Shown: positions 1 through 64,000 of the stretch, piece after piece | How positions within the stretch are numbered: position 1 is the stretch's first letter | How the letters are laid out: the number at the start of each line of letters is the position of its first letter | Assembly: GCF_023217965.1 (NCBI RefSeq) | Contig: NZ_JALPSC010000002.1 | Location: forward strand, 1,240,001 to 1,304,000 | Source: Prevotella sp. E13-27 | Lineage (GTDB): Bacteria; Bacteroidota; Bacteroidia; Bacteroidales; Bacteroidaceae | Length of the DNA stretch: 64,000 nt | Direction: 5' to 3' | Position numbers and translations under genes: made by a program | The notes under the pieces: model-generated | What the model was told of the DNA's origin: nothing | Seen by the model: only the letters and a program-made list of their open reading frames with translations | Database searches by the model: none

Positions 1-343
1 GAATGAGATTTGACTTCTCGTCTGTGCCAAGCACAAGATCCACTCCGTCAATCTTCGCCACGCTCTCCGTCTTCAATTGCGCGTAGCAGCCCGTAACCAC
101 AACAAAGGCGCCGGGGTTCTCCCTGACAAGCCTGTGTATCACCTGACGGCATTTATGGTCGGCTACCTCAGTTACAGAACAAGTATTTATAAGGCAAATA
201 TCTGCCTTTTCGCCTTCCTCAGCAGCTACAACGCCCATTTCTCCGAGCATTTTTCCAAATGTGGATGTCTCAGAGAAATTCAGCTTGCAGCCAAGCGTAG
301 CATATTTTGCTTTTTTGCCATGGAAAGCAGAAGAGTCTATCAT
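1..343 (-). CDS. mtaB: tRNA (N6-threonylcarbamoyladenosine37-C2) methylthiotransferase MtaB, N-terminal part
   Basis: The first 114 codons are in the window; the rest lies beyond the left edge. The translation starts with ATG at 343 and shows the UPF0004 methylthiotransferase domain: a TLGCKLN motif near residue 17, NTCSVT near residue 52 and VTGCYAQ near residue 85. These give the three conserved cysteines that hold the auxiliary 4Fe-4S cluster. The KLN form after the first cysteine is typical of the MtaB branch and not of MiaB or RimO. MtaB adds a methylthio group to t6A37 of tRNAs reading ANN codons, using a radical SAM domain that is not visible here. Assignment to the family is firm; the subfamily rests on the N-terminus only. 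Confidence 0.85.
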   Translation of the reverse strand, partial: MIDSSAFHGKKAKYATLGCKLNFSETSTFGKMLGEMGVVAAEEGEKADICLINTCSVTEVADHKCRQVIHRLVRENPGAFVVVTGCYAQLKTESVAKIDGVDLVLGTDEKSNLI

Positions 344-656
344 AACAAGTCGCTAATATATAATAATATGTGTAATAAGTAAAACAGCAGCCCGAACAGT
401 CTTTTCTGTACGGACTACAAAGGTAACACATTTTTACGAGAAAACTTAAAAAACAACAATTTTTCGTATACGTGTATTTTTGATACCAATTTTTAACATT
501 TCACAACTCACTGATTTCTAAGCAGTTATTCAAAAGTTACAAAAAACGGCAAAAAAAAATCAAAAAAAATGTATCGCCGTATAAAAAAAATACGTACCTT
601 TGCATCGTTTTAAATAACAAATGATTGTTTTACAGATTTATTAAAAAAGCAAAGAA
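344..656. other. Divergent intergenic region between mtaB and a small lipoprotein gene
   Basis: This 313-bp A/T-rich stretch separates two divergent genes. It holds a Bacteroidetes -7 box on the minus strand (CAAAGGTA on the plus strand, 418-425) for mtaB and one on the plus strand at 595-602 for the lipoprotein. I see no further coding signal; the short plus-strand reading frame running in from the left is antisense to mtaB. Confidence 0.6.
595..602 (+). promoter_or_regulatory. Promoter -7 box of the small lipoprotein gene
   Basis: TACCTTTG matches the Bacteroidetes sigma-ABfr -7 consensus TAnnTTTG and lies about 55 bp before the start codon. No clear TTG -33 element is visible at the usual distance. 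Confidence 0.5.
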
Positions 657-917
657 ATGAAAAAGATTGCATTTATGTTCGTTGCAGCTGCTCTGTTCGC
701 AGCTTGCGGTGAGAAGAAGGCCCAGGAGGCTGAGGTAGCTGTTGTAGAGGAAGTTGTTGAGACAATCGACACTGCAGCTGTTATGGCACTCGTTGGCGAT
801 ACCACTGGTATGGATTCTGCCGCTTTCGCTGAGCGTTTCGCATTCGTAGCAGACTCTTTGAAGGCTGCTGCTGCTGACACCACAGCAACTGACTCAACTG
901 TTGAGGCTGCTCAGTAA
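657..917 (+). CDS. Small acidic lipoprotein of unknown function
   Basis: An 86-residue protein with a type II signal peptide: MKK followed by a hydrophobic stretch and an LFAAC-type lipobox, so cleavage before the cysteine at about residue 17 is expected. The mature part is only about 70 residues, rich in Ala, Glu, Asp and Thr, with no predicted fold I recognise. It is a single transcription unit with its own -7 box and a good terminator. Codon use is strongly biased toward GCT, GAG and CGT, unlike many neighbours, which suggests high expression. No function can be assigned. Confidence 0.75.
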   Translation: MKKIAFMFVAAALFAACGEKKAQEAEVAVVEEVVETIDTAAVMALVGDTTGMDSAAFAERFAFVADSLKAAAADTTATDSTVEAAQ

Positions 918-943
918 TATCTGACGAACTTAATGGTAACACA

Positions 944-977
944 AATGCTATTGGACGTGAGTCCAGTAGCATTTTTT
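944..977 (+). terminator. Rho-independent terminator after the lipoprotein gene
   Basis: A 12-bp stem (ATGCTATTGGAC pairing with GTCCAGTAGCAT, one G-T wobble) with a four-base loop is followed by a run of six Ts, 27 bp after the stop codon. Confidence 0.85.
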
Positions 978-1150
978 ATGTGCATATTGACGAGCCATGA
1001 TTCAGCGTGGCACAATTCGCTACCGCCGTGGCCAACGAACTAATGTGGGCATTGGAAGGCCTGGTACATTATGTATCAAACTACTATTCTAATAGGCCTC
1101 AAAAGACTTGTTTTTCCCCTTATTTGACAAATTATAAACCCCAAAAAGCG

Positions 1151-1216
1151 TTTGGCCTAAACACTCGAAGTGATCTAACTAAACACTATGGGCGTTATTA
1201 CTAAACGCTCATGACG
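1151..1216. repeat. Tandem array of three 22-bp units built on GCGTT-N7-AACGC
   Basis: Three consecutive 22-bp units occupy 1151-1172, 1173-1194 and 1195-1216. In each, AAACACT or AAACGCT occupies unit positions 9 to 15, and GCG precedes the next unit. The dyad is clearest across 1192-1208 (GCGTT, seven bases, AACGC). The same layout recurs at 15730, 26162 and 58380. A weak extra unit may precede it. Confidence 0.7.
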
Positions 1217-1244
1217 TTAAATAAGAAAAAACAAATGCGTTTGT

Positions 1245-1275
1245 TTTGTTCTTCTCTCGACTTTTCGTAACTTTG
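1245..1275 (+). promoter_or_regulatory. Promoter of the TonB receptor operon
   Basis: TTTG at 1245-1248 and TAACTTTG at 1268-1275 are 19 bp apart, matching the Bacteroidetes -33/-7 arrangement. Transcription should start about 7 bp downstream, roughly 12 bp before the start codon. Confidence 0.7.
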
Positions 1276-1294
1276 CCGACAGATATAGAATAAT

Positions 1295-4234
1295 ATGGTA
1301 TTACGCCTACTGCATATCATTGGTTTCTGGATGTGCCTGTCACTTGCCGTGACAGCACAGAAGTATCAGGTGACCGGCATCGTGTATGATGCGGACACCG
1401 AGAAGCCTATTGAGTTCGCATCGGTGATGCTCGCTGAGAGCGGACTATGGGCGGTGACCAATGCGAAGGGCGAATTCACGATAAAGAACGTGCCCAAGGG
1501 CTGGAACACGCTCACGGTGCAATGTCTGGGCTACAGGAAGCGCACGTTCCCTATGGAGCTGACACGAACCGTTGACGACATGCGACTGCGCCTGAAGCCC
1601 GAAAACCTAAAGCTTAGCGAGGTGACTGTCGTGGCAAAGAGAAAGACCGACGAGGCCACCACAAGCTATACCATAGACCGACAGGCGCTGGATCAGCAGC
1701 AGATAATAAGTCTGAGCGACATTCAGGCGCTATTGCCTGGCGGCAAGACCGTTAACCCATCGCTGATGGACGACAGCCGATTGGCTCTAAGAAGCGGCAG
1801 TGGCGAGAAAGGCAACGCCTCGTTTGGCACAGCCATAGAGGTTGACGGCATGCGCATGGACAACAACGCTGCGCTGGGAGAGACAATGGGTGCATCGATA
1901 CGCGCGCTGAGCTCGTCGAACATAGAAAGCGTGGAGATAGTGACGGGCATACCATCGGTGGAATATGGCGACCTGTCAAACGGCGTGGTGAAGGTAAACA
2001 CGCGCAAGGGTAAGTCGCCGTTTATAGTAGAGGGAAAGATAAACCAGCACACTCATCAGATAGCAGTAAACAAGGGTTTTGAGCTGTCGAAGAGGGGCGG
2101 AGTGATAAACACGTCAATAGAGCGTGCACGCTCGTTCTCAAACGCGGCATCGCCTTACACAGCCTATGAGCGCAACGTGCTCTCGATGCACTATATGAAC
2201 ATTTTCATGCGCGAGACAACGCCGCTAACGCTCAACGTGGGACTGACGGGCAACCTTGGCGGATATGACTCGAAGGCCGACCCCGACGAGATGCTCAACG
2301 ACTACTCGAAGGCTCACGACAACACGCTGCGCGCTAACGCAGAGCTACACTGGCTGCTGAACAAGCGCTGGATAACAAACATGTGGCTGAGCGGAGCCTT
2401 CGCCTATACAGACCGCAGGACGGAAGACTACAGCAGCACGAGCAGCGCCACTACCCTGCCCTATATCCACGCTATGGAAGAGGGCTACTTCATTGCCGAC
2501 CAGAGCCCCACAGGCTACTGGTACACCCGACGCTTCAACGACTCGAAGCCCACAAGTTGGAACGTGAAGCTGAAGGCCGACTGGACGCGACGCTTCGGCG
2601 ACACAGCCTACAAACTGCTCATAGGCGCAGACTACTCAGGAAGCCACAACAACGGACGCGGCACATACTACGACGACCCAAAACTCACGCCCACATGGCG
2701 CGAATACAGCTACAAGAATCTGCCCACAATGAACAATCTGGCGCTGTATGCCGAGGAGAAGGTAGTAGTGCCCACCACGAAGAAATCAACATTTGAGCTG
2801 ACGGCAGGCGTGCGAGAGGATATCACGATAATAGGCGGCTCCGACTATGGAACGGTGGGCAGCCTCTCGCCACGTGCCAATTCTCGCTATGTGTTCTGGA
2901 GAAACCAGCGCCGACAGCTGGTGAGCGACCTGCTGATACATGCCGGATGGGGAAAAAGCGTAAAACTGCCATCGTTTCAAGTGCTCTACCCCGCCCCAGT
3001 CTATACCGACCGCGAAGCCTTCGCCTCGACGAGCGACGCAGCCAACAGGACGTTCCGCGCTTATCACACACAGCCTTCGAAGGCATACTATAACCCCGAC
3101 CTGCGCTGGCAATACACCAACCAGACGGACATTGGCGCAGAAGCCACCATCAAGGGCACACGCATAGCCCTGTCGGCCTTCTACCACAGAACGAAGCATG
3201 CATATATGTCAACGACATCGTACACACCGTTTGCCTACAGCTACACCACCGACCCCAACACGCCTGCTATAGCTCCAGAGAACCGAGTGTTCAGCATAGA
3301 CCGCAACACGGGTGTGGTGACCATGAGCGACGCTACAGGAGTGGTGGCACCCACAGAGCTCACAGGAACGACGAGGAAGACTTTCGCCACAAACCAGTCA
3401 TATACCAATGCCGGCATGCCCATTGAGCGCTACGGTCTGGAATGGACGGTTGACTTCGCCCCGATAAAGCCGCTACGCACATCGGTACGCTTCGATGGCA
3501 ACTACTATTATTATAAAGGCATGGACGAGACACTCTTTGCCGACGTGCCATTAGGCATCAACTCATACATGGCCAACGGACAGCTTTATCAATATGTGGG
3601 CTACTATCGCGGAACGAGCGTCAGCAGCACAGCCAACATAGCCGACGCGACGATAGCCAACGGCTCGCTGTCGAAGCAGCTGAACCTCAACGCCACCATA
3701 ACGACCCACGTGCCAAAAATAAGACTTATAGTGGCACTACGACTGGAGACTACCCTCTACAGTTACCACCGCGACCTGAGCCAGCTGACCACAGGCACGC
3801 GAGGATATGTGCTGGAAAACGAAAACGGATATACCGGCGAGCCCTATGACGGCACACCTACCAACAAATCAATAGTGGTCTATCCGGAATACTACACCAC
3901 ATGGGACAACCCCGAGGAAAAGATTCCATTTGCAGAGCGCTTCCTGTGGGCGAAAGACAACGACCCCACACTCTATAGCGACCTGTCGAAACTGGTGCTG
4001 CGCTCAAACTACGGCTACATGATGAACCCCAACAGGATATCGGCCTACTACTCAGCCAACCTCAGCGTGACGAAAGAGATAGGCGACCACGTGGCAATAT
4101 CGTTCTATGCCAACAACTTCTTCAGAAACATGAAGACCGTACACTTGTCGCAGACAGACCTGAGAGAATCGCTCTTCTCAAAAAACTATATACCAAACTT
4201 CTACTACGGACTATCGCTAAAACTGAAACTATGA
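1295..4234 (+). CDS. TonB-dependent outer-membrane receptor
   Basis: A 979-residue outer-membrane transporter. Residues 1-21 are a signal peptide ending in VTAQ. Residues 24-110 form a carboxypeptidase-regulatory-like (CarboxypepD_reg) domain, with VTGIVYDADTEKPI and a CLGYRK strand. Residues about 115-250 form the plug domain, and the rest is a 22-strand-type barrel ending in alternating hydrophobic residues and a terminal KLKL. There is no SusD partner downstream, so this is not a classical SusC/D pair. Instead the stop overlaps the start of a DUF4876-like lipoprotein by 4 bp, followed by a DUF6850-like barrel. The imported substrate is unknown; metals, haem or siderophores are as possible as glycans. 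Confidence 0.9.
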   Translation: MVLRLLHIIGFWMCLSLAVTAQKYQVTGIVYDADTEKPIEFASVMLAESGLWAVTNAKGEFTIKNVPKGWNTLTVQCLGYRKRTFPMELTRTVDDMRLRLKPENLKLSEVTVVAKRKTDEATTSYTIDRQALDQQQIISLSDIQALLPGGKTVNPSLMDDSRLALRSGSGEKGNASFGTAIEVDGMRMDNNAALGETMGASIRALSSSNIESVEIVTGIPSVEYGDLSNGVVKVNTRKGKSPFIVEGKINQHTHQIAVNKGFELSKRGGVINTSIERARSFSNAASPYTAYERNVLSMHYMNIFMRETTPLTLNVGLTGNLGGYDSKADPDEMLNDYSKAHDNTLRANAELHWLLNKRWITNMWLSGAFAYTDRRTEDYSSTSSATTLPYIHAMEEGYFIADQSPTGYWYTRRFNDSKPTSWNVKLKADWTRRFGDTAYKLLIGADYSGSHNNGRGTYYDDPKLTPTWREYSYKNLPTMNNLALYAEEKVVVPTTKKSTFELTAGVREDITIIGGSDYGTVGSLSPRANSRYVFWRNQRRQLVSDLLIHAGWGKSVKLPSFQVLYPAPVYTDREAFASTSDAANRTFRAYHTQPSKAYYNPDLRWQYTNQTDIGAEATIKGTRIALSAFYHRTKHAYMSTTSYTPFAYSYTTDPNTPAIAPENRVFSIDRNTGVVTMSDATGVVAPTELTGTTRKTFATNQSYTNAGMPIERYGLEWTVDFAPIKPLRTSVRFDGNYYYYKGMDETLFADVPLGINSYMANGQLYQYVGYYRGTSVSSTANIADATIANGSLSKQLNLNATITTHVPKIRLIVALRLETTLYSYHRDLSQLTTGTRGYVLENENGYTGEPYDGTPTNKSIVVYPEYYTTWDNPEEKIPFAERFLWAKDNDPTLYSDLSKLVLRSNYGYMMNPNRISAYYSANLSVTKEIGDHVAISFYANNFFRNMKTVHLSQTDLRESLFSKNYIPNFYYGLSLKLKL

Positions 4235-5565
4235 AGAGACTGCTTATAAACATAATGACGATAAGCCTTCTGCTCACGGCATGCGACACGAGCTACGAAG
4301 AGAAGATGGAGCTCTACCAGCTGAAGGTGGTTCTCGCAGACAAGGCACACCCTGAGAAATCGTTCCAAGGGGCTACGCTTGAGTTGAGAGGCATAGGGCG
4401 CGACGCCATCTTCACCGACACCGCCGACGCCAAGGGAGAAGTGACATTCAGCGTGCCATCAGGCATCTATGAGGCCACATCGCAGCACATCACCAGAATT
4501 AAAAACGGAATAAACAATGTGGAGATAAGCAACGGCACATCGGGACAGATAGTCGTGGGAAGAGAAAAAGCCACAAGCATAGTGCTGAACATGGTGAGCG
4601 CCAAGGTGAGCCAGCTGGTGATAAAAGAACTCTACAACGGAGGAATAACAAAGGACAACGGACAGGCCTTCCAGAGCGACAAGTGCTTCATACTCTACAA
4701 TAACTCAAACACAGTAGCTACCTACGACAATCTATGCGTAGGAATAATATCGCCATACAACAGCCATGCTGGCAACAAGTGGTATGACAACGACGGAAAG
4801 CTCATCTACGAGAGTGAAGGCTATCTGCCTGCACTCGACGGAATATGGTTCTTCCCGCAGGACTTGACGCTACAGCCCTACAGTCAGGTGGTGGTGAACT
4901 GTCATGGGGCTATAGACAACACGCAGACCTATCCGCAGTCGGTGAACTATGCCAACAGCGACTACTACTGCATGTACGACCCCGAGACAGGCTACGTGAA
5001 CTCAATGTACTACCCCACACCATCGAGCGTCATTCCAGCCTCACACTACCTGAAGGCGGCAAAGATAGGCATATCAAACGCATGGGCGCTGAGCGTCATG
5101 TCACCAGCACTCGTGATCTTCCAGGTGAAGGGCACAACGCCACGCGAGTTTGCCACCAACGTGAGCAACCTCACCTACACCCCAAAGGCAAAGCAGGACG
5201 ATATAAACAAGGTGCTGAAAATACCTGTGGAATGGGTGCTCGACGGCATAGAGGTGTTCATGACAACAGCCAAGAATGCCAACCAGAAACGACTCACCTC
5301 GCAGGTTGACGCAGGCTCGGTAGGACTGACAAACCAGCATGGTCACACGCTCTATCGCAACGTGGACAAGGAGGCTACAGAACAGCTGCCTGAGAACGCA
5401 GGAAAGCTCGTCTATAACTATCAGCTGGGAGTAGAACCCACCACCGATCCAAGCGGCATTGACGCCGAAGCATCGGCAAAGAATGGTGCCCACATCATAT
5501 ATATGGATACAAACAATTCAACAACCGACTTCCACGAACGACTGAAATGCTCACTTCGAGAATAA
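4231..5565 (+). CDS. DUF4876-like surface lipoprotein
   Basis: A 444-residue lipoprotein with a LLTAC lipobox at about residues 14-18. Residues 25-110 look like a small Ig/CNA-B-type domain. The rest matches the DUF4876 pattern as I know it: an ELYNGG start, FILYNNS, a large region rich in aromatic residues, and DTNNSTTDF near the C-terminus. The LYNN core also recalls lamin-tail domains. The start overlaps the TonB receptor stop by 4 bp and the end overlaps the next gene by 19 bp, so the three are translationally coupled. A surface partner of the receptor is the natural guess, but no function is shown. A second protein of this type is at 16849-18459. Confidence 0.75.
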   Translation: MKRLLINIMTISLLLTACDTSYEEKMELYQLKVVLADKAHPEKSFQGATLELRGIGRDAIFTDTADAKGEVTFSVPSGIYEATSQHITRIKNGINNVEISNGTSGQIVVGREKATSIVLNMVSAKVSQLVIKELYNGGITKDNGQAFQSDKCFILYNNSNTVATYDNLCVGIISPYNSHAGNKWYDNDGKLIYESEGYLPALDGIWFFPQDLTLQPYSQVVVNCHGAIDNTQTYPQSVNYANSDYYCMYDPETGYVNSMYYPTPSSVIPASHYLKAAKIGISNAWALSVMSPALVIFQVKGTTPREFATNVSNLTYTPKAKQDDINKVLKIPVEWVLDGIEVFMTTAKNANQKRLTSQVDAGSVGLTNQHGHTLYRNVDKEATEQLPENAGKLVYNYQLGVEPTTDPSGIDAEASAKNGAHIIYMDTNNSTTDFHERLKCSLRE

Positions 5566-7160
5566 TCACCATATTGGCAGGCATAACGCTGAGCATCAGT
5601 AGCTTAGCACAAGACTCGCTACTACTTCGCGACTATAGGTTCGTGAAGCAGTCGGACCCGTGGCTCACGTCGAAGAATGCTGCGGGCCTCGTCAGATGTG
5701 ACCTGTTGTCGCCAATCGCCGAAGCAGAGGTAGCCTACATGAACGCTAACGGCGGTCTGACCAACTACGACGGAGCGCCAACGATGTCGAACACCAATGC
5801 CGGCATAGAGTCAATATATCGTTTCTCTCCACGAACCGTGCTCTCAGGCGGACTGTCGTACGAGTATTTTGATGGAAAGGAGATGGGCAGCTCGGTGTTC
5901 ATGCCTATAAACACCCACAGGCCCTTTGACATAGTAGAAGACTCGGTGACCAATCTCGGAAAGAAGCATAGCGACACATACAGGCTCTACGGACGCTTCG
6001 CCACAGACATCTGGAACGGAATTGCCATAGGCGCAGACATCAACTATACAGCAGCCAACTATGCGAAATACAAGGACATGCGCCATCAGAACAAGCTGGT
6101 GGACATGACGCTTACGGCAGGCATCTACGCTCCGCTTAACAGCTGGTGCAGCGTTGGAGCCAACTATGTGTTCCGCCACAACATAGAGAGCGTGAGGTTT
6201 GGAACCTACGGAAAGAGCGACAAGGTATATAAGACGCTCGTGGACTATGCCAACTTCACAGGAATGGTGGAACAGTTTGGCAACGACGGCTATACTGACA
6301 AGAGCCGCGAAATGCCACTCGTAGACGACAGACACGGACTGGGCATTCAGCTGTCGCTACGACCTACGAAGCAGACGTTGCTGTTCGGAGAGTTCGGATA
6401 TGCCCACAGAAAAGGATACTACGGAAGCCATTCGCCATTCACGATAACCTATACAGACCATCATGGCGACTTGTTCGAATACAGGGCACAGCTCAACCAC
6501 ACAACAGGAAGCACGCGACACATAGGTGACTTCTACATGAATGTAGAGAACCTCGTGAACGAGGCTAACACCTATCGCGAGACAAAGAATACCTCTGGTG
6601 CTACAAGCTACGAGTATTTCACGCCAGTGAAGACTGCCAACAAAATGTGGATGGACTATGGACTCTCCTACACACTTCTCAGCGGCATTCGCCATCAGTT
6701 GCCTACGCTCTCGTTACAGGCAGGCATAAGCAGGATGAAACGCAAACAGACAGCCTATATATATCCCTTCATGCGCAGGCAGGACATAAGCCGCACGCAG
6801 CTGTTTGCTAACGCAACTTATAATCTCATCTGTTCACGAGGAGTGTGGACGCTAAGTTTAGATGGCTCGCTGGCCAAAGGCAAGGGCAACGCTTTCGACG
6901 ATGAACTCTTCGCAACGCCAAGCAGCAAGCAGACACCTCCGCCAAGTATGAACGAATGGCTCTATCAGGAATATGAATATCTCACGGCAGCACAATACAG
7001 GCTGGGCGCTGGCGTGAAATATGCCTTCGTATTCCCTGGCACCCGAATGAAGACACATGCCCGCCTGGACATGCATCATGCCAAAGCCAACGAAACCTAT
7101 ACAAACAACAATGGCCACGACCGCACGGAAGCTGTCGTAGCCATTGGATGTACTTTCTAG
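5547..7160 (+). CDS. DUF6850-like outer-membrane beta-barrel protein
   Basis: A 537-residue protein with a signal peptide ending SSLAQ at about residue 22. It then has the RDYRFVKQSDPWL start and the alternating polar/aromatic strands of an outer-membrane barrel, and ends in a hydrophobic residue with terminal Phe. The start and layout fit the DUF6850 family found beside DUF4876 genes. It overlaps the preceding gene by 19 bp and closes the operon. It probably sits in the outer membrane with the TonB receptor and the lipoprotein; whether it is a channel or a structural partner cannot be told from sequence. Confidence 0.7.
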   Translation: MLTSRIITILAGITLSISSLAQDSLLLRDYRFVKQSDPWLTSKNAAGLVRCDLLSPIAEAEVAYMNANGGLTNYDGAPTMSNTNAGIESIYRFSPRTVLSGGLSYEYFDGKEMGSSVFMPINTHRPFDIVEDSVTNLGKKHSDTYRLYGRFATDIWNGIAIGADINYTAANYAKYKDMRHQNKLVDMTLTAGIYAPLNSWCSVGANYVFRHNIESVRFGTYGKSDKVYKTLVDYANFTGMVEQFGNDGYTDKSREMPLVDDRHGLGIQLSLRPTKQTLLFGEFGYAHRKGYYGSHSPFTITYTDHHGDLFEYRAQLNHTTGSTRHIGDFYMNVENLVNEANTYRETKNTSGATSYEYFTPVKTANKMWMDYGLSYTLLSGIRHQLPTLSLQAGISRMKRKQTAYIYPFMRRQDISRTQLFANATYNLICSRGVWTLSLDGSLAKGKGNAFDDELFATPSSKQTPPPSMNEWLYQEYEYLTAAQYRLGAGVKYAFVFPGTRMKTHARLDMHHAKANETYTNNNGHDRTEAVVAIGCTF

Positions 7161-7164
7161 AGGA

Positions 7165-7207
7165 TGAATTCGAGAAGAATTCTCAATTCTCTATTCTCAA
7201 TTCTCAA
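7165..7207. repeat. Heptad repeat (TTGAGAA type) between convergent genes
   Basis: On the minus strand this reads TTGAGAA, TTGAGAA, TAGAGAA, TTGAGAA, starting directly after the asd stop codon. It belongs to the GARNTNA heptad family also seen at 10449, 45342 and 62327. No ordinary terminator hairpin is visible between the two convergent genes. Confidence 0.6.
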
Positions 7208-8221
7208 TTACTTCACATTTCCAACCTTTATCAGGTATTCTGCAATCTGGACTGCGTTCAGGGCAGCACCCTTGCGAATCTGGTCGCCAGAGAGCCATAG
7301 AGTGAGACCGTTGTCGTCGGCCAAGTCCTTGCGCACGCGACCAACAAAGATGTTGTCCTTGCCGGCTGTTTCGAGAGGCATTGGGTAAGTGAGAGTAGCA
7401 GGATTGTCAACGAGCGTACAGCCAGGAGCTGCAGCTATAGCCTTCTGGGCATCCTCAACGCTAATGGGCTGCTCGGTCTCAATCCAAACGCTCTCGGAAT
7501 GACTGCGCAGAGAGCTTACACGAACACACATGGCTGAGCAGCGTGCATCGGTATGCATAATTTTGCGAGTCTCGTTATACATCTTCATCTCCTCTTTAGT
7601 ATAACCGTTGGGCTGGAACACGTCAATCTGAGGAATAACATTATATGCCAGCTGATGGGGGAACTTCTTGATGGTCTTCACCTCGCCTGTTTCAACAATC
7701 TCCTTGTACTGCTGCTGAAGCTCCTGCATAGCGGCAGCACCTGCACCAGAAGCACTCTGATAGCTTGACACGTGAATGCGCTTGATGTGGCTCAGCTTCT
7801 CCAAAGGCTGAAGAACCACCACCATCATTATAGTAGTACAGTTGGGGTTGGCAATGATTCCACGAGGACGGTTCAAAGCATCCTCAGCATTGCACTCGGG
7901 CACTACCAATGGCACATCATCGTCCATGCGGAAAGCGCTGGAATTGTCAATCATCACGGCACCATACTTAGTAATATCCTCAGCAAACTCCTTAGATGTT
8001 CCAGCACCGGCAGATGTAAAGACTATGTCAATATCCTTGAAGTCGTCGCCATGCTTGAGCAACTTAACCTCGATGTCCTTACCCTGATAGTTGTACTTAC
8101 GGCCTGCGCTACGCTCTGAACCAAAAAGCACAAGCTCGTCCATTGGAAAATTTCTCTCTGCGAGAATACGGAGGAATTCCTGTCCTACGGCGCCACTGGC
8201 ACCAACAATTGCTACTTTCAT
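7208..8221 (-). CDS. asd: Aspartate-semialdehyde dehydrogenase
   Basis: A 337-residue enzyme converting L-aspartyl phosphate to the semialdehyde with NADPH, the branch point to lysine/diaminopimelate, threonine and methionine. The N-terminus [17 protein letters not shown] is the nucleotide-binding loop. The catalytic cysteine is in NPNCTTI near residue 127, and [10 protein letters not shown] and the late histidine region follow. A longer in-frame start 120 bp upstream exists but adds a non-homologous leader across the promoter, so the start at 8221 is chosen. It is monocistronic, with a TACTTTTG -7 box upstream and divergent from the antiporter gene. Confidence 0.95.
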
Positions 8222-8259
8222 AATGTCTGTTTTTTTGTGTTTAAATTGCAATTTGCGCG

Positions 8260-8267
8260 CAAAAGTA
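8260..8267 (-). promoter_or_regulatory. Promoter -7 box of asd
   Basis: CAAAAGTA on the plus strand reads TACTTTTG on the minus strand, 39 bp before the asd start; the -33 element is weak. Confidence 0.5.
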
Positions 8268-8309
8268 CGAAAAAAGCACGAAGTTGTTAAGTTTTTCATA
8301 GAAAAAATG

Positions 8310-8317
8310 TAATTTTG
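8310..8317 (+). promoter_or_regulatory. Promoter -7 box of the antiporter gene
   Basis: TAATTTTG fits the TAnnTTTG consensus and lies 23 bp before the start codon at 8341. A TTG at 8284-8286 is slightly farther than usual (23 bp). Confidence 0.5.
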
Positions 8318-8340
8318 CAGACAAAAAGCGACAAAAATCA

Positions 8341-10455
8341 ATGGGTTACCTTCACATAACCGACCCCACGCTCATTTTCTTCGTAGTACTGATGATTATT
8401 CTGTTTGCGCCGATAATCATGAGTAAGCTGCGCATTCCCCATATCATCGGTATGGTACTGGCAGGCGTGCTCATTGGCGAGCACGGACTGAACATCCTGG
8501 AGCGCGACGAGTCGTTTGAGCTTTTTGGACGCGTGGGACTGTTCTACATCATGTTCCTCGCAGGTCTTGAGATGGACATGGAGAGCGTGAAGAAATACTC
8601 ACGCAAGTTCGTCATTTTCGGACTGCTTACATGTTTCGTTCCGCTCATCCTCACCTACCTCATGTCAATGACGATACTCGGCTATAGCGGCAAGGCATCA
8701 TTCCTGTTGGGATGTATCATGGCTTCAAACACGCTTATTGCCTATCCCATCGTGGGACGCTACGGTCTGCAGCGAAACTCAAGCGTGATGCTCAGCGTGG
8801 GCTCAAGCATGATTTCGCTATTCATGTCGCTTGTAATGCTGGCAGGACTGGCAGCCACGTTTAGCGACGACAGCGGATGGCTGTTCTGGGTGATGTTTGC
8901 AGTAAAGCTGGCAGCTTTTATAACAGGCAGCATCTTAATCATTCCTCGTCTGACGCGCTATTTCCTGCGCCGTTACAGCGACTCGGTCATGCAGTATATC
9001 TTCGTGCTGTCGGTAATGTTCCTCAGCGCAGCACTTTCCTCGCTCATAGGACTGGAAGGCATCTTCGGAGCATTCTTCTCAGGACTGATACTCAACAGAT
9101 ATATACCCCATGTGTCGCCACTGATGAACCGTATAGAGTTCATAGGAAACGCTGTCTTCATTCCATATTTCCTTATAGGTGTGGGCATGCTAATAGACCT
9201 TAGCACGCTGGCAGAGAACCCCAGCATGTGGTGGATTGTGGCGATGATAACATTCTTCGGCACATTCGGAAAAGCTCTCGCAGCCTATGCGTCGAGTCTC
9301 ATCTTCCGACTATCTAAAGCCGATGGCCACATGATGTTCGGACTCACCTCAGCCCACGCAGCAGGAGCCATAGCCATGGTTATGGTGGGAATGAGACTGG
9401 AAGTATCGTCAGGAGTGATGCTGGTAGATAATGTGATGCTCAACGGTATCGTGATAATGATTCTCGTAACCTGCATCGTGTCAACACTCATGACTCAGAA
9501 GGCTGCCATAGACATAAGCATAGGCAATGCCTCAGCACTACCAAGAAAAAACGAGAGCGAAAATGGCAAGACAAAGACACTCATCTGTGTGAAATATCCT
9601 GAGATAGCACCACAACTGGTATATCTCGCACTACTCATGCGCAAGCCCAAATCAAAGAGCGAACTGGTGGCGCTTAACGTGGTCTATGATGACGAGAACA
9701 GCAGTAAGGCTCGCGAAGACGGACTGCAACTGCTGGAGAAGCTGCAGAAGCAGGCAGCAGCATCGGAAGTGGCGATGCAGACACAGGTGAGACTGGCAAC
9801 AAACATTGCCAACGGCATAAAGCATGCCTTCCGTGAGTGTGCCTGTTCAGACATCATAATGGGCATGCACGTACACACTAACGTGACGCAGAAGTTCTGG
9901 GGAGAGTTCATACAAAGCCTCTACAATGGACTGAACCGTCAAATCATACTAACACGTTTTGAACAGCCGCTCTCTACTCTCAGACTGATACATGTTGCCG
10001 TGCCATCGAGAGCAGAGTATGAGCCAGGCTTCCACCGCTGGCTGGAGCGTCTGTGCCGCTTTGCCGAACAGCTTGACTGTCGCATAATGTTTCATGGGCG
10101 CAACGAGACGCTAAAACTGCTGAGGGAGTTCATTGAGAAAGAACATCCAAGCGTGAGAGGAGAGTATAAGTTCATGGCTCATTGGAACGAGCTGCCCACG
10201 CTGGCTGCTGGAATAGAGAAAGACCACTTGTTCGTGGTGGTAACAGCACGTAGGGGAACCATCAGCTACAAGAACGCATTAGACCGTCTGCCCGATGAGC
10301 TAACGAAGTATTTCGCAGGCACAAACCTCATGATTGTGTTTCCAGACCAGTATGGTGTGCAGAAGGAAGACACGATGAGCTTCACAGAGGCACAGCACCA
10401 CGAGGAGAACAGTATCTACGACACTATCCTGAGATGGGTGCATAGGAAGAGGTGA
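8341..10455 (+). CDS. CPA2-family cation:proton antiporter with C-terminal universal-stress-like domain
   Basis: A 704-residue inner-membrane protein. Residues 1-390 carry about 12-13 membrane helices of the Na+/H+ exchanger fold, including the [21 protein letters not shown] segment and [14 protein letters not shown] typical of KefB/NhaS-type CPA2 exchangers. From about residue 415 the chain is soluble and looks like one or two UspA-like domains rather than TrkA-N/C domains. It probably exchanges Na+ or K+ for protons and contributes to pH or ion homeostasis; the ion cannot be told. It is divergent from asd, and its stop codon sits inside the first unit of a heptad repeat. Confidence 0.85.
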
Positions 10456-10486
10456 GAAGTGAGAGGTTAGAGGTTAGAAGTAAGAA
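10449..10486. repeat. GA-rich heptad repeat at a gene junction
   Basis: Units GAGGTGA, GAAGTGA, GAGGTTA, GAGGTTA and GAAGTAA follow one another. The TGA stop of the antiporter gene (10453-10455) is part of the first unit, and the array ends 2 bp before the next start codon. Confidence 0.7.
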
Positions 10487-10488
10487 TT

Positions 10489-11163
10489 ATGATTGAAATA
10501 GAAAATATAACAAAGAGCTTTGGCTCACTACAGGTGCTGAAAGGCATCGACCTTAAGATTGACAAGGGCGAGGTGGTGAGTATCGTTGGTCCGAGTGGTG
10601 CAGGCAAGACTACACTGCTACAGATTATTGGTACGCTGGACCGCCCTGATACAGGCACACTGAAGATAAACGACATAGACGTTACGAAGCTGAGCGAAAA
10701 GAAACTAAGCGACTTCCGTAACCGTCATCTGGGATTCGTGTTCCAATTCCACCAGCTGCTGCCAGAGTTCACAGCCATAGAAAACATCATGATACCAGCA
10801 TATATAGCTGGAGTATCAAACAAGGATGCTAAGGAGAAAGCACAAGAGTTGCTTAAGTTCATGGGACTGAACGATCGCGCAAAGCACAAGCCTTCTGAGT
10901 TGTCGGGAGGCGAGAAACAGCGCGTGGCAGTAGCTCGTGCGCTGATAAATAACCCCGAGGTGATACTTGCCGACGAGCCTAGCGGCTCACTCGACACAAA
11001 GAACAAGCAGGAGCTGCATCAGCTCTTTTTCGACCTCAGAGACAGGTTCGGACAGACATTTGTCATAGTGACTCACGACGAGGAACTGGCAAAGCTTACT
11101 GACCGCAATATTCACATTAAAGACGGACAAATATGCTTAAACTCGGAGATTTTAATACCCTAA
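10489..11163 (+). CDS. ABC transporter ATP-binding protein, LolD-like
   Basis: A 224-residue ATPase of the MacB/LolD/FtsE group. Walker A GPSGAGKT is at residues 34-41, the LSGGEKQ signature at 138-144, Walker [10 protein letters not shown] near 158, and the switch His in VTHDEE near 195. In Bacteroidetes such stand-alone proteins are usually annotated as LolD, which powers release of lipoproteins from the inner membrane. No LolC/E permease is encoded nearby, so MacB- or FtsE-like roles remain possible. Its last 31 bp overlap the start of the S1-domain gene, which suggests translational coupling. Confidence 0.85.
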
Positions 11164-11975
11164 AGATTGTCAAACGCGTAGATTTCGGACTCTATCTCGA
11201 CGGAGGCGACGAAGGCGAGGTGCTGATGCCTAAACGCTATGTGACACCCTCGATGCAGATAGGCGACGAGATAGAGGTATTCATATATCTCGACCAGGAC
11301 GAACGCGTGGTGGCCACCACAGAAAAGCCGCTTGCGAAGGTCGGCGACTTTGCTTATCTTGAGGTGGCGTGGACAAACCAGTATGGTGCGTTCTTAAAGT
11401 GGGGTCCGATGAAAGACCTCTTCTGCCCTTTCCGTGAGCAGAAACAGCGCATGGAGACTGGCAAGAGCTATATTGTCTATGTGAAGGAGGACGAGGAGAG
11501 CCACAGACTCATGGCAACAGCAAAGGTGGAGAAATTCATTACCCCACTCTATCCCACCGAAGGAGGAAAACATGGACAGGAATGCTCAATACTCGTATGG
11601 CAGAAAACCGACCTGGGATTCAAGGTCATAGTTGACAATAAATATCAGGGACAGATATATGACAACCAGGTGTTTCAGCCACTCCACACAGGCGACTGCA
11701 TGACGGCCTACATAGACCACGTGAGACAGGACGGCAAGATTGACATAACGATACAGCCAACAGGCAGGAAACACACGCTTGACTTTGCCGAGGTGCTGCT
11801 ACGCTATCTCTACGAGAACAACGGTTTCTGTGAGCTTAGCGATAAGAGTCCCTCAGAGATTATTGCTGACCGATTCAAGGTGTCGAAGAAGATATACAAA
11901 AAAGCCATCGGCGACCTTTATCGCAGACGGCTTATCACAATCTCTGATGACGGAATAAAACTTGTTACGGAATAG
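11133..11975 (+). CDS. CvfB-like S1 RNA-binding protein
   Basis: A 280-residue cytoplasmic protein. The N-terminus [23 protein letters not shown] and the following [19 protein letters not shown] and [16 protein letters not shown] segments are three successive S1/OB-fold modules. A winged-helix end follows (about residues 215-278, [24 protein letters not shown] with the basic RRR). This is the CvfB/YitL layout. CvfB binds RNA and affects virulence gene expression in staphylococci; the role in Bacteroidetes is not established. The start lies inside lolD by 31 bp in another frame, and the conserved N-terminus supports that start. Confidence 0.85.
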
Positions 11976-11985
11976 TAACCTCTAA

Positions 11986-12363
11986 TTATATTCCGTTCTC
12001 TTTCATCATTTTGAGGATAAATTCTTTGTCGGGTGCGAATACATGATTTAGCACTCCGACAGACACTATCCGTACCTTACCTCCATAGTTTATCTTACCT
12101 ATGGAGACAATATAGTAGTTGTCAACAGTCACGATGTTGTTGATGGCAAACCCGCTACTCAAGCCTACTGCCGACTGACCAATCATGTTGAAAATAGAGC
12201 CGATAATATCATCGCTCTTGTCTATTCCGAACTTCTCGTTGATTGCAGCGCTAAACTCCCTGTTCAGCACGGCCTTGTGCTCAGCCTCAGAAGGACAAGT
12301 GACAAACATAGCAACAACAAGTACCACTAAAGCAACTATTATAAAAGCGCAACCTTTTCTCAT
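11986..12363 (-). CDS. DUF4359-like small membrane-anchored protein
   Basis: A 125-residue protein with one N-terminal hydrophobic segment (residues 5-23) followed by VTCPSEAEHKAVL, which resembles the TNPS-x-x-x-Y signature of DUF4359. The remaining 90 residues appear periplasmic or extracellular. It is convergent with the cvfB-like gene, with only 10 bp between the ends. The family has no known function. The cysteine after the hydrophobic stretch does not fit a good lipobox. Confidence 0.6.
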   Translation of the reverse strand: MRKGCAFIIVALVVLVVAMFVTCPSEAEHKAVLNREFSAAINEKFGIDKSDDIIGSIFNMIGQSAVGLSSGFAINNIVTVDNYYIVSIGKINYGGKVRIVSVGVLNHVFAPDKEFILKMMKENGI

Positions 12364-12418
12364 TTATATTTTTGGGGAATAATTACATATTTACGAATAA
12401 TTACTTCTCAGCAAAAAA

Positions 12419-15400
12419 TTATTTCAGATATTTCTTTCCTTTGCTCACGACAATTTCATGCTGAAGACTATTAGCATCTTTCTTCACGCCGCCTACAGTA
12501 TAATAATCGTTGACAGAAGCCTTAGTCGAGAGCAGGCGCTCAACGCTTGTCGTTGTCTTGTAATCATCTATGCTTTTTGCGAAGTTGATGTCATAGATCT
12601 CGCAAGAACCGTCAGTATTAGAAGAGGTCAGACCGAAAATGGTCTGACCTAAACATACACTTGGATGATCGCCTGTGAAGTTCTCATAGATGCCGCTGGA
12701 AGATATGTTCCATGCTATGAGCTGCTGACTGTTGCCATCGACGGTTATCGTCTGACTGTGAGCAGGAGCAACCTGTGTGCCGTGATTGGAACCGTTGAGC
12801 CACCAGAGATAAGACATTCCGCTTGACAGGCTGAGTCCCTTTCCGCGAACCACGAGATAAGTCTGCGCCTTCTCAATGGTGTAGTCGGTATCCTGATATT
12901 TCAACATAAGGGCAATATTGTTTGCGCCTGTAGCCTTTGCCTTCAGAACATTGCCTTCACTCTTGATGTTGCTTGCCGAGATGCGTGCTGCGTCGCCAGT
13001 AGTCCAGTCGGATGGATTGAAGATATAAGCCGACGACACATAGTCTTTAACAAGTCGCAGATAGTACATTCCAGGATTCATAGTGCCTGCATTTGCACTA
13101 AGACGAACCACGAACTGTGTCTTCACGTTGCCGCTGGCATCCTTCAAGAGTGATGCGGGTATAGGATATTCAATGTTGAAGAATCCGTTGAACGACTTCT
13201 TCACCTGTGCAGGAATCTCTATATCGGCTACCTTAACGCCGTCAATGGTCAGAGTGCCCTTGCGTCCTTTGTCGGCTGTTGTAAAGCGAAGCATTACAGC
13301 CAGTCCCTCTGACACCTTGTTAGGATTGAAGAGTGTGAACTGCACATATCCGCCGTTTTTTGCGTCGCGATAACTCTCGCCATTATACGAGCCCTTGTTT
13401 GAGTCAGAAGAGTAGTTGAACTCATGACCTGCCTCACTCTGCTGCTCGCCAGGAGCCACGAAGTCAAGCGTACGGGCATTAAGCGCCTCTGCCTCTGCCT
13501 CAGTCTTTGCCATATCGCTCTTTGCGAAGTTCTCAGCTGTCTGCTGATACCAGTAGCACATATAGCGGGCGTGTTGTATGCTGTAGAATGGCTTTAGTGT
13601 GAGGGTCTTCCAAGTATAGGTCTCCACGCCTTCGCGACGTGCGTCGATGGTGAATGTAAGCTTTGACAAGTCAACGGCATTTATGCGGTTTAGTACACTC
13701 GAGCGCTCACCAATGAGCAGCGGTGCCGACAACAAGTTCTTAGATGTTCCCATGCTGCCTGGAGCGTGATCCATGCGTCCTGCGCCAGCATATTCGTTCT
13801 GCAGTTTCTCATAGTTGAGACCTGTTGCTGCTGCATCAGCTTCATTCATTGCCGTTGTCTGGGCACCAAGAAGTATTGGACCATAGGTGAAAGCCACATA
13901 GTCAGTATAGTTTGGACATACTACATATTTCAGTTCCATTGGCAGTTCAACAGTCACCTTGTCGCCCACCTTCCATGTGCGATTCACGCTGACATAGCTT
14001 GCCGTGCCCTTTGTAACCTGTGAGTTGACGGCTGTACCGTTAACCTTCACTTGATAGCCGCTTCCAGCCCATGCCGGATGGCGCAGAGCGATGGTGTAGC
14101 TGCCAGCCTTCTCAATAGTAAGCTCTGTCTTCGCCTCGTAAGGGAAGCTGGTATTCTGAGTCAAAGCGAAGGCATCGCTTTCAAGACGCGAAGGTGTAAA
14201 GAGGTTCACATAGAGTGTGCTGTTGCCATTGTGGGTGTAGATGAAGTGTCCGTACTTAGAGTGGTTCTCCATGCCTGTACCCACGCAGCACCACATGCCT
14301 GAGTTAACCTGCGAATAGATGCGGTAGCCCTGTGGACGCAAAGTAGTGAAATAGACGTAACCGCCTGTCTCAGGATCTTGCGTAGAGAGTATGTGGTTCC
14401 ACATGGCATACTCGTAGAAGTCAGCATATTTTGCATCTCCAGTACGGTCGGAAAGCATCTCAGAGAATTTCAGCATGTTGTTCGTGTTACATGACTCTGG
14501 TCCGTCGAGCTGGTCAATGTAGCGATTTGAGTTAGATACTGAGAGGAAGTGCTCGTTGACAGAGTTTCCGCCTATGCAGACGGTACGGTTCTGAGCCACG
14601 TCCTGCCAGAAGTTCTGCGCAGCGCTACGATAGCTCGTGGCTGTGGAATCTTCCTCGAACACGCGCTCCATACCAATATATTTTGGTACTTGTGTGTTGG
14701 CATGCTTTCCGTCAAGGAACGTGGTGTTCAACGACTGCATGCCGTTGAGCATCTGCTTGTGGGTGAAGCGCTTCGCAGCTGTAAGATACTTAGCCTGCTT
14801 CGTAAGCGTGTAGGCATCAAGCAGCGACTCATTCACTCCGCCATGCTCTGTGTTAAGCATGGACTCCATCTGCTGGTCGCTTAGATTCGAGGTGACGAGT
14901 ATGCACCAGTCGCAGAGTTTCAGGAACATAGTCTTAGCTGTTTCGTTGCCTCCATAGACGTAGGCATCGCGAAGACCAGCAAGAATCTTGTGCTGACAAT
15001 ACCAGGGAACAGCCGTAGCGCCTTCGCCCTGAAGTGCTATATTTCCATCTTTGTAGAGAGCACGCCAAGCGTCGTTCATGGGCTGTCCGCCAATGAATCC
15101 CTTCAGTCCCTGTGTGTCGTTGTCATACTGGTCCTGACAGTCTTTCATCACCTCTACCATATAGTCCATGCGCTGCTTCAGCTGTGCGCGCATGTCTGTA
15201 TCGTGACAGGCAGCATAAGCCAAAGCGAGAGCCGTGAGATAGTGTCCGCCAACATGTCCGCTGAGGTCAAAGTCAGATTTTCCCCAGTTGCTGAAGTTAG
15301 GATGATTCGTAAGCCATTGGTAGTACTTGCTGTTCTTGTCTGTGGTCTGTGCAAGTCCGGCCTGGCGCACATAGGGTGTCAGCAGACGATCAACATCATA

Positions 15401-15565
15401 CTGCATCAGCAATTCGATGTTCTTGTTCATCGCAGTCTTCATGGGACCATCGAGGAGCGTTACCTGCTCTAAGTCGAAGTGTTTCGGATAAAGCTCAGTC
15501 TGCGCATTTGCAGTTGTTCCACAAGTTATTGCGGCAGCGAGAGCAACAGTTAGTTTTAGTTTCAT
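12419..15565 (-). CDS. Secreted GH127/GH146-type beta-L-arabinofuranosidase (DUF1680)
   Basis: A 1048-residue secreted enzyme with a signal peptide ending TANA at about residue 21. The catalytic alpha/alpha barrel (residues about 25-550) contains an E-S-C motif near 356-358 and a Cys-Cys pair near 426 (MWCCVGTGMENH). Together these correspond to the Zn-binding Glu and three Cys of GH127 enzymes such as HypBA1. A beta domain and two beta-sandwich modules follow to about residue 1000. The chain ends in a short tail with YYTVGG and SKGKKYLK. The enzyme should release L-arabinofuranose from arabinan or arabinoxylan side chains. It is monocistronic here, with no SusC/D pair beside it. Confidence 0.9.
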   Translation of the reverse strand: MKLKLTVALAAAITCGTTANAQTELYPKHFDLEQVTLLDGPMKTAMNKNIELLMQYDVDRLLTPYVRQAGLAQTTDKNSKYYQWLTNHPNFSNWGKSDFDLSGHVGGHYLTALALAYAACHDTDMRAQLKQRMDYMVEVMKDCQDQYDNDTQGLKGFIGGQPMNDAWRALYKDGNIALQGEGATAVPWYCQHKILAGLRDAYVYGGNETAKTMFLKLCDWCILVTSNLSDQQMESMLNTEHGGVNESLLDAYTLTKQAKYLTAAKRFTHKQMLNGMQSLNTTFLDGKHANTQVPKYIGMERVFEEDSTATSYRSAAQNFWQDVAQNRTVCIGGNSVNEHFLSVSNSNRYIDQLDGPESCNTNNMLKFSEMLSDRTGDAKYADFYEYAMWNHILSTQDPETGGYVYFTTLRPQGYRIYSQVNSGMWCCVGTGMENHSKYGHFIYTHNGNSTLYVNLFTPSRLESDAFALTQNTSFPYEAKTELTIEKAGSYTIALRHPAWAGSGYQVKVNGTAVNSQVTKGTASYVSVNRTWKVGDKVTVELPMELKYVVCPNYTDYVAFTYGPILLGAQTTAMNEADAAATGLNYEKLQNEYAGAGRMDHAPGSMGTSKNLLSAPLLIGERSSVLNRINAVDLSKLTFTIDARREGVETYTWKTLTLKPFYSIQHARYMCYWYQQTAENFAKSDMAKTEAEAEALNARTLDFVAPGEQQSEAGHEFNYSSDSNKGSYNGESYRDAKNGGYVQFTLFNPNKVSEGLAVMLRFTTADKGRKGTLTIDGVKVADIEIPAQVKKSFNGFFNIEYPIPASLLKDASGNVKTQFVVRLSANAGTMNPGMYYLRLVKDYVSSAYIFNPSDWTTGDAARISASNIKSEGNVLKAKATGANNIALMLKYQDTDYTIEKAQTYLVVRGKGLSLSSGMSYLWWLNGSNHGTQVAPAHSQTITVDGNSQQLIAWNISSSGIYENFTGDHPSVCLGQTIFGLTSSNTDGSCEIYDINFAKSIDDYKTTTSVERLLSTKASVNDYYTVGGVKKDANSLQHEIVVSKGKKYLK

Positions 15566-15636
15566 ATTATTGAAAAATTAGTAATTTTCAGGAGAGTATT
15601 AATAATAACACGTGATAGTTATTGTGTTTACGATTG

Positions 15637-15666
15637 CAAAAATACAAAAAGTCAAGCTAATAACAA
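15637..15666 (-). promoter_or_regulatory. Promoter of the GH127 gene
   Basis: On the minus strand TTG (15664-15666) is followed after 19 bp by TATTTTTG (15637-15644). The start codon is 72 bp from the -7 box. Confidence 0.6.
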
Positions 15667-15729
15667 AATAATTACCCTACAAATAATCATTTCCCAAATA
15701 ATCATAGACACTAAGAAAACAAAAAAGCG

Positions 15730-15795
15730 TTCTAGAAGAACGCAATAAGAGATTAATAAGAACGAGCTGAGAGTTTAAAAAGAATGCTCGTCTAT
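15730..15795. repeat. Tandem array of three 22-bp units built on GCGTT-N7-AACGC
   Basis: Units at 15730-15751, 15752-15773 and 15774-15795. The first has the perfect dyad GCGTTCTAGAAGAACGC (15727-15743). Later units keep AAGAACG and AAGAATGC at the same register. The array lies between two minus-strand genes and its last bases enter the end of the upstream membrane-protein gene. Confidence 0.7.
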
Positions 15796-16823
15796 TTCCA
15801 TTTCATAAGCACAAGCCCTAAAGCAATCCACAGCAGTTCGCGAACGCGACAGATTATGCTGACAAAGATGCCAAGTGCAGCAGACAGTCCAAGGGCAGCA
15901 ATAGAGAGCACGAAGCCACCCTCCTGAACGCCCAACTGCATGGGAAGGAAACCAATAAGGTTGGCCAATAGCGACGTAAATGAGAGTATCAGTACTGAGT
16001 GGAGAAAGGTGAGCATAAGACCTGTGAAGCCTCCTCCACAGTCGATGTCGAATAGGAGCAACATGAAGAATATCTCAAGACTCTGAACGATACGTGAGAA
16101 AAATTCGAGGGCAAAGCTGCGATAGAAAGTAGGTTTGTCCTGATTTCTGAGAGCAGCTATCTGCTCATCAACCTCATTGATGGTCTGCTCGTGATTAGAC
16201 ATGAAGCGACGCCCCCACCCTCGCAGTCCAGGTATGCGAGCCACCCACGACATGAGCATCTTTACGACGCCGTGACGATAGCCACGAATGAACAATGCAA
16301 AAGCCGTGACGCAGAGCACTATGGCGAGGAAGAAAAGCACCATGAGGACAGGCGTCAGAGCAAGGTCGCCAACAGCAGCAAGGAAAAGATAGAGAAATAT
16401 AGACACGAACCAAAACCAGAAATGGGCATAGATGTGCATCATGGCATATAGGATGACCGATGATGTGGCATGCTCCTTTGAAATGGTTCGCGAGAGTTCC
16501 ATTATACGATAAGGCTCGCCCCCAAGTCCGCCAACAGGTGTGGCGTAATTGAGGGCGTAGCCAATGATAGTAAGACGATAGATGCTGGGAAAGGAAACAT
16601 GTTCGCCTTCATCACACTTGCTCTTGACGATGAGCTGCCACGACCAAGCATTGATGGCGTAGATGACAGCCCAAACCCCTACTATGGGGACAAGCCAATA
16701 ACCAGCGTGGCATAGATGCTGCCAAAGCTCGGAAAAGCTGACGTCGAACGTAAATAGCATCACCACAACGGTGGCCAGTCCGAGCAGGAAGAACAAGTTG
16801 TTCAGGCGATTCCTATTCCACAT
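15792..16823 (-). CDS. Lysylphosphatidylglycerol synthase TM-region / UPF0104 flippase-like membrane protein
   Basis: A 343-residue inner-membrane protein with 8 or more hydrophobic helices and the family segments GYALNYATPVGGLGGEPYRI (residues about 90-109) and LANLIGFLPMQLGVQEGG near 290-307. These match the membrane part of MprF-type proteins and UPF0104, but the soluble aminoacyl-transferase domain is absent. Related proteins are thought to flip or transport lipids. It starts 25 bp after the preceding gene and is likely the third gene of the operon that begins at 21250. Confidence 0.85.
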   Translation of the reverse strand: MWNRNRLNNLFFLLGLATVVVMLFTFDVSFSELWQHLCHAGYWLVPIVGVWAVIYAINAWSWQLIVKSKCDEGEHVSFPSIYRLTIIGYALNYATPVGGLGGEPYRIMELSRTISKEHATSSVILYAMMHIYAHFWFWFVSIFLYLFLAAVGDLALTPVLMVLFFLAIVLCVTAFALFIRGYRHGVVKMLMSWVARIPGLRGWGRRFMSNHEQTINEVDEQIAALRNQDKPTFYRSFALEFFSRIVQSLEIFFMLLLFDIDCGGGFTGLMLTFLHSVLILSFTSLLANLIGFLPMQLGVQEGGFVLSIAALGLSAALGIFVSIICRVRELLWIALGLVLMKWK

Positions 16824-16848
16824 CTATTAAATGTAACTTCCTTTTTTA

Positions 16849-18459
16849 TTAGAAAACCACCTTCTTTCCTCCTACGATATACAATCCGTGACGAGGATTA
16901 GAGTTTACGCGACGACCCTGAAGGTCGAACACTTGCTGTTTGCCATCAGCTTTTACATTAACGGTCTCTATGCCATCAGCAATTGCTTCTGGCTTAATGC
17001 CGTGCCAAGAGATAAACTCGAGGTCATTATGATTTACTGCTCCATTGGCAGCAGCAATCTTGTCTGCTATCGAATTGGTAACGATGATAAACAGACGGGC
17101 ACCGTCACTGAATGTAGCCTTGTTGTAGGACCCTTCGACAGCAGGAACACGCTGGAAGCCTATATTGTCCTTCGTGTTCTGGAACTTATAGAACATACGG
17201 TCCTTCTGGCTGACAGACTTCTCATCCTCATCAGCCCAGTTAATTATAGAAGAGCGTGTGCGCATGACGCCCTGAGACTCTGACAGACTTAGAGTATATG
17301 AGCCAGGCTTGCCTACAGCAATCCACGGACCCTTGATGAGAAGCATGGAATCAGCAGGAAACTCACCATAAGTCAGATCAGTAGTAGAAGCTGTGTTGCT
17401 GGCATTAACATGAACGAACACCACTCCCTTAGGTCCACAGAAAGGTTTGTCGAAGTTTACCTCAGTAAAACCGCTCTCAGGAATGACGAGTGTTGTCTCA
17501 CTTATACCTGAAACTATATCACTATAAGTGCGGATTGCAAGATTGGTTGTAACCTCGAAATCTACTGAAGAATTGTTGGTGTCGAACAGTATCTTTCTGC
17601 CATCGCTTGCTATGAAAGCTGTCTTACGCACCAGAGCCTCACCGTTGTTGCCTCCTGGAGAGGTGGTAGCTATGAAGCCTGCATCGTAGCTATCGGGTAT
17701 GCGCTTCTGACTGGCATCAGGCTCAGTCTTTGCTGTGTGCTCAACGAAATCTACAGCATCGATGGTCTTATAGGCCTGAACAATCTTAAACTTCGTTCCT
17801 TCCGTCTGTCCACGATAGAAGTCCTCTGTATCCAACTTAGCGTCGGCTGCCAAAAGCACCAGTCCAAAAGGACCAGGCGACATGAACTGTAGGAAAGTAT
17901 TGGTCTCTGAGTTAGTCCAGATGAGTTTCAGTTCAGGCACTTCGTCATTATGCATGTCCTTATATACTTTGTGCTGACTCTTCACCTCATAATCGGCTTG
18001 TGACAGGTCGGCTGCATTAGAAGCAGTTGTAGTGTGATTGAGAGCGCTGTTACAGATAACAAGACTTGCACCTGGACTGAGCAGACGAGTAGTCTCTGTA
18101 GGAATCTGGAACACCTGCTTTAAGGCGATGCAGCCAGAGTGGTCTTCAGCCATATTTGATGCTGTCCAGGCAGTGGAGAACTGAGCAGATGTAGTACTTG
18201 TGTTATCAGCAACACCAAGATAGATGCCTGTTATGTCGAGCGTATCAGCACAGTTGTTATACAGCTCAATGTAATTAGCCATAATGAACGCCCTGTCTTC
18301 ATTGTCTTTCATATTGTTATAAAAGACCTTACTGATTAACAGTTCACCAGATACCGAACCACCGCTGGGTTTCTTCGGCTTAGCAGAAGAAGTCGAGACG
18401 CCCACAAGGAGCATCCCGACCGCTAATGTTATTACTTTTTTAGAAATGTTATTTCTCAT
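16849..18459 (-). CDS. Secreted DUF4876/lamin-tail-like protein with short C-terminal tail
   Basis: A 536-residue exported protein (signal peptide about residues 1-26). Residues 38-115 contain GELLISKVFYNN and YIELYNNCADTLDITGIYLG, a lamin-tail-like or DUF4876-like strand pattern. SPGGNNGEALVR and DTNNSSVDFEV later match the same positions in the lipoprotein at 4231-5565. The end, VFDLQGRRVN then GLYIVGGKKVVF, is the short C-terminal motif shared with other secreted proteins here. It lies 4 bp after the preceding gene. Function unknown; a cell-surface or secreted role is likely. Confidence 0.75.
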   Translation of the reverse strand: MRNNISKKVITLAVGMLLVGVSTSSAKPKKPSGGSVSGELLISKVFYNNMKDNEDRAFIMANYIELYNNCADTLDITGIYLGVADNTSTTSAQFSTAWTASNMAEDHSGCIALKQVFQIPTETTRLLSPGASLVICNSALNHTTTASNAADLSQADYEVKSQHKVYKDMHNDEVPELKLIWTNSETNTFLQFMSPGPFGLVLLAADAKLDTEDFYRGQTEGTKFKIVQAYKTIDAVDFVEHTAKTEPDASQKRIPDSYDAGFIATTSPGGNNGEALVRKTAFIASDGRKILFDTNNSSVDFEVTTNLAIRTYSDIVSGISETTLVIPESGFTEVNFDKPFCGPKGVVFVHVNASNTASTTDLTYGEFPADSMLLIKGPWIAVGKPGSYTLSLSESQGVMRTRSSIINWADEDEKSVSQKDRMFYKFQNTKDNIGFQRVPAVEGSYNKATFSDGARLFIIVTNSIADKIAAANGAVNHNDLEFISWHGIKPEAIADGIETVNVKADGKQQVFDLQGRRVNSNPRHGLYIVGGKKVVF

Positions 18460-18463
18460 AAGC

Positions 18464-21250
18464 TTACTTAATTACAACCTTCTTGCCATTAACAATGTTA
18501 ATGCCCTTCTGCAGCTGGCTCATGCGAACACCCTGCAGGTTGTAGATCTCAACATCGGTAACCTTCTGTGAAGAAACATTGGTGATGCCTACGGTAGAAG
18601 TCTCGATTGAGATTGGGAGCAGCTGATTGGCTGTTGCAGACTTTGCTACGAGGATAGCCACCATTGCGATGTTCTCAAGCTTGGTGTCCTCTGCCCAGTC
18701 AGTAATCTTGCAAAGCTGCTGGTTTGCTGTTGCACTACCATTGTTAACGTCGATAGAAACTTCACCCTGAGTCAGCTTGCCTGCTGTTGCAGAAGTCTCT
18801 TCGAGTGTAGCGCCGTCAATCTTAACAACCTTGTTCAGGTTTGCAGCAACGTTAACCTGCTCGATAGTTCCCTCAACAATAGTATAGTTGTCAATAGGTG
18901 TAGCCTCAATGACGCTCTCAAGTGTAGCCTCAGCTTCCTTCATTTGAGTATTACCAGAATTATCACGCTTTACTACATATACAGTACCGTTTACCTTTGT
19001 CTTCTCAGTCAGTCTGCCATTGAGTGAAGAATACTGTATCCAGCATCCACCTGTTGCATCCTGAATCCATGCTGTTGAGAAACCATCGGCAGAAATACCT
19101 GTAACCTCAGCATCGGTAAGAGTCACCTTAGCGTATGAACCAGCGGCAAGGGCATTGAATGCAGCGATATTTGCACACTCAACATAGTCGATAGCAGCAA
19201 GTGCTACAGTCTCTTCATTATCTTTGTCAACCAAAGTAACAATTGCATTTGCGAAATAAGAAGTGCCACCCTGCAGGAAGCGTACACCTTCAGCATTGCC
19301 TTCCCAAATCATTCCTGTAATAGCGCCAGAAGATGGAACAAAGTTGTTGATATTGCTGTTACCAGCAGCAACAAATTCAATCTTAGTGATAGCCTTGCCT
19401 TCAGGAGCACGGAAAGTCAACGTAGTGTATTCCTTATAGGTAACGAGACACTGGCCACGATTGCTATCATCATAGATGCGCGATGGAGCAGAACCTGCTG
19501 TAATCTGAAGTGTAGCGCCATCAACGGTGAAGATTTCGTTGTAGATATAGCCTTGAACATCGGTCATTGCTGTACCAATATGCTCACGGATGTTAGGATC
19601 GCTGAAATCGAATGTAGCGAAAACTGGCTCTGGCTCTGGTGCTGCGACAGCAGAAACGAACTCTACCTTTGCAACAGTCAGATACTTGTACTTCAGAGAA
19701 ACGCTCTCAGCAGCAGCGAGCTTCTCAACATCAGCAGCTTTGAGGATGAAGTCAACAGACTTTGTATCCTTGTTGATTTCGCTGATGGTCTTAATCTCAT
19801 CAGCGCCAAACCACAGACTGATCTCACCTGTTCTTACATTGCGTGCAGGAGTAGCCTGACGAGCCTCAACATTAGCAATGGCAAATGATACACGGATGGT
19901 GTCCTTTGCCTTAGCAACGTCCTTCAACTGGCTTGCAGGAATAGTGATATAGGTATAGCCATCCAATGTTGATGTCTCACCGTTCTCCCATAGAACAACT
20001 GGACCATCGGCAACTGGCTCTGGTTCAGCAGCCTTTTTCAATACGAAATCCATAACCACAAATGGCTGAGATGGTGAACCACCTGGATTGAAATAAAGGC
20101 TCTCCCAGTTGTCGAGTTCATAAGTATAAACAGAAGGATAAATATCAGCAGCGATATTGGTTGCGAAATAGACATCATTGCTCACATCCACAGACTTTGC
20201 ATCTTCTTCATTCTTTTCTTTCATGGCTGCAAGTTTACCATTACCATTGGCCGACCATCCATAAACAACGACCTTAGTAGCCACCATGCCATCAGGGAAT
20301 GTAACGTTGATAGCACTACCCGTAGAAAGTTTCAAAGGAACATAAACATTTTCACCTATGGTGACCTTACTCATTCCATATTGGAAAGTCTTGCTCTCAT
20401 CAACCATTGCGAATGAGATACCATTTGAAGTAACTGTGTTAGTATTAGCTCCTTCCACATTTTCACCATCCACACTAAATGCAATGACATTACCCAACTG
20501 AGAATAAGTTTTAGCAACGTTTGTGACGGTAACAGTATAATTGTCTGTACTATTAATTGTAAATGTATAGACGAAAGAGGTTCCATCAACAGTTTTTGTA
20601 ACAGTTGTTGCTCCAGATGAAAGTGTTACACCTAAGACACCAATACCGTTTAGGTTAGACCCATCAATTGTTAATTCTTTTGTTGACTTAAGCGTAGCGA
20701 GATTATCTGCACTGATGGCAACACCATTAAGAGTAATAGCTGTTATTTCCTGAGTTATAACTTCAGTCTGCTCGTAGGTAATCTTCCATGTGCCCACAAT
20801 CTGAGCGTTGCTGCCTTCGGCAAATGTTAGCTTGATGCTATCAACTGCTTCAATATCTGAGAGTACTATATCACCAATTGTCGATTCACCTTTTGCTGAA
20901 AGAGTTACATTTGCAGATAGTAAATTGTTGCCACCATCTACAGTTGCAGAAACGATATCAACAGCAGTAGTCGTATTTCCGCAGCCCCAGAATTCAAATT
21001 TTGAAATCTTATAACCTGCATTAACAGCAAACACCAATTTACCTTGGTTACTTCTCAGTTTTACGCCCTTATCTGGCATATTACCTTGCTTAAAGCTACC
21101 TTTACCTGCGACATACTTGCCATCGAGAGAATAACTGTTTCCGATAATTGTAACATTACTTTCACCAATGTTACCTGAACTCTCTGTGTCAGCCCAAGCT
21201 GCTACAACAAACAGCATCAGTAACGTCACTAATGATAGAATTTTTTTCAT
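18464..21250 (-). CDS. Large secreted protein of unknown function with OB-fold-like region and short C-terminal tail
   Basis: A 928-residue exported protein; the MKK start at 21250 gives a standard signal peptide ending AAWA, and another ATG lies 6 bp upstream. Most of the chain is beta-rich, with repeated segments on fitting energies of the type KITKIEFVAAGNSN and KISKFEFWGCGN. A C-terminal portion (about residues 690-880, WIQDATGGCWIQYSS) resembles a nucleic-acid or sugar-binding OB domain seen in secreted Bacteroidetes proteins. The end reads EIYNLQGVRM ... GINIVNGKKVVIK. It is the first gene of a three-gene operon; its leader is interrupted by the IS at 21281. Function unknown. Confidence 0.75.
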   Translation of the reverse strand: MKKILSLVTLLMLFVVAAWADTESSGNIGESNVTIIGNSYSLDGKYVAGKGSFKQGNMPDKGVKLRSNQGKLVFAVNAGYKISKFEFWGCGNTTTAVDIVSATVDGGNNLLSANVTLSAKGESTIGDIVLSDIEAVDSIKLTFAEGSNAQIVGTWKITYEQTEVITQEITAITLNGVAISADNLATLKSTKELTIDGSNLNGIGVLGVTLSSGATTVTKTVDGTSFVYTFTINSTDNYTVTVTNVAKTYSQLGNVIAFSVDGENVEGANTNTVTSNGISFAMVDESKTFQYGMSKVTIGENVYVPLKLSTGSAINVTFPDGMVATKVVVYGWSANGNGKLAAMKEKNEEDAKSVDVSNDVYFATNIAADIYPSVYTYELDNWESLYFNPGGSPSQPFVVMDFVLKKAAEPEPVADGPVVLWENGETSTLDGYTYITIPASQLKDVAKAKDTIRVSFAIANVEARQATPARNVRTGEISLWFGADEIKTISEINKDTKSVDFILKAADVEKLAAAESVSLKYKYLTVAKVEFVSAVAAPEPEPVFATFDFSDPNIREHIGTAMTDVQGYIYNEIFTVDGATLQITAGSAPSRIYDDSNRGQCLVTYKEYTTLTFRAPEGKAITKIEFVAAGNSNINNFVPSSGAITGMIWEGNAEGVRFLQGGTSYFANAIVTLVDKDNEETVALAAIDYVECANIAAFNALAAGSYAKVTLTDAEVTGISADGFSTAWIQDATGGCWIQYSSLNGRLTEKTKVNGTVYVVKRDNSGNTQMKEAEATLESVIEATPIDNYTIVEGTIEQVNVAANLNKVVKIDGATLEETSATAGKLTQGEVSIDVNNGSATANQQLCKITDWAEDTKLENIAMVAILVAKSATANQLLPISIETSTVGITNVSSQKVTDVEIYNLQGVRMSQLQKGINIVNGKKVVIK

Positions 21251-21271
21251 AAGCATTGTTTTTTAGTTATT

Positions 21272-21280
21272 AATAGAATT
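21272..21280. repeat. Target-site duplication, left copy
   Basis: AATAGAATT occurs directly left of the element and again at 22592-22600 directly right of it, a 9-bp duplication as expected for IS4-family insertion. Confidence 0.85.
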
Positions 21281-22591
21281 CACTAGTGTCCGGTTAAATT
21301 TTTCCGAACGTTAATTAAATGTTTAAATTTCAATGAGATACAGCGATTTAAAAATTTTCCGATTTGATTTTTTATCTTTGTACTGTCTCATATATAAGAT
21401 AGCACAGGATATGAATGCCGGAAATACTGTATTCTCGCAACTGATGTCTCTCATCCCTGACTACGAGCTCAGGAAATGTATTGACAGATATAGAGGGGAT
21501 TTTCATGCAAGACGATTCACTTGCCGTGACCAGTTCCTTGTCATGAGTTATGCTCAGCTGACCAGCAGCGCAAGCCTTCGTAGCATAGAGGCTCAGTTGA
21601 CTGCTTTCAACTCCAAGTTGTATCATGCCGGTCTGAAGGTGATGCCCAAGTCCACTCTCGCCGACATGAACGAGAAGAAGGACTGGCGTATCTATCAGGA
21701 CTACGCAATGGTACTTGTCGAGAGGGCTAAAGTCCTGTATAAAGATGAATACTATCGGTTGGGAATTGACAATATGGTGTATGCCTTTGACAGCAGTACC
21801 ATCAACCTGTGTCTGCATCTCTGTCCATGGGCGAAGTTCCATCATGACAAAGGTGCTTTCAAGATGCACACTTTGATTGATGTAAAGAACAACATACCCA
21901 ACTTCATCATGCTTACTCCTGGCAATGTGCATGATACTCAGGCTATGGACAGCTTGCCTGTAGAAGCAGGGGCTTACTATCTGATGGATAAAGGCTATGT
22001 GGACTTTGACCGTCTGTTCCGTCTCTTCCAACAGCAGAAGGCTTACTTTGTAACCAGAGCAAAGGACAACATGAAATATTCCGTATTCGAGGCAAGAGAG
22101 GTTGACAGGCAGACTGGCGTCATCTCTGACGAGTCCATCAGTCTTACTGGTCTCTTTACAGCCAAGAAGTACCCTGATTTGTTGCGTCTGGTCGTCTATG
22201 AGGACTTTGCGCAGAACGTAGTGTATCGATTCCTGACGAATGACTTCACCCTTGAAGCAATTACCATTGCGGAACTGTACCGAGAGCGCTGGACTATCGA
22301 AACGTTCTTCAAATGGATCAAGCAGCACCTGCACATCAAGACGTTCTATGGGACGTCCCAAAACGCAGTCTTCACACAGATATGGATTGCCATCTGTGAC
22401 TACCTGCTGCTTATTATTGCTCTGAAGATGTATCATATCGAACAAAATCTTTACATATTCTCTAATGTCATCGGCCAAGTTCTCTTTGAGAGGACTCCGC
22501 TGAATGAACTTTTTGACAAACCAATTATTAATCAAAATCCGGAAGATGACCGCCAACTTTCGCTTTGGTGAAATTTAACCGGACAGTAGTG
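21281..22591 (+). mobile_element. Complete IS4-family insertion sequence, 1311 bp
   Basis: The element is bounded by 21-bp imperfect inverted repeats at 21281-21301 and 22571-22591. They share the core TGTCCGGTTAAATTT and differ at one position. It is flanked by a 9-bp direct duplication (AATAGAATT). One intact transposase fills it. Intact ends, duplication and transposase indicate a recent insertion. It landed about 30 bp upstream of the start codon at 21250, inside the leader of the minus-strand operon. Confidence 0.9.
21411..22571 (+). CDS. IS4-family DDE transposase
   Basis: A 386-residue transposase with an N-terminal DUF4372-like region. The DDE catalytic residues are the Asp in YAFDSS, the Asp in LMDKGYVD and the Glu in YRERWTIETFFKWIK, which also fits the Y-(2)-R-(3)-E-(6)-K signature of IS4 exactly. 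An upstream in-frame ATG at 21333 would precede the -7 box TATCTTTG (21373-21380), so the start at 21411 (MNAGNTVFSQ) is preferred. The stop codon ends on the first base of the right inverted repeat. Confidence 0.9.
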   Translation: MNAGNTVFSQLMSLIPDYELRKCIDRYRGDFHARRFTCRDQFLVMSYAQLTSSASLRSIEAQLTAFNSKLYHAGLKVMPKSTLADMNEKKDWRIYQDYAMVLVERAKVLYKDEYYRLGIDNMVYAFDSSTINLCLHLCPWAKFHHDKGAFKMHTLIDVKNNIPNFIMLTPGNVHDTQAMDSLPVEAGAYYLMDKGYVDFDRLFRLFQQQKAYFVTRAKDNMKYSVFEAREVDRQTGVISDESISLTGLFTAKKYPDLLRLVVYEDFAQNVVYRFLTNDFTLEAITIAELYRERWTIETFFKWIKQHLHIKTFYGTSQNAVFTQIWIAICDYLLLIIALKMYHIEQNLYIFSNVIGQVLFERTPLNELFDKPIINQNPEDDRQLSLW

Positions 22592-22600
22592 AATAGAATT
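22592..22600. repeat. Target-site duplication, right copy
   Basis: Second copy of AATAGAATT, immediately after the right inverted repeat. Confidence 0.85.
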
Positions 22601-22636
22601 GATTTAATTGAGTTAATACCACTTACAATGATTCTG

Positions 22637-22667
22637 CAAAAATAAGAAAAGTATTTCTAATCTGCAA
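22637..22667 (-). promoter_or_regulatory. Promoter of the 21250-15792 operon, now separated by the IS
   Basis: On the minus strand TTG (22665-22667), 20 bp, then TATTTTTG (22637-22644). Predicted initiation near 22630 is 30 bp from the IS target site, and without the IS the leader would be about 70 nt long. Confidence 0.6.
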
Positions 22668-22704
22668 TACCAAATAGTCGGTATTTTACATTTTCGGAAC
22701 AATT

Positions 22705-25233
22705 TTAACGCAAATTGGGCGATTTTCTTCGTTCTCTGATTAGTTGTAATCGCTCCTGAAGGTCAGAATAATGCAAAGCATTAAGCGATTCATTCTTTGG
22801 CAGACTCTTCAGATAGTTCTCCAGCTTGTTCATGTGCTGAAGGAGATAGAGTTGCACGTCAGTTCCATCAGTACGCTGAGAGGAAAGTGTTTTCTCAGGA
22901 GTATTGATGAGTGTTCCAAGAAGGTCGATATACTGGCGCTGAAGATTACGACGCTCCATGTTCTTCCATTCATTAGCATCAGTAAGTGGCTTCCACACCT
23001 CAGCAAACAGGTCGTTGAGATATTCCTCTACGCTATAAGCCTCAGGACTTCCAATAGACTGGTTGTATATCTTGATAAGGATATATCCTCCCAGCATTCT
23101 ACCAAGAACATTCTCCTGGCGACTATTCTGCAGGGCTATTGGGTCGGCTGACACTTTGTTCAGCATATCAGCAGGATAGAGCCAAGCTGGAGCATCGAAC
23201 ACATGAGTGCCTATGTAGTGAACGGCTTCTTTCTGGCGCGACTTTGGCTGAAGCGTGATAGGCTCTTTGCCAGGCATGTTGTTGAGATAACGGCCTCCTA
23301 TGCATTTCAGCACGTGGTTCTGATAACGAGTGAACTGCGAATGAACAGCCTGATACATCTCGCGAAGGTCATCGTAGCGATCGTTGTCTTCATGGGTCCA
23401 TTGCTGAAGATTGGCCATAACGCGTTTCAGGTTCTTTATGCCGTATTCAGAAGCTTTTACGCTATTGTCGCCCAGGTCTTCAGTCTGAGCACGAGGGTCT
23501 TCATCCTTACCCTCGCCACCAAACCACAGACGTGGATTCTGGCGAAGCACGTTGCTGGTTTCAGTCATCAGCTTCTCTTTTTCCTCGAACTCATCCTTGA
23601 ACTCAGGACGCCATTGATAGCCCCACTTGATGGCCCACTTGTCGTAGTCGTTGATGCGAGGGAAGAGTCCCTTCTCGCCAATCTTGTCCTCTGGCTGGGC
23701 AACATAGTTGAAACGGGCATAGTCCATGATGGAAACGGTATGTCCATGAGCCTCAACCCATTGCTTGTCGCGAAGCTTCTCAACAGGAGTAGCAAATGAA
23801 GCGCCCATGTTGTGACGCAGTCCAAGAGTGTGGCCTACCTCGTGAGAGCTAACAAAACGAATGAGCTGTCCCATGAGCTTGTCGTCGAACTTCATGGTCT
23901 GAGCGCGCTTGTCGAGAGGTCCACATTGAACCATATACCACTTGCGAAGGAGGTTCATTACATTATGGAACCAACAGATATGTGACTCGATAATCTCGCC
24001 TGAACGAGGGTCAACTATACGTGGACCATAGGCATTCTCAGTCTCTGAAGGCAGGTATCTAAGCACAGAGAAGCGTGCATCATCGAGACTCATTGTTGTA
24101 TCGTTCTTTGGCCACTCCTTTGCCACGATGGCATTCTTGAAGCCTGCTGCCTCAAAAGCTACGTTCCAGTCGTTGATGCCCTGAATGAGATAGGGAACCC
24201 ACTTCTTTGGCGTAGCAGGGTCTATGTAATAGACAATCTGCTTCTCAGGCTCTACAAGATGACCTGCGAGATATTTCTTCTTGTTCTTAGGCACCAGACG
24301 ATAGCGTGAGATGAATGACTCATGTTGAGCCTTTGTCTGGTCATCGCTGAACTGACGGAACGAGTTAGTGAAATAGCCCACACGCTCATCCCAAAGACGC
24401 TTTCTCATTGGCTCTTTTGGCAACAACACCATCGACGTGTTGAATCCCATAGTCATAGAACCCGTCTTGGAAGCAGCAGAAGCTCCTGCTGAAGAGCTAT
24501 AGGTGCGAGTTGTCACCACTTCGATATTTGTGGGGAATACCTTCAGGGTGTCAATATAAGTACGGTCGCTCTGTAACGAGCTGATTTTCAGCGTAGTCTT
24601 GGCACCTGACGCAAAACTCATGAGGTTATTATCCTTGTTGAAAAGACCTGTAACCTCAATAAGCTTTACATTCTTCTTCTCACATCCAGACACCATCTTG
24701 AAAGCCATGATAATAGGGTCAATAGTGGATTTCTCAAGTGTACGCGAGATGTTGTCCTTGTCGTTGGCAAGATAGCTCAACAGATACTGGCGCATGAGAA
24801 TGGTTGTCTCGTCGCGCTTCTCAAAATAGATGGTGCTGTGGGTTACCTCTTCGCCAGCAAACTGTCCAAAACCCTGAGGAACGGAAGTAAAACGCGTGAC
24901 GCAAAGAATGAGGCGTCCAAACATGGAGTCTGGCACCTCGAAGTAGTATTTATCCTCAATATGACGAACGGTGAACAGACCCTCTCTACAGGTTCCGCCT
25001 TTCTTCATCAGCTTGTCATAGTCAGTCTCCTTCTCTTCTTTCTTGCCTTCCTTACCATCGTCAGAACCCTTCTTAGCCCTGCGTTTGTCTTTTTTGCCCT
25101 CCTCGTTCTTGAGAGTATCAGACTTTATGGTGTCAGTCTTAAGGGTGTCGGCCTTCAGATAGAGCACAGAGTGTCTTGACTGAGCTGCAAGGGTAAGCAT
25201 CAGACACGAAAGAGTGATAATGATTTTCTTCAT
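22705..25233 (-). CDS. Exported zinc-dependent metalloprotease (zincin, DUF5117/DUF5118 type)
   Basis: An 842-residue exported protein with a signal peptide (about 1-19) and then a lysine/glutamate-rich linker to about residue 75. The core fits the Bacteroidetes zinc-dependent metalloprotease family with DUF5118 and DUF5117 modules. The catalytic site is SHEVGHTLGLRHN near residue 462, an extended HExxHxxGxxH zincin motif with three His ligands. The substrate is unknown; exported family members are presumed to act on proteins in the periplasm or outside. It starts 22 bp after coaW and is probably co-transcribed with it. Confidence 0.88.
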   Translation of the reverse strand: MKKIIITLSCLMLTLAAQSRHSVLYLKADTLKTDTIKSDTLKNEEGKKDKRRAKKGSDDGKEGKKEEKETDYDKLMKKGGTCREGLFTVRHIEDKYYFEVPDSMFGRLILCVTRFTSVPQGFGQFAGEEVTHSTIYFEKRDETTILMRQYLLSYLANDKDNISRTLEKSTIDPIIMAFKMVSGCEKKNVKLIEVTGLFNKDNNLMSFASGAKTTLKISSLQSDRTYIDTLKVFPTNIEVVTTRTYSSSAGASAASKTGSMTMGFNTSMVLLPKEPMRKRLWDERVGYFTNSFRQFSDDQTKAQHESFISRYRLVPKNKKKYLAGHLVEPEKQIVYYIDPATPKKWVPYLIQGINDWNVAFEAAGFKNAIVAKEWPKNDTTMSLDDARFSVLRYLPSETENAYGPRIVDPRSGEIIESHICWFHNVMNLLRKWYMVQCGPLDKRAQTMKFDDKLMGQLIRFVSSHEVGHTLGLRHNMGASFATPVEKLRDKQWVEAHGHTVSIMDYARFNYVAQPEDKIGEKGLFPRINDYDKWAIKWGYQWRPEFKDEFEEKEKLMTETSNVLRQNPRLWFGGEGKDEDPRAQTEDLGDNSVKASEYGIKNLKRVMANLQQWTHEDNDRYDDLREMYQAVHSQFTRYQNHVLKCIGGRYLNNMPGKEPITLQPKSRQKEAVHYIGTHVFDAPAWLYPADMLNKVSADPIALQNSRQENVLGRMLGGYILIKIYNQSIGSPEAYSVEEYLNDLFAEVWKPLTDANEWKNMERRNLQRQYIDLLGTLINTPEKTLSSQRTDGTDVQLYLLQHMNKLENYLKSLPKNESLNALHYSDLQERLQLIRERRKSPNLR

Positions 25234-25255
25234 GTGAAATTATTGTCAGGTAGTA

Positions 25256-26092
25256 TTATTTCAGTTTCACGTTACTGGTATTATAGGCCAATGCGGCTCC
25301 GATGGCTGTACAGAACTCTGAATACTTAGGAATGTGGAAACGCACATTATAGAGTTTCTCAAGCGGAGGGAAAATGTCTTTGCATTGTGGCAGAAGGGTA
25401 AGATTGCCTATGAGCACCATATCGCGACAGCCTGTTCCCTGAGCTGCTAATACTGAAGCAGAGCCAATGGTCTGGAGCACCATTCCTATGATGCCAGCTG
25501 CCACATCTTCCTTACTCGTATCGCTCTTAGCACGAGCAAAGATGCTGGCAGTAGCCTCCATTGGAAGTCCTGGAAGAGGCTGGGCAGAGATGTCACCAAT
25601 AAGAAGGTTTACATTCTTAAGATTACCCTGCAAGGCTAATTCTGAAATCTGGTTTATATCACTAGTACCCAGACAGATACGCGACAGTCCTTGCAGAGTG
25701 CCGCCACCTATGCCGATACCTCCAACATGACTCATCTCGTTGCCCTTACACATAACAAACGACGTTCCTGTTCCCATTGAGATGACTATAGCATGATCGA
25801 TGTTTGACTCATAGCGTGCGCCAAGAGCATCGGCAATAAACTCGTCGCATCGGCTGGTAGCCACTCCATAGACATCGTTCTTCACATAGCCTGCTCCAAC
25901 GCCTGTCAGCATTACGTGTTCAACCTCTGACAGAGCGATGTTGTTGTCATAGAGATATTTTCCAAAGGCACCATAAAGCGACGTCACAGGGTCAGCAGCA
26001 GTTATGCGTATAGGAGCCGTAGGCTTTCCGTCACGCAGTCCGACAATCTTTGTGGTCGATATGCCCACATCAATTCCAATTATTATTCCCAT
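25256..26092 (-). CDS. coaW: Type II pantothenate kinase
   Basis: A 278-residue kinase of the acetate/sugar kinase-Hsp70 fold that phosphorylates pantothenate, the first step of coenzyme A synthesis. The N-terminal MGIIIGIDVGISTTKIVGL is the phosphate-1 loop. VISMGTGTSFV and GGIGIGGGTLQGL are the type II signature segments, and TAIGAALAY closes the fold. A longer reading frame from 26155 adds 21 non-homologous residues reaching into the repeat array, so the start at 26092 is chosen. Type II enzymes as a class are often resistant to CoA feedback. Confidence 0.9.
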   Translation of the reverse strand: MGIIIGIDVGISTTKIVGLRDGKPTAPIRITAADPVTSLYGAFGKYLYDNNIALSEVEHVMLTGVGAGYVKNDVYGVATSRCDEFIADALGARYESNIDHAIVISMGTGTSFVMCKGNEMSHVGGIGIGGGTLQGLSRICLGTSDINQISELALQGNLKNVNLLIGDISAQPLPGLPMEATASIFARAKSDTSKEDVAAGIIGMVLQTIGSASVLAAQGTGCRDMVLIGNLTLLPQCKDIFPPLEKLYNVRFHIPKYSEFCTAIGAALAYNTSNVKLK

Positions 26093-26142
26093 TATTTCAG
26101 TAATTTGTTTTCGTGATAAAAATTGTTTGTTAAAAAGAGATC

Positions 26143-26249
26143 TACCTAAACGCAAAGAGCGTTCTTACCAAACGCTGAGAGTATTCTTACCAAACGCTAA
26201 GAGTGTTCTTACCAAACGCTAAGAGTGTTCTTACCAAACGCTAAGAGAG
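26143..26249. repeat. Tandem array of four full 22-bp units plus a partial one
   Basis: Near-identical units at 26162-26183, 26184-26205, 26206-26227 and 26228-26249, each TTCTTACCAAACGCT plus seven variable bases; a partial unit precedes them. Adjacent units create GCGTT or GTGTT, N7, AACGC dyads. The array sits between greA and coaW, in the leader of coaW if it is read through from greA. This is the best conserved copy of the family. Confidence 0.85.
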
Positions 26250-26259
26250 AAAAGCTCAA

Positions 26260-26724
26260 TTATATAGAGACACTCTCAATGCGAAGGCGAAGCGTTCCTG
26301 CTGGAACTTTCACTTCCACTTCATCGCCAGCTTTCTTGCCAAGCAGAGCCTCAGCAATGGGCGACTTAACAGAAATCTTTCCCTCTCGCAGATTAGCCTC
26401 ATGGGGACTTGCTATCGTATAGGTCATGCGACTGTTGTTTGCAAGATTAGTCATCTCTACCCTACTGAGCAACTGTATACAGTCAGTATGAACTCTCGAC
26501 ATGTCAAGCACGCGAGCATTCTCCAGCACCCTCTGCATAAAACGTATTCTGCCCAGAATGCGGCCTTGCTCACGCTTGGCAGCATGATACTCAAAGTTCT
26601 CGCTGAGGTCGCCCTTATCGCGAGCCTCGGAAATGGCATCCTTCACCTGAGGCAGATCGACGGTCTCTAATTGACGCAATTCAGCCACGAGTTTGTCGTA
26701 GCCTTCTTGAGACATATATTCCAT
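26260..26724 (-). CDS. greA: Transcription elongation factor GreA
   Basis: A 154-residue factor that rescues backtracked RNA polymerase by stimulating transcript cleavage. Residues 1-75 form the coiled coil (YDKLVAELRQLE ... ARDKGDLSENFEYHAAKREQ), with the acidic tip residues in DLSEN. Residues 80-154 form the FKBP-like domain, with TYTIASPHEAN, ISVKSPIAEALLGKKAGD and VKVPAG. Length is normal. It has its own -7 box at 26755-26762 and may read into coaW. Confidence 0.95.
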   Translation of the reverse strand: MEYMSQEGYDKLVAELRQLETVDLPQVKDAISEARDKGDLSENFEYHAAKREQGRILGRIRFMQRVLENARVLDMSRVHTDCIQLLSRVEMTNLANNSRMTYTIASPHEANLREGKISVKSPIAEALLGKKAGDEVEVKVPAGTLRLRIESVSI

Positions 26725-26754
26725 ATATATAATAATGTGTTGTTATTCAGCGTG

Positions 26755-26762
26755 CAAATTTA
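26755..26762 (-). promoter_or_regulatory. Promoter -7 box of greA
   Basis: CAAATTTA on the plus strand reads TAAATTTG on the minus strand, about 31 bp before the start codon. Confidence 0.45.
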
Positions 26763-26822
26763 GTGAAAAATGCGAAGAATATGCTAATTTTACATTACGA
26801 ATTAAAGTTTTTAGTGTAATAA

Positions 26823-26855
26823 TTGCACAAATTTAAAAAATTATGCCTACTTTTG
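26823..26855 (+). promoter_or_regulatory. Promoter of the hisGDC operon
   Basis: TTG (26823-26825) and TACTTTTG (26848-26855), 22 bp apart, 46 bp before hisG. I see no histidine-rich leader peptide or attenuator in the leader. Confidence 0.5.
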
Positions 26856-26901
26856 TAACCATTATAGATTTTGATGAAACATTTTAAACGAATTAGACTT
26901 T

Positions 26902-27753
26902 ATGCTTAGAATTGCAGTACAATCGAAAGGACGTCTGTTTGATGACACGATGAACCTTTTGTCAGAGTCAGACATAAAAGTAGGAGCTTCAAAACGCACA
27001 CTTCTTGTCAGCGCCCAGAATTTCCCATTGGAAGTGCTATATCTAAGAGACGATGACATTCCACAAAGCGTAGCAACAGGCGTGGCAGATATAGGCATCG
27101 TTGGCGAGAACGAGTTTGTGGAGCGTGGTGCTGAAGCAGAGATCATCAGACGACTGGGATTCTCGAAGTGCCGCCTGTCGCTCGCCATTCCCAAGGCAGA
27201 GAACTACACAGGCCTTTCATGGTTCAATGGAAAGAAGATTGCCACAAGCTATCCTGTCATTCTGAAGAAGTTCCTTGCTGACAACAATCTTAATGCAGAG
27301 ATTCACGTAATAACAGGTTCAGTAGAGATTAGCCCAGGCATTGGTCTTGCTGATGCCATCTTCGATATCGTTAGTTCTGGCTCTACCCTCGTAAGCAACA
27401 ACCTCAGCGAGGTGGAGGTAGTGATGAAGAGCGAGGCTCTGCTCATAGGTTATCCTGGCATGTCAGAAGAGAAGCGACAGATTCTTGACGAGATGCTGTT
27501 CCGTTTCGAGGCTGTTAGACAGGCTGAGGACAAAAAATATGTACGCATGAATGCACCTAAGGATCGTCTGGAGGAAATCATCGACGTGCTTCCTGGACTG
27601 AAGAGCCCCACAGTAATTCCCTTGGCTGACAACAACTGGTGCTCAGTTCACACCGTTCTCGACGAAAAGCGCTTCTGGGAGATTATTGGCAAGCTGAAAG
27701 AGCTTGGAGCACAGGGCATTCTCGTAACCCCGATAGAAAAGATGATTCTTTAA
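26902..27753 (+). CDS. hisG: ATP phosphoribosyltransferase, long form
   Basis: A 283-residue enzyme joining ATP and PRPP in the first step of histidine synthesis. It opens LRIAVQSKGRLFDDTMNLL, carries the GVADIGIVGENEF segment, and has the PRPP-binding IFDIVSSGSTL near residue 155. A C-terminal regulatory domain (about 215-283, ending GILVTPIEKMIL) makes it the long HisG form, normally inhibited by histidine. It is first in the hisGDC operon, 45 bp before hisD. Confidence 0.95.
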   Translation: MLRIAVQSKGRLFDDTMNLLSESDIKVGASKRTLLVSAQNFPLEVLYLRDDDIPQSVATGVADIGIVGENEFVERGAEAEIIRRLGFSKCRLSLAIPKAENYTGLSWFNGKKIATSYPVILKKFLADNNLNAEIHVITGSVEISPGIGLADAIFDIVSSGSTLVSNNLSEVEVVMKSEALLIGYPGMSEEKRQILDEMLFRFEAVRQAEDKKYVRMNAPKDRLEEIIDVLPGLKSPTVIPLADNNWCSVHTVLDEKRFWEIIGKLKELGAQGILVTPIEKMIL

Positions 27754-27798
27754 CGGACACGTCAGTCCCACTTCATAACATAGCATCTATATTTAGAA

Positions 27799-29082
27799 AT
27801 GAATGTCATAAAATATCCAGGAAGAGAAGACTGGGCATCTCTCACATCAAGACCACATCTCGACGTATCGCAGTTGAACTCTGTTGTGTCAGGCGTTCTT
27901 GATGACGTAAGAGCCAATGGCGACAAAGCAGTAAAAGCCTACGAACTGAAGTTTGACCACGCACAGCTGGACTCGCTCCAGGTAAGCGAGAAAGAGATGA
28001 AGGAAGCTCGCAAACTAGTAAGCAAGGATCTGGAAGAAGCCATCAGGCTGGCCCACTATAATATTCGTCTCTTCCACCGTTCACAGCGTTTTAACTCCAA
28101 AAAGGTTGAGACAGGCCCTGGAGTGAAATGCTGGCAGAAAAGCGTTGCGATAGAGCGCGTAGGACTATATATACCTGGAGGCACAGCCCCCCTGTTCTCT
28201 ACTGTACTGATGCTTGCCACTCCTGCCAAGATAGCCGGCTGTAAAGAGATTGTGCTCTGCACTCCTCCAAACAGCGAAGGAAAGGTTAATCCTGCCATTC
28301 TGCTCGCAGCAAAGACTGCTGGCGTGAGCAAGATATTCAAGGTGGGTGGCGTTCAGGCTATTGGCGCTATGGCATTCGGAACAGAGTCAATACCAAAGGT
28401 GTTCAAGATTTTTGGCCCTGGCAATCAGTATGTTATGGCAGCAAAGCAGCAGGTAAGCCTGCACGACGTGGCTATTGACATGCCTGCTGGTCCGAGTGAG
28501 GTATGCGTCATTGCCGACGAGAGTGCAAACGTAGAGTTTGTTGCTGCCGACTTACTGTCACAGGCAGAGCACGGAGCCGACTCGCAGGTACTTCTCATCA
28601 CAACCTCAGAGAAGCTCGTTGACGATGTTCAGCGCGAGATAGAAAAGCAGCTGGAGAATTTGCCAAGAAAAGAGATTGCAAAGAAGGCTCTCGAAAACAG
28701 CCGCCTTGTTCTTGTAAGAGACAAGCAGGAAGCAATAGACTTGTCAAACATGTATGCGCCTGAACATCTCATTCTGCAGACCTCTGACTATGCAGAGTTG
28801 GCAAACAAGGTGATAAATGCAGGCAGCGTGTTCCTTGGCAAATATGCTTGCGAGAGTGCAGGCGACTATGCCAGCGGAACCAACCACACGCTTCCTACTC
28901 ACGGATGGGCAACGACATATAGCGGAGTAAATCTTGACAGCTTCTGCAGAAAGATAACTTTCCAGCATCTCACAGAGACTGGAGTGCGCCACATAGGTCA
29001 CGCTGTAGAGCTGATGGCTGAAGCTGAAATGCTCGATGCACACAAAAACGCTATGACAGTAAGACTCAATTCGCTAAAATAA
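27799..29082 (+). CDS. hisD: Histidinol dehydrogenase
   Basis: A 427-residue Zn enzyme oxidising L-histidinol to L-histidine in two NAD steps. Family segments include [54 protein letters not shown] with zinc/catalytic residues, and [15 protein letters not shown]. The length is normal. It lies 4 bp before hisC. Confidence 0.96.
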
Positions 29083-29086
29083 GAGT

Positions 29087-30124
29087 ATGAAACCACTTGA
29101 ACAACTAGTACGTCCCAACATATTGTCGCTTGCTCCATATAGTAGTGCCCGTAATGAATATTCAGGCAAGAAGGCGCACGTCTTTCTGGATGCAAACGAG
29201 AACCCTTACAACTCTCCTCTGAATCGCTATCCAGATCCTCTTCAGTTAGAGCTGAAAGAGCTGATTAGCGAAGTGAAGGGAGTAAAGGCAGAAAACATAT
29301 TCCTTGGCAACGGAAGTGACGAGGCCATCGACCTGCCCTACAGATGCTTCTGTCGTCCAGGCAAAGACAACGTTGTAGCAATAGAGCCCACATACGGCAT
29401 GTATAAGGTTTGTGCTGACATCAACGATGTGGAGTATCGTCCTGTTCTGCTCGACGAGAACTTCCAGTTCCATGCTGACGAACTTCTCGCTGCATGCGAT
29501 GACAACACTAAACTCATCTGGCTCTGCTCGCCTAACAACCCAACAGGCAATAATCTCAACATTGAGGAGATACTGAAAGTCATCAACAAGTTCGAGGGAA
29601 TAGTCATTGTTGATGAGGCTTACAGCGACTTCTCACGACAGAAGTCACTCAGAAGCGAGCTGGCGAAATATCCTAACCTTATAGTGCTCAACACCATGAG
29701 TAAGGCGTGGGGCTCTGCAGCAATACGTCTGGGAATGGCATTCGCTTCAAAGGAAATAATTGAGCTGTTCAACAAGGTGAAATATCCCTACAACGTGAAC
29801 CTGCTTACGCAGGAGGCTGCGATGAAGATTCTCGACAACAGGGAAGACGTCAGCAAATGGGTATCCATGCTACTTCAAGAGCGCGCCCAGCTGATGGAAG
29901 CCTTCAAGCAACTGCCAATATGCGAGAAGGTGTATCCAAGCGATGCAAACTTCTTCCTCGCAAAGATGACTGATGCTCAAGCCATCTACGACTATCTCGT
30001 TGACCAAGGCATCATCGTTCGTAATAGGACTCGCATCAAACTTTGCAATAACTGCCTAAGAGTAACAATAGGCACACGCTCAGAAAATAGCGAGCTGATT
30101 GGTGCCCTGCGCCAATATAAATAG
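29087..30124 (+). CDS. hisC: Histidinol-phosphate aminotransferase
   Basis: A 345-residue PLP enzyme (fold type I) that transaminates imidazole-acetol phosphate. The start [16 protein letters not shown] and [11 protein letters not shown] are typical. CSPNNPTGN and VDEAYSDF contact PLP, and [15 protein letters not shown] contains the Schiff-base lysine near residue 206. It ends the operon: no hisB (imidazoleglycerol-phosphate dehydratase/phosphatase) follows, although hisB usually comes next in Bacteroides-type operons. Confidence 0.95.
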
Positions 30125-30162
30125 GACTCTGCTGAGCAGAAGCGGCTGTTCGTTGAAATAAT

Positions 30163-30193
30163 TTGGATTAGTCGTTTTTGCTCACTACCTTTG
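30163..30193 (+). promoter_or_regulatory. Promoter of the VTC-domain operon
   Basis: TTG (30163-30165), 20 bp, TACCTTTG (30186-30193); the start codon is 24 bp from the -7 box. This places a new transcription unit right after hisC. Confidence 0.65.
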
Positions 30194-30216
30194 CCAAAAA
30201 CTAAAACAATATTATC

Positions 30217-30972
30217 ATGCCATTAGAAGAAATCCTGTCAACATTTGACCCAATAACGCTGGCAGAGATGAGTAGCGTAAAACTCATGAACAGGACAGAC
30301 ACGAAGTTTGTCACCACCCTACCCATGCTTATGCGTCTGCTGGATATGGCTCAAGATGACTACTATGCACAGGAGATAGGCGGACAGCGTAACATGCTCT
30401 ATGACACGACTTATTTTGACACTCGTTCATTCAGCATGTACCAAGAGCATCAGGCTGGTCATACCAATCGACAGAAGATACGCTTCAGAACTTATGTCAG
30501 TTCGAACCTACAGTTCATGGAGATAAAGACAAAGAACAATCATGGACGCACGAAGAAGAAGCGCATAGAAGTGGAAGACATGGACCTGAGCGACACTACG
30601 AAGCGTGAGTTCATAGACCAACATCTTCATTTCAACGTTGACGACCTCATCCCCCACATGCACAATTACTTTCATAGAATAACGCTTGTGAATAAGGCCA
30701 AGACAGAACGTCTCACTATTGATACGGCACTTGAATTCAATAATCTTCAGACTGACACCCATAAGGAAATGGGCAATCTTGTCATCATTGAGTTGAAGCG
30801 CGACGGACTCGTCTTCTCCCCTGTTTTGGAAATGCTGCGCAAACTGCGCATCCATCCTCACGGTTTCAGCAAGTACTGCATGGGAGCAGCCATGACTAAC
30901 GACCAGTTACTCGTGAACCGTTTCAAGCCGAAACTGCACGATGTGGATAAAATATTAAGAACAAAAGAATAA
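30217..30972 (+). CDS. VTC/CYTH-type polyphosphate polymerase domain protein
   Basis: A 251-residue soluble protein of the VTC domain (triphosphate-tunnel) type. It has repeated charged strands such as KLMNRTDTKFVTTL, QKIRFRTYV, FMEIKTKNNHGRTKKKR and IIELKRDG, which supply the basic and acidic residues lining the tunnel. In yeast VTC4 this fold makes polyphosphate from ATP at the vacuolar membrane. Bacterial homologues like this are usually encoded with a DUF4956 membrane protein, as here (44 bp downstream). Activity is inferred only; there is no SPX domain. Confidence 0.85.
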   Translation: MPLEEILSTFDPITLAEMSSVKLMNRTDTKFVTTLPMLMRLLDMAQDDYYAQEIGGQRNMLYDTTYFDTRSFSMYQEHQAGHTNRQKIRFRTYVSSNLQFMEIKTKNNHGRTKKKRIEVEDMDLSDTTKREFIDQHLHFNVDDLIPHMHNYFHRITLVNKAKTERLTIDTALEFNNLQTDTHKEMGNLVIIELKRDGLVFSPVLEMLRKLRIHPHGFSKYCMGAAMTNDQLLVNRFKPKLHDVDKILRTKE

Positions 30973-31016
30973 CAACTGAAATAAAAAAGTAAACTAAAAA
31001 ATAAAACTATTATAAC

Positions 31017-31661
31017 ATGGACATCATTAGTATCTTTTCAAATGAATTCTGCGGAACGCTGATTCGTTTCTTCATCTGTATGGTAGTAAACTGGGGAATC
31101 ATTCATTTCCTCTACTATCGCAAGAGCCATCGCAACGACTTCTACTTCACCTTCATGTTGATGACTGTTGCTATCTTCTTCCTCGTTTATTTCATGATGG
31201 GAATGGATCGCGGAAAAGCAACAATGGGTGTAGGTCTGGGATTGTTCGGCATCTTCTCAATCATGCGTTATCGCACAGACACCATGCCTGTAAGAGAGAT
31301 GACCTATCTCTTCCTTATCGTCTGTCTGTCAGTAGTACACTCTATGGCTGAGAGTTTTGGAGAACTGTTGATAGTTGACGTGCTTACCATTATTGCTATC
31401 ATCATCTGCGAGATGCGCTTTAAGATTCATGCAACAAAACTCATCCAGTATGATCGTGTGGAGCTTATCAAACCTGAGAAGCGCGAAGAGCTCATCGCAG
31501 ACTTGGAAGCACGTACAGGACTGAAAATCATCAAGATAGAGGTAGGAGGCGTTGACTTCCTCAAAGACAGCGTTGTGCTTCGTGTGACTTATGACAGCGA
31601 CCAGACAAGCGATGTAGATAACCAGTTTCGTGTAAGAAAATCACAATGGAGAGAAGCCTGA
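31017..31661 (+). CDS. DUF4956 membrane protein
   Basis: A 214-residue protein with four membrane helices in residues 12-125, then a cytoplasmic part (about 130-214). The segment GRATMGVGLGLFGIFSIMRYRTD-like region near residues 62-85 and VREMTYLFL match DUF4956. It is the regular neighbour of VTC-domain genes and may form the channel or anchor of a polyphosphate-making complex, by analogy with yeast VTC; this is inference. Its end overlaps the next gene by 16 bp. Confidence 0.85.
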   Translation: MDIISIFSNEFCGTLIRFFICMVVNWGIIHFLYYRKSHRNDFYFTFMLMTVAIFFLVYFMMGMDRGKATMGVGLGLFGIFSIMRYRTDTMPVREMTYLFLIVCLSVVHSMAESFGELLIVDVLTIIAIIICEMRFKIHATKLIQYDRVELIKPEKREELIADLEARTGLKIIKIEVGGVDFLKDSVVLRVTYDSDQTSDVDNQFRVRKSQWREA

Positions 31662-32389
31662 TAATATTACTTCTTTTAGCTCTCTTCGCTCCACAACATA
31701 TTAAGGCGCAGAATGACGACTTGGGCATGTGGTATGAGTTAGGAGCTGAAAAGAAACTAACAAAGAAATGGAGCGTTGGCGTGGAATCGGAGTTCCGAAC
31801 TCGCAACAACAGCCGTACTGCCGACAGATGGTCTGCTGGCGTGGGAGCGGAGTATAAGATTGTGAAGGGTGTGAAAGCCTCAGCCGGATATACCTTCCTC
31901 TATGATAACAACATGGAGGAGATGGACTGGAAGAGAGACGGTATCACGCCCAACAAATGGACTCCAAGCTATTGGGGAGTACGTCATCGCTTCAACGTAA
32001 GCCTTTCAGGAAACTACGACTGGGGACGCATGAACATCTCGCTTCGCGAACGATGGCAATACACCTATCGTACTGAAGCTGAAGGAAAGAAGTATGACTT
32101 TGACTACGAAACGTGGAAGAACGTGAAGTCAAAGAGTAAGAATGTGCTGAGAAGTCGTCTTCAAGTAAGCTATGACTTTCCTCACTGGAAGTTTGACCCG
32201 TTTGCTAATGTGGAGTTCTTCAATGGTAGGAAGTTAGAGAAAACGAGGATACAGGCAGGTGTAGAATACAAATATCAGAAGAAACATATCTTTACGCTGA
32301 CCTATCGCTATCAGAATGTCAATGCAGAAGATGACGATCTTGAGACAAACAGACACCTGATAGGCATCGGCTATAAGTACAAATTCTAA
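31646..32389 (+). CDS. DUF2490 outer-membrane protein
   Basis: A 247-residue exported protein with a signal peptide ending HIKAQ at about residue 22. It then has eight or more amphipathic strands with regularly spaced aromatics, and ends YKYKF. The start DLGMWYELGAEKKLTKKWSVGVESEFR is typical of DUF2490. A small barrel in the outer membrane is likely. It overlaps DUF4956 by 16 bp and precedes the DUF4353 gene by 10 bp, so all four genes form one operon. Confidence 0.85.
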   Translation: MERSLIILLLLALFAPQHIKAQNDDLGMWYELGAEKKLTKKWSVGVESEFRTRNNSRTADRWSAGVGAEYKIVKGVKASAGYTFLYDNNMEEMDWKRDGITPNKWTPSYWGVRHRFNVSLSGNYDWGRMNISLRERWQYTYRTEAEGKKYDFDYETWKNVKSKSKNVLRSRLQVSYDFPHWKFDPFANVEFFNGRKLEKTRIQAGVEYKYQKKHIFTLTYRYQNVNAEDDDLETNRHLIGIGYKYKF

Positions 32390-32399
32390 ACCAACAGTC

Positions 32400-33539
32400 A
32401 TGAAAAAGATATTTGCATATATTCCCCTTTTCCTAACTGCTATAGCATGTACAAATGATGACAATTACAGCTGGGATAATTTCGTTGACAAGACAGCCAC
32501 AGACACTATACGCATCAACATTGTATATAATGGTACGAGTGTAAACGTCACTGGCGACAACTATGGTTTTGTTACTGCCAACGGAGCCGATGTCACAGTC
32601 AAGTCATCGACAAACAGTTTCCTGCAACTTGTCCTAAGCGGCGAGAGTAATGACGGATCTCTTCTCATCTATAGCTGGCGTAAAAACGGTGTGCTGCTCA
32701 ACGGTCTCAACCTCACTAACACTGATGGACCTGCAATAAACAACCAGTGTGGCAAGTCCTTCTATGTTACAAGTGCTGAAGGAACAACCAACACCCTTAC
32801 TGATGGCGCGACCTACTCTACTGCCCCAATAAATGCCAAGGGCGATACCATTGACCAGAAAGCTACTCTGTTCAGCGAAGGACAAATATATTTCAACGGA
32901 ACAGGCACACTAAACATTTATGGTAATACGAAGAACGCCGTTGCCAGCGACGACTATGTTACTATCCTCAGCTCTACCATTAATATTAAGGTAGATTCTA
33001 CTGGCTCTAATGGAATCAAGACAAACGACGGCATGTTCATCAAAGGTGGAAACCTGAATATTGATGTTGCTGCTAAAGGAGCACGAGGCATAAAGAACGA
33101 CGCGAGAACAGAGATTAGCGGTGGAACAACCACTATCATTACTCGTGGTGCCTGCAAGATTGAAACCATTGACGGTATTACTGACACCACCTCGTGTGCT
33201 GGCATAAAGAGCGACAGCCTTTTCACTATGACTGCTGGCACGCTGACAATAACAAGCAAGGGCGATGGTGGTAAGGGCATCAACTGTTCAGAGAACATTG
33301 AGCTCAACGGAGGAAGCATGACAGTCGTTACTGAAGGCGATAATAAAATAGGAAAGCCTAAAGCTGTGAAAAGCGACACAGGCATTATCCTTCGTGGTGG
33401 CTACTTCCATGCAGAATGCAAAAAGAGCTGGGCTTGCGACAATGGTAGTGATAGCGACGAACCAGAGGATCATCTAACGATTGTAGGCACACCTGTTTCT
33501 AAAACAATAGGAAAAAGACTTGTGGAAGTAAGCTTCTAA
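32400..33539 (+). CDS. DUF4353 carbohydrate-binding-domain lipoprotein
   Basis: A 379-residue lipoprotein (LTAIAC lipobox, cysteine at about residue 17). From residue 90 on it is a right-handed beta-helix-like repeat with turns of the form GIKTNDGMFIKGGNLNI, GIKSDSLFTMTAGTLTI, GINCSENIELNGGSMTV and GIILRGGYFHA. This is the DUF4353/carbohydrate-binding domain pattern. It ends the VTC operon. Related operons often carry CotH kinases; none is present here. Its role with polyphosphate or surface polymers is unknown. Confidence 0.82.
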   Translation: MKKIFAYIPLFLTAIACTNDDNYSWDNFVDKTATDTIRINIVYNGTSVNVTGDNYGFVTANGADVTVKSSTNSFLQLVLSGESNDGSLLIYSWRKNGVLLNGLNLTNTDGPAINNQCGKSFYVTSAEGTTNTLTDGATYSTAPINAKGDTIDQKATLFSEGQIYFNGTGTLNIYGNTKNAVASDDYVTILSSTINIKVDSTGSNGIKTNDGMFIKGGNLNIDVAAKGARGIKNDARTEISGGTTTIITRGACKIETIDGITDTTSCAGIKSDSLFTMTAGTLTITSKGDGGKGINCSENIELNGGSMTVVTEGDNKIGKPKAVKSDTGIILRGGYFHAECKKSWACDNGSDSDEPEDHLTIVGTPVSKTIGKRLVEVSF

Positions 33540-33560
33540 TCAGCTATTTAAAAAGCGCTT

Positions 33561-34460
33561 TTATTCATCTTCCTTGTAAGCTTCCACTCCAATAGTTTCC
33601 TTACTACCAATCGTTAACTGACGCAGGTCGTAGTAAGAACCGTTATAGATATTAAAATCTACGTACCCTTTTATTCCTGGCAGCCTTCCTACATCGGTAT
33701 GCTGCCAGAATTTCCATTCTCCCTGATATTCTACGCTATCTACATAGTAGTGGGCTATCCAGTAAGGATACTGGTCGAACACCTCATCAGAGAGATACTT
33801 CATCTTAAACTTATAATAAGTATAGATGATAGGCTTTACGCCATAGCGTTCTTCAACAATGTTCAGCCATTCTAACACACTCGCCTTAAACTGTTCGTTG
33901 GTCTGACTCTCAGGCTTATGCTCCACATCGAGCACAGGTGGGAGATCACCACGTTTAAGCTCCACATTCTTTATAAAGAAGTCTGCTTGAGCCTTAGCTG
34001 TAGAATGAACGCTATAGAAATGGTAGGCTCCACGAGTGAAGCCATAGTCAAGTGCCTGGCTGAAATTACTCTTGAACTGTGGGTCAATACGGCTTGCGCC
34101 TTCCGTTGCCTTAATCATTACGAATCGTATGGGGCATTTGTCTATCATACCTTGATTACGCAACGTCTCCCAGTCTATAACTCCTTGATAGTGAGATATG
34201 TCTATTCCATGAATATCATATCCCACAGGACTGCTCACATCGCCATACAAGGCTTTCCAACGGAAGCCAAAAGGCGACACAAAGAAATAATAGAAAAACC
34301 ACGCATAGCCTATAGCAACCAATGCGCCTCCCAACCAGAAGGCCCAGCCTGGCATATGCTGAAGAAGGCGCACAAAAATACCTGGGCGTTTATTACGCAC
34401 AGGACTTGTATAGCGAATGCCTTTCTTCTTTTGGGTTTTCTTCTTTTCCAAGTTCACCAA
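33561..34460 (-). CDS. Membrane-anchored GH25 lysozyme
   Basis: A 299-residue protein: a basic N-terminus (KKKTQKKKG), one membrane helix at about 40-61, then a GH25 muramidase domain at 82-285. IHGIDISHYQG (catalytic Asp near 87), RFVMIKATEG, GAYHFYS and PPVLDVEH (catalytic Asp/Glu near 180) are all present. It should cleave the beta-1,4 bond between MurNAc and GlcNAc in the periplasm. It is convergent with the DUF4353 gene and has no operon partner. Confidence 0.92.
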   Translation of the reverse strand: MVNLEKKKTQKKKGIRYTSPVRNKRPGIFVRLLQHMPGWAFWLGGALVAIGYAWFFYYFFVSPFGFRWKALYGDVSSPVGYDIHGIDISHYQGVIDWETLRNQGMIDKCPIRFVMIKATEGASRIDPQFKSNFSQALDYGFTRGAYHFYSVHSTAKAQADFFIKNVELKRGDLPPVLDVEHKPESQTNEQFKASVLEWLNIVEERYGVKPIIYTYYKFKMKYLSDEVFDQYPYWIAHYYVDSVEYQGEWKFWQHTDVGRLPGIKGYVDFNIYNGSYYDLRQLTIGSKETIGVEAYKEDE

Positions 34461-34488
34461 GGATACTTATCGTTATCCTTTTTATAAA

Positions 34489-34529
34489 GTGTGTGTGCCA
34501 AAGAGGGCTGTACCCTTTTGACACACACA
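34489..34529 (-). terminator. Hairpin terminator after the phosphofructokinase gene
   Basis: GTGTGTG ... AAAGAGGG pairs with CCCTTTTGACACACAC around a short loop with one or two mismatches. On the minus strand a TTTATAAAAA stretch follows. Confidence 0.55.
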
Positions 34530-34542
34530 TCATCATGAAATC

Positions 34543-36180
34543 TTATTTCTTCTGCTCAAGAGCCAGTGTCTTTGTTGGCTGGTCGCAAACCTCTGTTGGA
34601 CCCCAGTACTGAATTGGACCAGGATAAACGTAAGCAGTCTTGCGAGCCCACTCGTCACGATGAGCAGCGAACTCCTTGAATGGAGCGCCGTCGAGCTCAA
34701 CGAGAGCCTTGCGGATAACAGGCTTCATCTCACCGTTACGCTTCTCCATGTTCATCATCATTGTGATGGGAACACCGCCTGCCTTCCACTCTGCTGCAGG
34801 AGCAGTAGTGTTCTTAACGATTGCCATATAGCCAGTCTTACCAGCAGCAATGAGCTGAGCAGCACTTGCGCCAAGAGCGTAGCAGTAGTCTGCGTCGAAG
34901 TTAGAAGGAGCTGCGCAGCGTCCCTCGTAACCGAAGAAGTGGTGCTGAGTAGCAAACTTGCCCTTAAAGGTGCCTTCTTTCTTCATCTTCTCAAGCTTCT
35001 GGGCAACCATCGTAGAGAGCAGTTTCTCAGTCTCGATGAGCGACACCTGAACGTTTCCATGAGGGTCACGGTCGAGAGCTAACTGGCGGGCAACACCTAC
35101 GGGCAGCGAGTTGAACACAGCGAGGTTCTCCTCGGTGAGGTGGCTCTTGGCGAAGTCAACCTGCTCGTCGCGGCTAATCTCCTTAGCTTCAGGCATAGCG
35201 AGCACATCGTTGAGTTGGGCAATAAGCTTCTTGATGGCAGGGATGAACTCAATCACGCCCTCGGGGATGATGACCGTACCGAAGTTGTTGCCATCGGCAG
35301 CACGCTGAGCCACAGCCTTGGCAATGTAGTCCACTATATCGCCGAGGCTCATTCCCTTCTGCTCTATCTCCTCAGAGATGAGACAGATGTTAGGCTGGGT
35401 CTGCAGCGCACACTCCAAAGCGATGTGAGAAGCCGAGCGTCCCATCACCTTGATGAAGTGCCAGTACTTACGGGCTGAGTTACAGTCGCGCTCAATATTG
35501 CCAATCAGCTCAGAATAGGTCTTGCAAGCAGTATCGAAACCGAACGATGTCTCAATCTGGTCGTTCTTCAGGTCACCATCGATAGTCTTAGGACAGCCGA
35601 TTACCTGTACGCCATAATTCTTAGCTGCATAGTACTCAGCCAGCACACAAGCGTTGGTATTTGAGTCGTCACCACCAATGATTACGATAGCCTTGATGTT
35701 CAGCTCGCGAATAATCTCAAGACCCTTCTCGAACTGCTCAACCTTCTCCAGCTTTGTACGACCTGAGCCAATCATGTCGAAGCCGCCTGTGTTACGATAC
35801 TCGTCAACGATCTCCTTTGTCAGCTCCATGTAGTTGTGGTCAACCAGACCGCCAGGGCCGAGGATGAAGCCATAGAGACGGTTCTCAGGATTTAGCTTCT
35901 TTACCATGTCGAAGAGACCAGTTATAACGTTGTGTCCGCCAGGAGCCTGACCACCAGACAGGATGATACCAACGTTCATTGGCTCATGCTTTGTCTCCTC
36001 ACCAGGAACGAACTCTACGAGAGGCATTCCGTAGGTATTTGGGAAGAGAGCTTTAATCTCCTCCTGATTGTCTACACTCTGTGTAGGAGCACCCTCCTGC
36101 ACCTTTACTGCTCCCTGAAGTCCGAGAGGAAGCTTTGGCTGATAGGCGGCTCTTGCCACCTGCAATGCGCTTTTCTGCAT
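34543..36180 (-). CDS. pfp: Diphosphate--fructose-6-phosphate 1-phosphotransferase (PPi-PFK)
   Basis: A 545-residue long-form enzyme that makes fructose 1,6-bisphosphate with pyrophosphate, reversibly. [18 protein letters not shown] and [14 protein letters not shown] form the phosphate-binding part, [11 protein letters not shown] and [11 protein letters not shown] carry the catalytic and PPi-selecting residues, and [15 protein letters not shown] follows. Length fits the plant-beta/Bacteroidetes PFP type. The start at 36180 ([14 protein letters not shown]) is chosen because the longer frame from 36318 crosses the promoter (CAAAGTTA on the plus strand at 36225-36232). Confidence 0.94.
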
Positions 36181-36284
36181 AGTTTCTTTAGTCTTATAAA
36201 AAGGAATAATCAATTTTTCCGACGCAAAGTTACTCATTTCAAACGAAAAAAAAGCACAATTAAGTTTTTTTTTGAATATAGTTC

Positions 36285-36314
36285 TTGCTATATCAGATAT
36301 TTTTCCTATCTTTG
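36285..36314 (+). promoter_or_regulatory. Promoter of the 36343-39793 gene group
   Basis: TTG (36285-36287), 19 bp, TATCTTTG (36307-36314), 28 bp before the start codon; divergent from the PFP promoter. Confidence 0.65.
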
Positions 36315-36342
36315 GCAATTGAACACATAAAAATATTGTATT

Positions 36343-36612
36343 ATGGCAAATAAACGTTCACTAAAGCGTGGAATAAACAACATCTGTGAAGAGCTCTTCA
36401 TAGAGTGTATAGCTGCATCCATGTATGGTGCAGAAAGCCACAAGGATAATGCTGAAGCCGTACTGTTCTCAGTTATCAGGCTTCAGACTGAGTTCATCAA
36501 TCGCGTGTCTCATCCAGAGCCAGGAATGCCAGCAAAGCTCTACTACAAAGACCTGCGCAGCAAGTTCGCTTCGCATGTAGGCGAGCTTGTTGACCAGATA
36601 AACAATCTCTAA
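36343..36612 (+). CDS. Conserved small helical protein of unknown function
   Basis: An 89-residue cytoplasmic protein without signal or membrane segment. It is mostly helical and basic at the N-terminus ([14 protein letters not shown]), with an early CEELFIEC stretch and a [26 protein letters not shown] end. It has a clear promoter and lies 17 bp before the acyltransferase gene. I recall similar short proteins in Bacteroidales but no function. Confidence 0.7.
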
Positions 36613-36629
36613 ACATTAATAATACAATC

Positions 36630-37187
36630 ATGTGGAAGAGATTCTGTAACTGGTTACTTTACAAACACTGGGGGTGGACAGCCAACGTCACTGAGCCACA
36701 CCTTGACAAATACATCATCTGTCTTGCACCTCATACGAGCAACTGGGATTTCATCATTGGTCAGCTTTATAACACTTCTGAAGGTCTTGGTTCCAACTTC
36801 CTTATGAAAAAGGAGTGGTTCTTCTGGCCCCTCGGAGTACTGTTCCGTCATCTTGGTGGAATACCAGTTTATCGTCAGAAACACATGCGCATGACAGACG
36901 CTATGGCAGAAACGGCAAAGAAAGCAGAGAAGTTCCATTTGTGCATAACGCCAGAGGGAACTCGCAAACGTGTGGAAGATTGGAAGAAAGGCTTCTACTA
37001 CATTGCCCAAGGTGCCAACATACCCATTCTGCTCTATGGCGTTGACTATGAGAAGAAGCTCATTCAGTGCACGAAGACAATCATTCCTTCAGGAGACATT
37101 GAGAAAGACATGCGCGAGATTAAGCTCTATTTCAAGGAATTCAAGGGCAAGAAGCCTGAGAATTTCACAATAGGCGACATACAATAA
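36630..37187 (+). CDS. PlsC-like lysophospholipid acyltransferase
   Basis: A 185-residue 1-acyl-glycerol-3-phosphate acyltransferase family protein. APHTSNWDF (residues 32-40) is the HX4D catalytic motif, GGIPVYRQ the second motif and CITPEGTRKRVEDWKKGFYYIA the PEGTR motif. It is shorter than typical PlsC (about 240) and resembles the small stand-alone type. It may acylate lysophospholipids or other membrane lipids. Confidence 0.85.
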   Translation: MWKRFCNWLLYKHWGWTANVTEPHLDKYIICLAPHTSNWDFIIGQLYNTSEGLGSNFLMKKEWFFWPLGVLFRHLGGIPVYRQKHMRMTDAMAETAKKAEKFHLCITPEGTRKRVEDWKKGFYYIAQGANIPILLYGVDYEKKLIQCTKTIIPSGDIEKDMREIKLYFKEFKGKKPENFTIGDIQ

Positions 37188-37195
37188 CAACTAAA

Positions 37196-39793
37196 ATGAA
37201 TAAACAACTCATGAGAGGATGGCTAGGATGGCTTGTTCTATTGCTATTCTCTCCATTTTTAAATATATCATTAATAGCCCAACCCACCACATGGGGTAAG
37301 ACCGAACACAAGGGAGAGCCTTGGGTGAAGAACGTTTCTCGTCCTTACGATATTTCGCGAGGACTTAATGGTCGCCACATCGCTCTTTGGGCATCTCACG
37401 GGCGCTACTTCGAAAATAGCAGGGAACGTTGGCGTTGGCAGCGCCCCCCACTCTACACCACATGTGAAGACCTTTTTACTCAGACCATAGTCGTGCCCTA
37501 CCTCATACCCATGCTTGAGAATGCAGGAGCCGTGGTGTTCACACCACGCGAACGCGACTGGCAGGAACACGAAGTTATAGTCGATAACGACCACTCTTCT
37601 CAAGAGAACTATTGGGAGACCAGCCACCAGCACCATTGGACTCCATCACAGGAAAAAGGCTTTGCTTTCCACACAGGCAACTATGTCGATGGTGAGAATC
37701 CTTTCGAGGCAGGAACATCGCGCATGATTGAGACGACTAAGAACAAAAACAAGTATAGTCAGGCATTTTATCAGCCCACCATTCCTGAAGCTGGCAGCTA
37801 TGCTGTCTATGTGAGCTACACCACTCTTCCTTCAAGCGTTGACGATGCCCGTTACATAGTTTGGCATCAGGGGCAGCCTACTGAGTTTCACGTAAACCAG
37901 ACCATGGGCGGCTCCACATGGGTTTATCTTGGAACCTTTCAGTTCGATGCAGGCTGCGATGCCAGGAACTGCGTCGTCGTAACTAACCAGAGTGCTCATC
38001 ATGGTATTGTCACCACCGATGCCGTTCGCTTCGGAGGAGGCATGGGAAATATTGAGCGTGGTGGCGAGACGAGCCACATGCCTCGCTGTCTTGAAGGAGC
38101 ACGATACTATGCACAGTGGGCAGGCATGCCCTACTCTGTCTATTCCTCAAAGGGTGGAGAGAACGACTATGCCGACGACATCAATGCCCGTTCGCTGATG
38201 CTCAACGAGCTTTGCGGAGGTTCTGTCTATGCTCCTGACTCTGTTGGCCGACGCGTTCCCATTGAGCTGTCATTGGCTGTTCACAGCGATGCCGGCTATG
38301 TTCGTCCTAAAGGCGACGGCATCTATGGCTCCCTTACCATCTGCACCACAAATCGTGGTGACTCCCTTCTTGCTGCAGGCTGTTCGCGACAGATGTCAAA
38401 GGACTTTGCGTCAGAGATACTCGACAATGCCACCCACGACATTCAGAAGACTTTCGGTAACTGGAATCCACGCGAGGTTCGCGATCGCAACTATTCTGAG
38501 ACGCGCCTTCCGCTTGTTCCCTCAGCCATCTTTGAAACACTGTCACACCAGAGTTTCCCTGACATGAAATATGGTCTCGACCCTAATTTCCGATTCACCC
38601 TTGCGCGCTCTATCTACAAGACCATCCTACGCTATAGCAGTCGCACTCACGGCAGCGAATATACTGTTGCTCCGTTGACACCACGCAACTTCCGCATTGA
38701 GTTCACTGACAAGGGCAATGGCGAGGTTCTCATTAGCTGGGCTGCTGTCAAGGATAACCTTGAGCCATCAGCCACACCAACAGCCTATAGACTCTACATA
38801 GCTGAAGGTGATGGTGGTTTCGACAACGGCATGCTTGTCAACGGCACTGCTGTCACCACCCGTCTTCGCAAGGGTTCGCTCGTCCATTTCCGTGTGGCAG
38901 CAGTAAACAAAGGCGGTGAGAGTTTTCCCTCACAGGTTCTGTCAGCTTGCTATAACTCTGACAAGGCAAAGTCAATACTCATTGTCGATGGCTTCCATCG
39001 TCTGTCGTCGCCAGCTGTTACAACCAATGGTTTCGACCTCTATGCCGATGCAGGTGTAAGCTATGGACGCACATGCGGATTCATTGGCCGTCAGACAGGC
39101 TTCGACGACAGCCGCATAGGTCTTGAGGACTCTACTGGCCTTGGCTATTCCACTCACGAGCTTCAGGGACAATTCATCGGAGGCAATGACTTCAACTATG
39201 TGAGAGCTCATGCTTCAGCCATCCATCAGTCTGGCGACTACAATATTGTAAGCTGCTCATCGGAAGAGGCACCAAACATGCCTCTCTACAAATACAACAT
39301 GATAGACCTTGCCCTCGGACTTGAGTGCGACGATGGTCATAGCCTGCTCTACTACAAGGCATTTCCAAACACTCTGCGACAGGCCATAAGCCAGTTCGTA
39401 GCTCAGGGTGGACGTCTTCTCGTGTCAGGAGCGTTCACAGCCAGCGATATGAAGACCACTGAAGAAAAAATCTTTTTACAGCAGACTCTCAGATGTGGTC
39501 TGAACAGTCACTACAACGGCGATTCTGAGACGGTGACAGGCCTCGGCACCTCGTTCGATTTCTACCACCGTTTTTCGCCCAACCACTATGCTGCCACAAG
39601 CTGCGATGCTCTTGCCCCCATGGGTGAAGGTGTCTTCAGCGCCATGCTCTATGCCGATGGCACCTGTGCAGCTACAGCCTACAGTGGCAGTGACACTCGT
39701 CTGTTTGTGATGGGCTTCCCATGGGAGTGCATCAAAGGCGAGAAGAAACGCACTTCTATCATGAAGGGCATAACGAAATTCCTATTACAATAA
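37196..39793 (+). CDS. Exported golvesin-domain, N-acetylmuramoyl-L-alanine-amidase-like protein
   Basis: An 865-residue exported protein (signal peptide about 1-29). NGRHIALWASHGRYF near residue 58 and ELSLAVHSDAGY near 360, with AIFETLSHQSF near 445, are placed like the zinc ligands and catalytic Glu of amidase_3 enzymes. Between them lies a golvesin/xanthan-lyase-type beta-sandwich (AGSYAVYVSYTTLPSSVDDARY ... HHGIVTTDAVRFGGGMG, residues about 200-285). A fibronectin III-like module follows at about 500-585, then a C-terminal Rossmann-like domain. Peptidoglycan or glycan hydrolysis is likely; the exact substrate is not certain. It lies 8 bp after the acyltransferase gene. Confidence 0.72.
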   Translation: MNKQLMRGWLGWLVLLLFSPFLNISLIAQPTTWGKTEHKGEPWVKNVSRPYDISRGLNGRHIALWASHGRYFENSRERWRWQRPPLYTTCEDLFTQTIVVPYLIPMLENAGAVVFTPRERDWQEHEVIVDNDHSSQENYWETSHQHHWTPSQEKGFAFHTGNYVDGENPFEAGTSRMIETTKNKNKYSQAFYQPTIPEAGSYAVYVSYTTLPSSVDDARYIVWHQGQPTEFHVNQTMGGSTWVYLGTFQFDAGCDARNCVVVTNQSAHHGIVTTDAVRFGGGMGNIERGGETSHMPRCLEGARYYAQWAGMPYSVYSSKGGENDYADDINARSLMLNELCGGSVYAPDSVGRRVPIELSLAVHSDAGYVRPKGDGIYGSLTICTTNRGDSLLAAGCSRQMSKDFASEILDNATHDIQKTFGNWNPREVRDRNYSETRLPLVPSAIFETLSHQSFPDMKYGLDPNFRFTLARSIYKTILRYSSRTHGSEYTVAPLTPRNFRIEFTDKGNGEVLISWAAVKDNLEPSATPTAYRLYIAEGDGGFDNGMLVNGTAVTTRLRKGSLVHFRVAAVNKGGESFPSQVLSACYNSDKAKSILIVDGFHRLSSPAVTTNGFDLYADAGVSYGRTCGFIGRQTGFDDSRIGLEDSTGLGYSTHELQGQFIGGNDFNYVRAHASAIHQSGDYNIVSCSSEEAPNMPLYKYNMIDLALGLECDDGHSLLYYKAFPNTLRQAISQFVAQGGRLLVSGAFTASDMKTTEEKIFLQQTLRCGLNSHYNGDSETVTGLGTSFDFYHRFSPNHYAATSCDALAPMGEGVFSAMLYADGTCAATAYSGSDTRLFVMGFPWECIKGEKKRTSIMKGITKFLLQ

Positions 39794-39829
39794 TATAATC
39801 AGTACCTAATTAATCTTATTTAAATCATT

Positions 39830-40183
39830 ATGACAAAAATTCAAGCTAATGCCACAGGCACAAGAAGTATCGAAGTTAGTGACGAACACTTGCAGACGAT
39901 TGACGACTACCAGCTCTTTCGCGACCTCATCGACTCTACAGGCTATGTTGACGAAGAGGTTCTCGACAAACTGAAGTTCAACGTCCGTTCCCTGCTCGAG
40001 TCAGAAACAGGCAAAGACAAGCGTCTGCTCGACTTGTGTCTTGACGTTATCTACCATCAGAACATGAAAGCCTTTGGTCTTCAGCAGCTTGTCCTGCTAT
40101 ACATAAACTGGAAGGACAGAGCGACAGATGCCGAAGCTAATCTCGGCACCTCACGGGCCATTCAAGGCACTCCGTTTAATTAA
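39830..40183 (+). CDS. Small hypothetical cytoplasmic protein
   Basis: A 117-residue helical protein of no family I recognise, with an acidic middle (DEEVLDKLKFNVRSLLESETGKDKRLLDLCLDVIYHQ). There is no signal peptide. It ends 6 bp before ygiQ and is likely co-transcribed with it. The reading frame is well coded, with no antisense competitor. Confidence 0.65.
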   Translation: MTKIQANATGTRSIEVSDEHLQTIDDYQLFRDLIDSTGYVDEEVLDKLKFNVRSLLESETGKDKRLLDLCLDVIYHQNMKAFGLQQLVLLYINWKDRATDAEANLGTSRAIQGTPFN

Positions 40184-40189
40184 ACATTT

Positions 40190-42190
40190 ATGGAATATAG
40201 GCTAACAGATTTTCTTCCTACAACCAAAAAAGAACTTGAACTCCGAGGATGGGATTACGTTGATGTAATCCTATTCTCGGCCGATGCATATGTAGATCAC
40301 CCCTCGTTTGGTGCTGCCGTGATTGGCCGCACACTCGAAGCCGCAGGTTTCCGTGTAGCTATTGTGCCCCAACCCGACTGGCATGGCGACTATCGTGATT
40401 TCAAGAAGCTTGGTCGCCCACGCTTGTTTTTTGGTGTGGCCCCTGGCTGCATGGACTCTATGGTCAACAAGTACACGGCAGCACGCCGTCTGCGCTCTGA
40501 AGATGCATATAGTCCCGATGGCCGCCACGACATGCGTCCTGAGTACCCCACAATAGTATATTCTAAGATACTCAAGGAACTCTATCCCGATGTGCCTGTA
40601 GTGCTGGGTGGCATAGAGGCTTCGCTGCGACGCGTGACCCATTACGATTATTGGAGCGACGAACTTAAGAAATGCCTGCTTTGCTATTCGCCTGCCGATA
40701 TGATTACCTACGGCATGGGCGAGAAAGTTAACATCGAACTGGCACGCCGTCTGGCTGCCGGCGAGAGCATTCGCGATATTCGCGACCTGCCTCAAACCGT
40801 TTATCTCTCACGTAAGGAGGATATCATCGGTGGCATTACCGATCGCGACATCGTGCTGCACTCACACGAGGAGTGTCTAAAGAATAAAAAAGCTCAGGCC
40901 GAGAACTTCAAGAACGTAGAGGAGCAGTCGAACATGATGCATGCCCAGCGCCTGCTTCAGGGTGTCGATGGTCGCTACGTAGTAGTTAATCCGCCCTATC
41001 CGCCTATGACTACTGAAGAGCTCGATGCCTCTTTCGACCTACCCTATACGCGTCAGCCCCATCCTAAATACAAGGGTAAGCGCATTCCTGCTTACGACAT
41101 GATTAAGTTCAGCGTCAACATCCATCGCGGCTGTTTTGGCGGATGTGCCTTCTGCACCATCTCTGCCCATCAGGGCAAGTTCATCACCTGTCGTTCTAAG
41201 GAGAGCATTCTGCGCGAGGTAAAACAAATCATTGAGATGCCCGACTTCAAGGGTAACCTCAGCGACCTTGGTGGTCCTTCTGCCAACATGTATGGCATGA
41301 GCGGACGCAATAAGAACGCCTGCGAAAAGTGCCGTCGTCCGTCATGTGTACACCCACAGATATGCCCTAACCTCAATACCGACCATTCCAAACTACTCGA
41401 CATCTATCGCTCTGTCGATGCCCTGCCAGGCATCAAACACAGCTATATAGGCAGTGGCGTGCGCTATGACCTGCTGCTCCATCGCAGCAAGGATGAAGCC
41501 AGCAACAAGGCTGCTATGGAATACACGCGCGAGCTCATCTGCCATCACGTCAGTGGACGCCTCAAGGTTGCCCCTGAGCACACCAGCGATCGTGTGCTCT
41601 ACCTCATGCGCAAGCCCTCATTCAGCCTGTTCTATGAGTTCAAGCGCATCTTCGACCGCATAAATCGCGAGGAAGGTCTGCGCCAGCAGATCATTCCCTA
41701 TTTCATATCCTCCCATCCAGGCTGTCAGGAAGAGGACATGGCCGAGCTTGCGGTCATCACCAAGGGTCTTGACTTCCAACTGGAGCAGGTTCAGGACTTC
41801 ACCCCTACTCCCATGACCAATGCCACTGAGACGTGGTACACAGGCTACGACCCTTATACGCTCGAACCAGTGTTCAGTGCCAAGACACCCAAAGAGAAGC
41901 TCGCCCAGCGTCAGTTCTTCTTCTGGTACAAGCCTGAAGAGCGTCGAGGCATAGAGCAGAGCCTGCGTCGCATAGGTCGTCCTGACCTCATTGCCAAGCT
42001 CTACAGCGGCATGCCTAACACCCATTACAACAACAAGCCTACATCAGGCAGAGACTTTAGAAATGAACCAAAAGCAGGTGGTGGGAAGCCCAAATCTTAT
42101 AATCCTAATTTTAAGAATGAGAATAATAGAACAAAGCATAATAGCGAAAAATCCACAGAAGAAAAGCGAGGACGGAATCGTCGTCACTGA
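40190..42190 (+). CDS. YgiQ-family radical SAM protein
   Basis: A 666-residue protein. Residues 1-290 form the UPF0313 N-terminal region (LPTTKKELELRGWDYVDVILFSADAYVDHPSFG). The radical SAM cluster motif CFGGCAFC is near residue 315, an unusual CX3CX2C start of a TIM-barrel domain. CEKCRRPSCVHPQICPN near 385 supplies additional cysteines. HSYIGSGVRYDLLL and KVAPEHTSDRVL follow. The last 50 residues are low-complexity, rich in Asn, Lys and Arg. The reaction is not known. The last 74 bp overlap the next gene in another frame. Confidence 0.9.
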   Translation: MEYRLTDFLPTTKKELELRGWDYVDVILFSADAYVDHPSFGAAVIGRTLEAAGFRVAIVPQPDWHGDYRDFKKLGRPRLFFGVAPGCMDSMVNKYTAARRLRSEDAYSPDGRHDMRPEYPTIVYSKILKELYPDVPVVLGGIEASLRRVTHYDYWSDELKKCLLCYSPADMITYGMGEKVNIELARRLAAGESIRDIRDLPQTVYLSRKEDIIGGITDRDIVLHSHEECLKNKKAQAENFKNVEEQSNMMHAQRLLQGVDGRYVVVNPPYPPMTTEELDASFDLPYTRQPHPKYKGKRIPAYDMIKFSVNIHRGCFGGCAFCTISAHQGKFITCRSKESILREVKQIIEMPDFKGNLSDLGGPSANMYGMSGRNKNACEKCRRPSCVHPQICPNLNTDHSKLLDIYRSVDALPGIKHSYIGSGVRYDLLLHRSKDEASNKAAMEYTRELICHHVSGRLKVAPEHTSDRVLYLMRKPSFSLFYEFKRIFDRINREEGLRQQIIPYFISSHPGCQEEDMAELAVITKGLDFQLEQVQDFTPTPMTNATETWYTGYDPYTLEPVFSAKTPKEKLAQRQFFFWYKPEERRGIEQSLRRIGRPDLIAKLYSGMPNTHYNNKPTSGRDFRNEPKAGGGKPKSYNPNFKNENNRTKHNSEKSTEEKRGRNRRH

Positions 42191-42914
42191 TGATTTCATT
42201 GCCGTCATCGATGGCTCCACCTCTAAGACAGATCGTCGCTACAGTCTGTTCAAGAGCAACGGACGCTACGCAATGTCGCTTGTGGCAGGTGTTTTACGCA
42301 AAGCTCCTAAGGACATGACCTGCCATCAGTTCTGTCTGAAAGCCTCGAGAGCCATTGCTAAGCAGTATAAGAAGTCACAACTGCAGCACCTTCTGGAGCA
42401 CCCTGAGGAGCGACTCACTGCCTCGTGCATAGTCTTCAGCCGATTGCGTCGCGAAGTGTGGCTTGTTGGCGACTGCCAGTGCCTCATTGGTGGCACCCTC
42501 TACGACAATCCCAAGCCCTACGAGCAGCAGTTGGCTGAGCGTCGTGCAAAGATTATCTTTGAAAGCCCCATGCCTCACGACCATTTCCTCACTAACGACA
42601 CAGCGCGTGCAGCCATCATTCCCTTCATGCTCGAGGCCATGAAGCAGCAGAACAAGACCTATGCCGTCATCGATGGTTTCCCCATTCCTGAGCAGCATGT
42701 GCCCATCATAACCCTCGACTTCCAACCTTGGGAGATAGTGCTTGCCTCCGATGGCTATCCTGTTCTCTGCCCCACCCTTGAGGAGTCAGAAGCAAAGCTT
42801 GCCCATCAGCGAGCCAACGACCCATTGAACATAGGCGAGTTCAAAGCCACAAAGGGCTTCATGGCAGGCTTTAACTCTTTCGATGACAGGGCATACATAA
42901 GATTTCAGGTCTGA
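42117..42914 (+). CDS. PP2C-like protein of unknown function
   Basis: A 265-residue protein when started at the ATG at 42117 (MRIIEQSIIAKN); a longer frame starts at 41991 but only adds sequence antiphase to YgiQ. The order GIVVTDDFIAVIDGSTSK, ASCIVFSRLRREVWLVGDCQC and IVLASDGYPVL resembles PP2C phosphatase motifs (DG, GD and ASDG). This suggests a PP2C-like metal-dependent fold, although overall similarity to true phosphatases looks low. It overlaps ygiQ by 74 bp and precedes the tRNA-Arg promoter. Confidence 0.7.
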   Translation: MRIIEQSIIAKNPQKKSEDGIVVTDDFIAVIDGSTSKTDRRYSLFKSNGRYAMSLVAGVLRKAPKDMTCHQFCLKASRAIAKQYKKSQLQHLLEHPEERLTASCIVFSRLRREVWLVGDCQCLIGGTLYDNPKPYEQQLAERRAKIIFESPMPHDHFLTNDTARAAIIPFMLEAMKQQNKTYAVIDGFPIPEQHVPIITLDFQPWEIVLASDGYPVLCPTLEESEAKLAHQRANDPLNIGEFKATKGFMAGFNSFDDRAYIRFQV

Positions 42915-42917
42915 AAT

Positions 42918-42948
42918 TTGGTGGTTTTAATAAAAATAACTACCTTTG
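42918..42948 (+). promoter_or_regulatory. Promoter of tRNA-Arg(TCT)
   Basis: TTG (42918-42920), 20 bp, TACCTTTG (42941-42948), a textbook Bacteroidetes promoter 22 bp before the tRNA. Confidence 0.75.
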
Positions 42949-42970
42949 CACCCGCTTTCAGAAAAAAGCT

Positions 42971-43044
42971 GGTTCCGTAGCTCAGCTGGATAGAGCAACA
43001 GCCTTCTAAGCTGTGGGTCTCGGGTTCGAATCCCGACGGAATCA
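42971..43044 (+). tRNA. tRNA-Arg (anticodon TCT)
   Basis: A 74-nt cloverleaf: acceptor GGTTCCG with CGGAATC, D arm GCTCAGCTGGATAGAGC, anticodon stem ACAGC/GCTGT with loop CTTCTAA, T arm with GGTTCGAATCC, discriminator A. CCA is not encoded. It reads AGA codons. Confidence 0.95.
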
Positions 43045-43045
43045 C

Positions 43046-43086
43046 ATAAAAAATCGGCAAGTTAATCACTTGCCGATTTTTTATTT
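43046..43086. terminator. Bidirectional terminator between tRNA-Arg and the antiporter gene
   Basis: A stem of about 14 bp (ATCGGCAAGT with ACTTGCCGAT, flanked by A and T runs) around the loop TAATC. It serves the tRNA on the plus strand and overlaps the TAA stop of the minus-strand antiporter gene. Confidence 0.88.
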
Positions 43087-45333
43087 TTCTCCGATGAGTG
43101 CATCGAGACTCTCTTGCTCGCCTACCACCCAGACAATGTCGCCCTCTTGGAACTTACGATCTGGACGGAATGGCGACAGGTTCTCTTCGCCCTCTTCCAG
43201 TCCTACAACCATGATGCTGTATTTGCGGCGTATGTCGCTGTCTTTAAGCGTCTGACCAATAAACGGACTGTCACCGCCAATTATTATCTGGCGCAGCTTC
43301 ATCTCGCGCTTCTCCAGCTCAGCATCCTCGCCCAGTGTCTCGCCCTCTATGGCTGCACTGAACTTTGCCAGCTGATCGTCGCTTCCAATGACCTGCAATC
43401 GGTCATGAGGGAAGATGATGAAGTCACCATCAGGAATGTTCAGGCGGAATCCTCCACGCAAGATGCTGCTCACATGTACGCCATATTTCTGTCCGAGATT
43501 CAGCTGTCTCAGCGTCTGTCCCATCCATTGTGAGTTTCCAGGCACCTCGAAATCAGCAATATGTATATCACGGTCGAGCAGACGTCCCTCATATAGCGGA
43601 CGCTTCTTTCCGTGCACCTGCGCCTCAATGTCGCGCGAACGCAGATTGTTTATGAACAGGCGCTCCAGCATTATGCTGTTATGTTTTATGCTTCTCGAGA
43701 ACACCATGAGGAACACTATGCCCACACCAGCGAAGAACATGATGACAAATCCGAAGTCAAACATGTGATGAAGTATGTAGAACACGAAGCTTGCCGCAAT
43801 GACCACCCTCACCACAAACGTGAAGATGAGTGGCATATGGTTACGATTGCTCTCTGCCCATAGTGCCTTCCACTCCTCAGAGCGATTCTTCTTCACCACC
43901 ATAGCGCGCAGGAACGGTGCAATGAGCGTCACGCTGACAAGAGCCGTCACGGCGCTGGCATACCACGACTGTGGCAGCATCTTTGCCATGAAAGGATGGA
44001 AGAACATGAACATCAGCGTTATGACAGCCGATGACAGTATGCTGTACACCACCACGTTGACGCCCATCTGAGTGAGCAGCGACTTCCACTTGTTGTGCTC
44101 CGTAGAATCAGGATGGCTCATCGACAGACGATTCAACAGGCTTATCAATCGTGACGGCAGTCGAGGTTCAATGGCGTTATAAACGGGCAGTGCGAAGCGA
44201 ATCATGTAAGGTGTGAGGAACGTCGTGATGACACTCACCGCCACCACCACAGGATAGAGGAAATCGCTTATCACTCCCAGTCCCAGTCCCAGCGAGGCTA
44301 TGATAAACGAGAACTCACCTATCTGAGCCATTGAAAATCCGCAGCGCATGGCCGACTTCAGCGACTCTCCGCCAAGCATGAACGAGAACGAGCCGAATAC
44401 GCTCTGTCCTATGATAATCGTCATCACGAGCACGAAGATGGGAATGGCATAGTCAACGAGTATCTTTGGATCTACAAGCATGCCCACTGACACGAAGAAT
44501 ATGGCTCCAAAGAGGTTCTTCACTGGCTCCACGACCTTCTCAATATTCTCTGCCTCCACTGTCTCTGCCAGTATGCTTCCCATGATAAATGCTCCGAATG
44601 CCGACGAGAATCCCACCTTCGTTGAGAATACCGCCATGGCGCAGCACAGTCCCAGCGACACTATAAGCAGCACCTCAGCATTGATGAGCTTGCGCACAGA
44701 GCGCAGGAACAGTGGCACGGCGAAGATGCCCACCACGAGCCACAGTATGAGGAAGAATCCTATTTTTACTATGCTGCCTATCATCTGTCCTCCGTCAGGG
44801 TTCGAGCCGCTTGCTATGGCGCTCAGCATAACCATCATCACTATGGCGAGTATATCCTCCAATATGAGCACCGACATCACCAGTCCTGCAAACTGCTGCT
44901 GTCTTAGTCCCAGGTCTCCAAATGCCTTATATATAATGGTTGTCGATGACATGGCGAGCATACCACCTAAGAATATGCAGTCCATCTTAGGCCATCCGAA
45001 GGCGAAGCCCACGCACACTCCCAGTATCGTCATGCAGAAGATTATGCTTATCGTCGATATTATCGGCGATGCTCCCATCTTCAGGATTTTCTTGAACGAG
45101 AAGTCCAGTCCCAGTGAGAACAGCAGGAACATCACTCCAATGTCTGCCCACAGCTTGATGTTCGACATGTCAACAACACTAGTCGTATATGGCATGTGTG
45201 GCGACACGAGGAATCCAGCCATGATATATCCCAGCACGAGTGGCTGTTTCAGTTTTTTGAAAATGATAGTCACCACCCCTGCAACCATCAGTATGAGTGC
45301 TAAATCTTGTATAAGTGCTGGAAGTTCTGACAT
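43081..45333 (-). CDS. CPA2-family cation:proton antiporter with TrkA-C domains (KefB-like)
   Basis: A 750-residue inner-membrane protein. Residues 1-390 hold the 12-13-helix exchanger (KLKQPLVLGYIMAGFLVSPH, FLLFSLGLDFSFKK, MSSTTIIYKAFGDLGL, VLILEDILAI with the ion-site Asp). A second membrane part lies at about 420-560. The C-terminus holds two TrkA-C-like modules (about 600-670 and 680-745) with FEVPGNSQWMGQTL and GGDSPFIGQTL. No TrkA-N Rossmann domain is seen. Exchange of K+ or Na+ for protons is likely. It differs clearly from the antiporter at 8341. Confidence 0.88.
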   Translation of the reverse strand: MSELPALIQDLALILMVAGVVTIIFKKLKQPLVLGYIMAGFLVSPHMPYTTSVVDMSNIKLWADIGVMFLLFSLGLDFSFKKILKMGASPIISTISIIFCMTILGVCVGFAFGWPKMDCIFLGGMLAMSSTTIIYKAFGDLGLRQQQFAGLVMSVLILEDILAIVMMVMLSAIASGSNPDGGQMIGSIVKIGFFLILWLVVGIFAVPLFLRSVRKLINAEVLLIVSLGLCCAMAVFSTKVGFSSAFGAFIMGSILAETVEAENIEKVVEPVKNLFGAIFFVSVGMLVDPKILVDYAIPIFVLVMTIIIGQSVFGSFSFMLGGESLKSAMRCGFSMAQIGEFSFIIASLGLGLGVISDFLYPVVVAVSVITTFLTPYMIRFALPVYNAIEPRLPSRLISLLNRLSMSHPDSTEHNKWKSLLTQMGVNVVVYSILSSAVITLMFMFFHPFMAKMLPQSWYASAVTALVSVTLIAPFLRAMVVKKNRSEEWKALWAESNRNHMPLIFTFVVRVVIAASFVFYILHHMFDFGFVIMFFAGVGIVFLMVFSRSIKHNSIMLERLFINNLRSRDIEAQVHGKKRPLYEGRLLDRDIHIADFEVPGNSQWMGQTLRQLNLGQKYGVHVSSILRGGFRLNIPDGDFIIFPHDRLQVIGSDDQLAKFSAAIEGETLGEDAELEKREMKLRQIIIGGDSPFIGQTLKDSDIRRKYSIMVVGLEEGEENLSPFRPDRKFQEGDIVWVVGEQESLDALIGEK

Positions 45334-45341
45334 CTTCTATA

Positions 45342-45385
45342 ATTGAGAATTGAGAGTTGAGAATTGAGAATTGAGAGGTAGGATT
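45342..45385. repeat. Heptad repeat (ATTGAGA type)
   Basis: Five to six 7-bp units related to TTGAGAA lie just upstream of the antiporter start codon on its minus strand. The same repeat type occurs at 7165. Confidence 0.6.
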
Positions 45386-45388
45386 AGA

Positions 45389-45436
45389 AGTCTAAAGTCT
45401 ATAGTCTAAAGTCTATAGTCTCTAAAGTCTGTAGTC
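45389..45436. repeat. Heptad repeat AGTCTAW overlapping the end of pepT
   Basis: Units alternate AGTCTAA and AGTCTAT, with one 2-bp insertion, for about seven copies. The pepT stop codon (45406-45408) and its last codons lie within the array. Confidence 0.65.
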
Positions 45437-46659
45437 AAAATCTCTACAGTCTTCACGATGACATTCATGGCCTTTTCCATAGACTGTATGGGCACAAACT
45501 CGTAAGGTCCGTGGAAGTTCAGTCCACCTGCGAAGATGTTAGGACAAGGCAGTCCCTTGAACGACAGCTGTGCGCCGTCTGTGCCTCCACGTATAGGCTT
45601 CACCTTTGGCTCCACGCCTGCCTCCTTCATAGCCTTCATCACGAGGTCTATCACATGACGCTGTGGGTCCACCATCTCCTTCATGTTATAGTACTGGTCG
45701 TTCACCTCACAGCTCACCGTTCCCTCGCCATACTTAGCATTCATCTCGTCGGCACATCTTTTTATATAAGCCTTTCGTGCCTCGAACTTCTCGCGGTCAT
45801 GGTCGCGTATTATGTAGCTCAGCTTGCCCAGCTCCGTATTTGTCTGCATGCCAATGAGATGATAGAATCCCTCGTAGCCCTCTGTCGTCTCAGGAGTCTC
45901 GTTGGCAGGCAGCATTGCCGCAAACTCCACTGCCAGTCGGTTAGCGTTGACCATTTTTCCTTTGGCATATCCTGGGTGTACGCTCACACCCTTTATGGTG
46001 ATCTTTGCCGATGCAGCGTTGAAGTTCTCATACTCCAGCTCACCCACATCACCGCCGTCCATGGTGTAGCCCCACTGACAGCCGAACTTCTTCACGTCGA
46101 AGTGATGAGCGCCCATGCCTATCTCCTCATCGGGGTTAAACGCCACGCGCACCTTTCCGTGTCTTATCTCCTTATGGTCGCGCAGATAGCACATGGCCTG
46201 CATAATCTCAGCTATGCCCGCCTTGTCGTCAGCGCCCAGCAGAGTATGTCCGTCAGTCACTATCAGGTCCTCGCCCACGTGTGACAGTAGCTCAGGAAAC
46301 TTCTTTGGTCCGAGCACCATTCCCTCTGACAGCACAATGTCTTTTCCGTCATAGTTCTCCACTATCCTCGGCTTAATATTTGCACCAGAGCAGTCGGGGC
46401 TTGTGTCGTAGTGCGAAATAAAACCTATTGTGGGCACCTGGCTCTCGTCAAGCCCTGTTCCCTCCAGGTTTGCAGGCAGAGTGCCATACAGATAGCCTTT
46501 GTCATCCATCTCCACGTCAGACAGTCCCTCTGCCTCCATCTCTTTCTTCAGATATTCAGCAAACACCAGCTGTTTCTTGGTGCTTGGCACTGTCTCACTC
46601 TCTTCTGCCGACTGTGTGTCGAACTTCGTATAATTCAGGAATCTCTCAATGATATTCAT
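45406..46659 (-). CDS. pepT: Peptidase T (tripeptide aminopeptidase)
   Basis: A 417-residue cytoplasmic M20B metallopeptidase that removes N-terminal residues from tripeptides. [11 protein letters not shown] (Zn ligand His), [16 protein letters not shown] (bridging Asp), [16 protein letters not shown] (general-base Glu and ligand), [19 protein letters not shown] and [24 protein letters not shown] are all present. The start at 46659 ([17 protein letters not shown]) is chosen; the longer frame crosses the TAACTTTG -7 box. The last nine residues are encoded by the AGTCTAW repeat and are unlikely to be ancestral. Confidence 0.93.
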
Positions 46660-46689
46660 AATTCTATAGATTTGTTTTATAAGGTGTCG

Positions 46690-46697
46690 CAAAGTTA
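46690..46697 (-). promoter_or_regulatory. Promoter -7 box of pepT
   Basis: CAAAGTTA on the plus strand reads TAACTTTG on the minus strand, about 31 bp before the pepT start. Confidence 0.5.
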
Positions 46698-46832
46698 CGA
46701 AAAGTCGAGCGAAATACAAAAGGAAAGTAAAGAAAAAAACAGAAACAACACTTTTTGATGTTTTTTAGATTGTGAAACAATCGGTGTTTTTGCTCACGAA
46801 ATATGTGAGGTCTCTGCAAGAGACCAAGATTC

Positions 46833-46868
46833 AAAAAAGTCACTCAACCTCTTTCAAGATTGAGTGAC
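46833..46868 (-). terminator. Terminator of tRNA-Val
   Basis: GTCACTCAA (46839-46847) pairs with TTGAGTGAC (46860-46868), and on the minus strand six Ts follow. It lies 8 bp after the tRNA. Confidence 0.85.
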
Positions 46869-46876
46869 CATCTTTG

Positions 46877-46951
46877 TAGGAACATTGGGGCTCGAACCCA
46901 AGACCTCTTCAATGTGACTGAAGCGCTCTGAACCAACTGAGCTATGCTCCT
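46877..46951 (-). tRNA. tRNA-Val (anticodon CAC)
   Basis: A 75-nt cloverleaf on the minus strand: acceptor AGGAGCA with TGTTCCT (one G-T pair), D arm GCTCAGTTGGTTCAGAGC, anticodon stem CTTCA/TGAAG with loop GTCACAT, T stem TTGGG/CCCAA, discriminator A. The anticodon CAC reads GTG. CCA is not encoded. Confidence 0.9.
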
Positions 46952-47143
46952 GTTTTCGTTTAGCGCTTGCAAAGTTAATCAAAAGAATCGAGCCCTCCAA
47001 ATATTTCTCTAAAAACTTTTATTACTATTATATGTTTATTTTTTACAAACCCTTTCGTTTTGTATTGCCTTTCAAATAAAAGATGTATCTTTGCAACGTC
47101 AACAAACGGCAAAAAGGTCGTGATTAAATGAGAACTATATCAG
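46952..47143. other. Intergenic region between tRNA-Val and the transglutaminase-like gene
   Basis: About 190 bp of A/T-rich sequence. I see no gene; a plus-strand TATCTTTG at about 47087-47094 has no gene following it in that direction. Confidence 0.4.
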
Positions 47144-48205
47144 TTATTTCAAAAAGACTTTCTTGCCATTTATGATATTAATACCACGACGTAGGCCATT
47201 TTGCTTTATTCCCATTAGATTATAGATTGATGCCGTTCTCTTTTCATTTGCCACCACTTTTTCAATAGCATTGACTTGATAATCCTTGCTCGTTATGTGC
47301 ACACCGCTAACGTTTCCAGAACCACCCTTGTACCAATACCAATAATAGTATGTTTGCAGGGGTATATTCTGCATACTAATATCATTTCCTATGAATGTTG
47401 TCAGTCCTTGACTTAGAATTATCAGATTGCCGTCATATCTGCCAAAATAATCCCCATTAGGATTGGCGTTTTTGAATGTAGGATCTAAAGGTACCCAACC
47501 ATAATCCTCATGGTAAAAGTCAGGCCAAACATGGTATCCGCCATTCACCCATACGCCCATGTTATGTCGTGCTGGAATGCCCTTGTATCTCATCAGATTA
47601 ACAAACAGCGTAGTAAAGTCTCCACATTCGCCGCCCCCTGTCTGAAGAATTTGTTCAAGTGTACGCCAGCTACCATTTATATAACTAAAGTTTTCAGCCA
47701 CATATTTATAGCATCGTTTGGCATAGTCCAGGATGCTTGTGGACTGATTCCACAATTGATCACCAATTTGCTTGATGGTATTGTTGTCAATATCAATCCA
47801 GGAGCCATCACTATAAAGATATTCATTGGGATCAACATCAGTACATATGTTCTTGTTTGATTTGTCATTGAAATCTATACGTACCGTCTTTGTCTTATAT
47901 TTGAATGACTCATAGACACTTATTCTGTTGTCTTCAAAAGAGCCATCATACAATAAAACCTTATTAGTCGCATTGGCATCAACAAATGTACCACAGTTTG
48001 ATGCCAACATACTAATCTCCTGATACTCGTTTGTTACAGGTGCAGGAATCAGAGTGAGTAATCTCACGACATTTATGTTTCCATTTTTTGTAAACTCTAC
48101 CTTGTTCGTAAAACTAATCTCACTCTGGCTATATGCCGACAATGAAACTAACGAAAGAATTATGTAGCAAAATAGCTGTCGAAAATGGTAATAAATTGTT
48201 TTCAT
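47144..48205 (-). CDS. Secreted transglutaminase-like (cysteine protease fold) protein with short C-terminal tail
   Basis: A 353-residue exported protein; the start at 48205 gives a signal peptide ending SAYSQ at about residue 27. The transglutaminase-like core has the triad Cys in GGGECGDFT (about 193), His in GGYHVWPDFY (about 225) and Asp in VPLDPTF (about 240). The C-terminus reads SIYNLMGIKQNGLRRGINIINGKKVFLK, split here into two parts: SIYNLMG and GINIINGKKVFLK. Such proteins usually act as peptidases or amidases; the substrate is unknown. GC is lower than in neighbours such as pepT, consistent with transfer. Confidence 0.82.
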   Translation of the reverse strand: MKTIYYHFRQLFCYIILSLVSLSAYSQSEISFTNKVEFTKNGNINVVRLLTLIPAPVTNEYQEISMLASNCGTFVDANATNKVLLYDGSFEDNRISVYESFKYKTKTVRIDFNDKSNKNICTDVDPNEYLYSDGSWIDIDNNTIKQIGDQLWNQSTSILDYAKRCYKYVAENFSYINGSWRTLEQILQTGGGECGDFTTLFVNLMRYKGIPARHNMGVWVNGGYHVWPDFYHEDYGWVPLDPTFKNANPNGDYFGRYDGNLIILSQGLTTFIGNDISMQNIPLQTYYYWYWYKGGSGNVSGVHITSKDYQVNAIEKVVANEKRTASIYNLMGIKQNGLRRGINIINGKKVFLK

Positions 48206-48333
48206 AATGCAACAAACCACTAGATTATTAGTAATATGCTGCAAAAATACAAATTTTTCTAATATTATATGCGTATCAATTTAAAAAATTCATTATTTGC
48301 CATCAACTTTCATATAGTTTAAACCAGAAAAAG

Positions 48334-48371
48334 CTCCCCTCTTCCATCCTACGTTAGGCGAGACGCTCACC
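48334..48371. repeat. 38-bp direct repeat, left copy
   Basis: Identical over 38 bp to 49951-49988; the core is ATCCTACGTTAGGCGAG. A second shared stretch, CTGCTGTCTTT, follows each copy after a few bases. The two copies flank the AAA/DUF4143 gene at 48541-49896. Confidence 0.85.
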
Positions 48372-48404
48372 AGTCCCTGCTGTCTTTAGCGTCCATAGTG
48401 CTTG

Positions 48405-48521
48405 TTGCCCCTACTTTTGGTAAAAAAGTAATAATTTTTGCCCCTACTTTTAGTTTTGGGCTGTATTTTGGATAATTTTTTCGTATTTTTGCCCCTACTT
48501 TTGGATTATTTCGTATCTTTG
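48405..48521 (+). promoter_or_regulatory. Promoter with three direct-repeat operator-like sites
   Basis: Three copies of TTGCCCCTACTTTTGG (one with A for G) at 48405-48420, 48438-48453 and 48489-48504, spaced 33 and 51 bp. The -7 box TATCTTTG lies at 48514-48521. The third copy covers the -33 position and the spacer, which is the arrangement expected of a repressor site. Confidence 0.65.
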
Positions 48522-48540
48522 TCGAAAAATTGAGAAGAAT

Positions 48541-49896
48541 ATGGCATATTACAAGAGACTTATAGACGAACAGTTGCTCAGGTGGAAAGAAGCTCCACGC
48601 CGCAAACCGCTCCTAATTCGCGGAGCACGACAGGTGGGTAAGTCAACTGCTGTAAGGGAACTCAGCAAACAGTTCCGATACTTTGTGGAGATCAATTTGG
48701 AGAAACAGCCCGACTTGATTCAGATGTTTCCAGAGGACATTGACGTCAAAAAGACTTGTGAAAAGCTGAGCGGCACATTGGGCATTCCCATCGTGCCAGA
48801 CGAGACGCTCCTGTTTATCGACGAAATCCAAATATCGAAAGAGGCCATCATGTCGCTGAGATATTTCAAGGAAGACTACCCTGAGTTGCATGTCATCGCA
48901 GCAGGGTCTCTACTTGAGTTTGCACTAGAAGAGCTACCATCTTTTGGTGTGGGCAGAATACGTTCGCTCTATATGTACCCATTCTCTTTCGATGAATTCC
49001 TAATAGCTCAAGGCATGGAGCTAACCGTAGATTACAAGAAGAGAGCCACAAGCGAGGCCCCACTACCCATAAAGGCACATAAGGATCTGACAGACCAGAT
49101 ACGTACTTTTTATCTGGTAGGTGGTATGCCCGCTGCTGTGACAGAGTGGATAGAGACACACAGTTACATCGAGGTGTCGCATGTTCACACGGATATCCTA
49201 CAGACCTACGAGGATGACTTCAACAAATATAAAAAACGCGTTTCTCCTGTACTGCTCCGCCAGGTACTGCGTTCGGTGGCTCTTCAGGTGGGCAATAAAT
49301 TTGTATATGCTGAAGCCTCAAGGGATGTGCACTCTTCGGTTGTAAGAGAGGCACTACACCTACTGACGCTTGCGGGATTGATAACTCCTGTAAAACATAC
49401 AGATGGCACAGGTGTTCCTCTTGGTGCAGAGGAGAGCAACAGCTATGTGAAATACCTGTTCTTCGACTTAGGTGTGATGCTGACGATGCTTGACATCCCT
49501 GCAGCCGACATTCTGACGGCATCGGATGTGGATTTGGTGAACAAGGGTGGAGCATCGGAAATGTTTGCCGGTTTGGAAATGAAAAAGTATCGCGACTGTT
49601 TTCTGAAGCCAGAAATGCACTATTGGCAGAATACAGCCAAGTGGAGCAACGCAGAAGTGGACTATCTTAGAGTAAGAAATGGGATTGTACTGCCCGTGGA
49701 AGTGAAAGCCAACACGCAGGGTAGCATGCAGAGTCTTTGGATATTCATGAGAAAGCGCAAGCTGCATGAAGCAATCAGAACCTCACTTGAGAACTTCGGC
49801 CAATTTGACCACTATGATCCGGAAGATGAGTTAGAGAAGCGACATGTAGATATCATCCCACTTTATGCGCTGAGCAATCTTGAAGGTCAATATTAA
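48541..49896 (+). CDS. AAA ATPase with C-terminal DUF4143 (PD-(D/E)XK-like) domain
   Basis: A 451-residue cytoplasmic protein. Walker A GARQVGKS is at 28-35, Walker B LLFIDEIQ at 90-97, and AGSLLE (sensor-like) near 120. A winged-helix-like middle precedes DUF4143. Near residue 372 the C-terminal domain has AEVDYL and then LPVEVKA at 385-391, so Asp374 ... Glu387-x-Lys389 fits the PD-(D/E)XK nuclease signature. Function is not established for this family; regulatory, nuclease and toxin-antitoxin roles have all been thought of. It stands between 38-bp direct repeats and is convergent with hsdR. Confidence 0.85.
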   Translation: MAYYKRLIDEQLLRWKEAPRRKPLLIRGARQVGKSTAVRELSKQFRYFVEINLEKQPDLIQMFPEDIDVKKTCEKLSGTLGIPIVPDETLLFIDEIQISKEAIMSLRYFKEDYPELHVIAAGSLLEFALEELPSFGVGRIRSLYMYPFSFDEFLIAQGMELTVDYKKRATSEAPLPIKAHKDLTDQIRTFYLVGGMPAAVTEWIETHSYIEVSHVHTDILQTYEDDFNKYKKRVSPVLLRQVLRSVALQVGNKFVYAEASRDVHSSVVREALHLLTLAGLITPVKHTDGTGVPLGAEESNSYVKYLFFDLGVMLTMLDIPAADILTASDVDLVNKGGASEMFAGLEMKKYRDCFLKPEMHYWQNTAKWSNAEVDYLRVRNGIVLPVEVKANTQGSMQSLWIFMRKRKLHEAIRTSLENFGQFDHYDPEDELEKRHVDIIPLYALSNLEGQY

Positions 49897-49950
49897 TAAT
49901 GAAGTATCAGTGCCTCTATTAAGTACGCATGTGTCAGTAACCTCTTCCAT

Positions 49951-49988
49951 CTCCCCTCTTCCATCCTACGTTAGGCGAGACGCTCACC
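49951..49988. repeat. 38-bp direct repeat, right copy
   Basis: Exact copy of 48334-48371, lying between the end of the AAA/DUF4143 gene and the end of hsdR. Confidence 0.85.
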
Positions 49989-50018
49989 TGCTGTCTTTTG
50001 AAATATTGAAATGATTAT

Positions 50019-53000
50019 TCACCCTGCCATCACATATCTGAACACTTCAGTTTCTTGCAGTTCTGGGCGTTCAGTAACTTTCCTTACATAGTCTCTGACG
50101 AGATGATACCAATCCTTCGTCTGCATGCTGAAATACTTCTCTTGGAACTCCTTCTGACATTCTACTACGATGTTCATAATGGTGGTACCCTCTTCCAGTG
50201 CCATCATATTATGAATCAACCTATGCTCATCAGTATCAGGCTCTATATTTTCCAGCACAGAACCATCTGGAATAAGCTTCATCTCAATAGCCTTGCGCTT
50301 AGAAAGAGTCTTCTGTGGTTGAACCACCAAGTTGTCTTCGTCATCAGCCCATTTGTTGCATTGTGCCATGACGGTCGCTAATGCCTGCTCCTGTCCTTCT
50401 GGCGGATACTTGTATTTCTTTAGCAATCGCTTCACCAACACGCGCATTTTTGCTCTGGCAGACTCTTTCTTGTTCCAGTCTATTGTACGATTCTGCCGTA
50501 GCTGTTCTGTCAGTTCCTTAGTGAGGGCTATAAATTCATCATTACTATAGGCATCGCGAATACCTTCTGGTGAAGTAAGCGCATCATAGAATGCCTTTTC
50601 TTCTATGTTCAATCCTAATTTGTTGCCTTCCTCTTCTGTCTTCTTAATCTCTTCTGCCATTTTCAAGAGCTCTTCAATGACCTCTTCGTTAGTCAGCATG
50701 CCTTTCAGATAGTTAGAGAGGGCTTGATTCATCAGGTCGCTGAACTTCTGACTCTGCACGAGATTTGTACGCTCATATTTGCGTATATGCTCTTTCAGAA
50801 GCTTCTCCAGTAACTGCACAGCCAGGTTCTTTTCCTTCATCTTGCGTAGCTCCTCAATGAATCCTTCATCAAACAACGAGAATTCACGTTTGGTTTCAAA
50901 GAGGTTAATAACTCCAGTGCTTTGAATGCTCTGTTCTATCAACGTGGCTATTCGTTCATTGATTTCTTGCTTCGTCACTGGACCATGATTCTGCGTGAAG
51001 CGTTGCAGCAGCACCCTTACGGCATTCATCAGCGTCTCCTCTTGTTTCTCCCTTGGAGTGATAAGCGAGCGACAAAGCGTTAAAGCATTATGCAGTAGCT
51101 GACTTTCCTTGATGTAATCTTTCTGCTTATCTGCTTTATCTGGAGCCAGCAAGAAGTTCAAACCACCCTTAATGATTCGTGCTCTTTCAGGGTCACTACC
51201 GTCATAGAACCCTGTATAATCGAAACCATAAAGGAGGTCACGACAAATCTCCAACTTCTCTTGGAACTTCACCTTGGCCGTCTTCTGAATATCAGGATCA
51301 CCAAACTGCTTTTTGTCTCTACTGGTATAGTCGTTCATTGCCTGTCTCAGCGCCTGGGCAATGCCTACATAATCGACTATCAAACCACCTTCCTTATCAG
51401 GGAACACACGATTTACGCGAGCAATGGCTTGCATCAGGTTATGACCCTTCATTGGCTTATAGACATACATCGTAGCCAGCGATGGCACGTCAAAGCCTGT
51501 TAGCCACATATCCACGACAATAGCAATCTTCATGGGGCTATCATCATCCTTAAACAACTTGGCATATTCCTTGTTGTTTCTGGCATTGATAATGTCGTGC
51601 CATTCCGGATTATCCGTATTGGCAGCACTCGCCACCACATGCACTTTCTCAGTCCATTCTGGTCTTAACTCCAGAATTCTTTTATATATCTTGACAGCAG
51701 CCTCTTTGTTATAGGCTACTATCATAGCTTTGCCAGTCAATTCATGCTGTCTGTTCTCCTCATAGTGTTTCAGGATGTCGTCACACAGACTTTCAATAGT
51801 GCTCTGATGGCACAGTATTTCCTTGAGTCCACTATTATCGTGGCGAACCTTGGATATTTGTTCCTCTGTAGCACCTTCCTCAGCGAGTCTGTCAAACTCT
51901 TCATCCAGTTTCCTGAGTGCTTCTTCGTTCAGGTTCAGATTGATAACACGACTCTCGTAATAGACTGGACGTGTGGCTCCATCAGCCACAGCCTGCGTCA
52001 TGTCATAAACATCAATATAGTCGCCAAACACCTCTTTGGTATCTCTGTCGCGTTCAGAGATGGGAGTACCTGTAAATCCAATAAACGAGGCATGGGGCAA
52101 GGCTTCATGCATCAGCAGGGCAAAGCCTTTCTTCATCTTTTCAGCTTTCACATCCCAATGCTCCTCACCATATTGAGAGCGATGCGCCTCGTCTGTTATA
52201 ACGATGATGTTCTCTCGTTCTGACAACAATCCTGTACCTTCCTCAAACTTCTGAATAGTGGTGAAGATGATACCTCCTGTTTGCAAATCCTTTAGTTTCT
52301 TTACCAAATCTTCGCGTCCAGCAGTCTTTGTCACCTTTCCTTTTTCGCTGATTTCAAAACCCACACGCTGGGGTTCCTGCCTCAGGAACTTCTGACATCC
52401 TGCAAACTGCTCATACAATTGCTGGTCTAAGTCGTTACGATCAGTTACTACGACAATGGTACATTGAGGGAATTCTTGAATCAGCCTGTGAACATAGAAT
52501 ACCATTGAAAGACTCTTTCCAGAGCCTTGTGTATGCCAGAACACACCAATCTTTCCATCGCCACCCATTGCTGTATGGGTATGCCTGAGGGCTTTGTTCA
52601 CAGCAAAGTACTGGTGATAGGCAGCCATGATTTTAGCCATTCGTCCATCCTTATGGTCAAAGCATTCGAAGTTCTGCAGGATATCAATGAGTCGTTCTTT
52701 CTGGAAGATGCCGTTGAAGAATGTTTCGTAGTCGGCAAACTCCGTTGTCTCGCTTTTGCCATCCACGCTCTTCCATTCCATGTATCTATTTCTCTTAGCA
52801 GTAATGGTACCAGCTTGCGAGATGAACATATCGCTTGTCACATTGAAGGCATTATAGACAAACAGCGAAGGGCATTTCTGTTGATACTGCTTAATTTGTG
52901 TGTAGGCATCCTCTTCGTCCGTTTCTTCACGAGAAGGCGATTTCAACTCTATCACTACTAATGGCAGGCCATTGATGAATACCACAATATCACAGCGAAT

Positions 53001-53396
53001 AGACTCATATTCCACTACGCGCCATTGGTTCCTCACCACGAAGTTGTTCTTCTGTGGATTCTCAAAATCTATCAAACGAACCAGCGCCGTCTTACTACGT
53101 CCATCCTCGCTGTATTTCACCTCCACGCCACTCTGCAGATAGTCCATCAGCTGCTCGTTACGCTGCTCCAGCGTTCCTTCGTTGATGTTCGTCACTAGGC
53201 GATAGGCTTCCTCTATCACATAGTCACTACACGAAGGATTCAAGCGCTGCAAGCCAGCCCTTAAATCATCTGCATGATAAGGCAGGCGATAGTCACGCTC
53301 TACGTTATATCCGCATTCGTACTGATAGCCCAACTCCTTGAATAAGGATATCAAGGTCTGCTCGTAGCTGTCTTCTGTGAACTGTTCGATGCTCAT
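50019..53396 (-). CDS. hsdR: Type I restriction enzyme, R (endonuclease/translocase) subunit
   Basis: An 1125-residue subunit that translocates DNA with ATP and cuts unmodified DNA. The N-terminal nuclease domain has RCDIVVFINGLPLVVIELKSP (Asp ... Glu-x-Lys, near residues 138-158). The SF2 motor has TQGSGKSLSM near 290, VVVTDRNDLDQQL, ITDEAHRSQYG (DEAH box), FIGFTGTP and QAIARVNRVFPDKEGG. A helical C-terminal part of about 300 residues contacts the methyltransferase. Length is normal. It starts 4 bp after hsdS and is the last gene of the locus. Confidence 0.95.
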   Translation of the reverse strand: MSIEQFTEDSYEQTLISLFKELGYQYECGYNVERDYRLPYHADDLRAGLQRLNPSCSDYVIEEAYRLVTNINEGTLEQRNEQLMDYLQSGVEVKYSEDGRSKTALVRLIDFENPQKNNFVVRNQWRVVEYESIRCDIVVFINGLPLVVIELKSPSREETDEEDAYTQIKQYQQKCPSLFVYNAFNVTSDMFISQAGTITAKRNRYMEWKSVDGKSETTEFADYETFFNGIFQKERLIDILQNFECFDHKDGRMAKIMAAYHQYFAVNKALRHTHTAMGGDGKIGVFWHTQGSGKSLSMVFYVHRLIQEFPQCTIVVVTDRNDLDQQLYEQFAGCQKFLRQEPQRVGFEISEKGKVTKTAGREDLVKKLKDLQTGGIIFTTIQKFEEGTGLLSERENIIVITDEAHRSQYGEEHWDVKAEKMKKGFALLMHEALPHASFIGFTGTPISERDRDTKEVFGDYIDVYDMTQAVADGATRPVYYESRVINLNLNEEALRKLDEEFDRLAEEGATEEQISKVRHDNSGLKEILCHQSTIESLCDDILKHYEENRQHELTGKAMIVAYNKEAAVKIYKRILELRPEWTEKVHVVASAANTDNPEWHDIINARNNKEYAKLFKDDDSPMKIAIVVDMWLTGFDVPSLATMYVYKPMKGHNLMQAIARVNRVFPDKEGGLIVDYVGIAQALRQAMNDYTSRDKKQFGDPDIQKTAKVKFQEKLEICRDLLYGFDYTGFYDGSDPERARIIKGGLNFLLAPDKADKQKDYIKESQLLHNALTLCRSLITPREKQEETLMNAVRVLLQRFTQNHGPVTKQEINERIATLIEQSIQSTGVINLFETKREFSLFDEGFIEELRKMKEKNLAVQLLEKLLKEHIRKYERTNLVQSQKFSDLMNQALSNYLKGMLTNEEVIEELLKMAEEIKKTEEEGNKLGLNIEEKAFYDALTSPEGIRDAYSNDEFIALTKELTEQLRQNRTIDWNKKESARAKMRVLVKRLLKKYKYPPEGQEQALATVMAQCNKWADDEDNLVVQPQKTLSKRKAIEMKLIPDGSVLENIEPDTDEHRLIHNMMALEEGTTIMNIVVECQKEFQEKYFSMQTKDWYHLVRDYVRKVTERPELQETEVFRYVMAG

Positions 53397-53400
53397 AGTT

Positions 53401-54549
53401 TTATATTTCTACTTCATTAACTATCAGCTCCCCAGACATTAACTTCGGAAGGAGGGTGTCACGGAGGGTCGCGAGGCGACGGGATTCATCTTCATTATTT
53501 CTCTTTATCTCATACTGTTTGTCAATGTTTGGCCTTATATTTTCTAAGACTTCACTTGGAGGTATGGGTAAAAGTATCTTCTCCATATTTGCTTGGCTTA
53601 ACTTTGCTTGAACAGCGCCAGTTACAAGATGTTGTATATTGGTCATTGACAACATAACATGAACCATTTCTGTACTAAAGCCATTCTTACCTTGTAAAAT
53701 ATGAGCATGATTATTAACCCATAATTTCCCCCACACATATTGCATATAAGGTAAACCATTCTCTTTTGCCACGCTTCCGTCTTCTCCTATTAAGGTGTAT
53801 ATTCCATCAAATATATAATTGTCGACATAATCCATACATGATGTTGCACCATAGTACGGATAGATTTTTTCCATAGATTCTCTATCCTTGCCAGATAAAG
53901 GCTTTCTAAATTTATCCAGTATTTCTGCTACATCAAAGAGGGTTCCCACTCTCCATCCCTTCGGAATCATTCCCAATTCACTCTCCACAAACTCACCATC
54001 CTTGAAGGGCTCGAAGTCCACAAACCACGACTTAAACAATGCCTGAGCCTGCTGCTCTAAATTATCATTTATTCGCCTATTTACCTCGATTTTTTCATCA
54101 AGGGATTTTATTACGGCAGATACACGTTTTTGATAGTCTATTGATGGGAGGCTAACGATTTGCTTAGATAATGTTTGAACTGATATGCCAGGTTGAGCAG
54201 ATTGAGCTGACAAATTACCCAGATGCATCAATGAAAGTAAACAAGCAAGAAAACGTGTATCGGCCAATTCGTTACCCACAACGACTACTGCATGTTCTGT
54301 CATATAGGCTTCTCCTTCATAGAAACGAACATTGCCGCAATATGCGCCTTGACGACCTATAACGGCACATTCGCCCTTAAAGTTAGACTCATTAGCATAA
54401 CCTCGTATACCATTCCCACCAATAACAGGATATGGCCCTGCATCCAAAACGGAATCAGATTTTATTCCTTTCCCACTTCGTAAGCGGGAACAGACGTCTG
54501 CTAACTTATATTCTTTCCACTCTTCCATAAATGAGAATTTACTTTTCAC
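53401..54549 (-). CDS. hsdS: Type I restriction enzyme, S (specificity) subunit
   Basis: A 382-residue subunit with two target-recognition domains (about 10-150 and 200-350), each followed by a helical spacer: IDEKIEVNRRINDNLEQQAQALFKSWFV after the first and a shorter helix after the second. WKEYKLADVCSRLRSG and GMIPKGWRVGTLFDVAEI start the two halves. It gives the enzyme its bipartite DNA sequence. The ATG at 54549 overlaps the AAA/DUF4143 gene by 11 bp; an alternative ATG at 54528 (MEEWKEYKL) lies just after that gene. Confidence 0.92.
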   Translation of the reverse strand: MKSKFSFMEEWKEYKLADVCSRLRSGKGIKSDSVLDAGPYPVIGGNGIRGYANESNFKGECAVIGRQGAYCGNVRFYEGEAYMTEHAVVVVGNELADTRFLACLLSLMHLGNLSAQSAQPGISVQTLSKQIVSLPSIDYQKRVSAVIKSLDEKIEVNRRINDNLEQQAQALFKSWFVDFEPFKDGEFVESELGMIPKGWRVGTLFDVAEILDKFRKPLSGKDRESMEKIYPYYGATSCMDYVDNYIFDGIYTLIGEDGSVAKENGLPYMQYVWGKLWVNNHAHILQGKNGFSTEMVHVMLSMTNIQHLVTGAVQAKLSQANMEKILLPIPPSEVLENIRPNIDKQYEIKRNNEDESRRLATLRDTLLPKLMSGELIVNEVEI

Positions 54550-55861
54550 TCTCTATTTGTTTGTTGATGTATCCCAGAACCCCATAAAGTGGTATATTCT
54601 CCATCCAGTCCTGATCAATGTAGGGTTTCATGGAACAACGCAGACCCTTCAGATTCTTTTCTGCATGATCTACCGTAACAAACTGCTTCAGCGACTTACT
54701 CTTCACGTTCTCCTCTGCCTTAACCTCAATGGGGATTACGCGCTCGGCTGTCTGAACCAAGAAATCAACTTCCTGCGTAGAATTATCCTTGCTGAAATAA
54801 TAGGCATCCAAACCGTCCATAGATTTCAATTGTTCCAATACGTAATTTTCTGTGAAAGCACCTTTGAATTCTGTAAATACACCATTGTTAATGAGCATGA
54901 GTCTCGGGCTGGCCTTAGACATAGCTCCTAATAGTCCAACATCCAAAAGATATAGTTTGAATGCATCGAAATCTTCATAGAACTTCAATGGCATCTCAGG
55001 ATTCTTACATCTACGGATCTTATACACAAGACCTGCCCTGACAAGCCACTCTATTGCGATTTCAAAATCGCGAGCCCTTCCGCCCTCCTTCACAGCACCA
55101 TAGATGAATTTCTTGTTTTCTTTAGCAAGTTGATTGGGAATACTTTCCCATACCATGCGAATGCGTTCTGTTTCATCACCAGCGTGCTTGGCAAAGTCGT
55201 TATCGTATGTTCGCAGGATTTCCTCGTGTATCCGGCGTACCTTATTTACATCACCCTTTGTGGTATATTGCAACACAGCCTCAGGCATTCCGCCTACATA
55301 ATAGTATTGGCGGAGTAGTTCCTGAACCTTGGAATCCAATATCTGCAACATCTCCCAATCTGCACGTGCCAACATCTCAGCAATTTTTTCTTCGCCCTTT
55401 GCCCATAGAAACTCCTCGAATGTCATGGGATAAAGTGTGAGAAGATTAACCTTGCCAACAGGATAAGACTCACCTTTACGATGAGTGGTTCCAAGCAGCG
55501 AACCTGCTACAACAACATGCTGCTCACGTGCATTTTCACAGAAATACTTTAAACTATCAAGACCTCTATAAGCCTCCTGTATCTCGTCCATGAATATCAG
55601 TGTCTTGCCTGCTGTAATCTTTTGGTTCGTTATAGATTCCAGTAAATACATGATGCGATCCACCTTAAGATCAACTCGGAATATCTCCTGAGCTTCAGGA
55701 TCATCATGGAAATTCACATAAACAAGATTCTGGTATTCATTCTGCCCAAACTCTTTTAGCAGCCAAGTCTTACCCACCTGACGAGCCCCCTCAAGCACCA
55801 AAGGCTTGCGGTCTGGATCTTTTTTCCACTCTATCAGCGCATTATATAGTTTTCTCTTCAT
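54539..55861 (-). CDS. AAA ATPase with DUF4143 (PD-(D/E)XK-like) domain inside the hsd locus
   Basis: A 440-residue relative of the protein at 48541. Walker A GARQVGKT is at 25-32, Walker B LIFMDEIQ at 88-95, AGSLLGTTH near 118 and GGMPEAVLQY near 190. QEVDFLV and IPIEVKA near 363-380 give the Asp ... Glu-x-Lys signature. It sits between hsdM (159 bp upstream) and hsdS, on the same strand, with its own promoter and five upstream repeat copies. It looks like a cassette inserted in the restriction operon. The hsdS start overlaps its end, so hsdS and hsdR may now depend on its promoter. Confidence 0.87.
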   Translation of the reverse strand: MKRKLYNALIEWKKDPDRKPLVLEGARQVGKTWLLKEFGQNEYQNLVYVNFHDDPEAQEIFRVDLKVDRIMYLLESITNQKITAGKTLIFMDEIQEAYRGLDSLKYFCENAREQHVVVAGSLLGTTHRKGESYPVGKVNLLTLYPMTFEEFLWAKGEEKIAEMLARADWEMLQILDSKVQELLRQYYYVGGMPEAVLQYTTKGDVNKVRRIHEEILRTYDNDFAKHAGDETERIRMVWESIPNQLAKENKKFIYGAVKEGGRARDFEIAIEWLVRAGLVYKIRRCKNPEMPLKFYEDFDAFKLYLLDVGLLGAMSKASPRLMLINNGVFTEFKGAFTENYVLEQLKSMDGLDAYYFSKDNSTQEVDFLVQTAERVIPIEVKAEENVKSKSLKQFVTVDHAEKNLKGLRCSMKPYIDQDWMENIPLYGVLGYINKQIESEK

Positions 55862-55867
55862 ACCTAT

Positions 55868-56017
55868 TTACACTTTTCTGAACGAATTATCGCTGCAAAA
55901 TTACACTTTTCTGGACGAATTTCCAAATATTTTGCCAATTTTATGAGGGAATGTTTGTGCCTTTCTGCCAATTTTATGAGGGAATAATTAGGCCTTCTTG
56001 CCAATTTTATGAGGGAA
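55868..56017 (-). promoter_or_regulatory. Promoter with five phased repeat sites upstream of the hsd-linked AAA/DUF4143 gene
   Basis: Two copies of ACACTTTTCTGRACGAAT begin at 55870 and 55903, and three copies of GCCAATTTTATGAGGGAA begin at 55934, 55967 and 56000 (plus-strand coordinates). Spacing is exactly 33 bp within each type. On the minus strand TTG (55924-55926), 20 bp, TAATTTTG (55896-55903) form the promoter. The second copy of the first element fills the spacer between -33 and -7, and the first covers the leader. The farthest copy ends 4 bp before the hsdM stop. Confidence 0.7.
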
Positions 56018-56020
56018 CAG

Positions 56021-57532
56021 CTATTCTTTAAGAGCAAACCCAATACTTCCTAACTGCTTCTTAATCTCGTCCTCCAAGCGATGGCTTTCTGCAAAGAGAC
56101 CACTAAGCTCTGAGGTCAGGCGCTGCATCTTTTCTGCAAATGGTTCACCATCGTCTTCCTGCTCTGCGATACCCACATAGCGACCTGGAGTGAGGATGAA
56201 GTCCTGAGCCTTGATGTCCTGTAGGGTTTTCACAGCGCAAAAGCCTGCTTCATCTTCAAGGGTGCCATTGCGGAAACTTTCGAAGGTGTCTGCAATCTTA
56301 CGGATATCGGGCTCCATCAATTCACGAACGGCACGAGTCACCATCGTACCCATATTCCTTGCATCAATGAAGAGCACCTTACCTGCTTGTTGCTTGTTGC
56401 GAGAGAGGAACCACAGCGATACAGGAATACCTGTGCTATAGAAAAGCTGGCTGGGCAGGGCAATGATACCTTCTACAAGGTCTGCTTCTACTATCTTCTG
56501 ACGGATGGTGCCTTCACCTCCAGTCTGACTGCTCAAAGCACCATTGGCCAATACCAAACCAATACGGCCTGTGGGTGAAAGATGGTGAATCATGTGCTGC
56601 ATCCAAGCAAAGTTGGCATTACCTGCTGGTGGTATGCCATATTGCCAGCGCTTGTCGTTAGCCAACTTATCTGCTCCCCAATCGCTGAGATTGAAAGGAG
56701 GATTAGCCATGATAAAGTCTGCTTTCAAGGTGGGATGCTGATCATTGAAGAAGGTGTCTGCGTATGATTGACCCAGATTGGCCTCCAACCCACGAATGGC
56801 TACATTCATATGGGCCATCTTCCAGGTAGAGGGGTTGGCCTCCTGACCATAGATGCTGATGTGGCGCAGGTCTTTCTGATGATTCTCGATAAACTTGGCG
56901 CTCTGCACAAACATGCCACCACTACCACAGCAGGGGTCATAAACACGACCTTCGTATGGCTGCAACACCTCTACAATGGTACGGACAATACAGCTGGGAG
57001 TGTAGAATTCGCCTGCATTCTTACCTTCCATCGAGGCAAACTTCTGCAGACAGTATTCATAGACGCGTCCCAGCAGGTCCTTTTCGTCGCCTGATGCCAA
57101 CATGTGGATATTGGTAAAGAGATCTACCACATCGCCCAAGCGTCGTTTGTCCAGTTCTGGGCGAGCATAATTGCTGGGCAATACGCCCTTCAGTTTGTTA
57201 TTCTCGCGCTCAATGGCTTGCAGGGCATCGTCGATTACTTTGCCTATCTGTGGGGTGTGAGCTGCTAAGGAGATTACATTCCAGCGTGCTTCCTGAGGAA
57301 CAAAGAATACACCATCAGCCTCGTATTCGTCTTTATCTTCCACATCAGCATATTCATCTTGGGATAGCTCTGCAAACTTTACCTCGAACTTATCGCTGAT
57401 ATATTTGAGGAAGATAAGTCCAAGCACCACGCCCTCGTATTCAGAGGCGTTGAGATTTCCTCTAAGCTTATCCGCAGCCCTCCATATCGCATCCTCAAAT
57501 CCTATTGAGGTTGTATTTTCTTTCTTTGCCAT
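56021..57532 (-). CDS. hsdM: Type I restriction enzyme, M (DNA methyltransferase) subunit
   Basis: A 503-residue N6-adenine methyltransferase. Residues 10-140 are the HsdM N-terminal helical domain (AIWRAADKLRGNLNASEYEGVVLGLIFLKYISDKFE). The SAM-binding motif DPCCGSGGMFV is near residue 199 and the catalytic NPPF near 277 (FIMANPPFNLSDW). With the S subunit it protects host DNA and completes the R2M2S complex. It is the first gene of the locus and has its own promoter region. Confidence 0.95.
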   Translation of the reverse strand: MAKKENTTSIGFEDAIWRAADKLRGNLNASEYEGVVLGLIFLKYISDKFEVKFAELSQDEYADVEDKDEYEADGVFFVPQEARWNVISLAAHTPQIGKVIDDALQAIERENNKLKGVLPSNYARPELDKRRLGDVVDLFTNIHMLASGDEKDLLGRVYEYCLQKFASMEGKNAGEFYTPSCIVRTIVEVLQPYEGRVYDPCCGSGGMFVQSAKFIENHQKDLRHISIYGQEANPSTWKMAHMNVAIRGLEANLGQSYADTFFNDQHPTLKADFIMANPPFNLSDWGADKLANDKRWQYGIPPAGNANFAWMQHMIHHLSPTGRIGLVLANGALSSQTGGEGTIRQKIVEADLVEGIIALPSQLFYSTGIPVSLWFLSRNKQQAGKVLFIDARNMGTMVTRAVRELMEPDIRKIADTFESFRNGTLEDEAGFCAVKTLQDIKAQDFILTPGRYVGIAEQEDDGEPFAEKMQRLTSELSGLFAESHRLEDEIKKQLGSIGFALKE

Positions 57533-57585
57533 ATATCTTGTTTACTTGCTTGCGTAGTTAATAACGTTTTAAGTTTACTTGATTG

Positions 57586-57634
57586 CAAAGATAACAATTT
57601 TTTTCGACAATATATTCATTTTATCGAAAAAATA
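57586..57634 (-). promoter_or_regulatory. hsdM promoter with an inverted-repeat operator-like site
   Basis: CAAAGATA (57586-57593, plus strand) reads TATCTTTG on the minus strand. Just upstream, TTTTTTCGACAAT and ATAAAATCGAAAAAA-like arms (57598-57632) form a dyad around TTTTTTCGA ... TCGAAAAAA that covers the -33 position. This would suit a controlling repressor of the restriction operon. Confidence 0.5.
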
Positions 57635-57669
57635 TCAAAGAAGTTCTTTTTTCAAGGGGCAGGAACATG

Positions 57670-57699
57670 GTAGCTGACACATTAGTAGCTGACACATTC
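57670..57699. repeat. 15-bp direct repeat, two copies
   Basis: GTAGCTGACACATTA and GTAGCTGACACATTC follow each other directly. On the other strand they read ATGTGTCAGCTAC, close to ATGTGTCAGTAAC at 49930-49942. Confidence 0.7.
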
Positions 57700-57704
57700 T
57701 GTAT

Positions 57705-57738
57705 ATAAACAACCCGCCGAACTTCACAGTCCAGCGGG
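57705..57738 (-). terminator. Hairpin terminator on the minus strand
   Basis: CCCGCTGGACT pairs with AGTTCGGCGGG over 11 bp (two G-T pairs) with a GTGA tetraloop; TTGTTTATA follows on the minus strand. No called gene ends here on that strand, so it may close a small RNA. Confidence 0.6.
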
Positions 57739-57949
57739 CTAAACATTTACCTTAATTTCTTCTATGACTAATTTCTTATCGAGAGTGTCATGGGGCTAGC
57801 CCCATATCACTTTCCTCGTTTAAAAAACCTCGCTATTCTCGCGAACCGAGAGGATTGACCTATTTTGATAAAACAACTATTATCCCTTATGGGAAAAATG
57901 TATGTCGTAATCAAGATGCAAAGATAAACATAAAATCCAGCTCTACCAA
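57705..57949 (-). ncRNA. Possible small structured RNA gene
   Basis: A minus-strand promoter, TTG (57947-57949), 20 bp, TATCTTTG (57919-57926), has no protein gene downstream. The predicted transcript from about 57912 contains a hairpin with CCTCTCG ... CGAGG followed by TTTTTT (57826-57857), the 16-bp palindrome at 57790-57805, and the terminator at 57705-57738. The RNA would be about 85 or 205 nt depending on the stop used. I do not recognise a known family. Confidence 0.35.
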
Positions 57950-57974
57950 ATATTTCTAATGCAAATTTTGCGTA

Positions 57975-58004
57975 ATGTACCAATGTACCATTGTACCATT
58001 TGCA
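57975..58004. repeat. Iterons, left arm (three GTACC units, 8-bp period)
   Basis: TGTACCA occurs at 8-bp steps (GTACC at 57977, 57985 and 57993), ending in ATTTGCA. It is the inverted partner of 58124-58156. Confidence 0.75.
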
Positions 58005-58057
58005 TTTTTCGTTTTTCATTTAGTTTAGCAACTAGTGTAAAATTGTAAGTAATTATT

Positions 58058-58087
58058 TTATATTATATATTATAATATATAATATAA
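58058..58087. repeat. Perfect 30-bp palindrome of A and T only
   Basis: The 30 bases from 58058 to 58087 equal their own reverse complement and contain no G or C. The palindrome lies between the inverted iteron arms. Confidence 0.85.
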
Positions 58088-58123
58088 GTATATTTCTCTC
58101 TTTCATGGTACAATCGATTTTCG

Positions 58124-58156
58124 AAATGGTACAATGGTACAATGGTACACTTTGCA
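58124..58156. repeat. Iterons, right arm (three GGTAC units, 8-bp period)
   Basis: ATGGTACA occurs three times at 8-bp steps (GGTAC at 58128, 58136 and 58144), ending TTTGCA. A further GGTAC lies 22 bp to the left at 58106. Confidence 0.75.
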
Positions 58157-58177
58157 CTGCGCTGAATGTCACCCATA

Positions 58178-58243
58178 CTGAAAAAGTTGACTCGCTCGTC
58201 TGGAAAAGTTTGACTACTTTCCTGAATAGGTTTACTTTTTACT
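58178..58243. repeat. Degenerate 22-bp-period array, different sequence
   Basis: Three units starting CTGAAAAAGTTGACT (58178), CTGGAAAAGTTTGACT (58200) and CTGAATAGGTTTACT (58222), each 22 bp. The period is that of the GCGTT-N7-AACGC arrays, but the sequence is not the same. Confidence 0.5.
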
Positions 58244-58309
58244 CTAATACAGCAGGCAACATCCCAATTTTAACATTTGAAATAAATTTGAGATAAATGA
58301 AAAGAATCC

Positions 58310-58339
58310 TTGCGTGGCACCTCAAATTTAGTACCTTTG
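58310..58339 (+). promoter_or_regulatory. Plus-strand promoter reading into the 58380 array
   Basis: TTG (58310-58312), 19 bp, TACCTTTG (58332-58339). The transcript would cross the 22-bp array and run antisense to the 3' end of the rhomboid gene. An 17-codon frame starts at 58353, seven bases after the predicted start of transcription. Confidence 0.5.
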
Positions 58340-58379
58340 TACTGTGTTTAGGATGCATCACAAAGACACACAACGAGCG

Positions 58380-58445
58380 TTTAGAAAGAACGCACGCGGC
58401 GTTTAGAAAAAACACCGCAAGCAATCAGGAAGAACGCTCGCGGCA
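58380..58445. repeat. Tandem array of three 22-bp units built on GCGTT-N7-AACGC
   Basis: Units at 58380-58401, 58402-58423 and 58424-58445, with AAGAACGC, AAAAACAC and AAGAACGC at the same register; a fourth, weaker unit may follow. The dyad GCGTTTAGAAAGAACGC spans 58377-58393. This copy is G/C-rich in its variable part. Confidence 0.75.
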
Positions 58446-58484
58446 ATACTCACCGCGATAGCAACAAGCCTCGGAGTGCAGAGA

Positions 58485-60071
58485 TCACTTGTTTTTCAGC
58501 CATTCGCCAGCCACCAGCGCTATAACTACACCTGCGACGGCACCACCCATATGGCCACTCATACTGACACCATTGCCCAGACTCGTAACAAGGTTAAGGC
58601 CAAGAAAAATCAACGGAGCCTTCGCTGCATTGAAACTGGTTTTCAGACTCATGACCAACCAGAAGGCGAGCAGTCCGAACACACCGCCCGATGCACCTAT
58701 GGTGACTCCCCTGCTAAACGAAAGGATGCTGATTCCAGAGACAATAACCGAAAGAATGAAAATGCCGAAGATGGCGCGCCCTCTGTAATTCGCGGATAGG
58801 GAAACGACACACAGCACATAACAGAAAAGGTTTCCAATCACATGCATCAGACCACCATGCAGGAATCCATAGGTCAACAGTCGCCACCACTCATGGCCAT
58901 AGAGCACCAAGTCTGTCTTCAGTGCGCCCCATCTGACAAGCAGCTCCATGTTATTGCTATCACCCCTAAAACCGACAAAGAACAGGGAGATATAGATGAC
59001 GATGCACAATAACGGAGGAATGACGAGTAGCAGATAATCTGGCTTCAAGATGTATTTAAAGCCATGAGATAATCCGTCTTTTATTGCAAGCGACATGATG
59101 TACGATTCCTCAAACTCATCTCTGACAAAGAAAAGGGTGAACAACAATAGCAGCATAAGAGCTTCAAAGAGAAGCATGAACTGGAATATCAAGATATTTT
59201 TGCGGCCTATGTCAAATTGTTTCTCGCCTGTCATTTCATAAAACACCAAGTCTTTTTCGTCCAAAACCTCTACATTTAAATAATTCCGGACAACTTTCCT
59301 ATAATATTCTGTGTTATCACTATGGTGCAGACGCTTGAACACCATATTATCCTTGTCTTCGTTGAAAAAACTGCAACGCGACTTCTTCACCAACCCACGA
59401 GCCCATTGATTGACTTTTTCCTTGGAAGCATAGGTATAGTCATGAACTGACTCATGCTTATAACATATAACCACATTGGGTTTACGGGCCAGATGATACA
59501 CTTCAGAATAGACTATATTAATATCTTTTCCATACCTCCTATCAGTTGTATAGAAGTCAACACCATAGTTATGACGAGAACATTCCAGTTCCGAATTTAC
59601 GAAGTGTTGAATTTGAATATAATCTTTTTTTCCAAAAAAATCCAACGTGTTGTCGTTGATAGTCGATATGATAGCATACGATGATGCCCTCTTTTGAACA
59701 AAGGAAGAGATGTTGCCAAAAAAGAAAAGTGAGAAAAAAAACAACCCTATCCAACAGTAAGACTCAACGCCTTCACGTATGCTGCGAATCCAGTTCCTAC
59801 TGATGTATAGGTGGATAACGCTAAACAAAATTGGAATGATAAGATTTGGCACATCACTGCTTGCCATAGGCAACAAGTCGGCTTTCAGCCAGTACCACCT
59901 TATAACGCCCCACACTATACCCAACAATATGCCCGACAACATGACATAGGCAATTCCCTGGTAGATGGAGTATTTCTTTACTTTGCATTCTTCATCCATT
60001 GGCGTTTGTAACCGTGAAGATACAGACTTCTTGGATTTTTTAGGCTTCTTTGCGGTTTTAGTTTTCATCAT
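58485..60071 (-). CDS. Rhomboid-family intramembrane serine protease with long N-terminal extension
   Basis: A 528-residue membrane protein. The C-terminal half (about 330-528) is a rhomboid: EWWRLLTYGFLHGGLMHVIGN (about 395-415), catalytic Ser461 in GASGGVFG and His507 in SGHMGG. The N-terminal half is unusual: a basic Lys-rich start, two or three membrane helices (about 35-130), then a soluble stretch of about 170 residues of no known family, then a further helix near 290-315. Rhomboids cut membrane proteins inside the bilayer. The substrate is unknown. It is monocistronic with a TACCTTTG -7 box at 60115-60122. Confidence 0.88.
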   Translation of the reverse strand: MMKTKTAKKPKKSKKSVSSRLQTPMDEECKVKKYSIYQGIAYVMLSGILLGIVWGVIRWYWLKADLLPMASSDVPNLIIPILFSVIHLYISRNWIRSIREGVESYCWIGLFFFSLFFFGNISSFVQKRASSYAIISTINDNTLDFFGKKDYIQIQHFVNSELECSRHNYGVDFYTTDRRYGKDINIVYSEVYHLARKPNVVICYKHESVHDYTYASKEKVNQWARGLVKKSRCSFFNEDKDNMVFKRLHHSDNTEYYRKVVRNYLNVEVLDEKDLVFYEMTGEKQFDIGRKNILIFQFMLLFEALMLLLLFTLFFVRDEFEESYIMSLAIKDGLSHGFKYILKPDYLLLVIPPLLCIVIYISLFFVGFRGDSNNMELLVRWGALKTDLVLYGHEWWRLLTYGFLHGGLMHVIGNLFCYVLCVVSLSANYRGRAIFGIFILSVIVSGISILSFSRGVTIGASGGVFGLLAFWLVMSLKTSFNAAKAPLIFLGLNLVTSLGNGVSMSGHMGGAVAGVVIALVAGEWLKNK

Positions 60072-60114
60072 ATTGGAAAAAACAATAAATTATCTCCTTC
60101 GTTTTAGGATATTG

Positions 60115-60122
60115 CAAAGGTA
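60115..60122 (-). promoter_or_regulatory. Promoter -7 box of the rhomboid gene
   Basis: CAAAGGTA on the plus strand reads TACCTTTG on the minus strand, 44 bp before the start codon; a TTG lies 18 bp upstream. Confidence 0.55.
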
Positions 60123-60153
60123 CGATGATTTTTGTAAAAACAATTCAAATTAA

Positions 60154-60324
60154 TTGCATCTTTCAAAAAATGAGGTCATCAGCGCGTCTATCAACACGCA
60201 GAAAGCCACTAGTCAACAGATAAAAGGCATCTATACCCTTGACGGTCGTCCGGCTAAACCCCAAAGAAAAGGCCTGCTCATCATCAAGCAGGCCAATGGA
60301 GAAACTAAGAAGGTGAATATGTGA
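60154..60324 (+). pseudogene. Orphan C-terminal tail of a lost secreted protein
   Basis: This frame, too short to be a gene, has no ATG near its start but reads QQIKGIYTLDGRPAKPQ followed by RKGLLIIKQANGETKKVNM and a stop. That is the Y-x-L-x-G-R ... G-(I/L)-x-I tail found at the end of intact secreted proteins in this window. An in-frame stop at 60151 closes it upstream. It is best read as the remnant of a gene whose body was deleted. Its TGA (60322-60324) shares bases with the 3' end of tRNA-Arg(CCG). Confidence 0.6.
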
Positions 60325-60395
60325 TCCCGCAGGGATTCAAACCCTGGACCTTCAGAACCGGAATCTGACGCTCTATTCAGCTAAGCTACGGGACC
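60322..60395 (-). tRNA. tRNA-Arg (anticodon CCG)
   Basis: A 74-nt cloverleaf on the minus strand: acceptor GGTCCCG with CGGGATC, D arm GCTTAGCTGAATAGAGC, anticodon stem TCAGA/TCTGA with loop TTCCGGT, T arm with GGGTTTGAATCCC, discriminator A. It reads CGG codons. CCA is not encoded. Confidence 0.93.
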
Positions 60396-60552
60396 TTCGT
60401 TGTTTTTCGGCTGCAAAAGTAATGAAAAAAAATGAAAGAATGAGCTTGACGAGAGACAAAGAATGGTTAAAAACAATTAATAATTGAAGGGCAACGACTC
60501 GTGGTTGAGAAGAAATGAGTAACTTTGCAGTCCGAAAAAACGACATAACAGC

Positions 60553-61347
60553 GTGAAAATTAAGGATGTTTTGAGCGCCCTTGAACAGTTCGCGCCCCTG
60601 CCGCTACAGGAGAGCTGGGATAATGCTGGCCTGCAGATTGGATTGACAGAGGCGGAGGTTTCAGGGGCATTATTGTGTCTTGACGTGACTGAAAAAGTGG
60701 TCGACGAGGCTGAACAGAAGGGATGTAACCTGGTGGTCAGTCACCATCCGTTGTTGTTCCGCGGACTGAAGCAGATAAGCAACCAGACCGATGTGGAGCG
60801 CGCCGTGTGGAAAGCCATACAGAAAGGCATAGCAATAGTCTCGATGCACACAAACATGGACAATGCCAAGGGTGGCGTAAACTACAAGATAGCAGAGCTC
60901 TTGGGACTGCAGAACATCAGGTTTGGCACCGACTGCGGCAAGGGCGACAACACGGCATCGGAAGCTGGCTCATGGGTAATGGGCGAGCTGACGGAGGCAA
61001 TGGCTGCCGACGACTTCGTGATCAGCGTGAAGCGACAGATGGAGGCGGAGAGCGCCATGTGCAACGAGCTGCTCAGAAGGCCTATAAAGAAGGTGGCTAT
61101 ATGCGGAGGGGCTGGCGACTGCTTCCTTGACGAGGCAATAGCTGCTGGTGCCGACGCTTTCATAACGGGCGAGATGCACTACCACGTGTATTTCGGACAT
61201 GAGCAGCAGCTGCAGATATGTGTGATAGGCCACTATGAAAGCGAACATTTCACTACAGAGCTGTTCCAAGACATAATAAACAGGGCGTGCCCTGAAGTGA
61301 GAACGGAGATAGCGGAGACAAACACGAATCCGATAATCTATCTCTAA
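60553..61347 (+). CDS. Nif3-like dinuclear metal centre protein
   Basis: A 264-residue protein of the NIF3/YbgI family. WDNAGLQIG, VVSHHPLLFRGL (metal-binding His-His), VSMHTNMDNAKGGVNYKIAELLGL and GHYESEHFTTELF (C-terminal His and Glu ligands) are present. Family members form toroidal hexamers with two metal ions per site. They are sometimes annotated as GTP cyclohydrolase 1 type 2, but the true role is unsettled. The start codon is GTG (60553). TAACTTTG at 60520-60527 is the -7 box. A coiled-coil zinc-ribbon gene follows, its usual partner in Bacteroidetes. Confidence 0.92.
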   Translation: MKIKDVLSALEQFAPLPLQESWDNAGLQIGLTEAEVSGALLCLDVTEKVVDEAEQKGCNLVVSHHPLLFRGLKQISNQTDVERAVWKAIQKGIAIVSMHTNMDNAKGGVNYKIAELLGLQNIRFGTDCGKGDNTASEAGSWVMGELTEAMAADDFVISVKRQMEAESAMCNELLRRPIKKVAICGGAGDCFLDEAIAAGADAFITGEMHYHVYFGHEQQLQICVIGHYESEHFTTELFQDIINRACPEVRTEIAETNTNPIIYL

Positions 61348-61378
61348 AGAGACAATACGATTAAACGAATAAACGTTT

Positions 61379-61449
61379 AAACGAGGAAACGAGGAAACGA
61401 GGAAACGAGGAAACGAAAATAAAAACGATAATAAAAACGATAATAAAAA
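61379..61449. repeat. Octamer and dodecamer simple repeats
   Basis: Four exact copies of AAACGAGG (61379-61410) plus a variant, then about two and a half copies of a 12-bp unit ATAAAAACGATA. They fill the gap between the Nif3-like gene and the zinc-ribbon gene. Confidence 0.8.
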
Positions 61450-61464
61450 AACATTTTTTGAATT

Positions 61465-62322
61465 ATGGCAAAGAAAGATCCCACAGACCTCTCAGTAGAG
61501 GAGAAGCTGAAGACCCTGTTCCAGCTTCAGACAGCCCTTTCGGCTATCGACGAGAAGAAGGCTCTCCGCGGTGAGCTGCCTCTCGAAGTAGAAGACCTTG
61601 ACGCAGAAATCGAAGGTCTGACAACACGTATTGAGCGCATACAGAACGAGGTTAACGAGTTTGAGCGCGCCATCACGCAGAAGAAAGGCGAGATTGAGGA
61701 TGCTCAGAACAGCGTGAGCCGTTACAAGCAGCAGCTGAACGATGTGAAGAACAATCGTGAGTATGACATGCTGAGCAAGGAGATTGAGTTCCAAGAGCTG
61801 GAGATTGAGCTCTGTAACAAGAAGATAAACGAGGCTCAGAGACATATAGCAGAGCGCAGCGAAGACCTCAAGAGCGCACAGGAGCTGCTGAACGAGAAGC
61901 AGGCAGACCTCGATGTTAAGCGCAACGAGCTGGACGAGATTATGGAAGAGACTCGCACAGAGGAGGAGGCGCTGAAGGAGAAAGCCAAGGAGCTGGAGGT
62001 AAAGATTGAGCCACGTCTGCTCACCGCTTTCAAGCGCATCCGCAAGAACGCTCGCAATGGTCTGGGCGTAGTTTACGTGCAGCGTGATGCATGTGGCGGC
62101 TGCTTCAACCAGATTCCACCTCAGCGTCAGCTCGACATCAAGATGCATAAGAAGATTATCGTATGCGAATATTGCGGACGTATCCTCATCGATCCAGAAC
62201 TGGCTGGTGTAAAGGTTGACAAGCCAGCTGTAGCAGGCGAAGAGAAGAAGACTCGCAAGCGCTCAGGCGTTCGTAAGACTTCTACATCAAAGAAGTCGAC
62301 AGACGCAAGCGATATGGAATAA
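61465..62322 (+). CDS. Coiled-coil protein with C-terminal C4 zinc ribbon (DUF164/CdsZ type)
   Basis: A 285-residue cytoplasmic protein. Residues 10-195 are one long coiled coil with heptads rich in Glu, Lys and Leu, including NNREYDMLSKEIEFQE. The zinc ribbon has CGGC (about 212-215) and CEYC (about 232-235), separated by FNQIPPQRQLDIK. The tail is basic with Ser/Thr (KKTRKRSGVRKTSTSKK). Family members are linked to nucleic-acid-related functions but not firmly characterised. It is downstream of the Nif3-like gene, as in many Bacteroidetes and Actinobacteria. Confidence 0.88.
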   Translation: MAKKDPTDLSVEEKLKTLFQLQTALSAIDEKKALRGELPLEVEDLDAEIEGLTTRIERIQNEVNEFERAITQKKGEIEDAQNSVSRYKQQLNDVKNNREYDMLSKEIEFQELEIELCNKKINEAQRHIAERSEDLKSAQELLNEKQADLDVKRNELDEIMEETRTEEEALKEKAKELEVKIEPRLLTAFKRIRKNARNGLGVVYVQRDACGGCFNQIPPQRQLDIKMHKKIIVCEYCGRILIDPELAGVKVDKPAVAGEEKKTRKRSGVRKTSTSKKSTDASDME

Positions 62323-62326
62323 GGTC

Positions 62327-62361
62327 TAGAGGTGAGAAGTAAGAGGTGAGAGGTGAGAGAT
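62327..62361. repeat. GA-rich heptad repeat, left arm
   Basis: Units GAGGTGA, GAAGTAA, GAGGTGA, GAGGTGA and GAGATTA follow the plus-strand stop codon after 4 bp. Together with the inverted array at 62407-62468 they can form a long imperfect hairpin between two convergent genes. Confidence 0.7.
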
Positions 62362-62406
62362 TAGCTCTATCGCTCACCTCTTATTTTTATGCTTTAATCA
62401 AACTAT

Positions 62407-62468
62407 CCTCTCACCTCTTACCTCTTACCTCTAACTTCTCACCTCTCACCTCTAACCTCTCACCTCTA
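62407..62468. repeat. CT-rich heptad repeat, right arm
   Basis: About eight units of CCTCTCA, CCTCTTA, CCTCTAA type. On the minus strand they read as GARNTNA heptads starting at the TAG stop codon of the glycosidase gene (62466-62468). Confidence 0.7.
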
Positions 62469-64000
62469 CTTAATCTTAGGCTTCAACTCGTCAGGAGAGT
62501 CTTTGGTGAACATGTTGACAGCAGGTGCCTGAAGCGAGAAGAAATGATGAATGGTTTCAGGCGCGAGCACCAATGATGGTTGGAAGTCGCTGCTCTGCAT
62601 GTAGCTAAGGATGGCATGACGCATCTGGCGTGCCACAGGGCGCTGATCGAGATTGCTGCTTATGTCCATAGTGGTCATGAGGAGACGGCCCTTCCCTACC
62701 CTTGCCTCGATGAGCATGCCCAGCTTGCGAGACACATGCCAGGTGTCGATGGGCTGTATGGGCGACTGATAGTCGTGAGGCAGCTCCATGAGGTTCATTA
62801 CCTGAGCCTTGTTGAGAAGCTCCCACCAGTTGAGGTTCGACCAGTCGTCAGTGGGGAATCCATGCTTGAACAGAGGATGCTGATTGTCGATATAGGCGCC
62901 AGTGGTGTGAGGCGGACGCATCTTAAACCACGACGTGTTCCAGAAGACTGGCAGATAGGTCTGCTTGACATCGCTGCCCAGAGTCACTCTGCCAGCAGCC
63001 GTGAGGAGCACAGTGCCACCCTTGCGAAGGGTTTTCTCAGCCTTGGCATCGAGGGTGTCGGAAATATAGATGTTGCCCTTGTCCATAGCCACATCGCCAC
63101 TCTTAGGATAGACCCAGAACTCCCAGTGGTTCTGCATGCGTCCAGAGACATGAACTGCAAGGGTGAGCTTCATGGGACGTGTTATGGCGCTGAGGTCATA
63201 GTCAACAGTTCCCATGGGGAGATTCTTACCCACAGGCAGAGTGCCAGAATAAAGCAGGCCGTTCTTCAGGAGATACAGGCTGTCGTCGCTTATGCTGTAG
63301 GTAACGTTGACACCATCGATGTTAGCGCTGAAAGCATTATACATCTCTACAGGAACAGTGAGCTTCTCGTCGTTGGTATAGACGAACTTGGGGAAACGGG
63401 CCAGAGGAACGATGACGCCACAGAACTCACGCCAGTCCTTAGCCGACACATAGCCCTTCTCACGCCAGAAGACGTTGAGAACGCCTGTCAAAGCCGTGCC
63501 CTGACCACTATAGTCGTTGAGTCCCAAGAGCTGGAAGCCGGCATAGTCCTGTGTGCGCAGATTGCGCTCAATCTCATACTTGTAGCAAAGGGTCTGAAGC
63601 TTTCCGCTTGACATGAGGAACTTATCAGCCTGCTGAGCCATTCCGTTGTCGCGTAACAGGTCGCGGAAGATCTCGAAATTATGGGCCTTGTAAACGCCTG
63701 TATACTGGCTTATCTCCTTAAAGTCGGGGAAGGCGCACCACTGGCCTTTCTCATGGGTGATAACAGGGGTGTTGTTTGGCTCCTGAGACTTGTAGTTACG
63801 AGGAAACTGAATGCCACTATAATAATCGTCATCAGACGACGGAGCACGCCTGTTCCACTCGTCAAGTCCGCGAGCACCACCCTTTACATGATACTCTGAA
63901 CCTCCGTCCCATGCCCATCCGCCACCAACGGAAGCGCCTGCATAGATCTTCGTGGGGTCATATTTCTTCATCTCAGCCACCCACTTGTCGCAGTATCTCA
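62466..64000 (-). CDS. GH2-like glycoside hydrolase (clan GH-A), C-terminal part
   Basis: The frame is open to the right edge, so the N-terminus (signal peptide, sugar-binding and Ig domains) is outside; about 511 residues are present. RYCDKWVAEMKKYDPTKIYAGAS and TPVITHEKGQWCAFPDF look like the end of a GH2-type TIM barrel, with the Glu in THEKGQ in the place of the nucleophile. GFQLLGLNDYSGQGTALTGVL and a beta-rich end with SRKLGMLIEARVGKGRLLMT follow. Beta-glucuronidase, beta-galactosidase or a related activity is possible; the substrate cannot be told. Confidence 0.72.
   Translation of the reverse strand, partial: RYCDKWVAEMKKYDPTKIYAGASVGGGWAWDGGSEYHVKGGARGLDEWNRRAPSSDDDYYSGIQFPRNYKSQEPNNTPVITHEKGQWCAFPDFKEISQYTGVYKAHNFEIFRDLLRDNGMAQQADKFLMSSGKLQTLCYKYEIERNLRTQDYAGFQLLGLNDYSGQGTALTGVLNVFWREKGYVSAKDWREFCGVIVPLARFPKFVYTNDEKLTVPVEMYNAFSANIDGVNVTYSISDDSLYLLKNGLLYSGTLPVGKNLPMGTVDYDLSAITRPMKLTLAVHVSGRMQNHWEFWVYPKSGDVAMDKGNIYISDTLDAKAEKTLRKGGTVLLTAAGRVTLGSDVKQTYLPVFWNTSWFKMRPPHTTGAYIDNQHPLFKHGFPTDDWSNLNWWELLNKAQVMNLMELPHDYQSPIQPIDTWHVSRKLGMLIEARVGKGRLLMTTMDISSNLDQRPVARQMRHAILSYMQSSDFQPSLVLAPETIHHFFSLQAPAVNMFTKDSPDELKPKIK

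Follow-up and report, generated by a model that had tools for sequence, protein, structure and literature searches.

What are the short tandem arrays that lie between the genes of this stretch of DNA, and which of their traits is kept? The window, that is, the whole 64,000-nucleotide stretch analysed here, corresponds to C2:1240001-1304000 of a 3.96-Mb genome in two contigs (G000). An earlier note had described four arrays in it, made of imperfect units that follow each other at exactly 22 bp. A direct check of the sequence found all four in their places and in exact 22-bp register; for the array near 26 kb the place was right, and its extent had to be corrected to five units, 26132-26249. The arrays and their neighbours are listed below.

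1143..1216, minus strand: array of three units, the last one with a palindromic TAGGCCA spacer
1295-4234, plus strand: TonB-dependent receptor gene, starting 87 bp downstream of the array at 1143..1216
15727..15795, plus strand: weak three-unit array that runs up to the stop codon of the gene at 15792-16823 (minus strand)
25256-26092, minus strand: Fumble-domain gene, whose start borders the array at 26132..26249
26132..26249, minus strand: array of five units
26260-26724, minus strand: GreA/GreB-domain gene, whose end borders the array at 26132..26249
56021-57532, minus strand: HsdM-type gene, one neighbour of the array at 58355..58445
58355..58445, plus strand: B-type array of three units plus a degenerate one
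58485-59999, minus strand: rhomboid-domain gene, the other neighbour of the array at 58355..58445

The unit of the window can be written GCGTT-TAGTAAG-AACGC-TnnnA (orientation O1) or its reverse complement. The proposed GCGTT-N7-AACGC dyad with its 7-bp spacer is indeed present in the window: when exact GCGTT-Nk-AACGC was counted for k from 0 to 30, only k = 7 (four cases) and k = 29 (two cases) were found, 29 being 7 + 22. A second dyad, AACGC-N5-GCGTT, alternates with the first one. Within the window, AACRC copies on one strand are most often 22 bp apart, with 10 pairs on the plus strand against a mean of 0.59 over spacings 5-79, and three pairs against a mean of 0.27 on the minus strand. 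The array at 15.7 kb is weak, with AACGC, AACGA and AATGC as half-sites, and it reaches the gene that terminates at 15792, meeting its stop codon.

Other periods were seen in the window. Tandem arrays of 7-bp units occupy 7178-7209, 10448-10486, 45341-45452, 62328-62359 and 62407-62467, mostly between called genes and with several unlike unit sequences, so that 7 bp is a second recurrent period with variable letters. One relative (G009) shows chiefly multiples of 7 as periods. A 33-bp tandem array (33 being 3 x 11) was also observed at 55933-56017, just downstream of the HsdM-type gene, with 2.6 copies and 88% matches.

The same family is dispersed over the window's own genome. The pattern AACRC-N17-AACRC-N17-AACRC gives 27 + 37 overlapping matches (64), merged into 45 places, against 2 + 0 for the reversed pattern, and GCGTT-N7-AACGC occurs at 49 places versus two for its control. 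These searches led to 58 candidate clusters, of which 55 loci, holding 56 arrays, passed the array score, L060, L062 and L065 falling below it; the 54 loci outside the window were examined with 3 kb on each side. Each array has two to eight units. With genes called by a codon model, 26 arrays lie in tandem gaps, 20 in divergent gaps, three in convergent gaps and two at an edge, and the remaining five overlap a called ORF, so that a position between genes is a strong rule but not a strict one. Within tandem gaps, O1 follows the gene direction in 14 cases and opposes it in 12, as expected for random orientation. No circular (origin) position bias was detected among the G000 arrays. The chromosome without dnaA carries 38 of the 58 clusters (p 0.0013), or 30 of 48 once the B-type copies are removed (p 0.0125).

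Some of these loci have larger surroundings in common. A longer flanking repeat is shared by L081, L083, L093 and the first array of the window. The B-type arrays are near-identical, and at seven loci (L055, L069, L073, L074, L082, L084 and L089) such an array precedes, by 51-102 bp, an HU-like gene of about 165 aa that is 97-100% identical to the reference copy; the one such gene that was scanned contains an HU-HIG domain. The B-type copy of the window, at 58355-58445, is an array without an HU gene. More distant HU relatives, with 71-72% identity, were noticed near the arrays of L078 and L085. Another side observation is a 22-bp array at L048:3001-3066, about 545 bp upstream of the 16S rRNA gene of an rRNA operon; the array at L058:2984-3049 is placed upstream of an rRNA operon by similarity, L058 being 98% identical to the L048 region over 2.3 kb.

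Searches further afield with the window's own letters gave little. The two-unit GCGTT-N7-AACGC pattern had no match in the named genome collection, from which its own genome may have been left out, and none in viral contigs, so that carriage by phages was rejected. A 1.2-kb piece of the window was compared with 398 genomes of the same genus, taken from a larger group; the best of the matches listed were at most 80% identical, which makes a strain-level comparison impossible for the window's own species. When 60 relatives were scanned with the AACRC pattern, 14 genomes matched, the window's own among them; 11 other genomes of the genus account for 74 matches, against 61 for the reversed control in same-genus relatives. 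This probe is unfit for counting, since the reversed pattern keeps the 22-bp spacing and may catch other arrays. Because the pattern itself forces 22 bp, its matches show only that the units differ, and they do so widely: AACGCAATGCAAAACATCGTAA in G024, AACGCCACTCTGGTAGTAAGTG in G032 and three kinds of unit in G026. The GCGTT-N7-AACGC dyad is the version of one species, and relatives carry other units.

The period therefore had to be examined independently of letters, using a scan for periods of 10-60 bp with at least three copies and at least 70% self-match, the best period being retained at each place. A partly selected set comprised 684 kb from 14 genomes of the genus, chosen partly around pattern matches, with L126 and L140 (very short contig ends) set aside; it gave 32 places at period 22, against nine at 14, five at 44, three each at 21 and 23, two at 24 and none at 20. 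In an unbiased set of 20 stretches of 20 kb (400 kb) at preset coordinates in 14 other genomes of the genus, period 22 accounts for 16 of the 34 arrays, the others being 18 (four), 41 (four), 14 (three), 15 (three) and 16, 20, 39 and 44 (one each). Eight of the 14 genomes contribute these 22-bp arrays, among them the near relatives G156 and G170. All 16 are intergenic in DNA that is 88% coding. Five local shuffles of the set gave no arrays of any period. In seven genomes of other families (125 kb), the same scan found none at 22; a further 400 kb, made of 20 stretches of five such genomes with an 8-kb overlap between two stretches, yielded a single weak 22-bp array, along with periods 14 (seven), 18 (four), 21 (two), 10 and 27 (one each). 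Overall, a 22-bp array is present in 19 of the 28 same-genus genomes sampled, counting G146. Named matches to P. jejuni and P. denticola, together with the same-genus label of the relatives, point to Prevotella as this genus.

The 22-bp preference hence extends well beyond the window, as the commonest period in the genus samples, and the proposal that the spacing and not the sequence is kept was supported by these scans, in which relatives show 22 bp with other units. A class of intergenic tandem arrays, with a length of 22 bp kept and a free unit sequence, is shown to be widespread in the genus; unit families are shown to change from one species, or small group of species, to the next, and several coexist in some genomes. 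The local observation in the window is part of this larger genus-wide class, here with several unlike families of one period. An extreme case was noticed at L120:4222-5436 (G026), where one long intergenic stretch is packed with several unlike 22-bp arrays and a 45-bp array. In G146, four 41-bp intergenic arrays were found within 40 kb (L183 and L184), with units that look unrelated and whole-unit dyad z values of 2.0, 0.1, 3.5 and 0.9, and another stretch of this genome has four 22-bp arrays. At L318:13662-13872, also in G146, five units of one sequence are followed by unlike units in one continuous 22-bp register.

The coexistence of families is best seen in G170, sampled over 400 kb with 16 of the 20 stretches chosen around one family, P1. 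At least three unit families of period 22 are present: P1 (TTATTTTCATGAAAATAA lattice), P2 (GTGCGGAG..TCAGCAC) and P3 (AAAAGGGCATCTTTT). Period 22 was found 36 times in this sample (21 P1, 11 P2 and four others), period 44 twice, and all other periods from 14 to 60 together 12 times; 20 of the 21 P1 elements have four units. The P1 end pattern has 53 matches each in G156 and in G170, against none for the reversed controls and none in G000. Its distribution over the two chromosomes is uneven, with 48 matches on C1 in G156 and 50 in G170, versus five and three on C2. The dnaA gene lies on C2 in both genomes and on C1 in G000, here again on the chromosome poorer in arrays. Of note, the chromosome with dnaA is the smaller one in G170 and G156 and the larger one in G000, the 22-bp family studied being richer on the other one in each case.

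On G170 C1, the 38 P1 loci are centred on a point 33 kb from coordinate 0 (R 0.458, p 2.5e-4), and the G156 C1 positions show the same pattern (p 5.5e-4), though ancestry shared with G170 means that this is not independent. On this chromosome the GC skew has a positive sign at 0.5 Mb and a negative one in 19 of the 20 stretches from 1.1 to 1.79 Mb, which is consistent with an origin near coordinate 0. P2 occurs on both G170 chromosomes (26 and 14 among the 40 places scored). Among its matches listed for C1, 11 of the 12 that fall below 0.84 Mb have minus orientation and 10 of the 14 beyond 1.0 Mb have plus orientation; its polarity seems, for these listed matches, to follow the replication arms. 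The placement of P1 enters into a more ambitious reading, which we regard as unlikely though worth stating: a protein or enzyme of the genus with a 22-bp ruler (and a 41-bp one in some lineages) would build or maintain intergenic nucleoprotein lattices on DNA of almost any sequence, and lineage-specific families such as P1 would serve as a chromosome address.

Are the units read as DNA or as RNA? Over 174 G000 units, A13 is conserved at 97%, T5 at 93%, C17 and A14 at 91%, and positions 19-21 are near random; the G000 units were found by seeds and a score favouring the core letters, so that this contrast between conserved and free positions is partly built in. The spacer has variants such as TAGTAAG, TGGTAAG and, in last units, the palindromic TAGGCCA; within the core, transitions at the half-site CG are the most frequent change. 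About three unit positions are thus free and units adjoin without spacers; a CRISPR array was rejected on these grounds. Symmetry was then scored against column permutations. At p<=0.05, it holds for 12 of the 14 scored arrays of the unbiased genus set and for 11 of the 32 partly selected ones, with a mean z of 1.5 in the latter set; a simpler, earlier test had counted 6.3 complementary pairs versus 5.5. By the profile measure, the 26-kb array of the window lacks symmetry (z -0.4), as does the one 22-bp array from another family (p 0.85). Universal palindromy of the units was therefore rejected. Many units are nevertheless quasi-palindromic, which places half-sites at steps of about 11 bp, with orientation alternating from one to the next.

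These quasi-palindromes would suit RNA elements, in which each transcribed unit would fold into a hairpin and the array as a whole would serve as 3'-end terminator, stabiliser or processing site. The placement of P1 in G170 points the same way, since it favours convergent gaps and the 3' sides of genes: seven of its 21 arrays in the stretches lie in convergent gaps, 12 in tandem gaps, one in a divergent gap and one over a weak ORF (background gaps of at least 100 bp: 32/118/42 convergent/tandem/divergent), and 11 of the 12 in tandem gaps are nearer the upstream stop than the downstream start. A stem kept by pairing should however show compensatory changes, and these were found neither in the dyads of the window's family nor in P1. 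In both G000 dyads, counted without the eight near-identical B-type loci and the window's B-type copy, a single one of the 14 pairs reached z 2.2 in pairwise shuffles; all others stayed below 1, several of them being negative. In P1, whose units were found by period and not by letters, though labelled by CATGAA, no pair tested was positive; three dyad positions retain their complementary pair in 98-100% of units, two others in 22-57%. Besides, orientation to genes is random in G000, where 20 of the 56 arrays sit in divergent gaps, and the window arrays and those of 18 further loci have no Rfam match. The absence of dyad covariation and the random orientation in G000 argue for DNA half-sites and not RNA stems, and the conservation profile in G000 and P1 is that of half-sites read singly on DNA. 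Transcript processing, one of the functions offered by the earlier note, is disfavoured on the same grounds, and RNA elements as a whole look improbable.

How do the arrays evolve? Between G156 and G170, 13 aligned loci show 3.5% divergence in arrays (44/1254) against 6.6% in the 150-bp flanks (249/3788; p 3.6e-5), the remaining sequence being 5.2% divergent. The copy-number change between orthologous loci that had been suggested as a check was observed: one pair of arrays differs by exactly 44 bp, that is, two units. A single-base T indel breaks the register in two of the 13 arrays, and gap columns number 59 in arrays against 31 in flanks, mostly through one 44-bp and one 13-column difference. 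A wider set of 11 comparisons with P. jejuni or P. denticola, restricted for P. jejuni to loci whose alignment spanned the array, gave 10.2% in arrays (113/1112) and 14.9% in flanks (479/3219; p 6e-5), versus 8.7% in the rest, mostly genes; here L308 contributes two arrays, its rest being counted twice, and L262 serves twice as reference. One pair of this set has a 21-column difference at the array end.

Six P1 arrays of P. jejuni face G170 gaps without P1, and at a self-match of at least 0.60 another 22-bp repeat is found in five of these six gaps, against 48 of 192 in the background, gap length being uncontrolled and one counterpart (L295) being placed by offset only. At 0.70 or more, the count is three of six against 32 of 192; the sixth gap has none. 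In the five gaps, 22 outscores every other period tested from 18 to 26. Four of the gaps were aligned, without revealing a clean empty site or a target duplication; no clean empty site could be obtained because the P. jejuni and G170 gaps differ throughout. Mobility demonstrated by empty sites was thus tried and not supported.

Tentatively, and with somewhat less than even confidence, we favour a reading in which each array is a DNA lattice with a half-site roughly every 11 bp, to which a putative protein binds cooperatively along one face of the DNA. This protein would be a dimer, or a small set of paralogues that differ in sequence preference; each protomer would cover one turn (about 11 bp) of underwound DNA, stacking along one helix face, and 22 bp would be the period of the protein filament. 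We infer, as the earlier note had done, that the unit would represent two helical turns on one face. Arrays would then change mostly by whole units, and different families could occupy one intergenic slot in different species. Several observations support this lattice: 22 dominates the unbiased sample (16/34) where shuffles give 0; conservation across the unit is uneven in P1 and, with the bias already mentioned, in G000, and the dyads lack covariation; orientation to genes is random in the G000 tandem gaps; two comparisons show lower divergence in arrays than in the 150-bp flanks; near relatives differ by exactly two units; unlike units abut in one 22-bp register at L318:13662-13872; and other 22-bp repeats occur, at the lower threshold, in five of the six G170 gaps that face P1 of P. 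jejuni. Since dyad symmetry is not universal, a half-site lattice is not established for all families. Other elements count against the lattice. Gene conversion among copies could lower array divergence, and the occupation of the same slot could reflect gap length. Genes are more conserved than arrays in the P. jejuni/P. denticola comparisons (8.7% against 10.2%), gap columns are denser in arrays and T indels break the register between G156 and G170, and one relative (G146) has 41 bp besides 22. Finally, a single DNA-binding protein accepting unrelated units is not expected.

The main alternative is that the arrays are selfish or neutral dispersed minisatellites, a real possibility that we would stop short of calling probable. 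A duplication or copying process of fixed 22-bp step (41 in one lineage), acting preferably at hairpins, would make tandem units from whatever sequence is there, and copies would spread to other intergenic sites, with no host function. The free unit sequence and constant step are well explained in this way, as are dispersed families of at least 40 similar copies, the multicopy HU-like gene that B-type arrays adjoin and the larger repeats next to some arrays; a step of 22, which three does not divide, would also be expected to confine arrays to intergenic DNA. The lower divergence of arrays relative to flanks and the uneven conservation across the unit (in P1, and with bias in G000) fit this process less well. 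No enzyme for it was found, the family search does not support a RAYT, and the four aligned gaps gave neither a clean empty site nor a target duplication. A fixed-step duplication whose products are tolerated, or later used, fits almost as well as the lattice.

A further candidate is spread by a RAYT transposase, as for REP/BIME elements. REP/BIME palindromes with their RAYT transposases are the subject of PMC2817692. The arrays are often palindromic (in the proportions given above for the two sets), extragenic and present in many copies per genome. They differ from REP/BIME in their exact tandem 22-bp register without spacers and in the absence of the transposase family PF01797 (Y1_Tnp) from six of eight array-bearing genomes (G156, G170, G024, G026, G003 and G334), the exceptions being G000 with four matches and G085 with one. 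Conversely, PF01797 is found in three of four genomes without a 22-bp array in the sampled stretches (G016, G004 and G141, not G370), G016 having one 44-bp array there. The family search thus does not support a cognate transposase in these eight genomes, and this origin is very improbable. REPs sit mostly at gene ends, a preference shared by P1.

The closest known system is BrickBuilt of Porphyromonas gingivalis, as described in PMC4596501: intergenic, spacerless, imperfect tandem units of 23 nt forming a minisatellite with MITE ends, at 19 loci in ATCC 33277, with a repeat number that varies between strains and predicted stem-loops. The window-class arrays resemble it in being intergenic, spacerless and imperfect, with changes in unit number. 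They differ by their 22-bp period, 23 being rare in the genus (three places in the partly selected set and none in the unbiased one), and by the several unlike families that have period 22 in common, in contrast with the one unit family of BrickBuilt, with its leader, tail and IS5-like terminal repeats. No leader or tail common to families was seen when own-genome loci were compared all-against-all, within the rows listed; among the matches listed, shared flanks concern subsets such as B-type and X-type. According to the same paper (PMC4596501), BLASTn matches to BrickBuilt are confined to P. gingivalis, with homologues in P. gulae, and 41- and 22-nt tandem repeats are said to have been noted earlier in P. 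gingivalis W83. The 41-nt tandem repeats of PgRS/MITE464 (PMC4596501) recall the period of the four G146 arrays, whose units look unrelated, unlike this single family of one species.

Two further comparisons concern DNA sites. Plasmid iterons are direct repeats of about 22-bp length, with one unit and one origin; the window-class arrays are direct repeats of similar length, but no bias towards an origin is seen in the window's own family. SlmA/Noc-type chromosomal sites are palindromes that become sparse near the terminus, a distribution that P1 of G170 may share, with the origin taken from GC skew. No description of the class, searched as Prevotella 22-bp tandem repeats, minisatellites or extragenic palindromes, was found in the open-licence literature, and a search of PMC5771137 for terms gave nothing further on such repeats.

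Repeats are normally classed by their sequence. Here, the trait kept over many species is a length, with a free sequence, which points to a physical ruler, either a protein lattice or a fixed-step duplication process, and these two readings make opposite predictions. P1 is the example behind the address reading, being almost only on the chromosome without dnaA in G170 and G156 and centred there on the presumed origin. Since one array family is nearly confined to that chromosome, these arrays offer a handle on how the two-chromosome bacteria of this group might mark their chromosomes.
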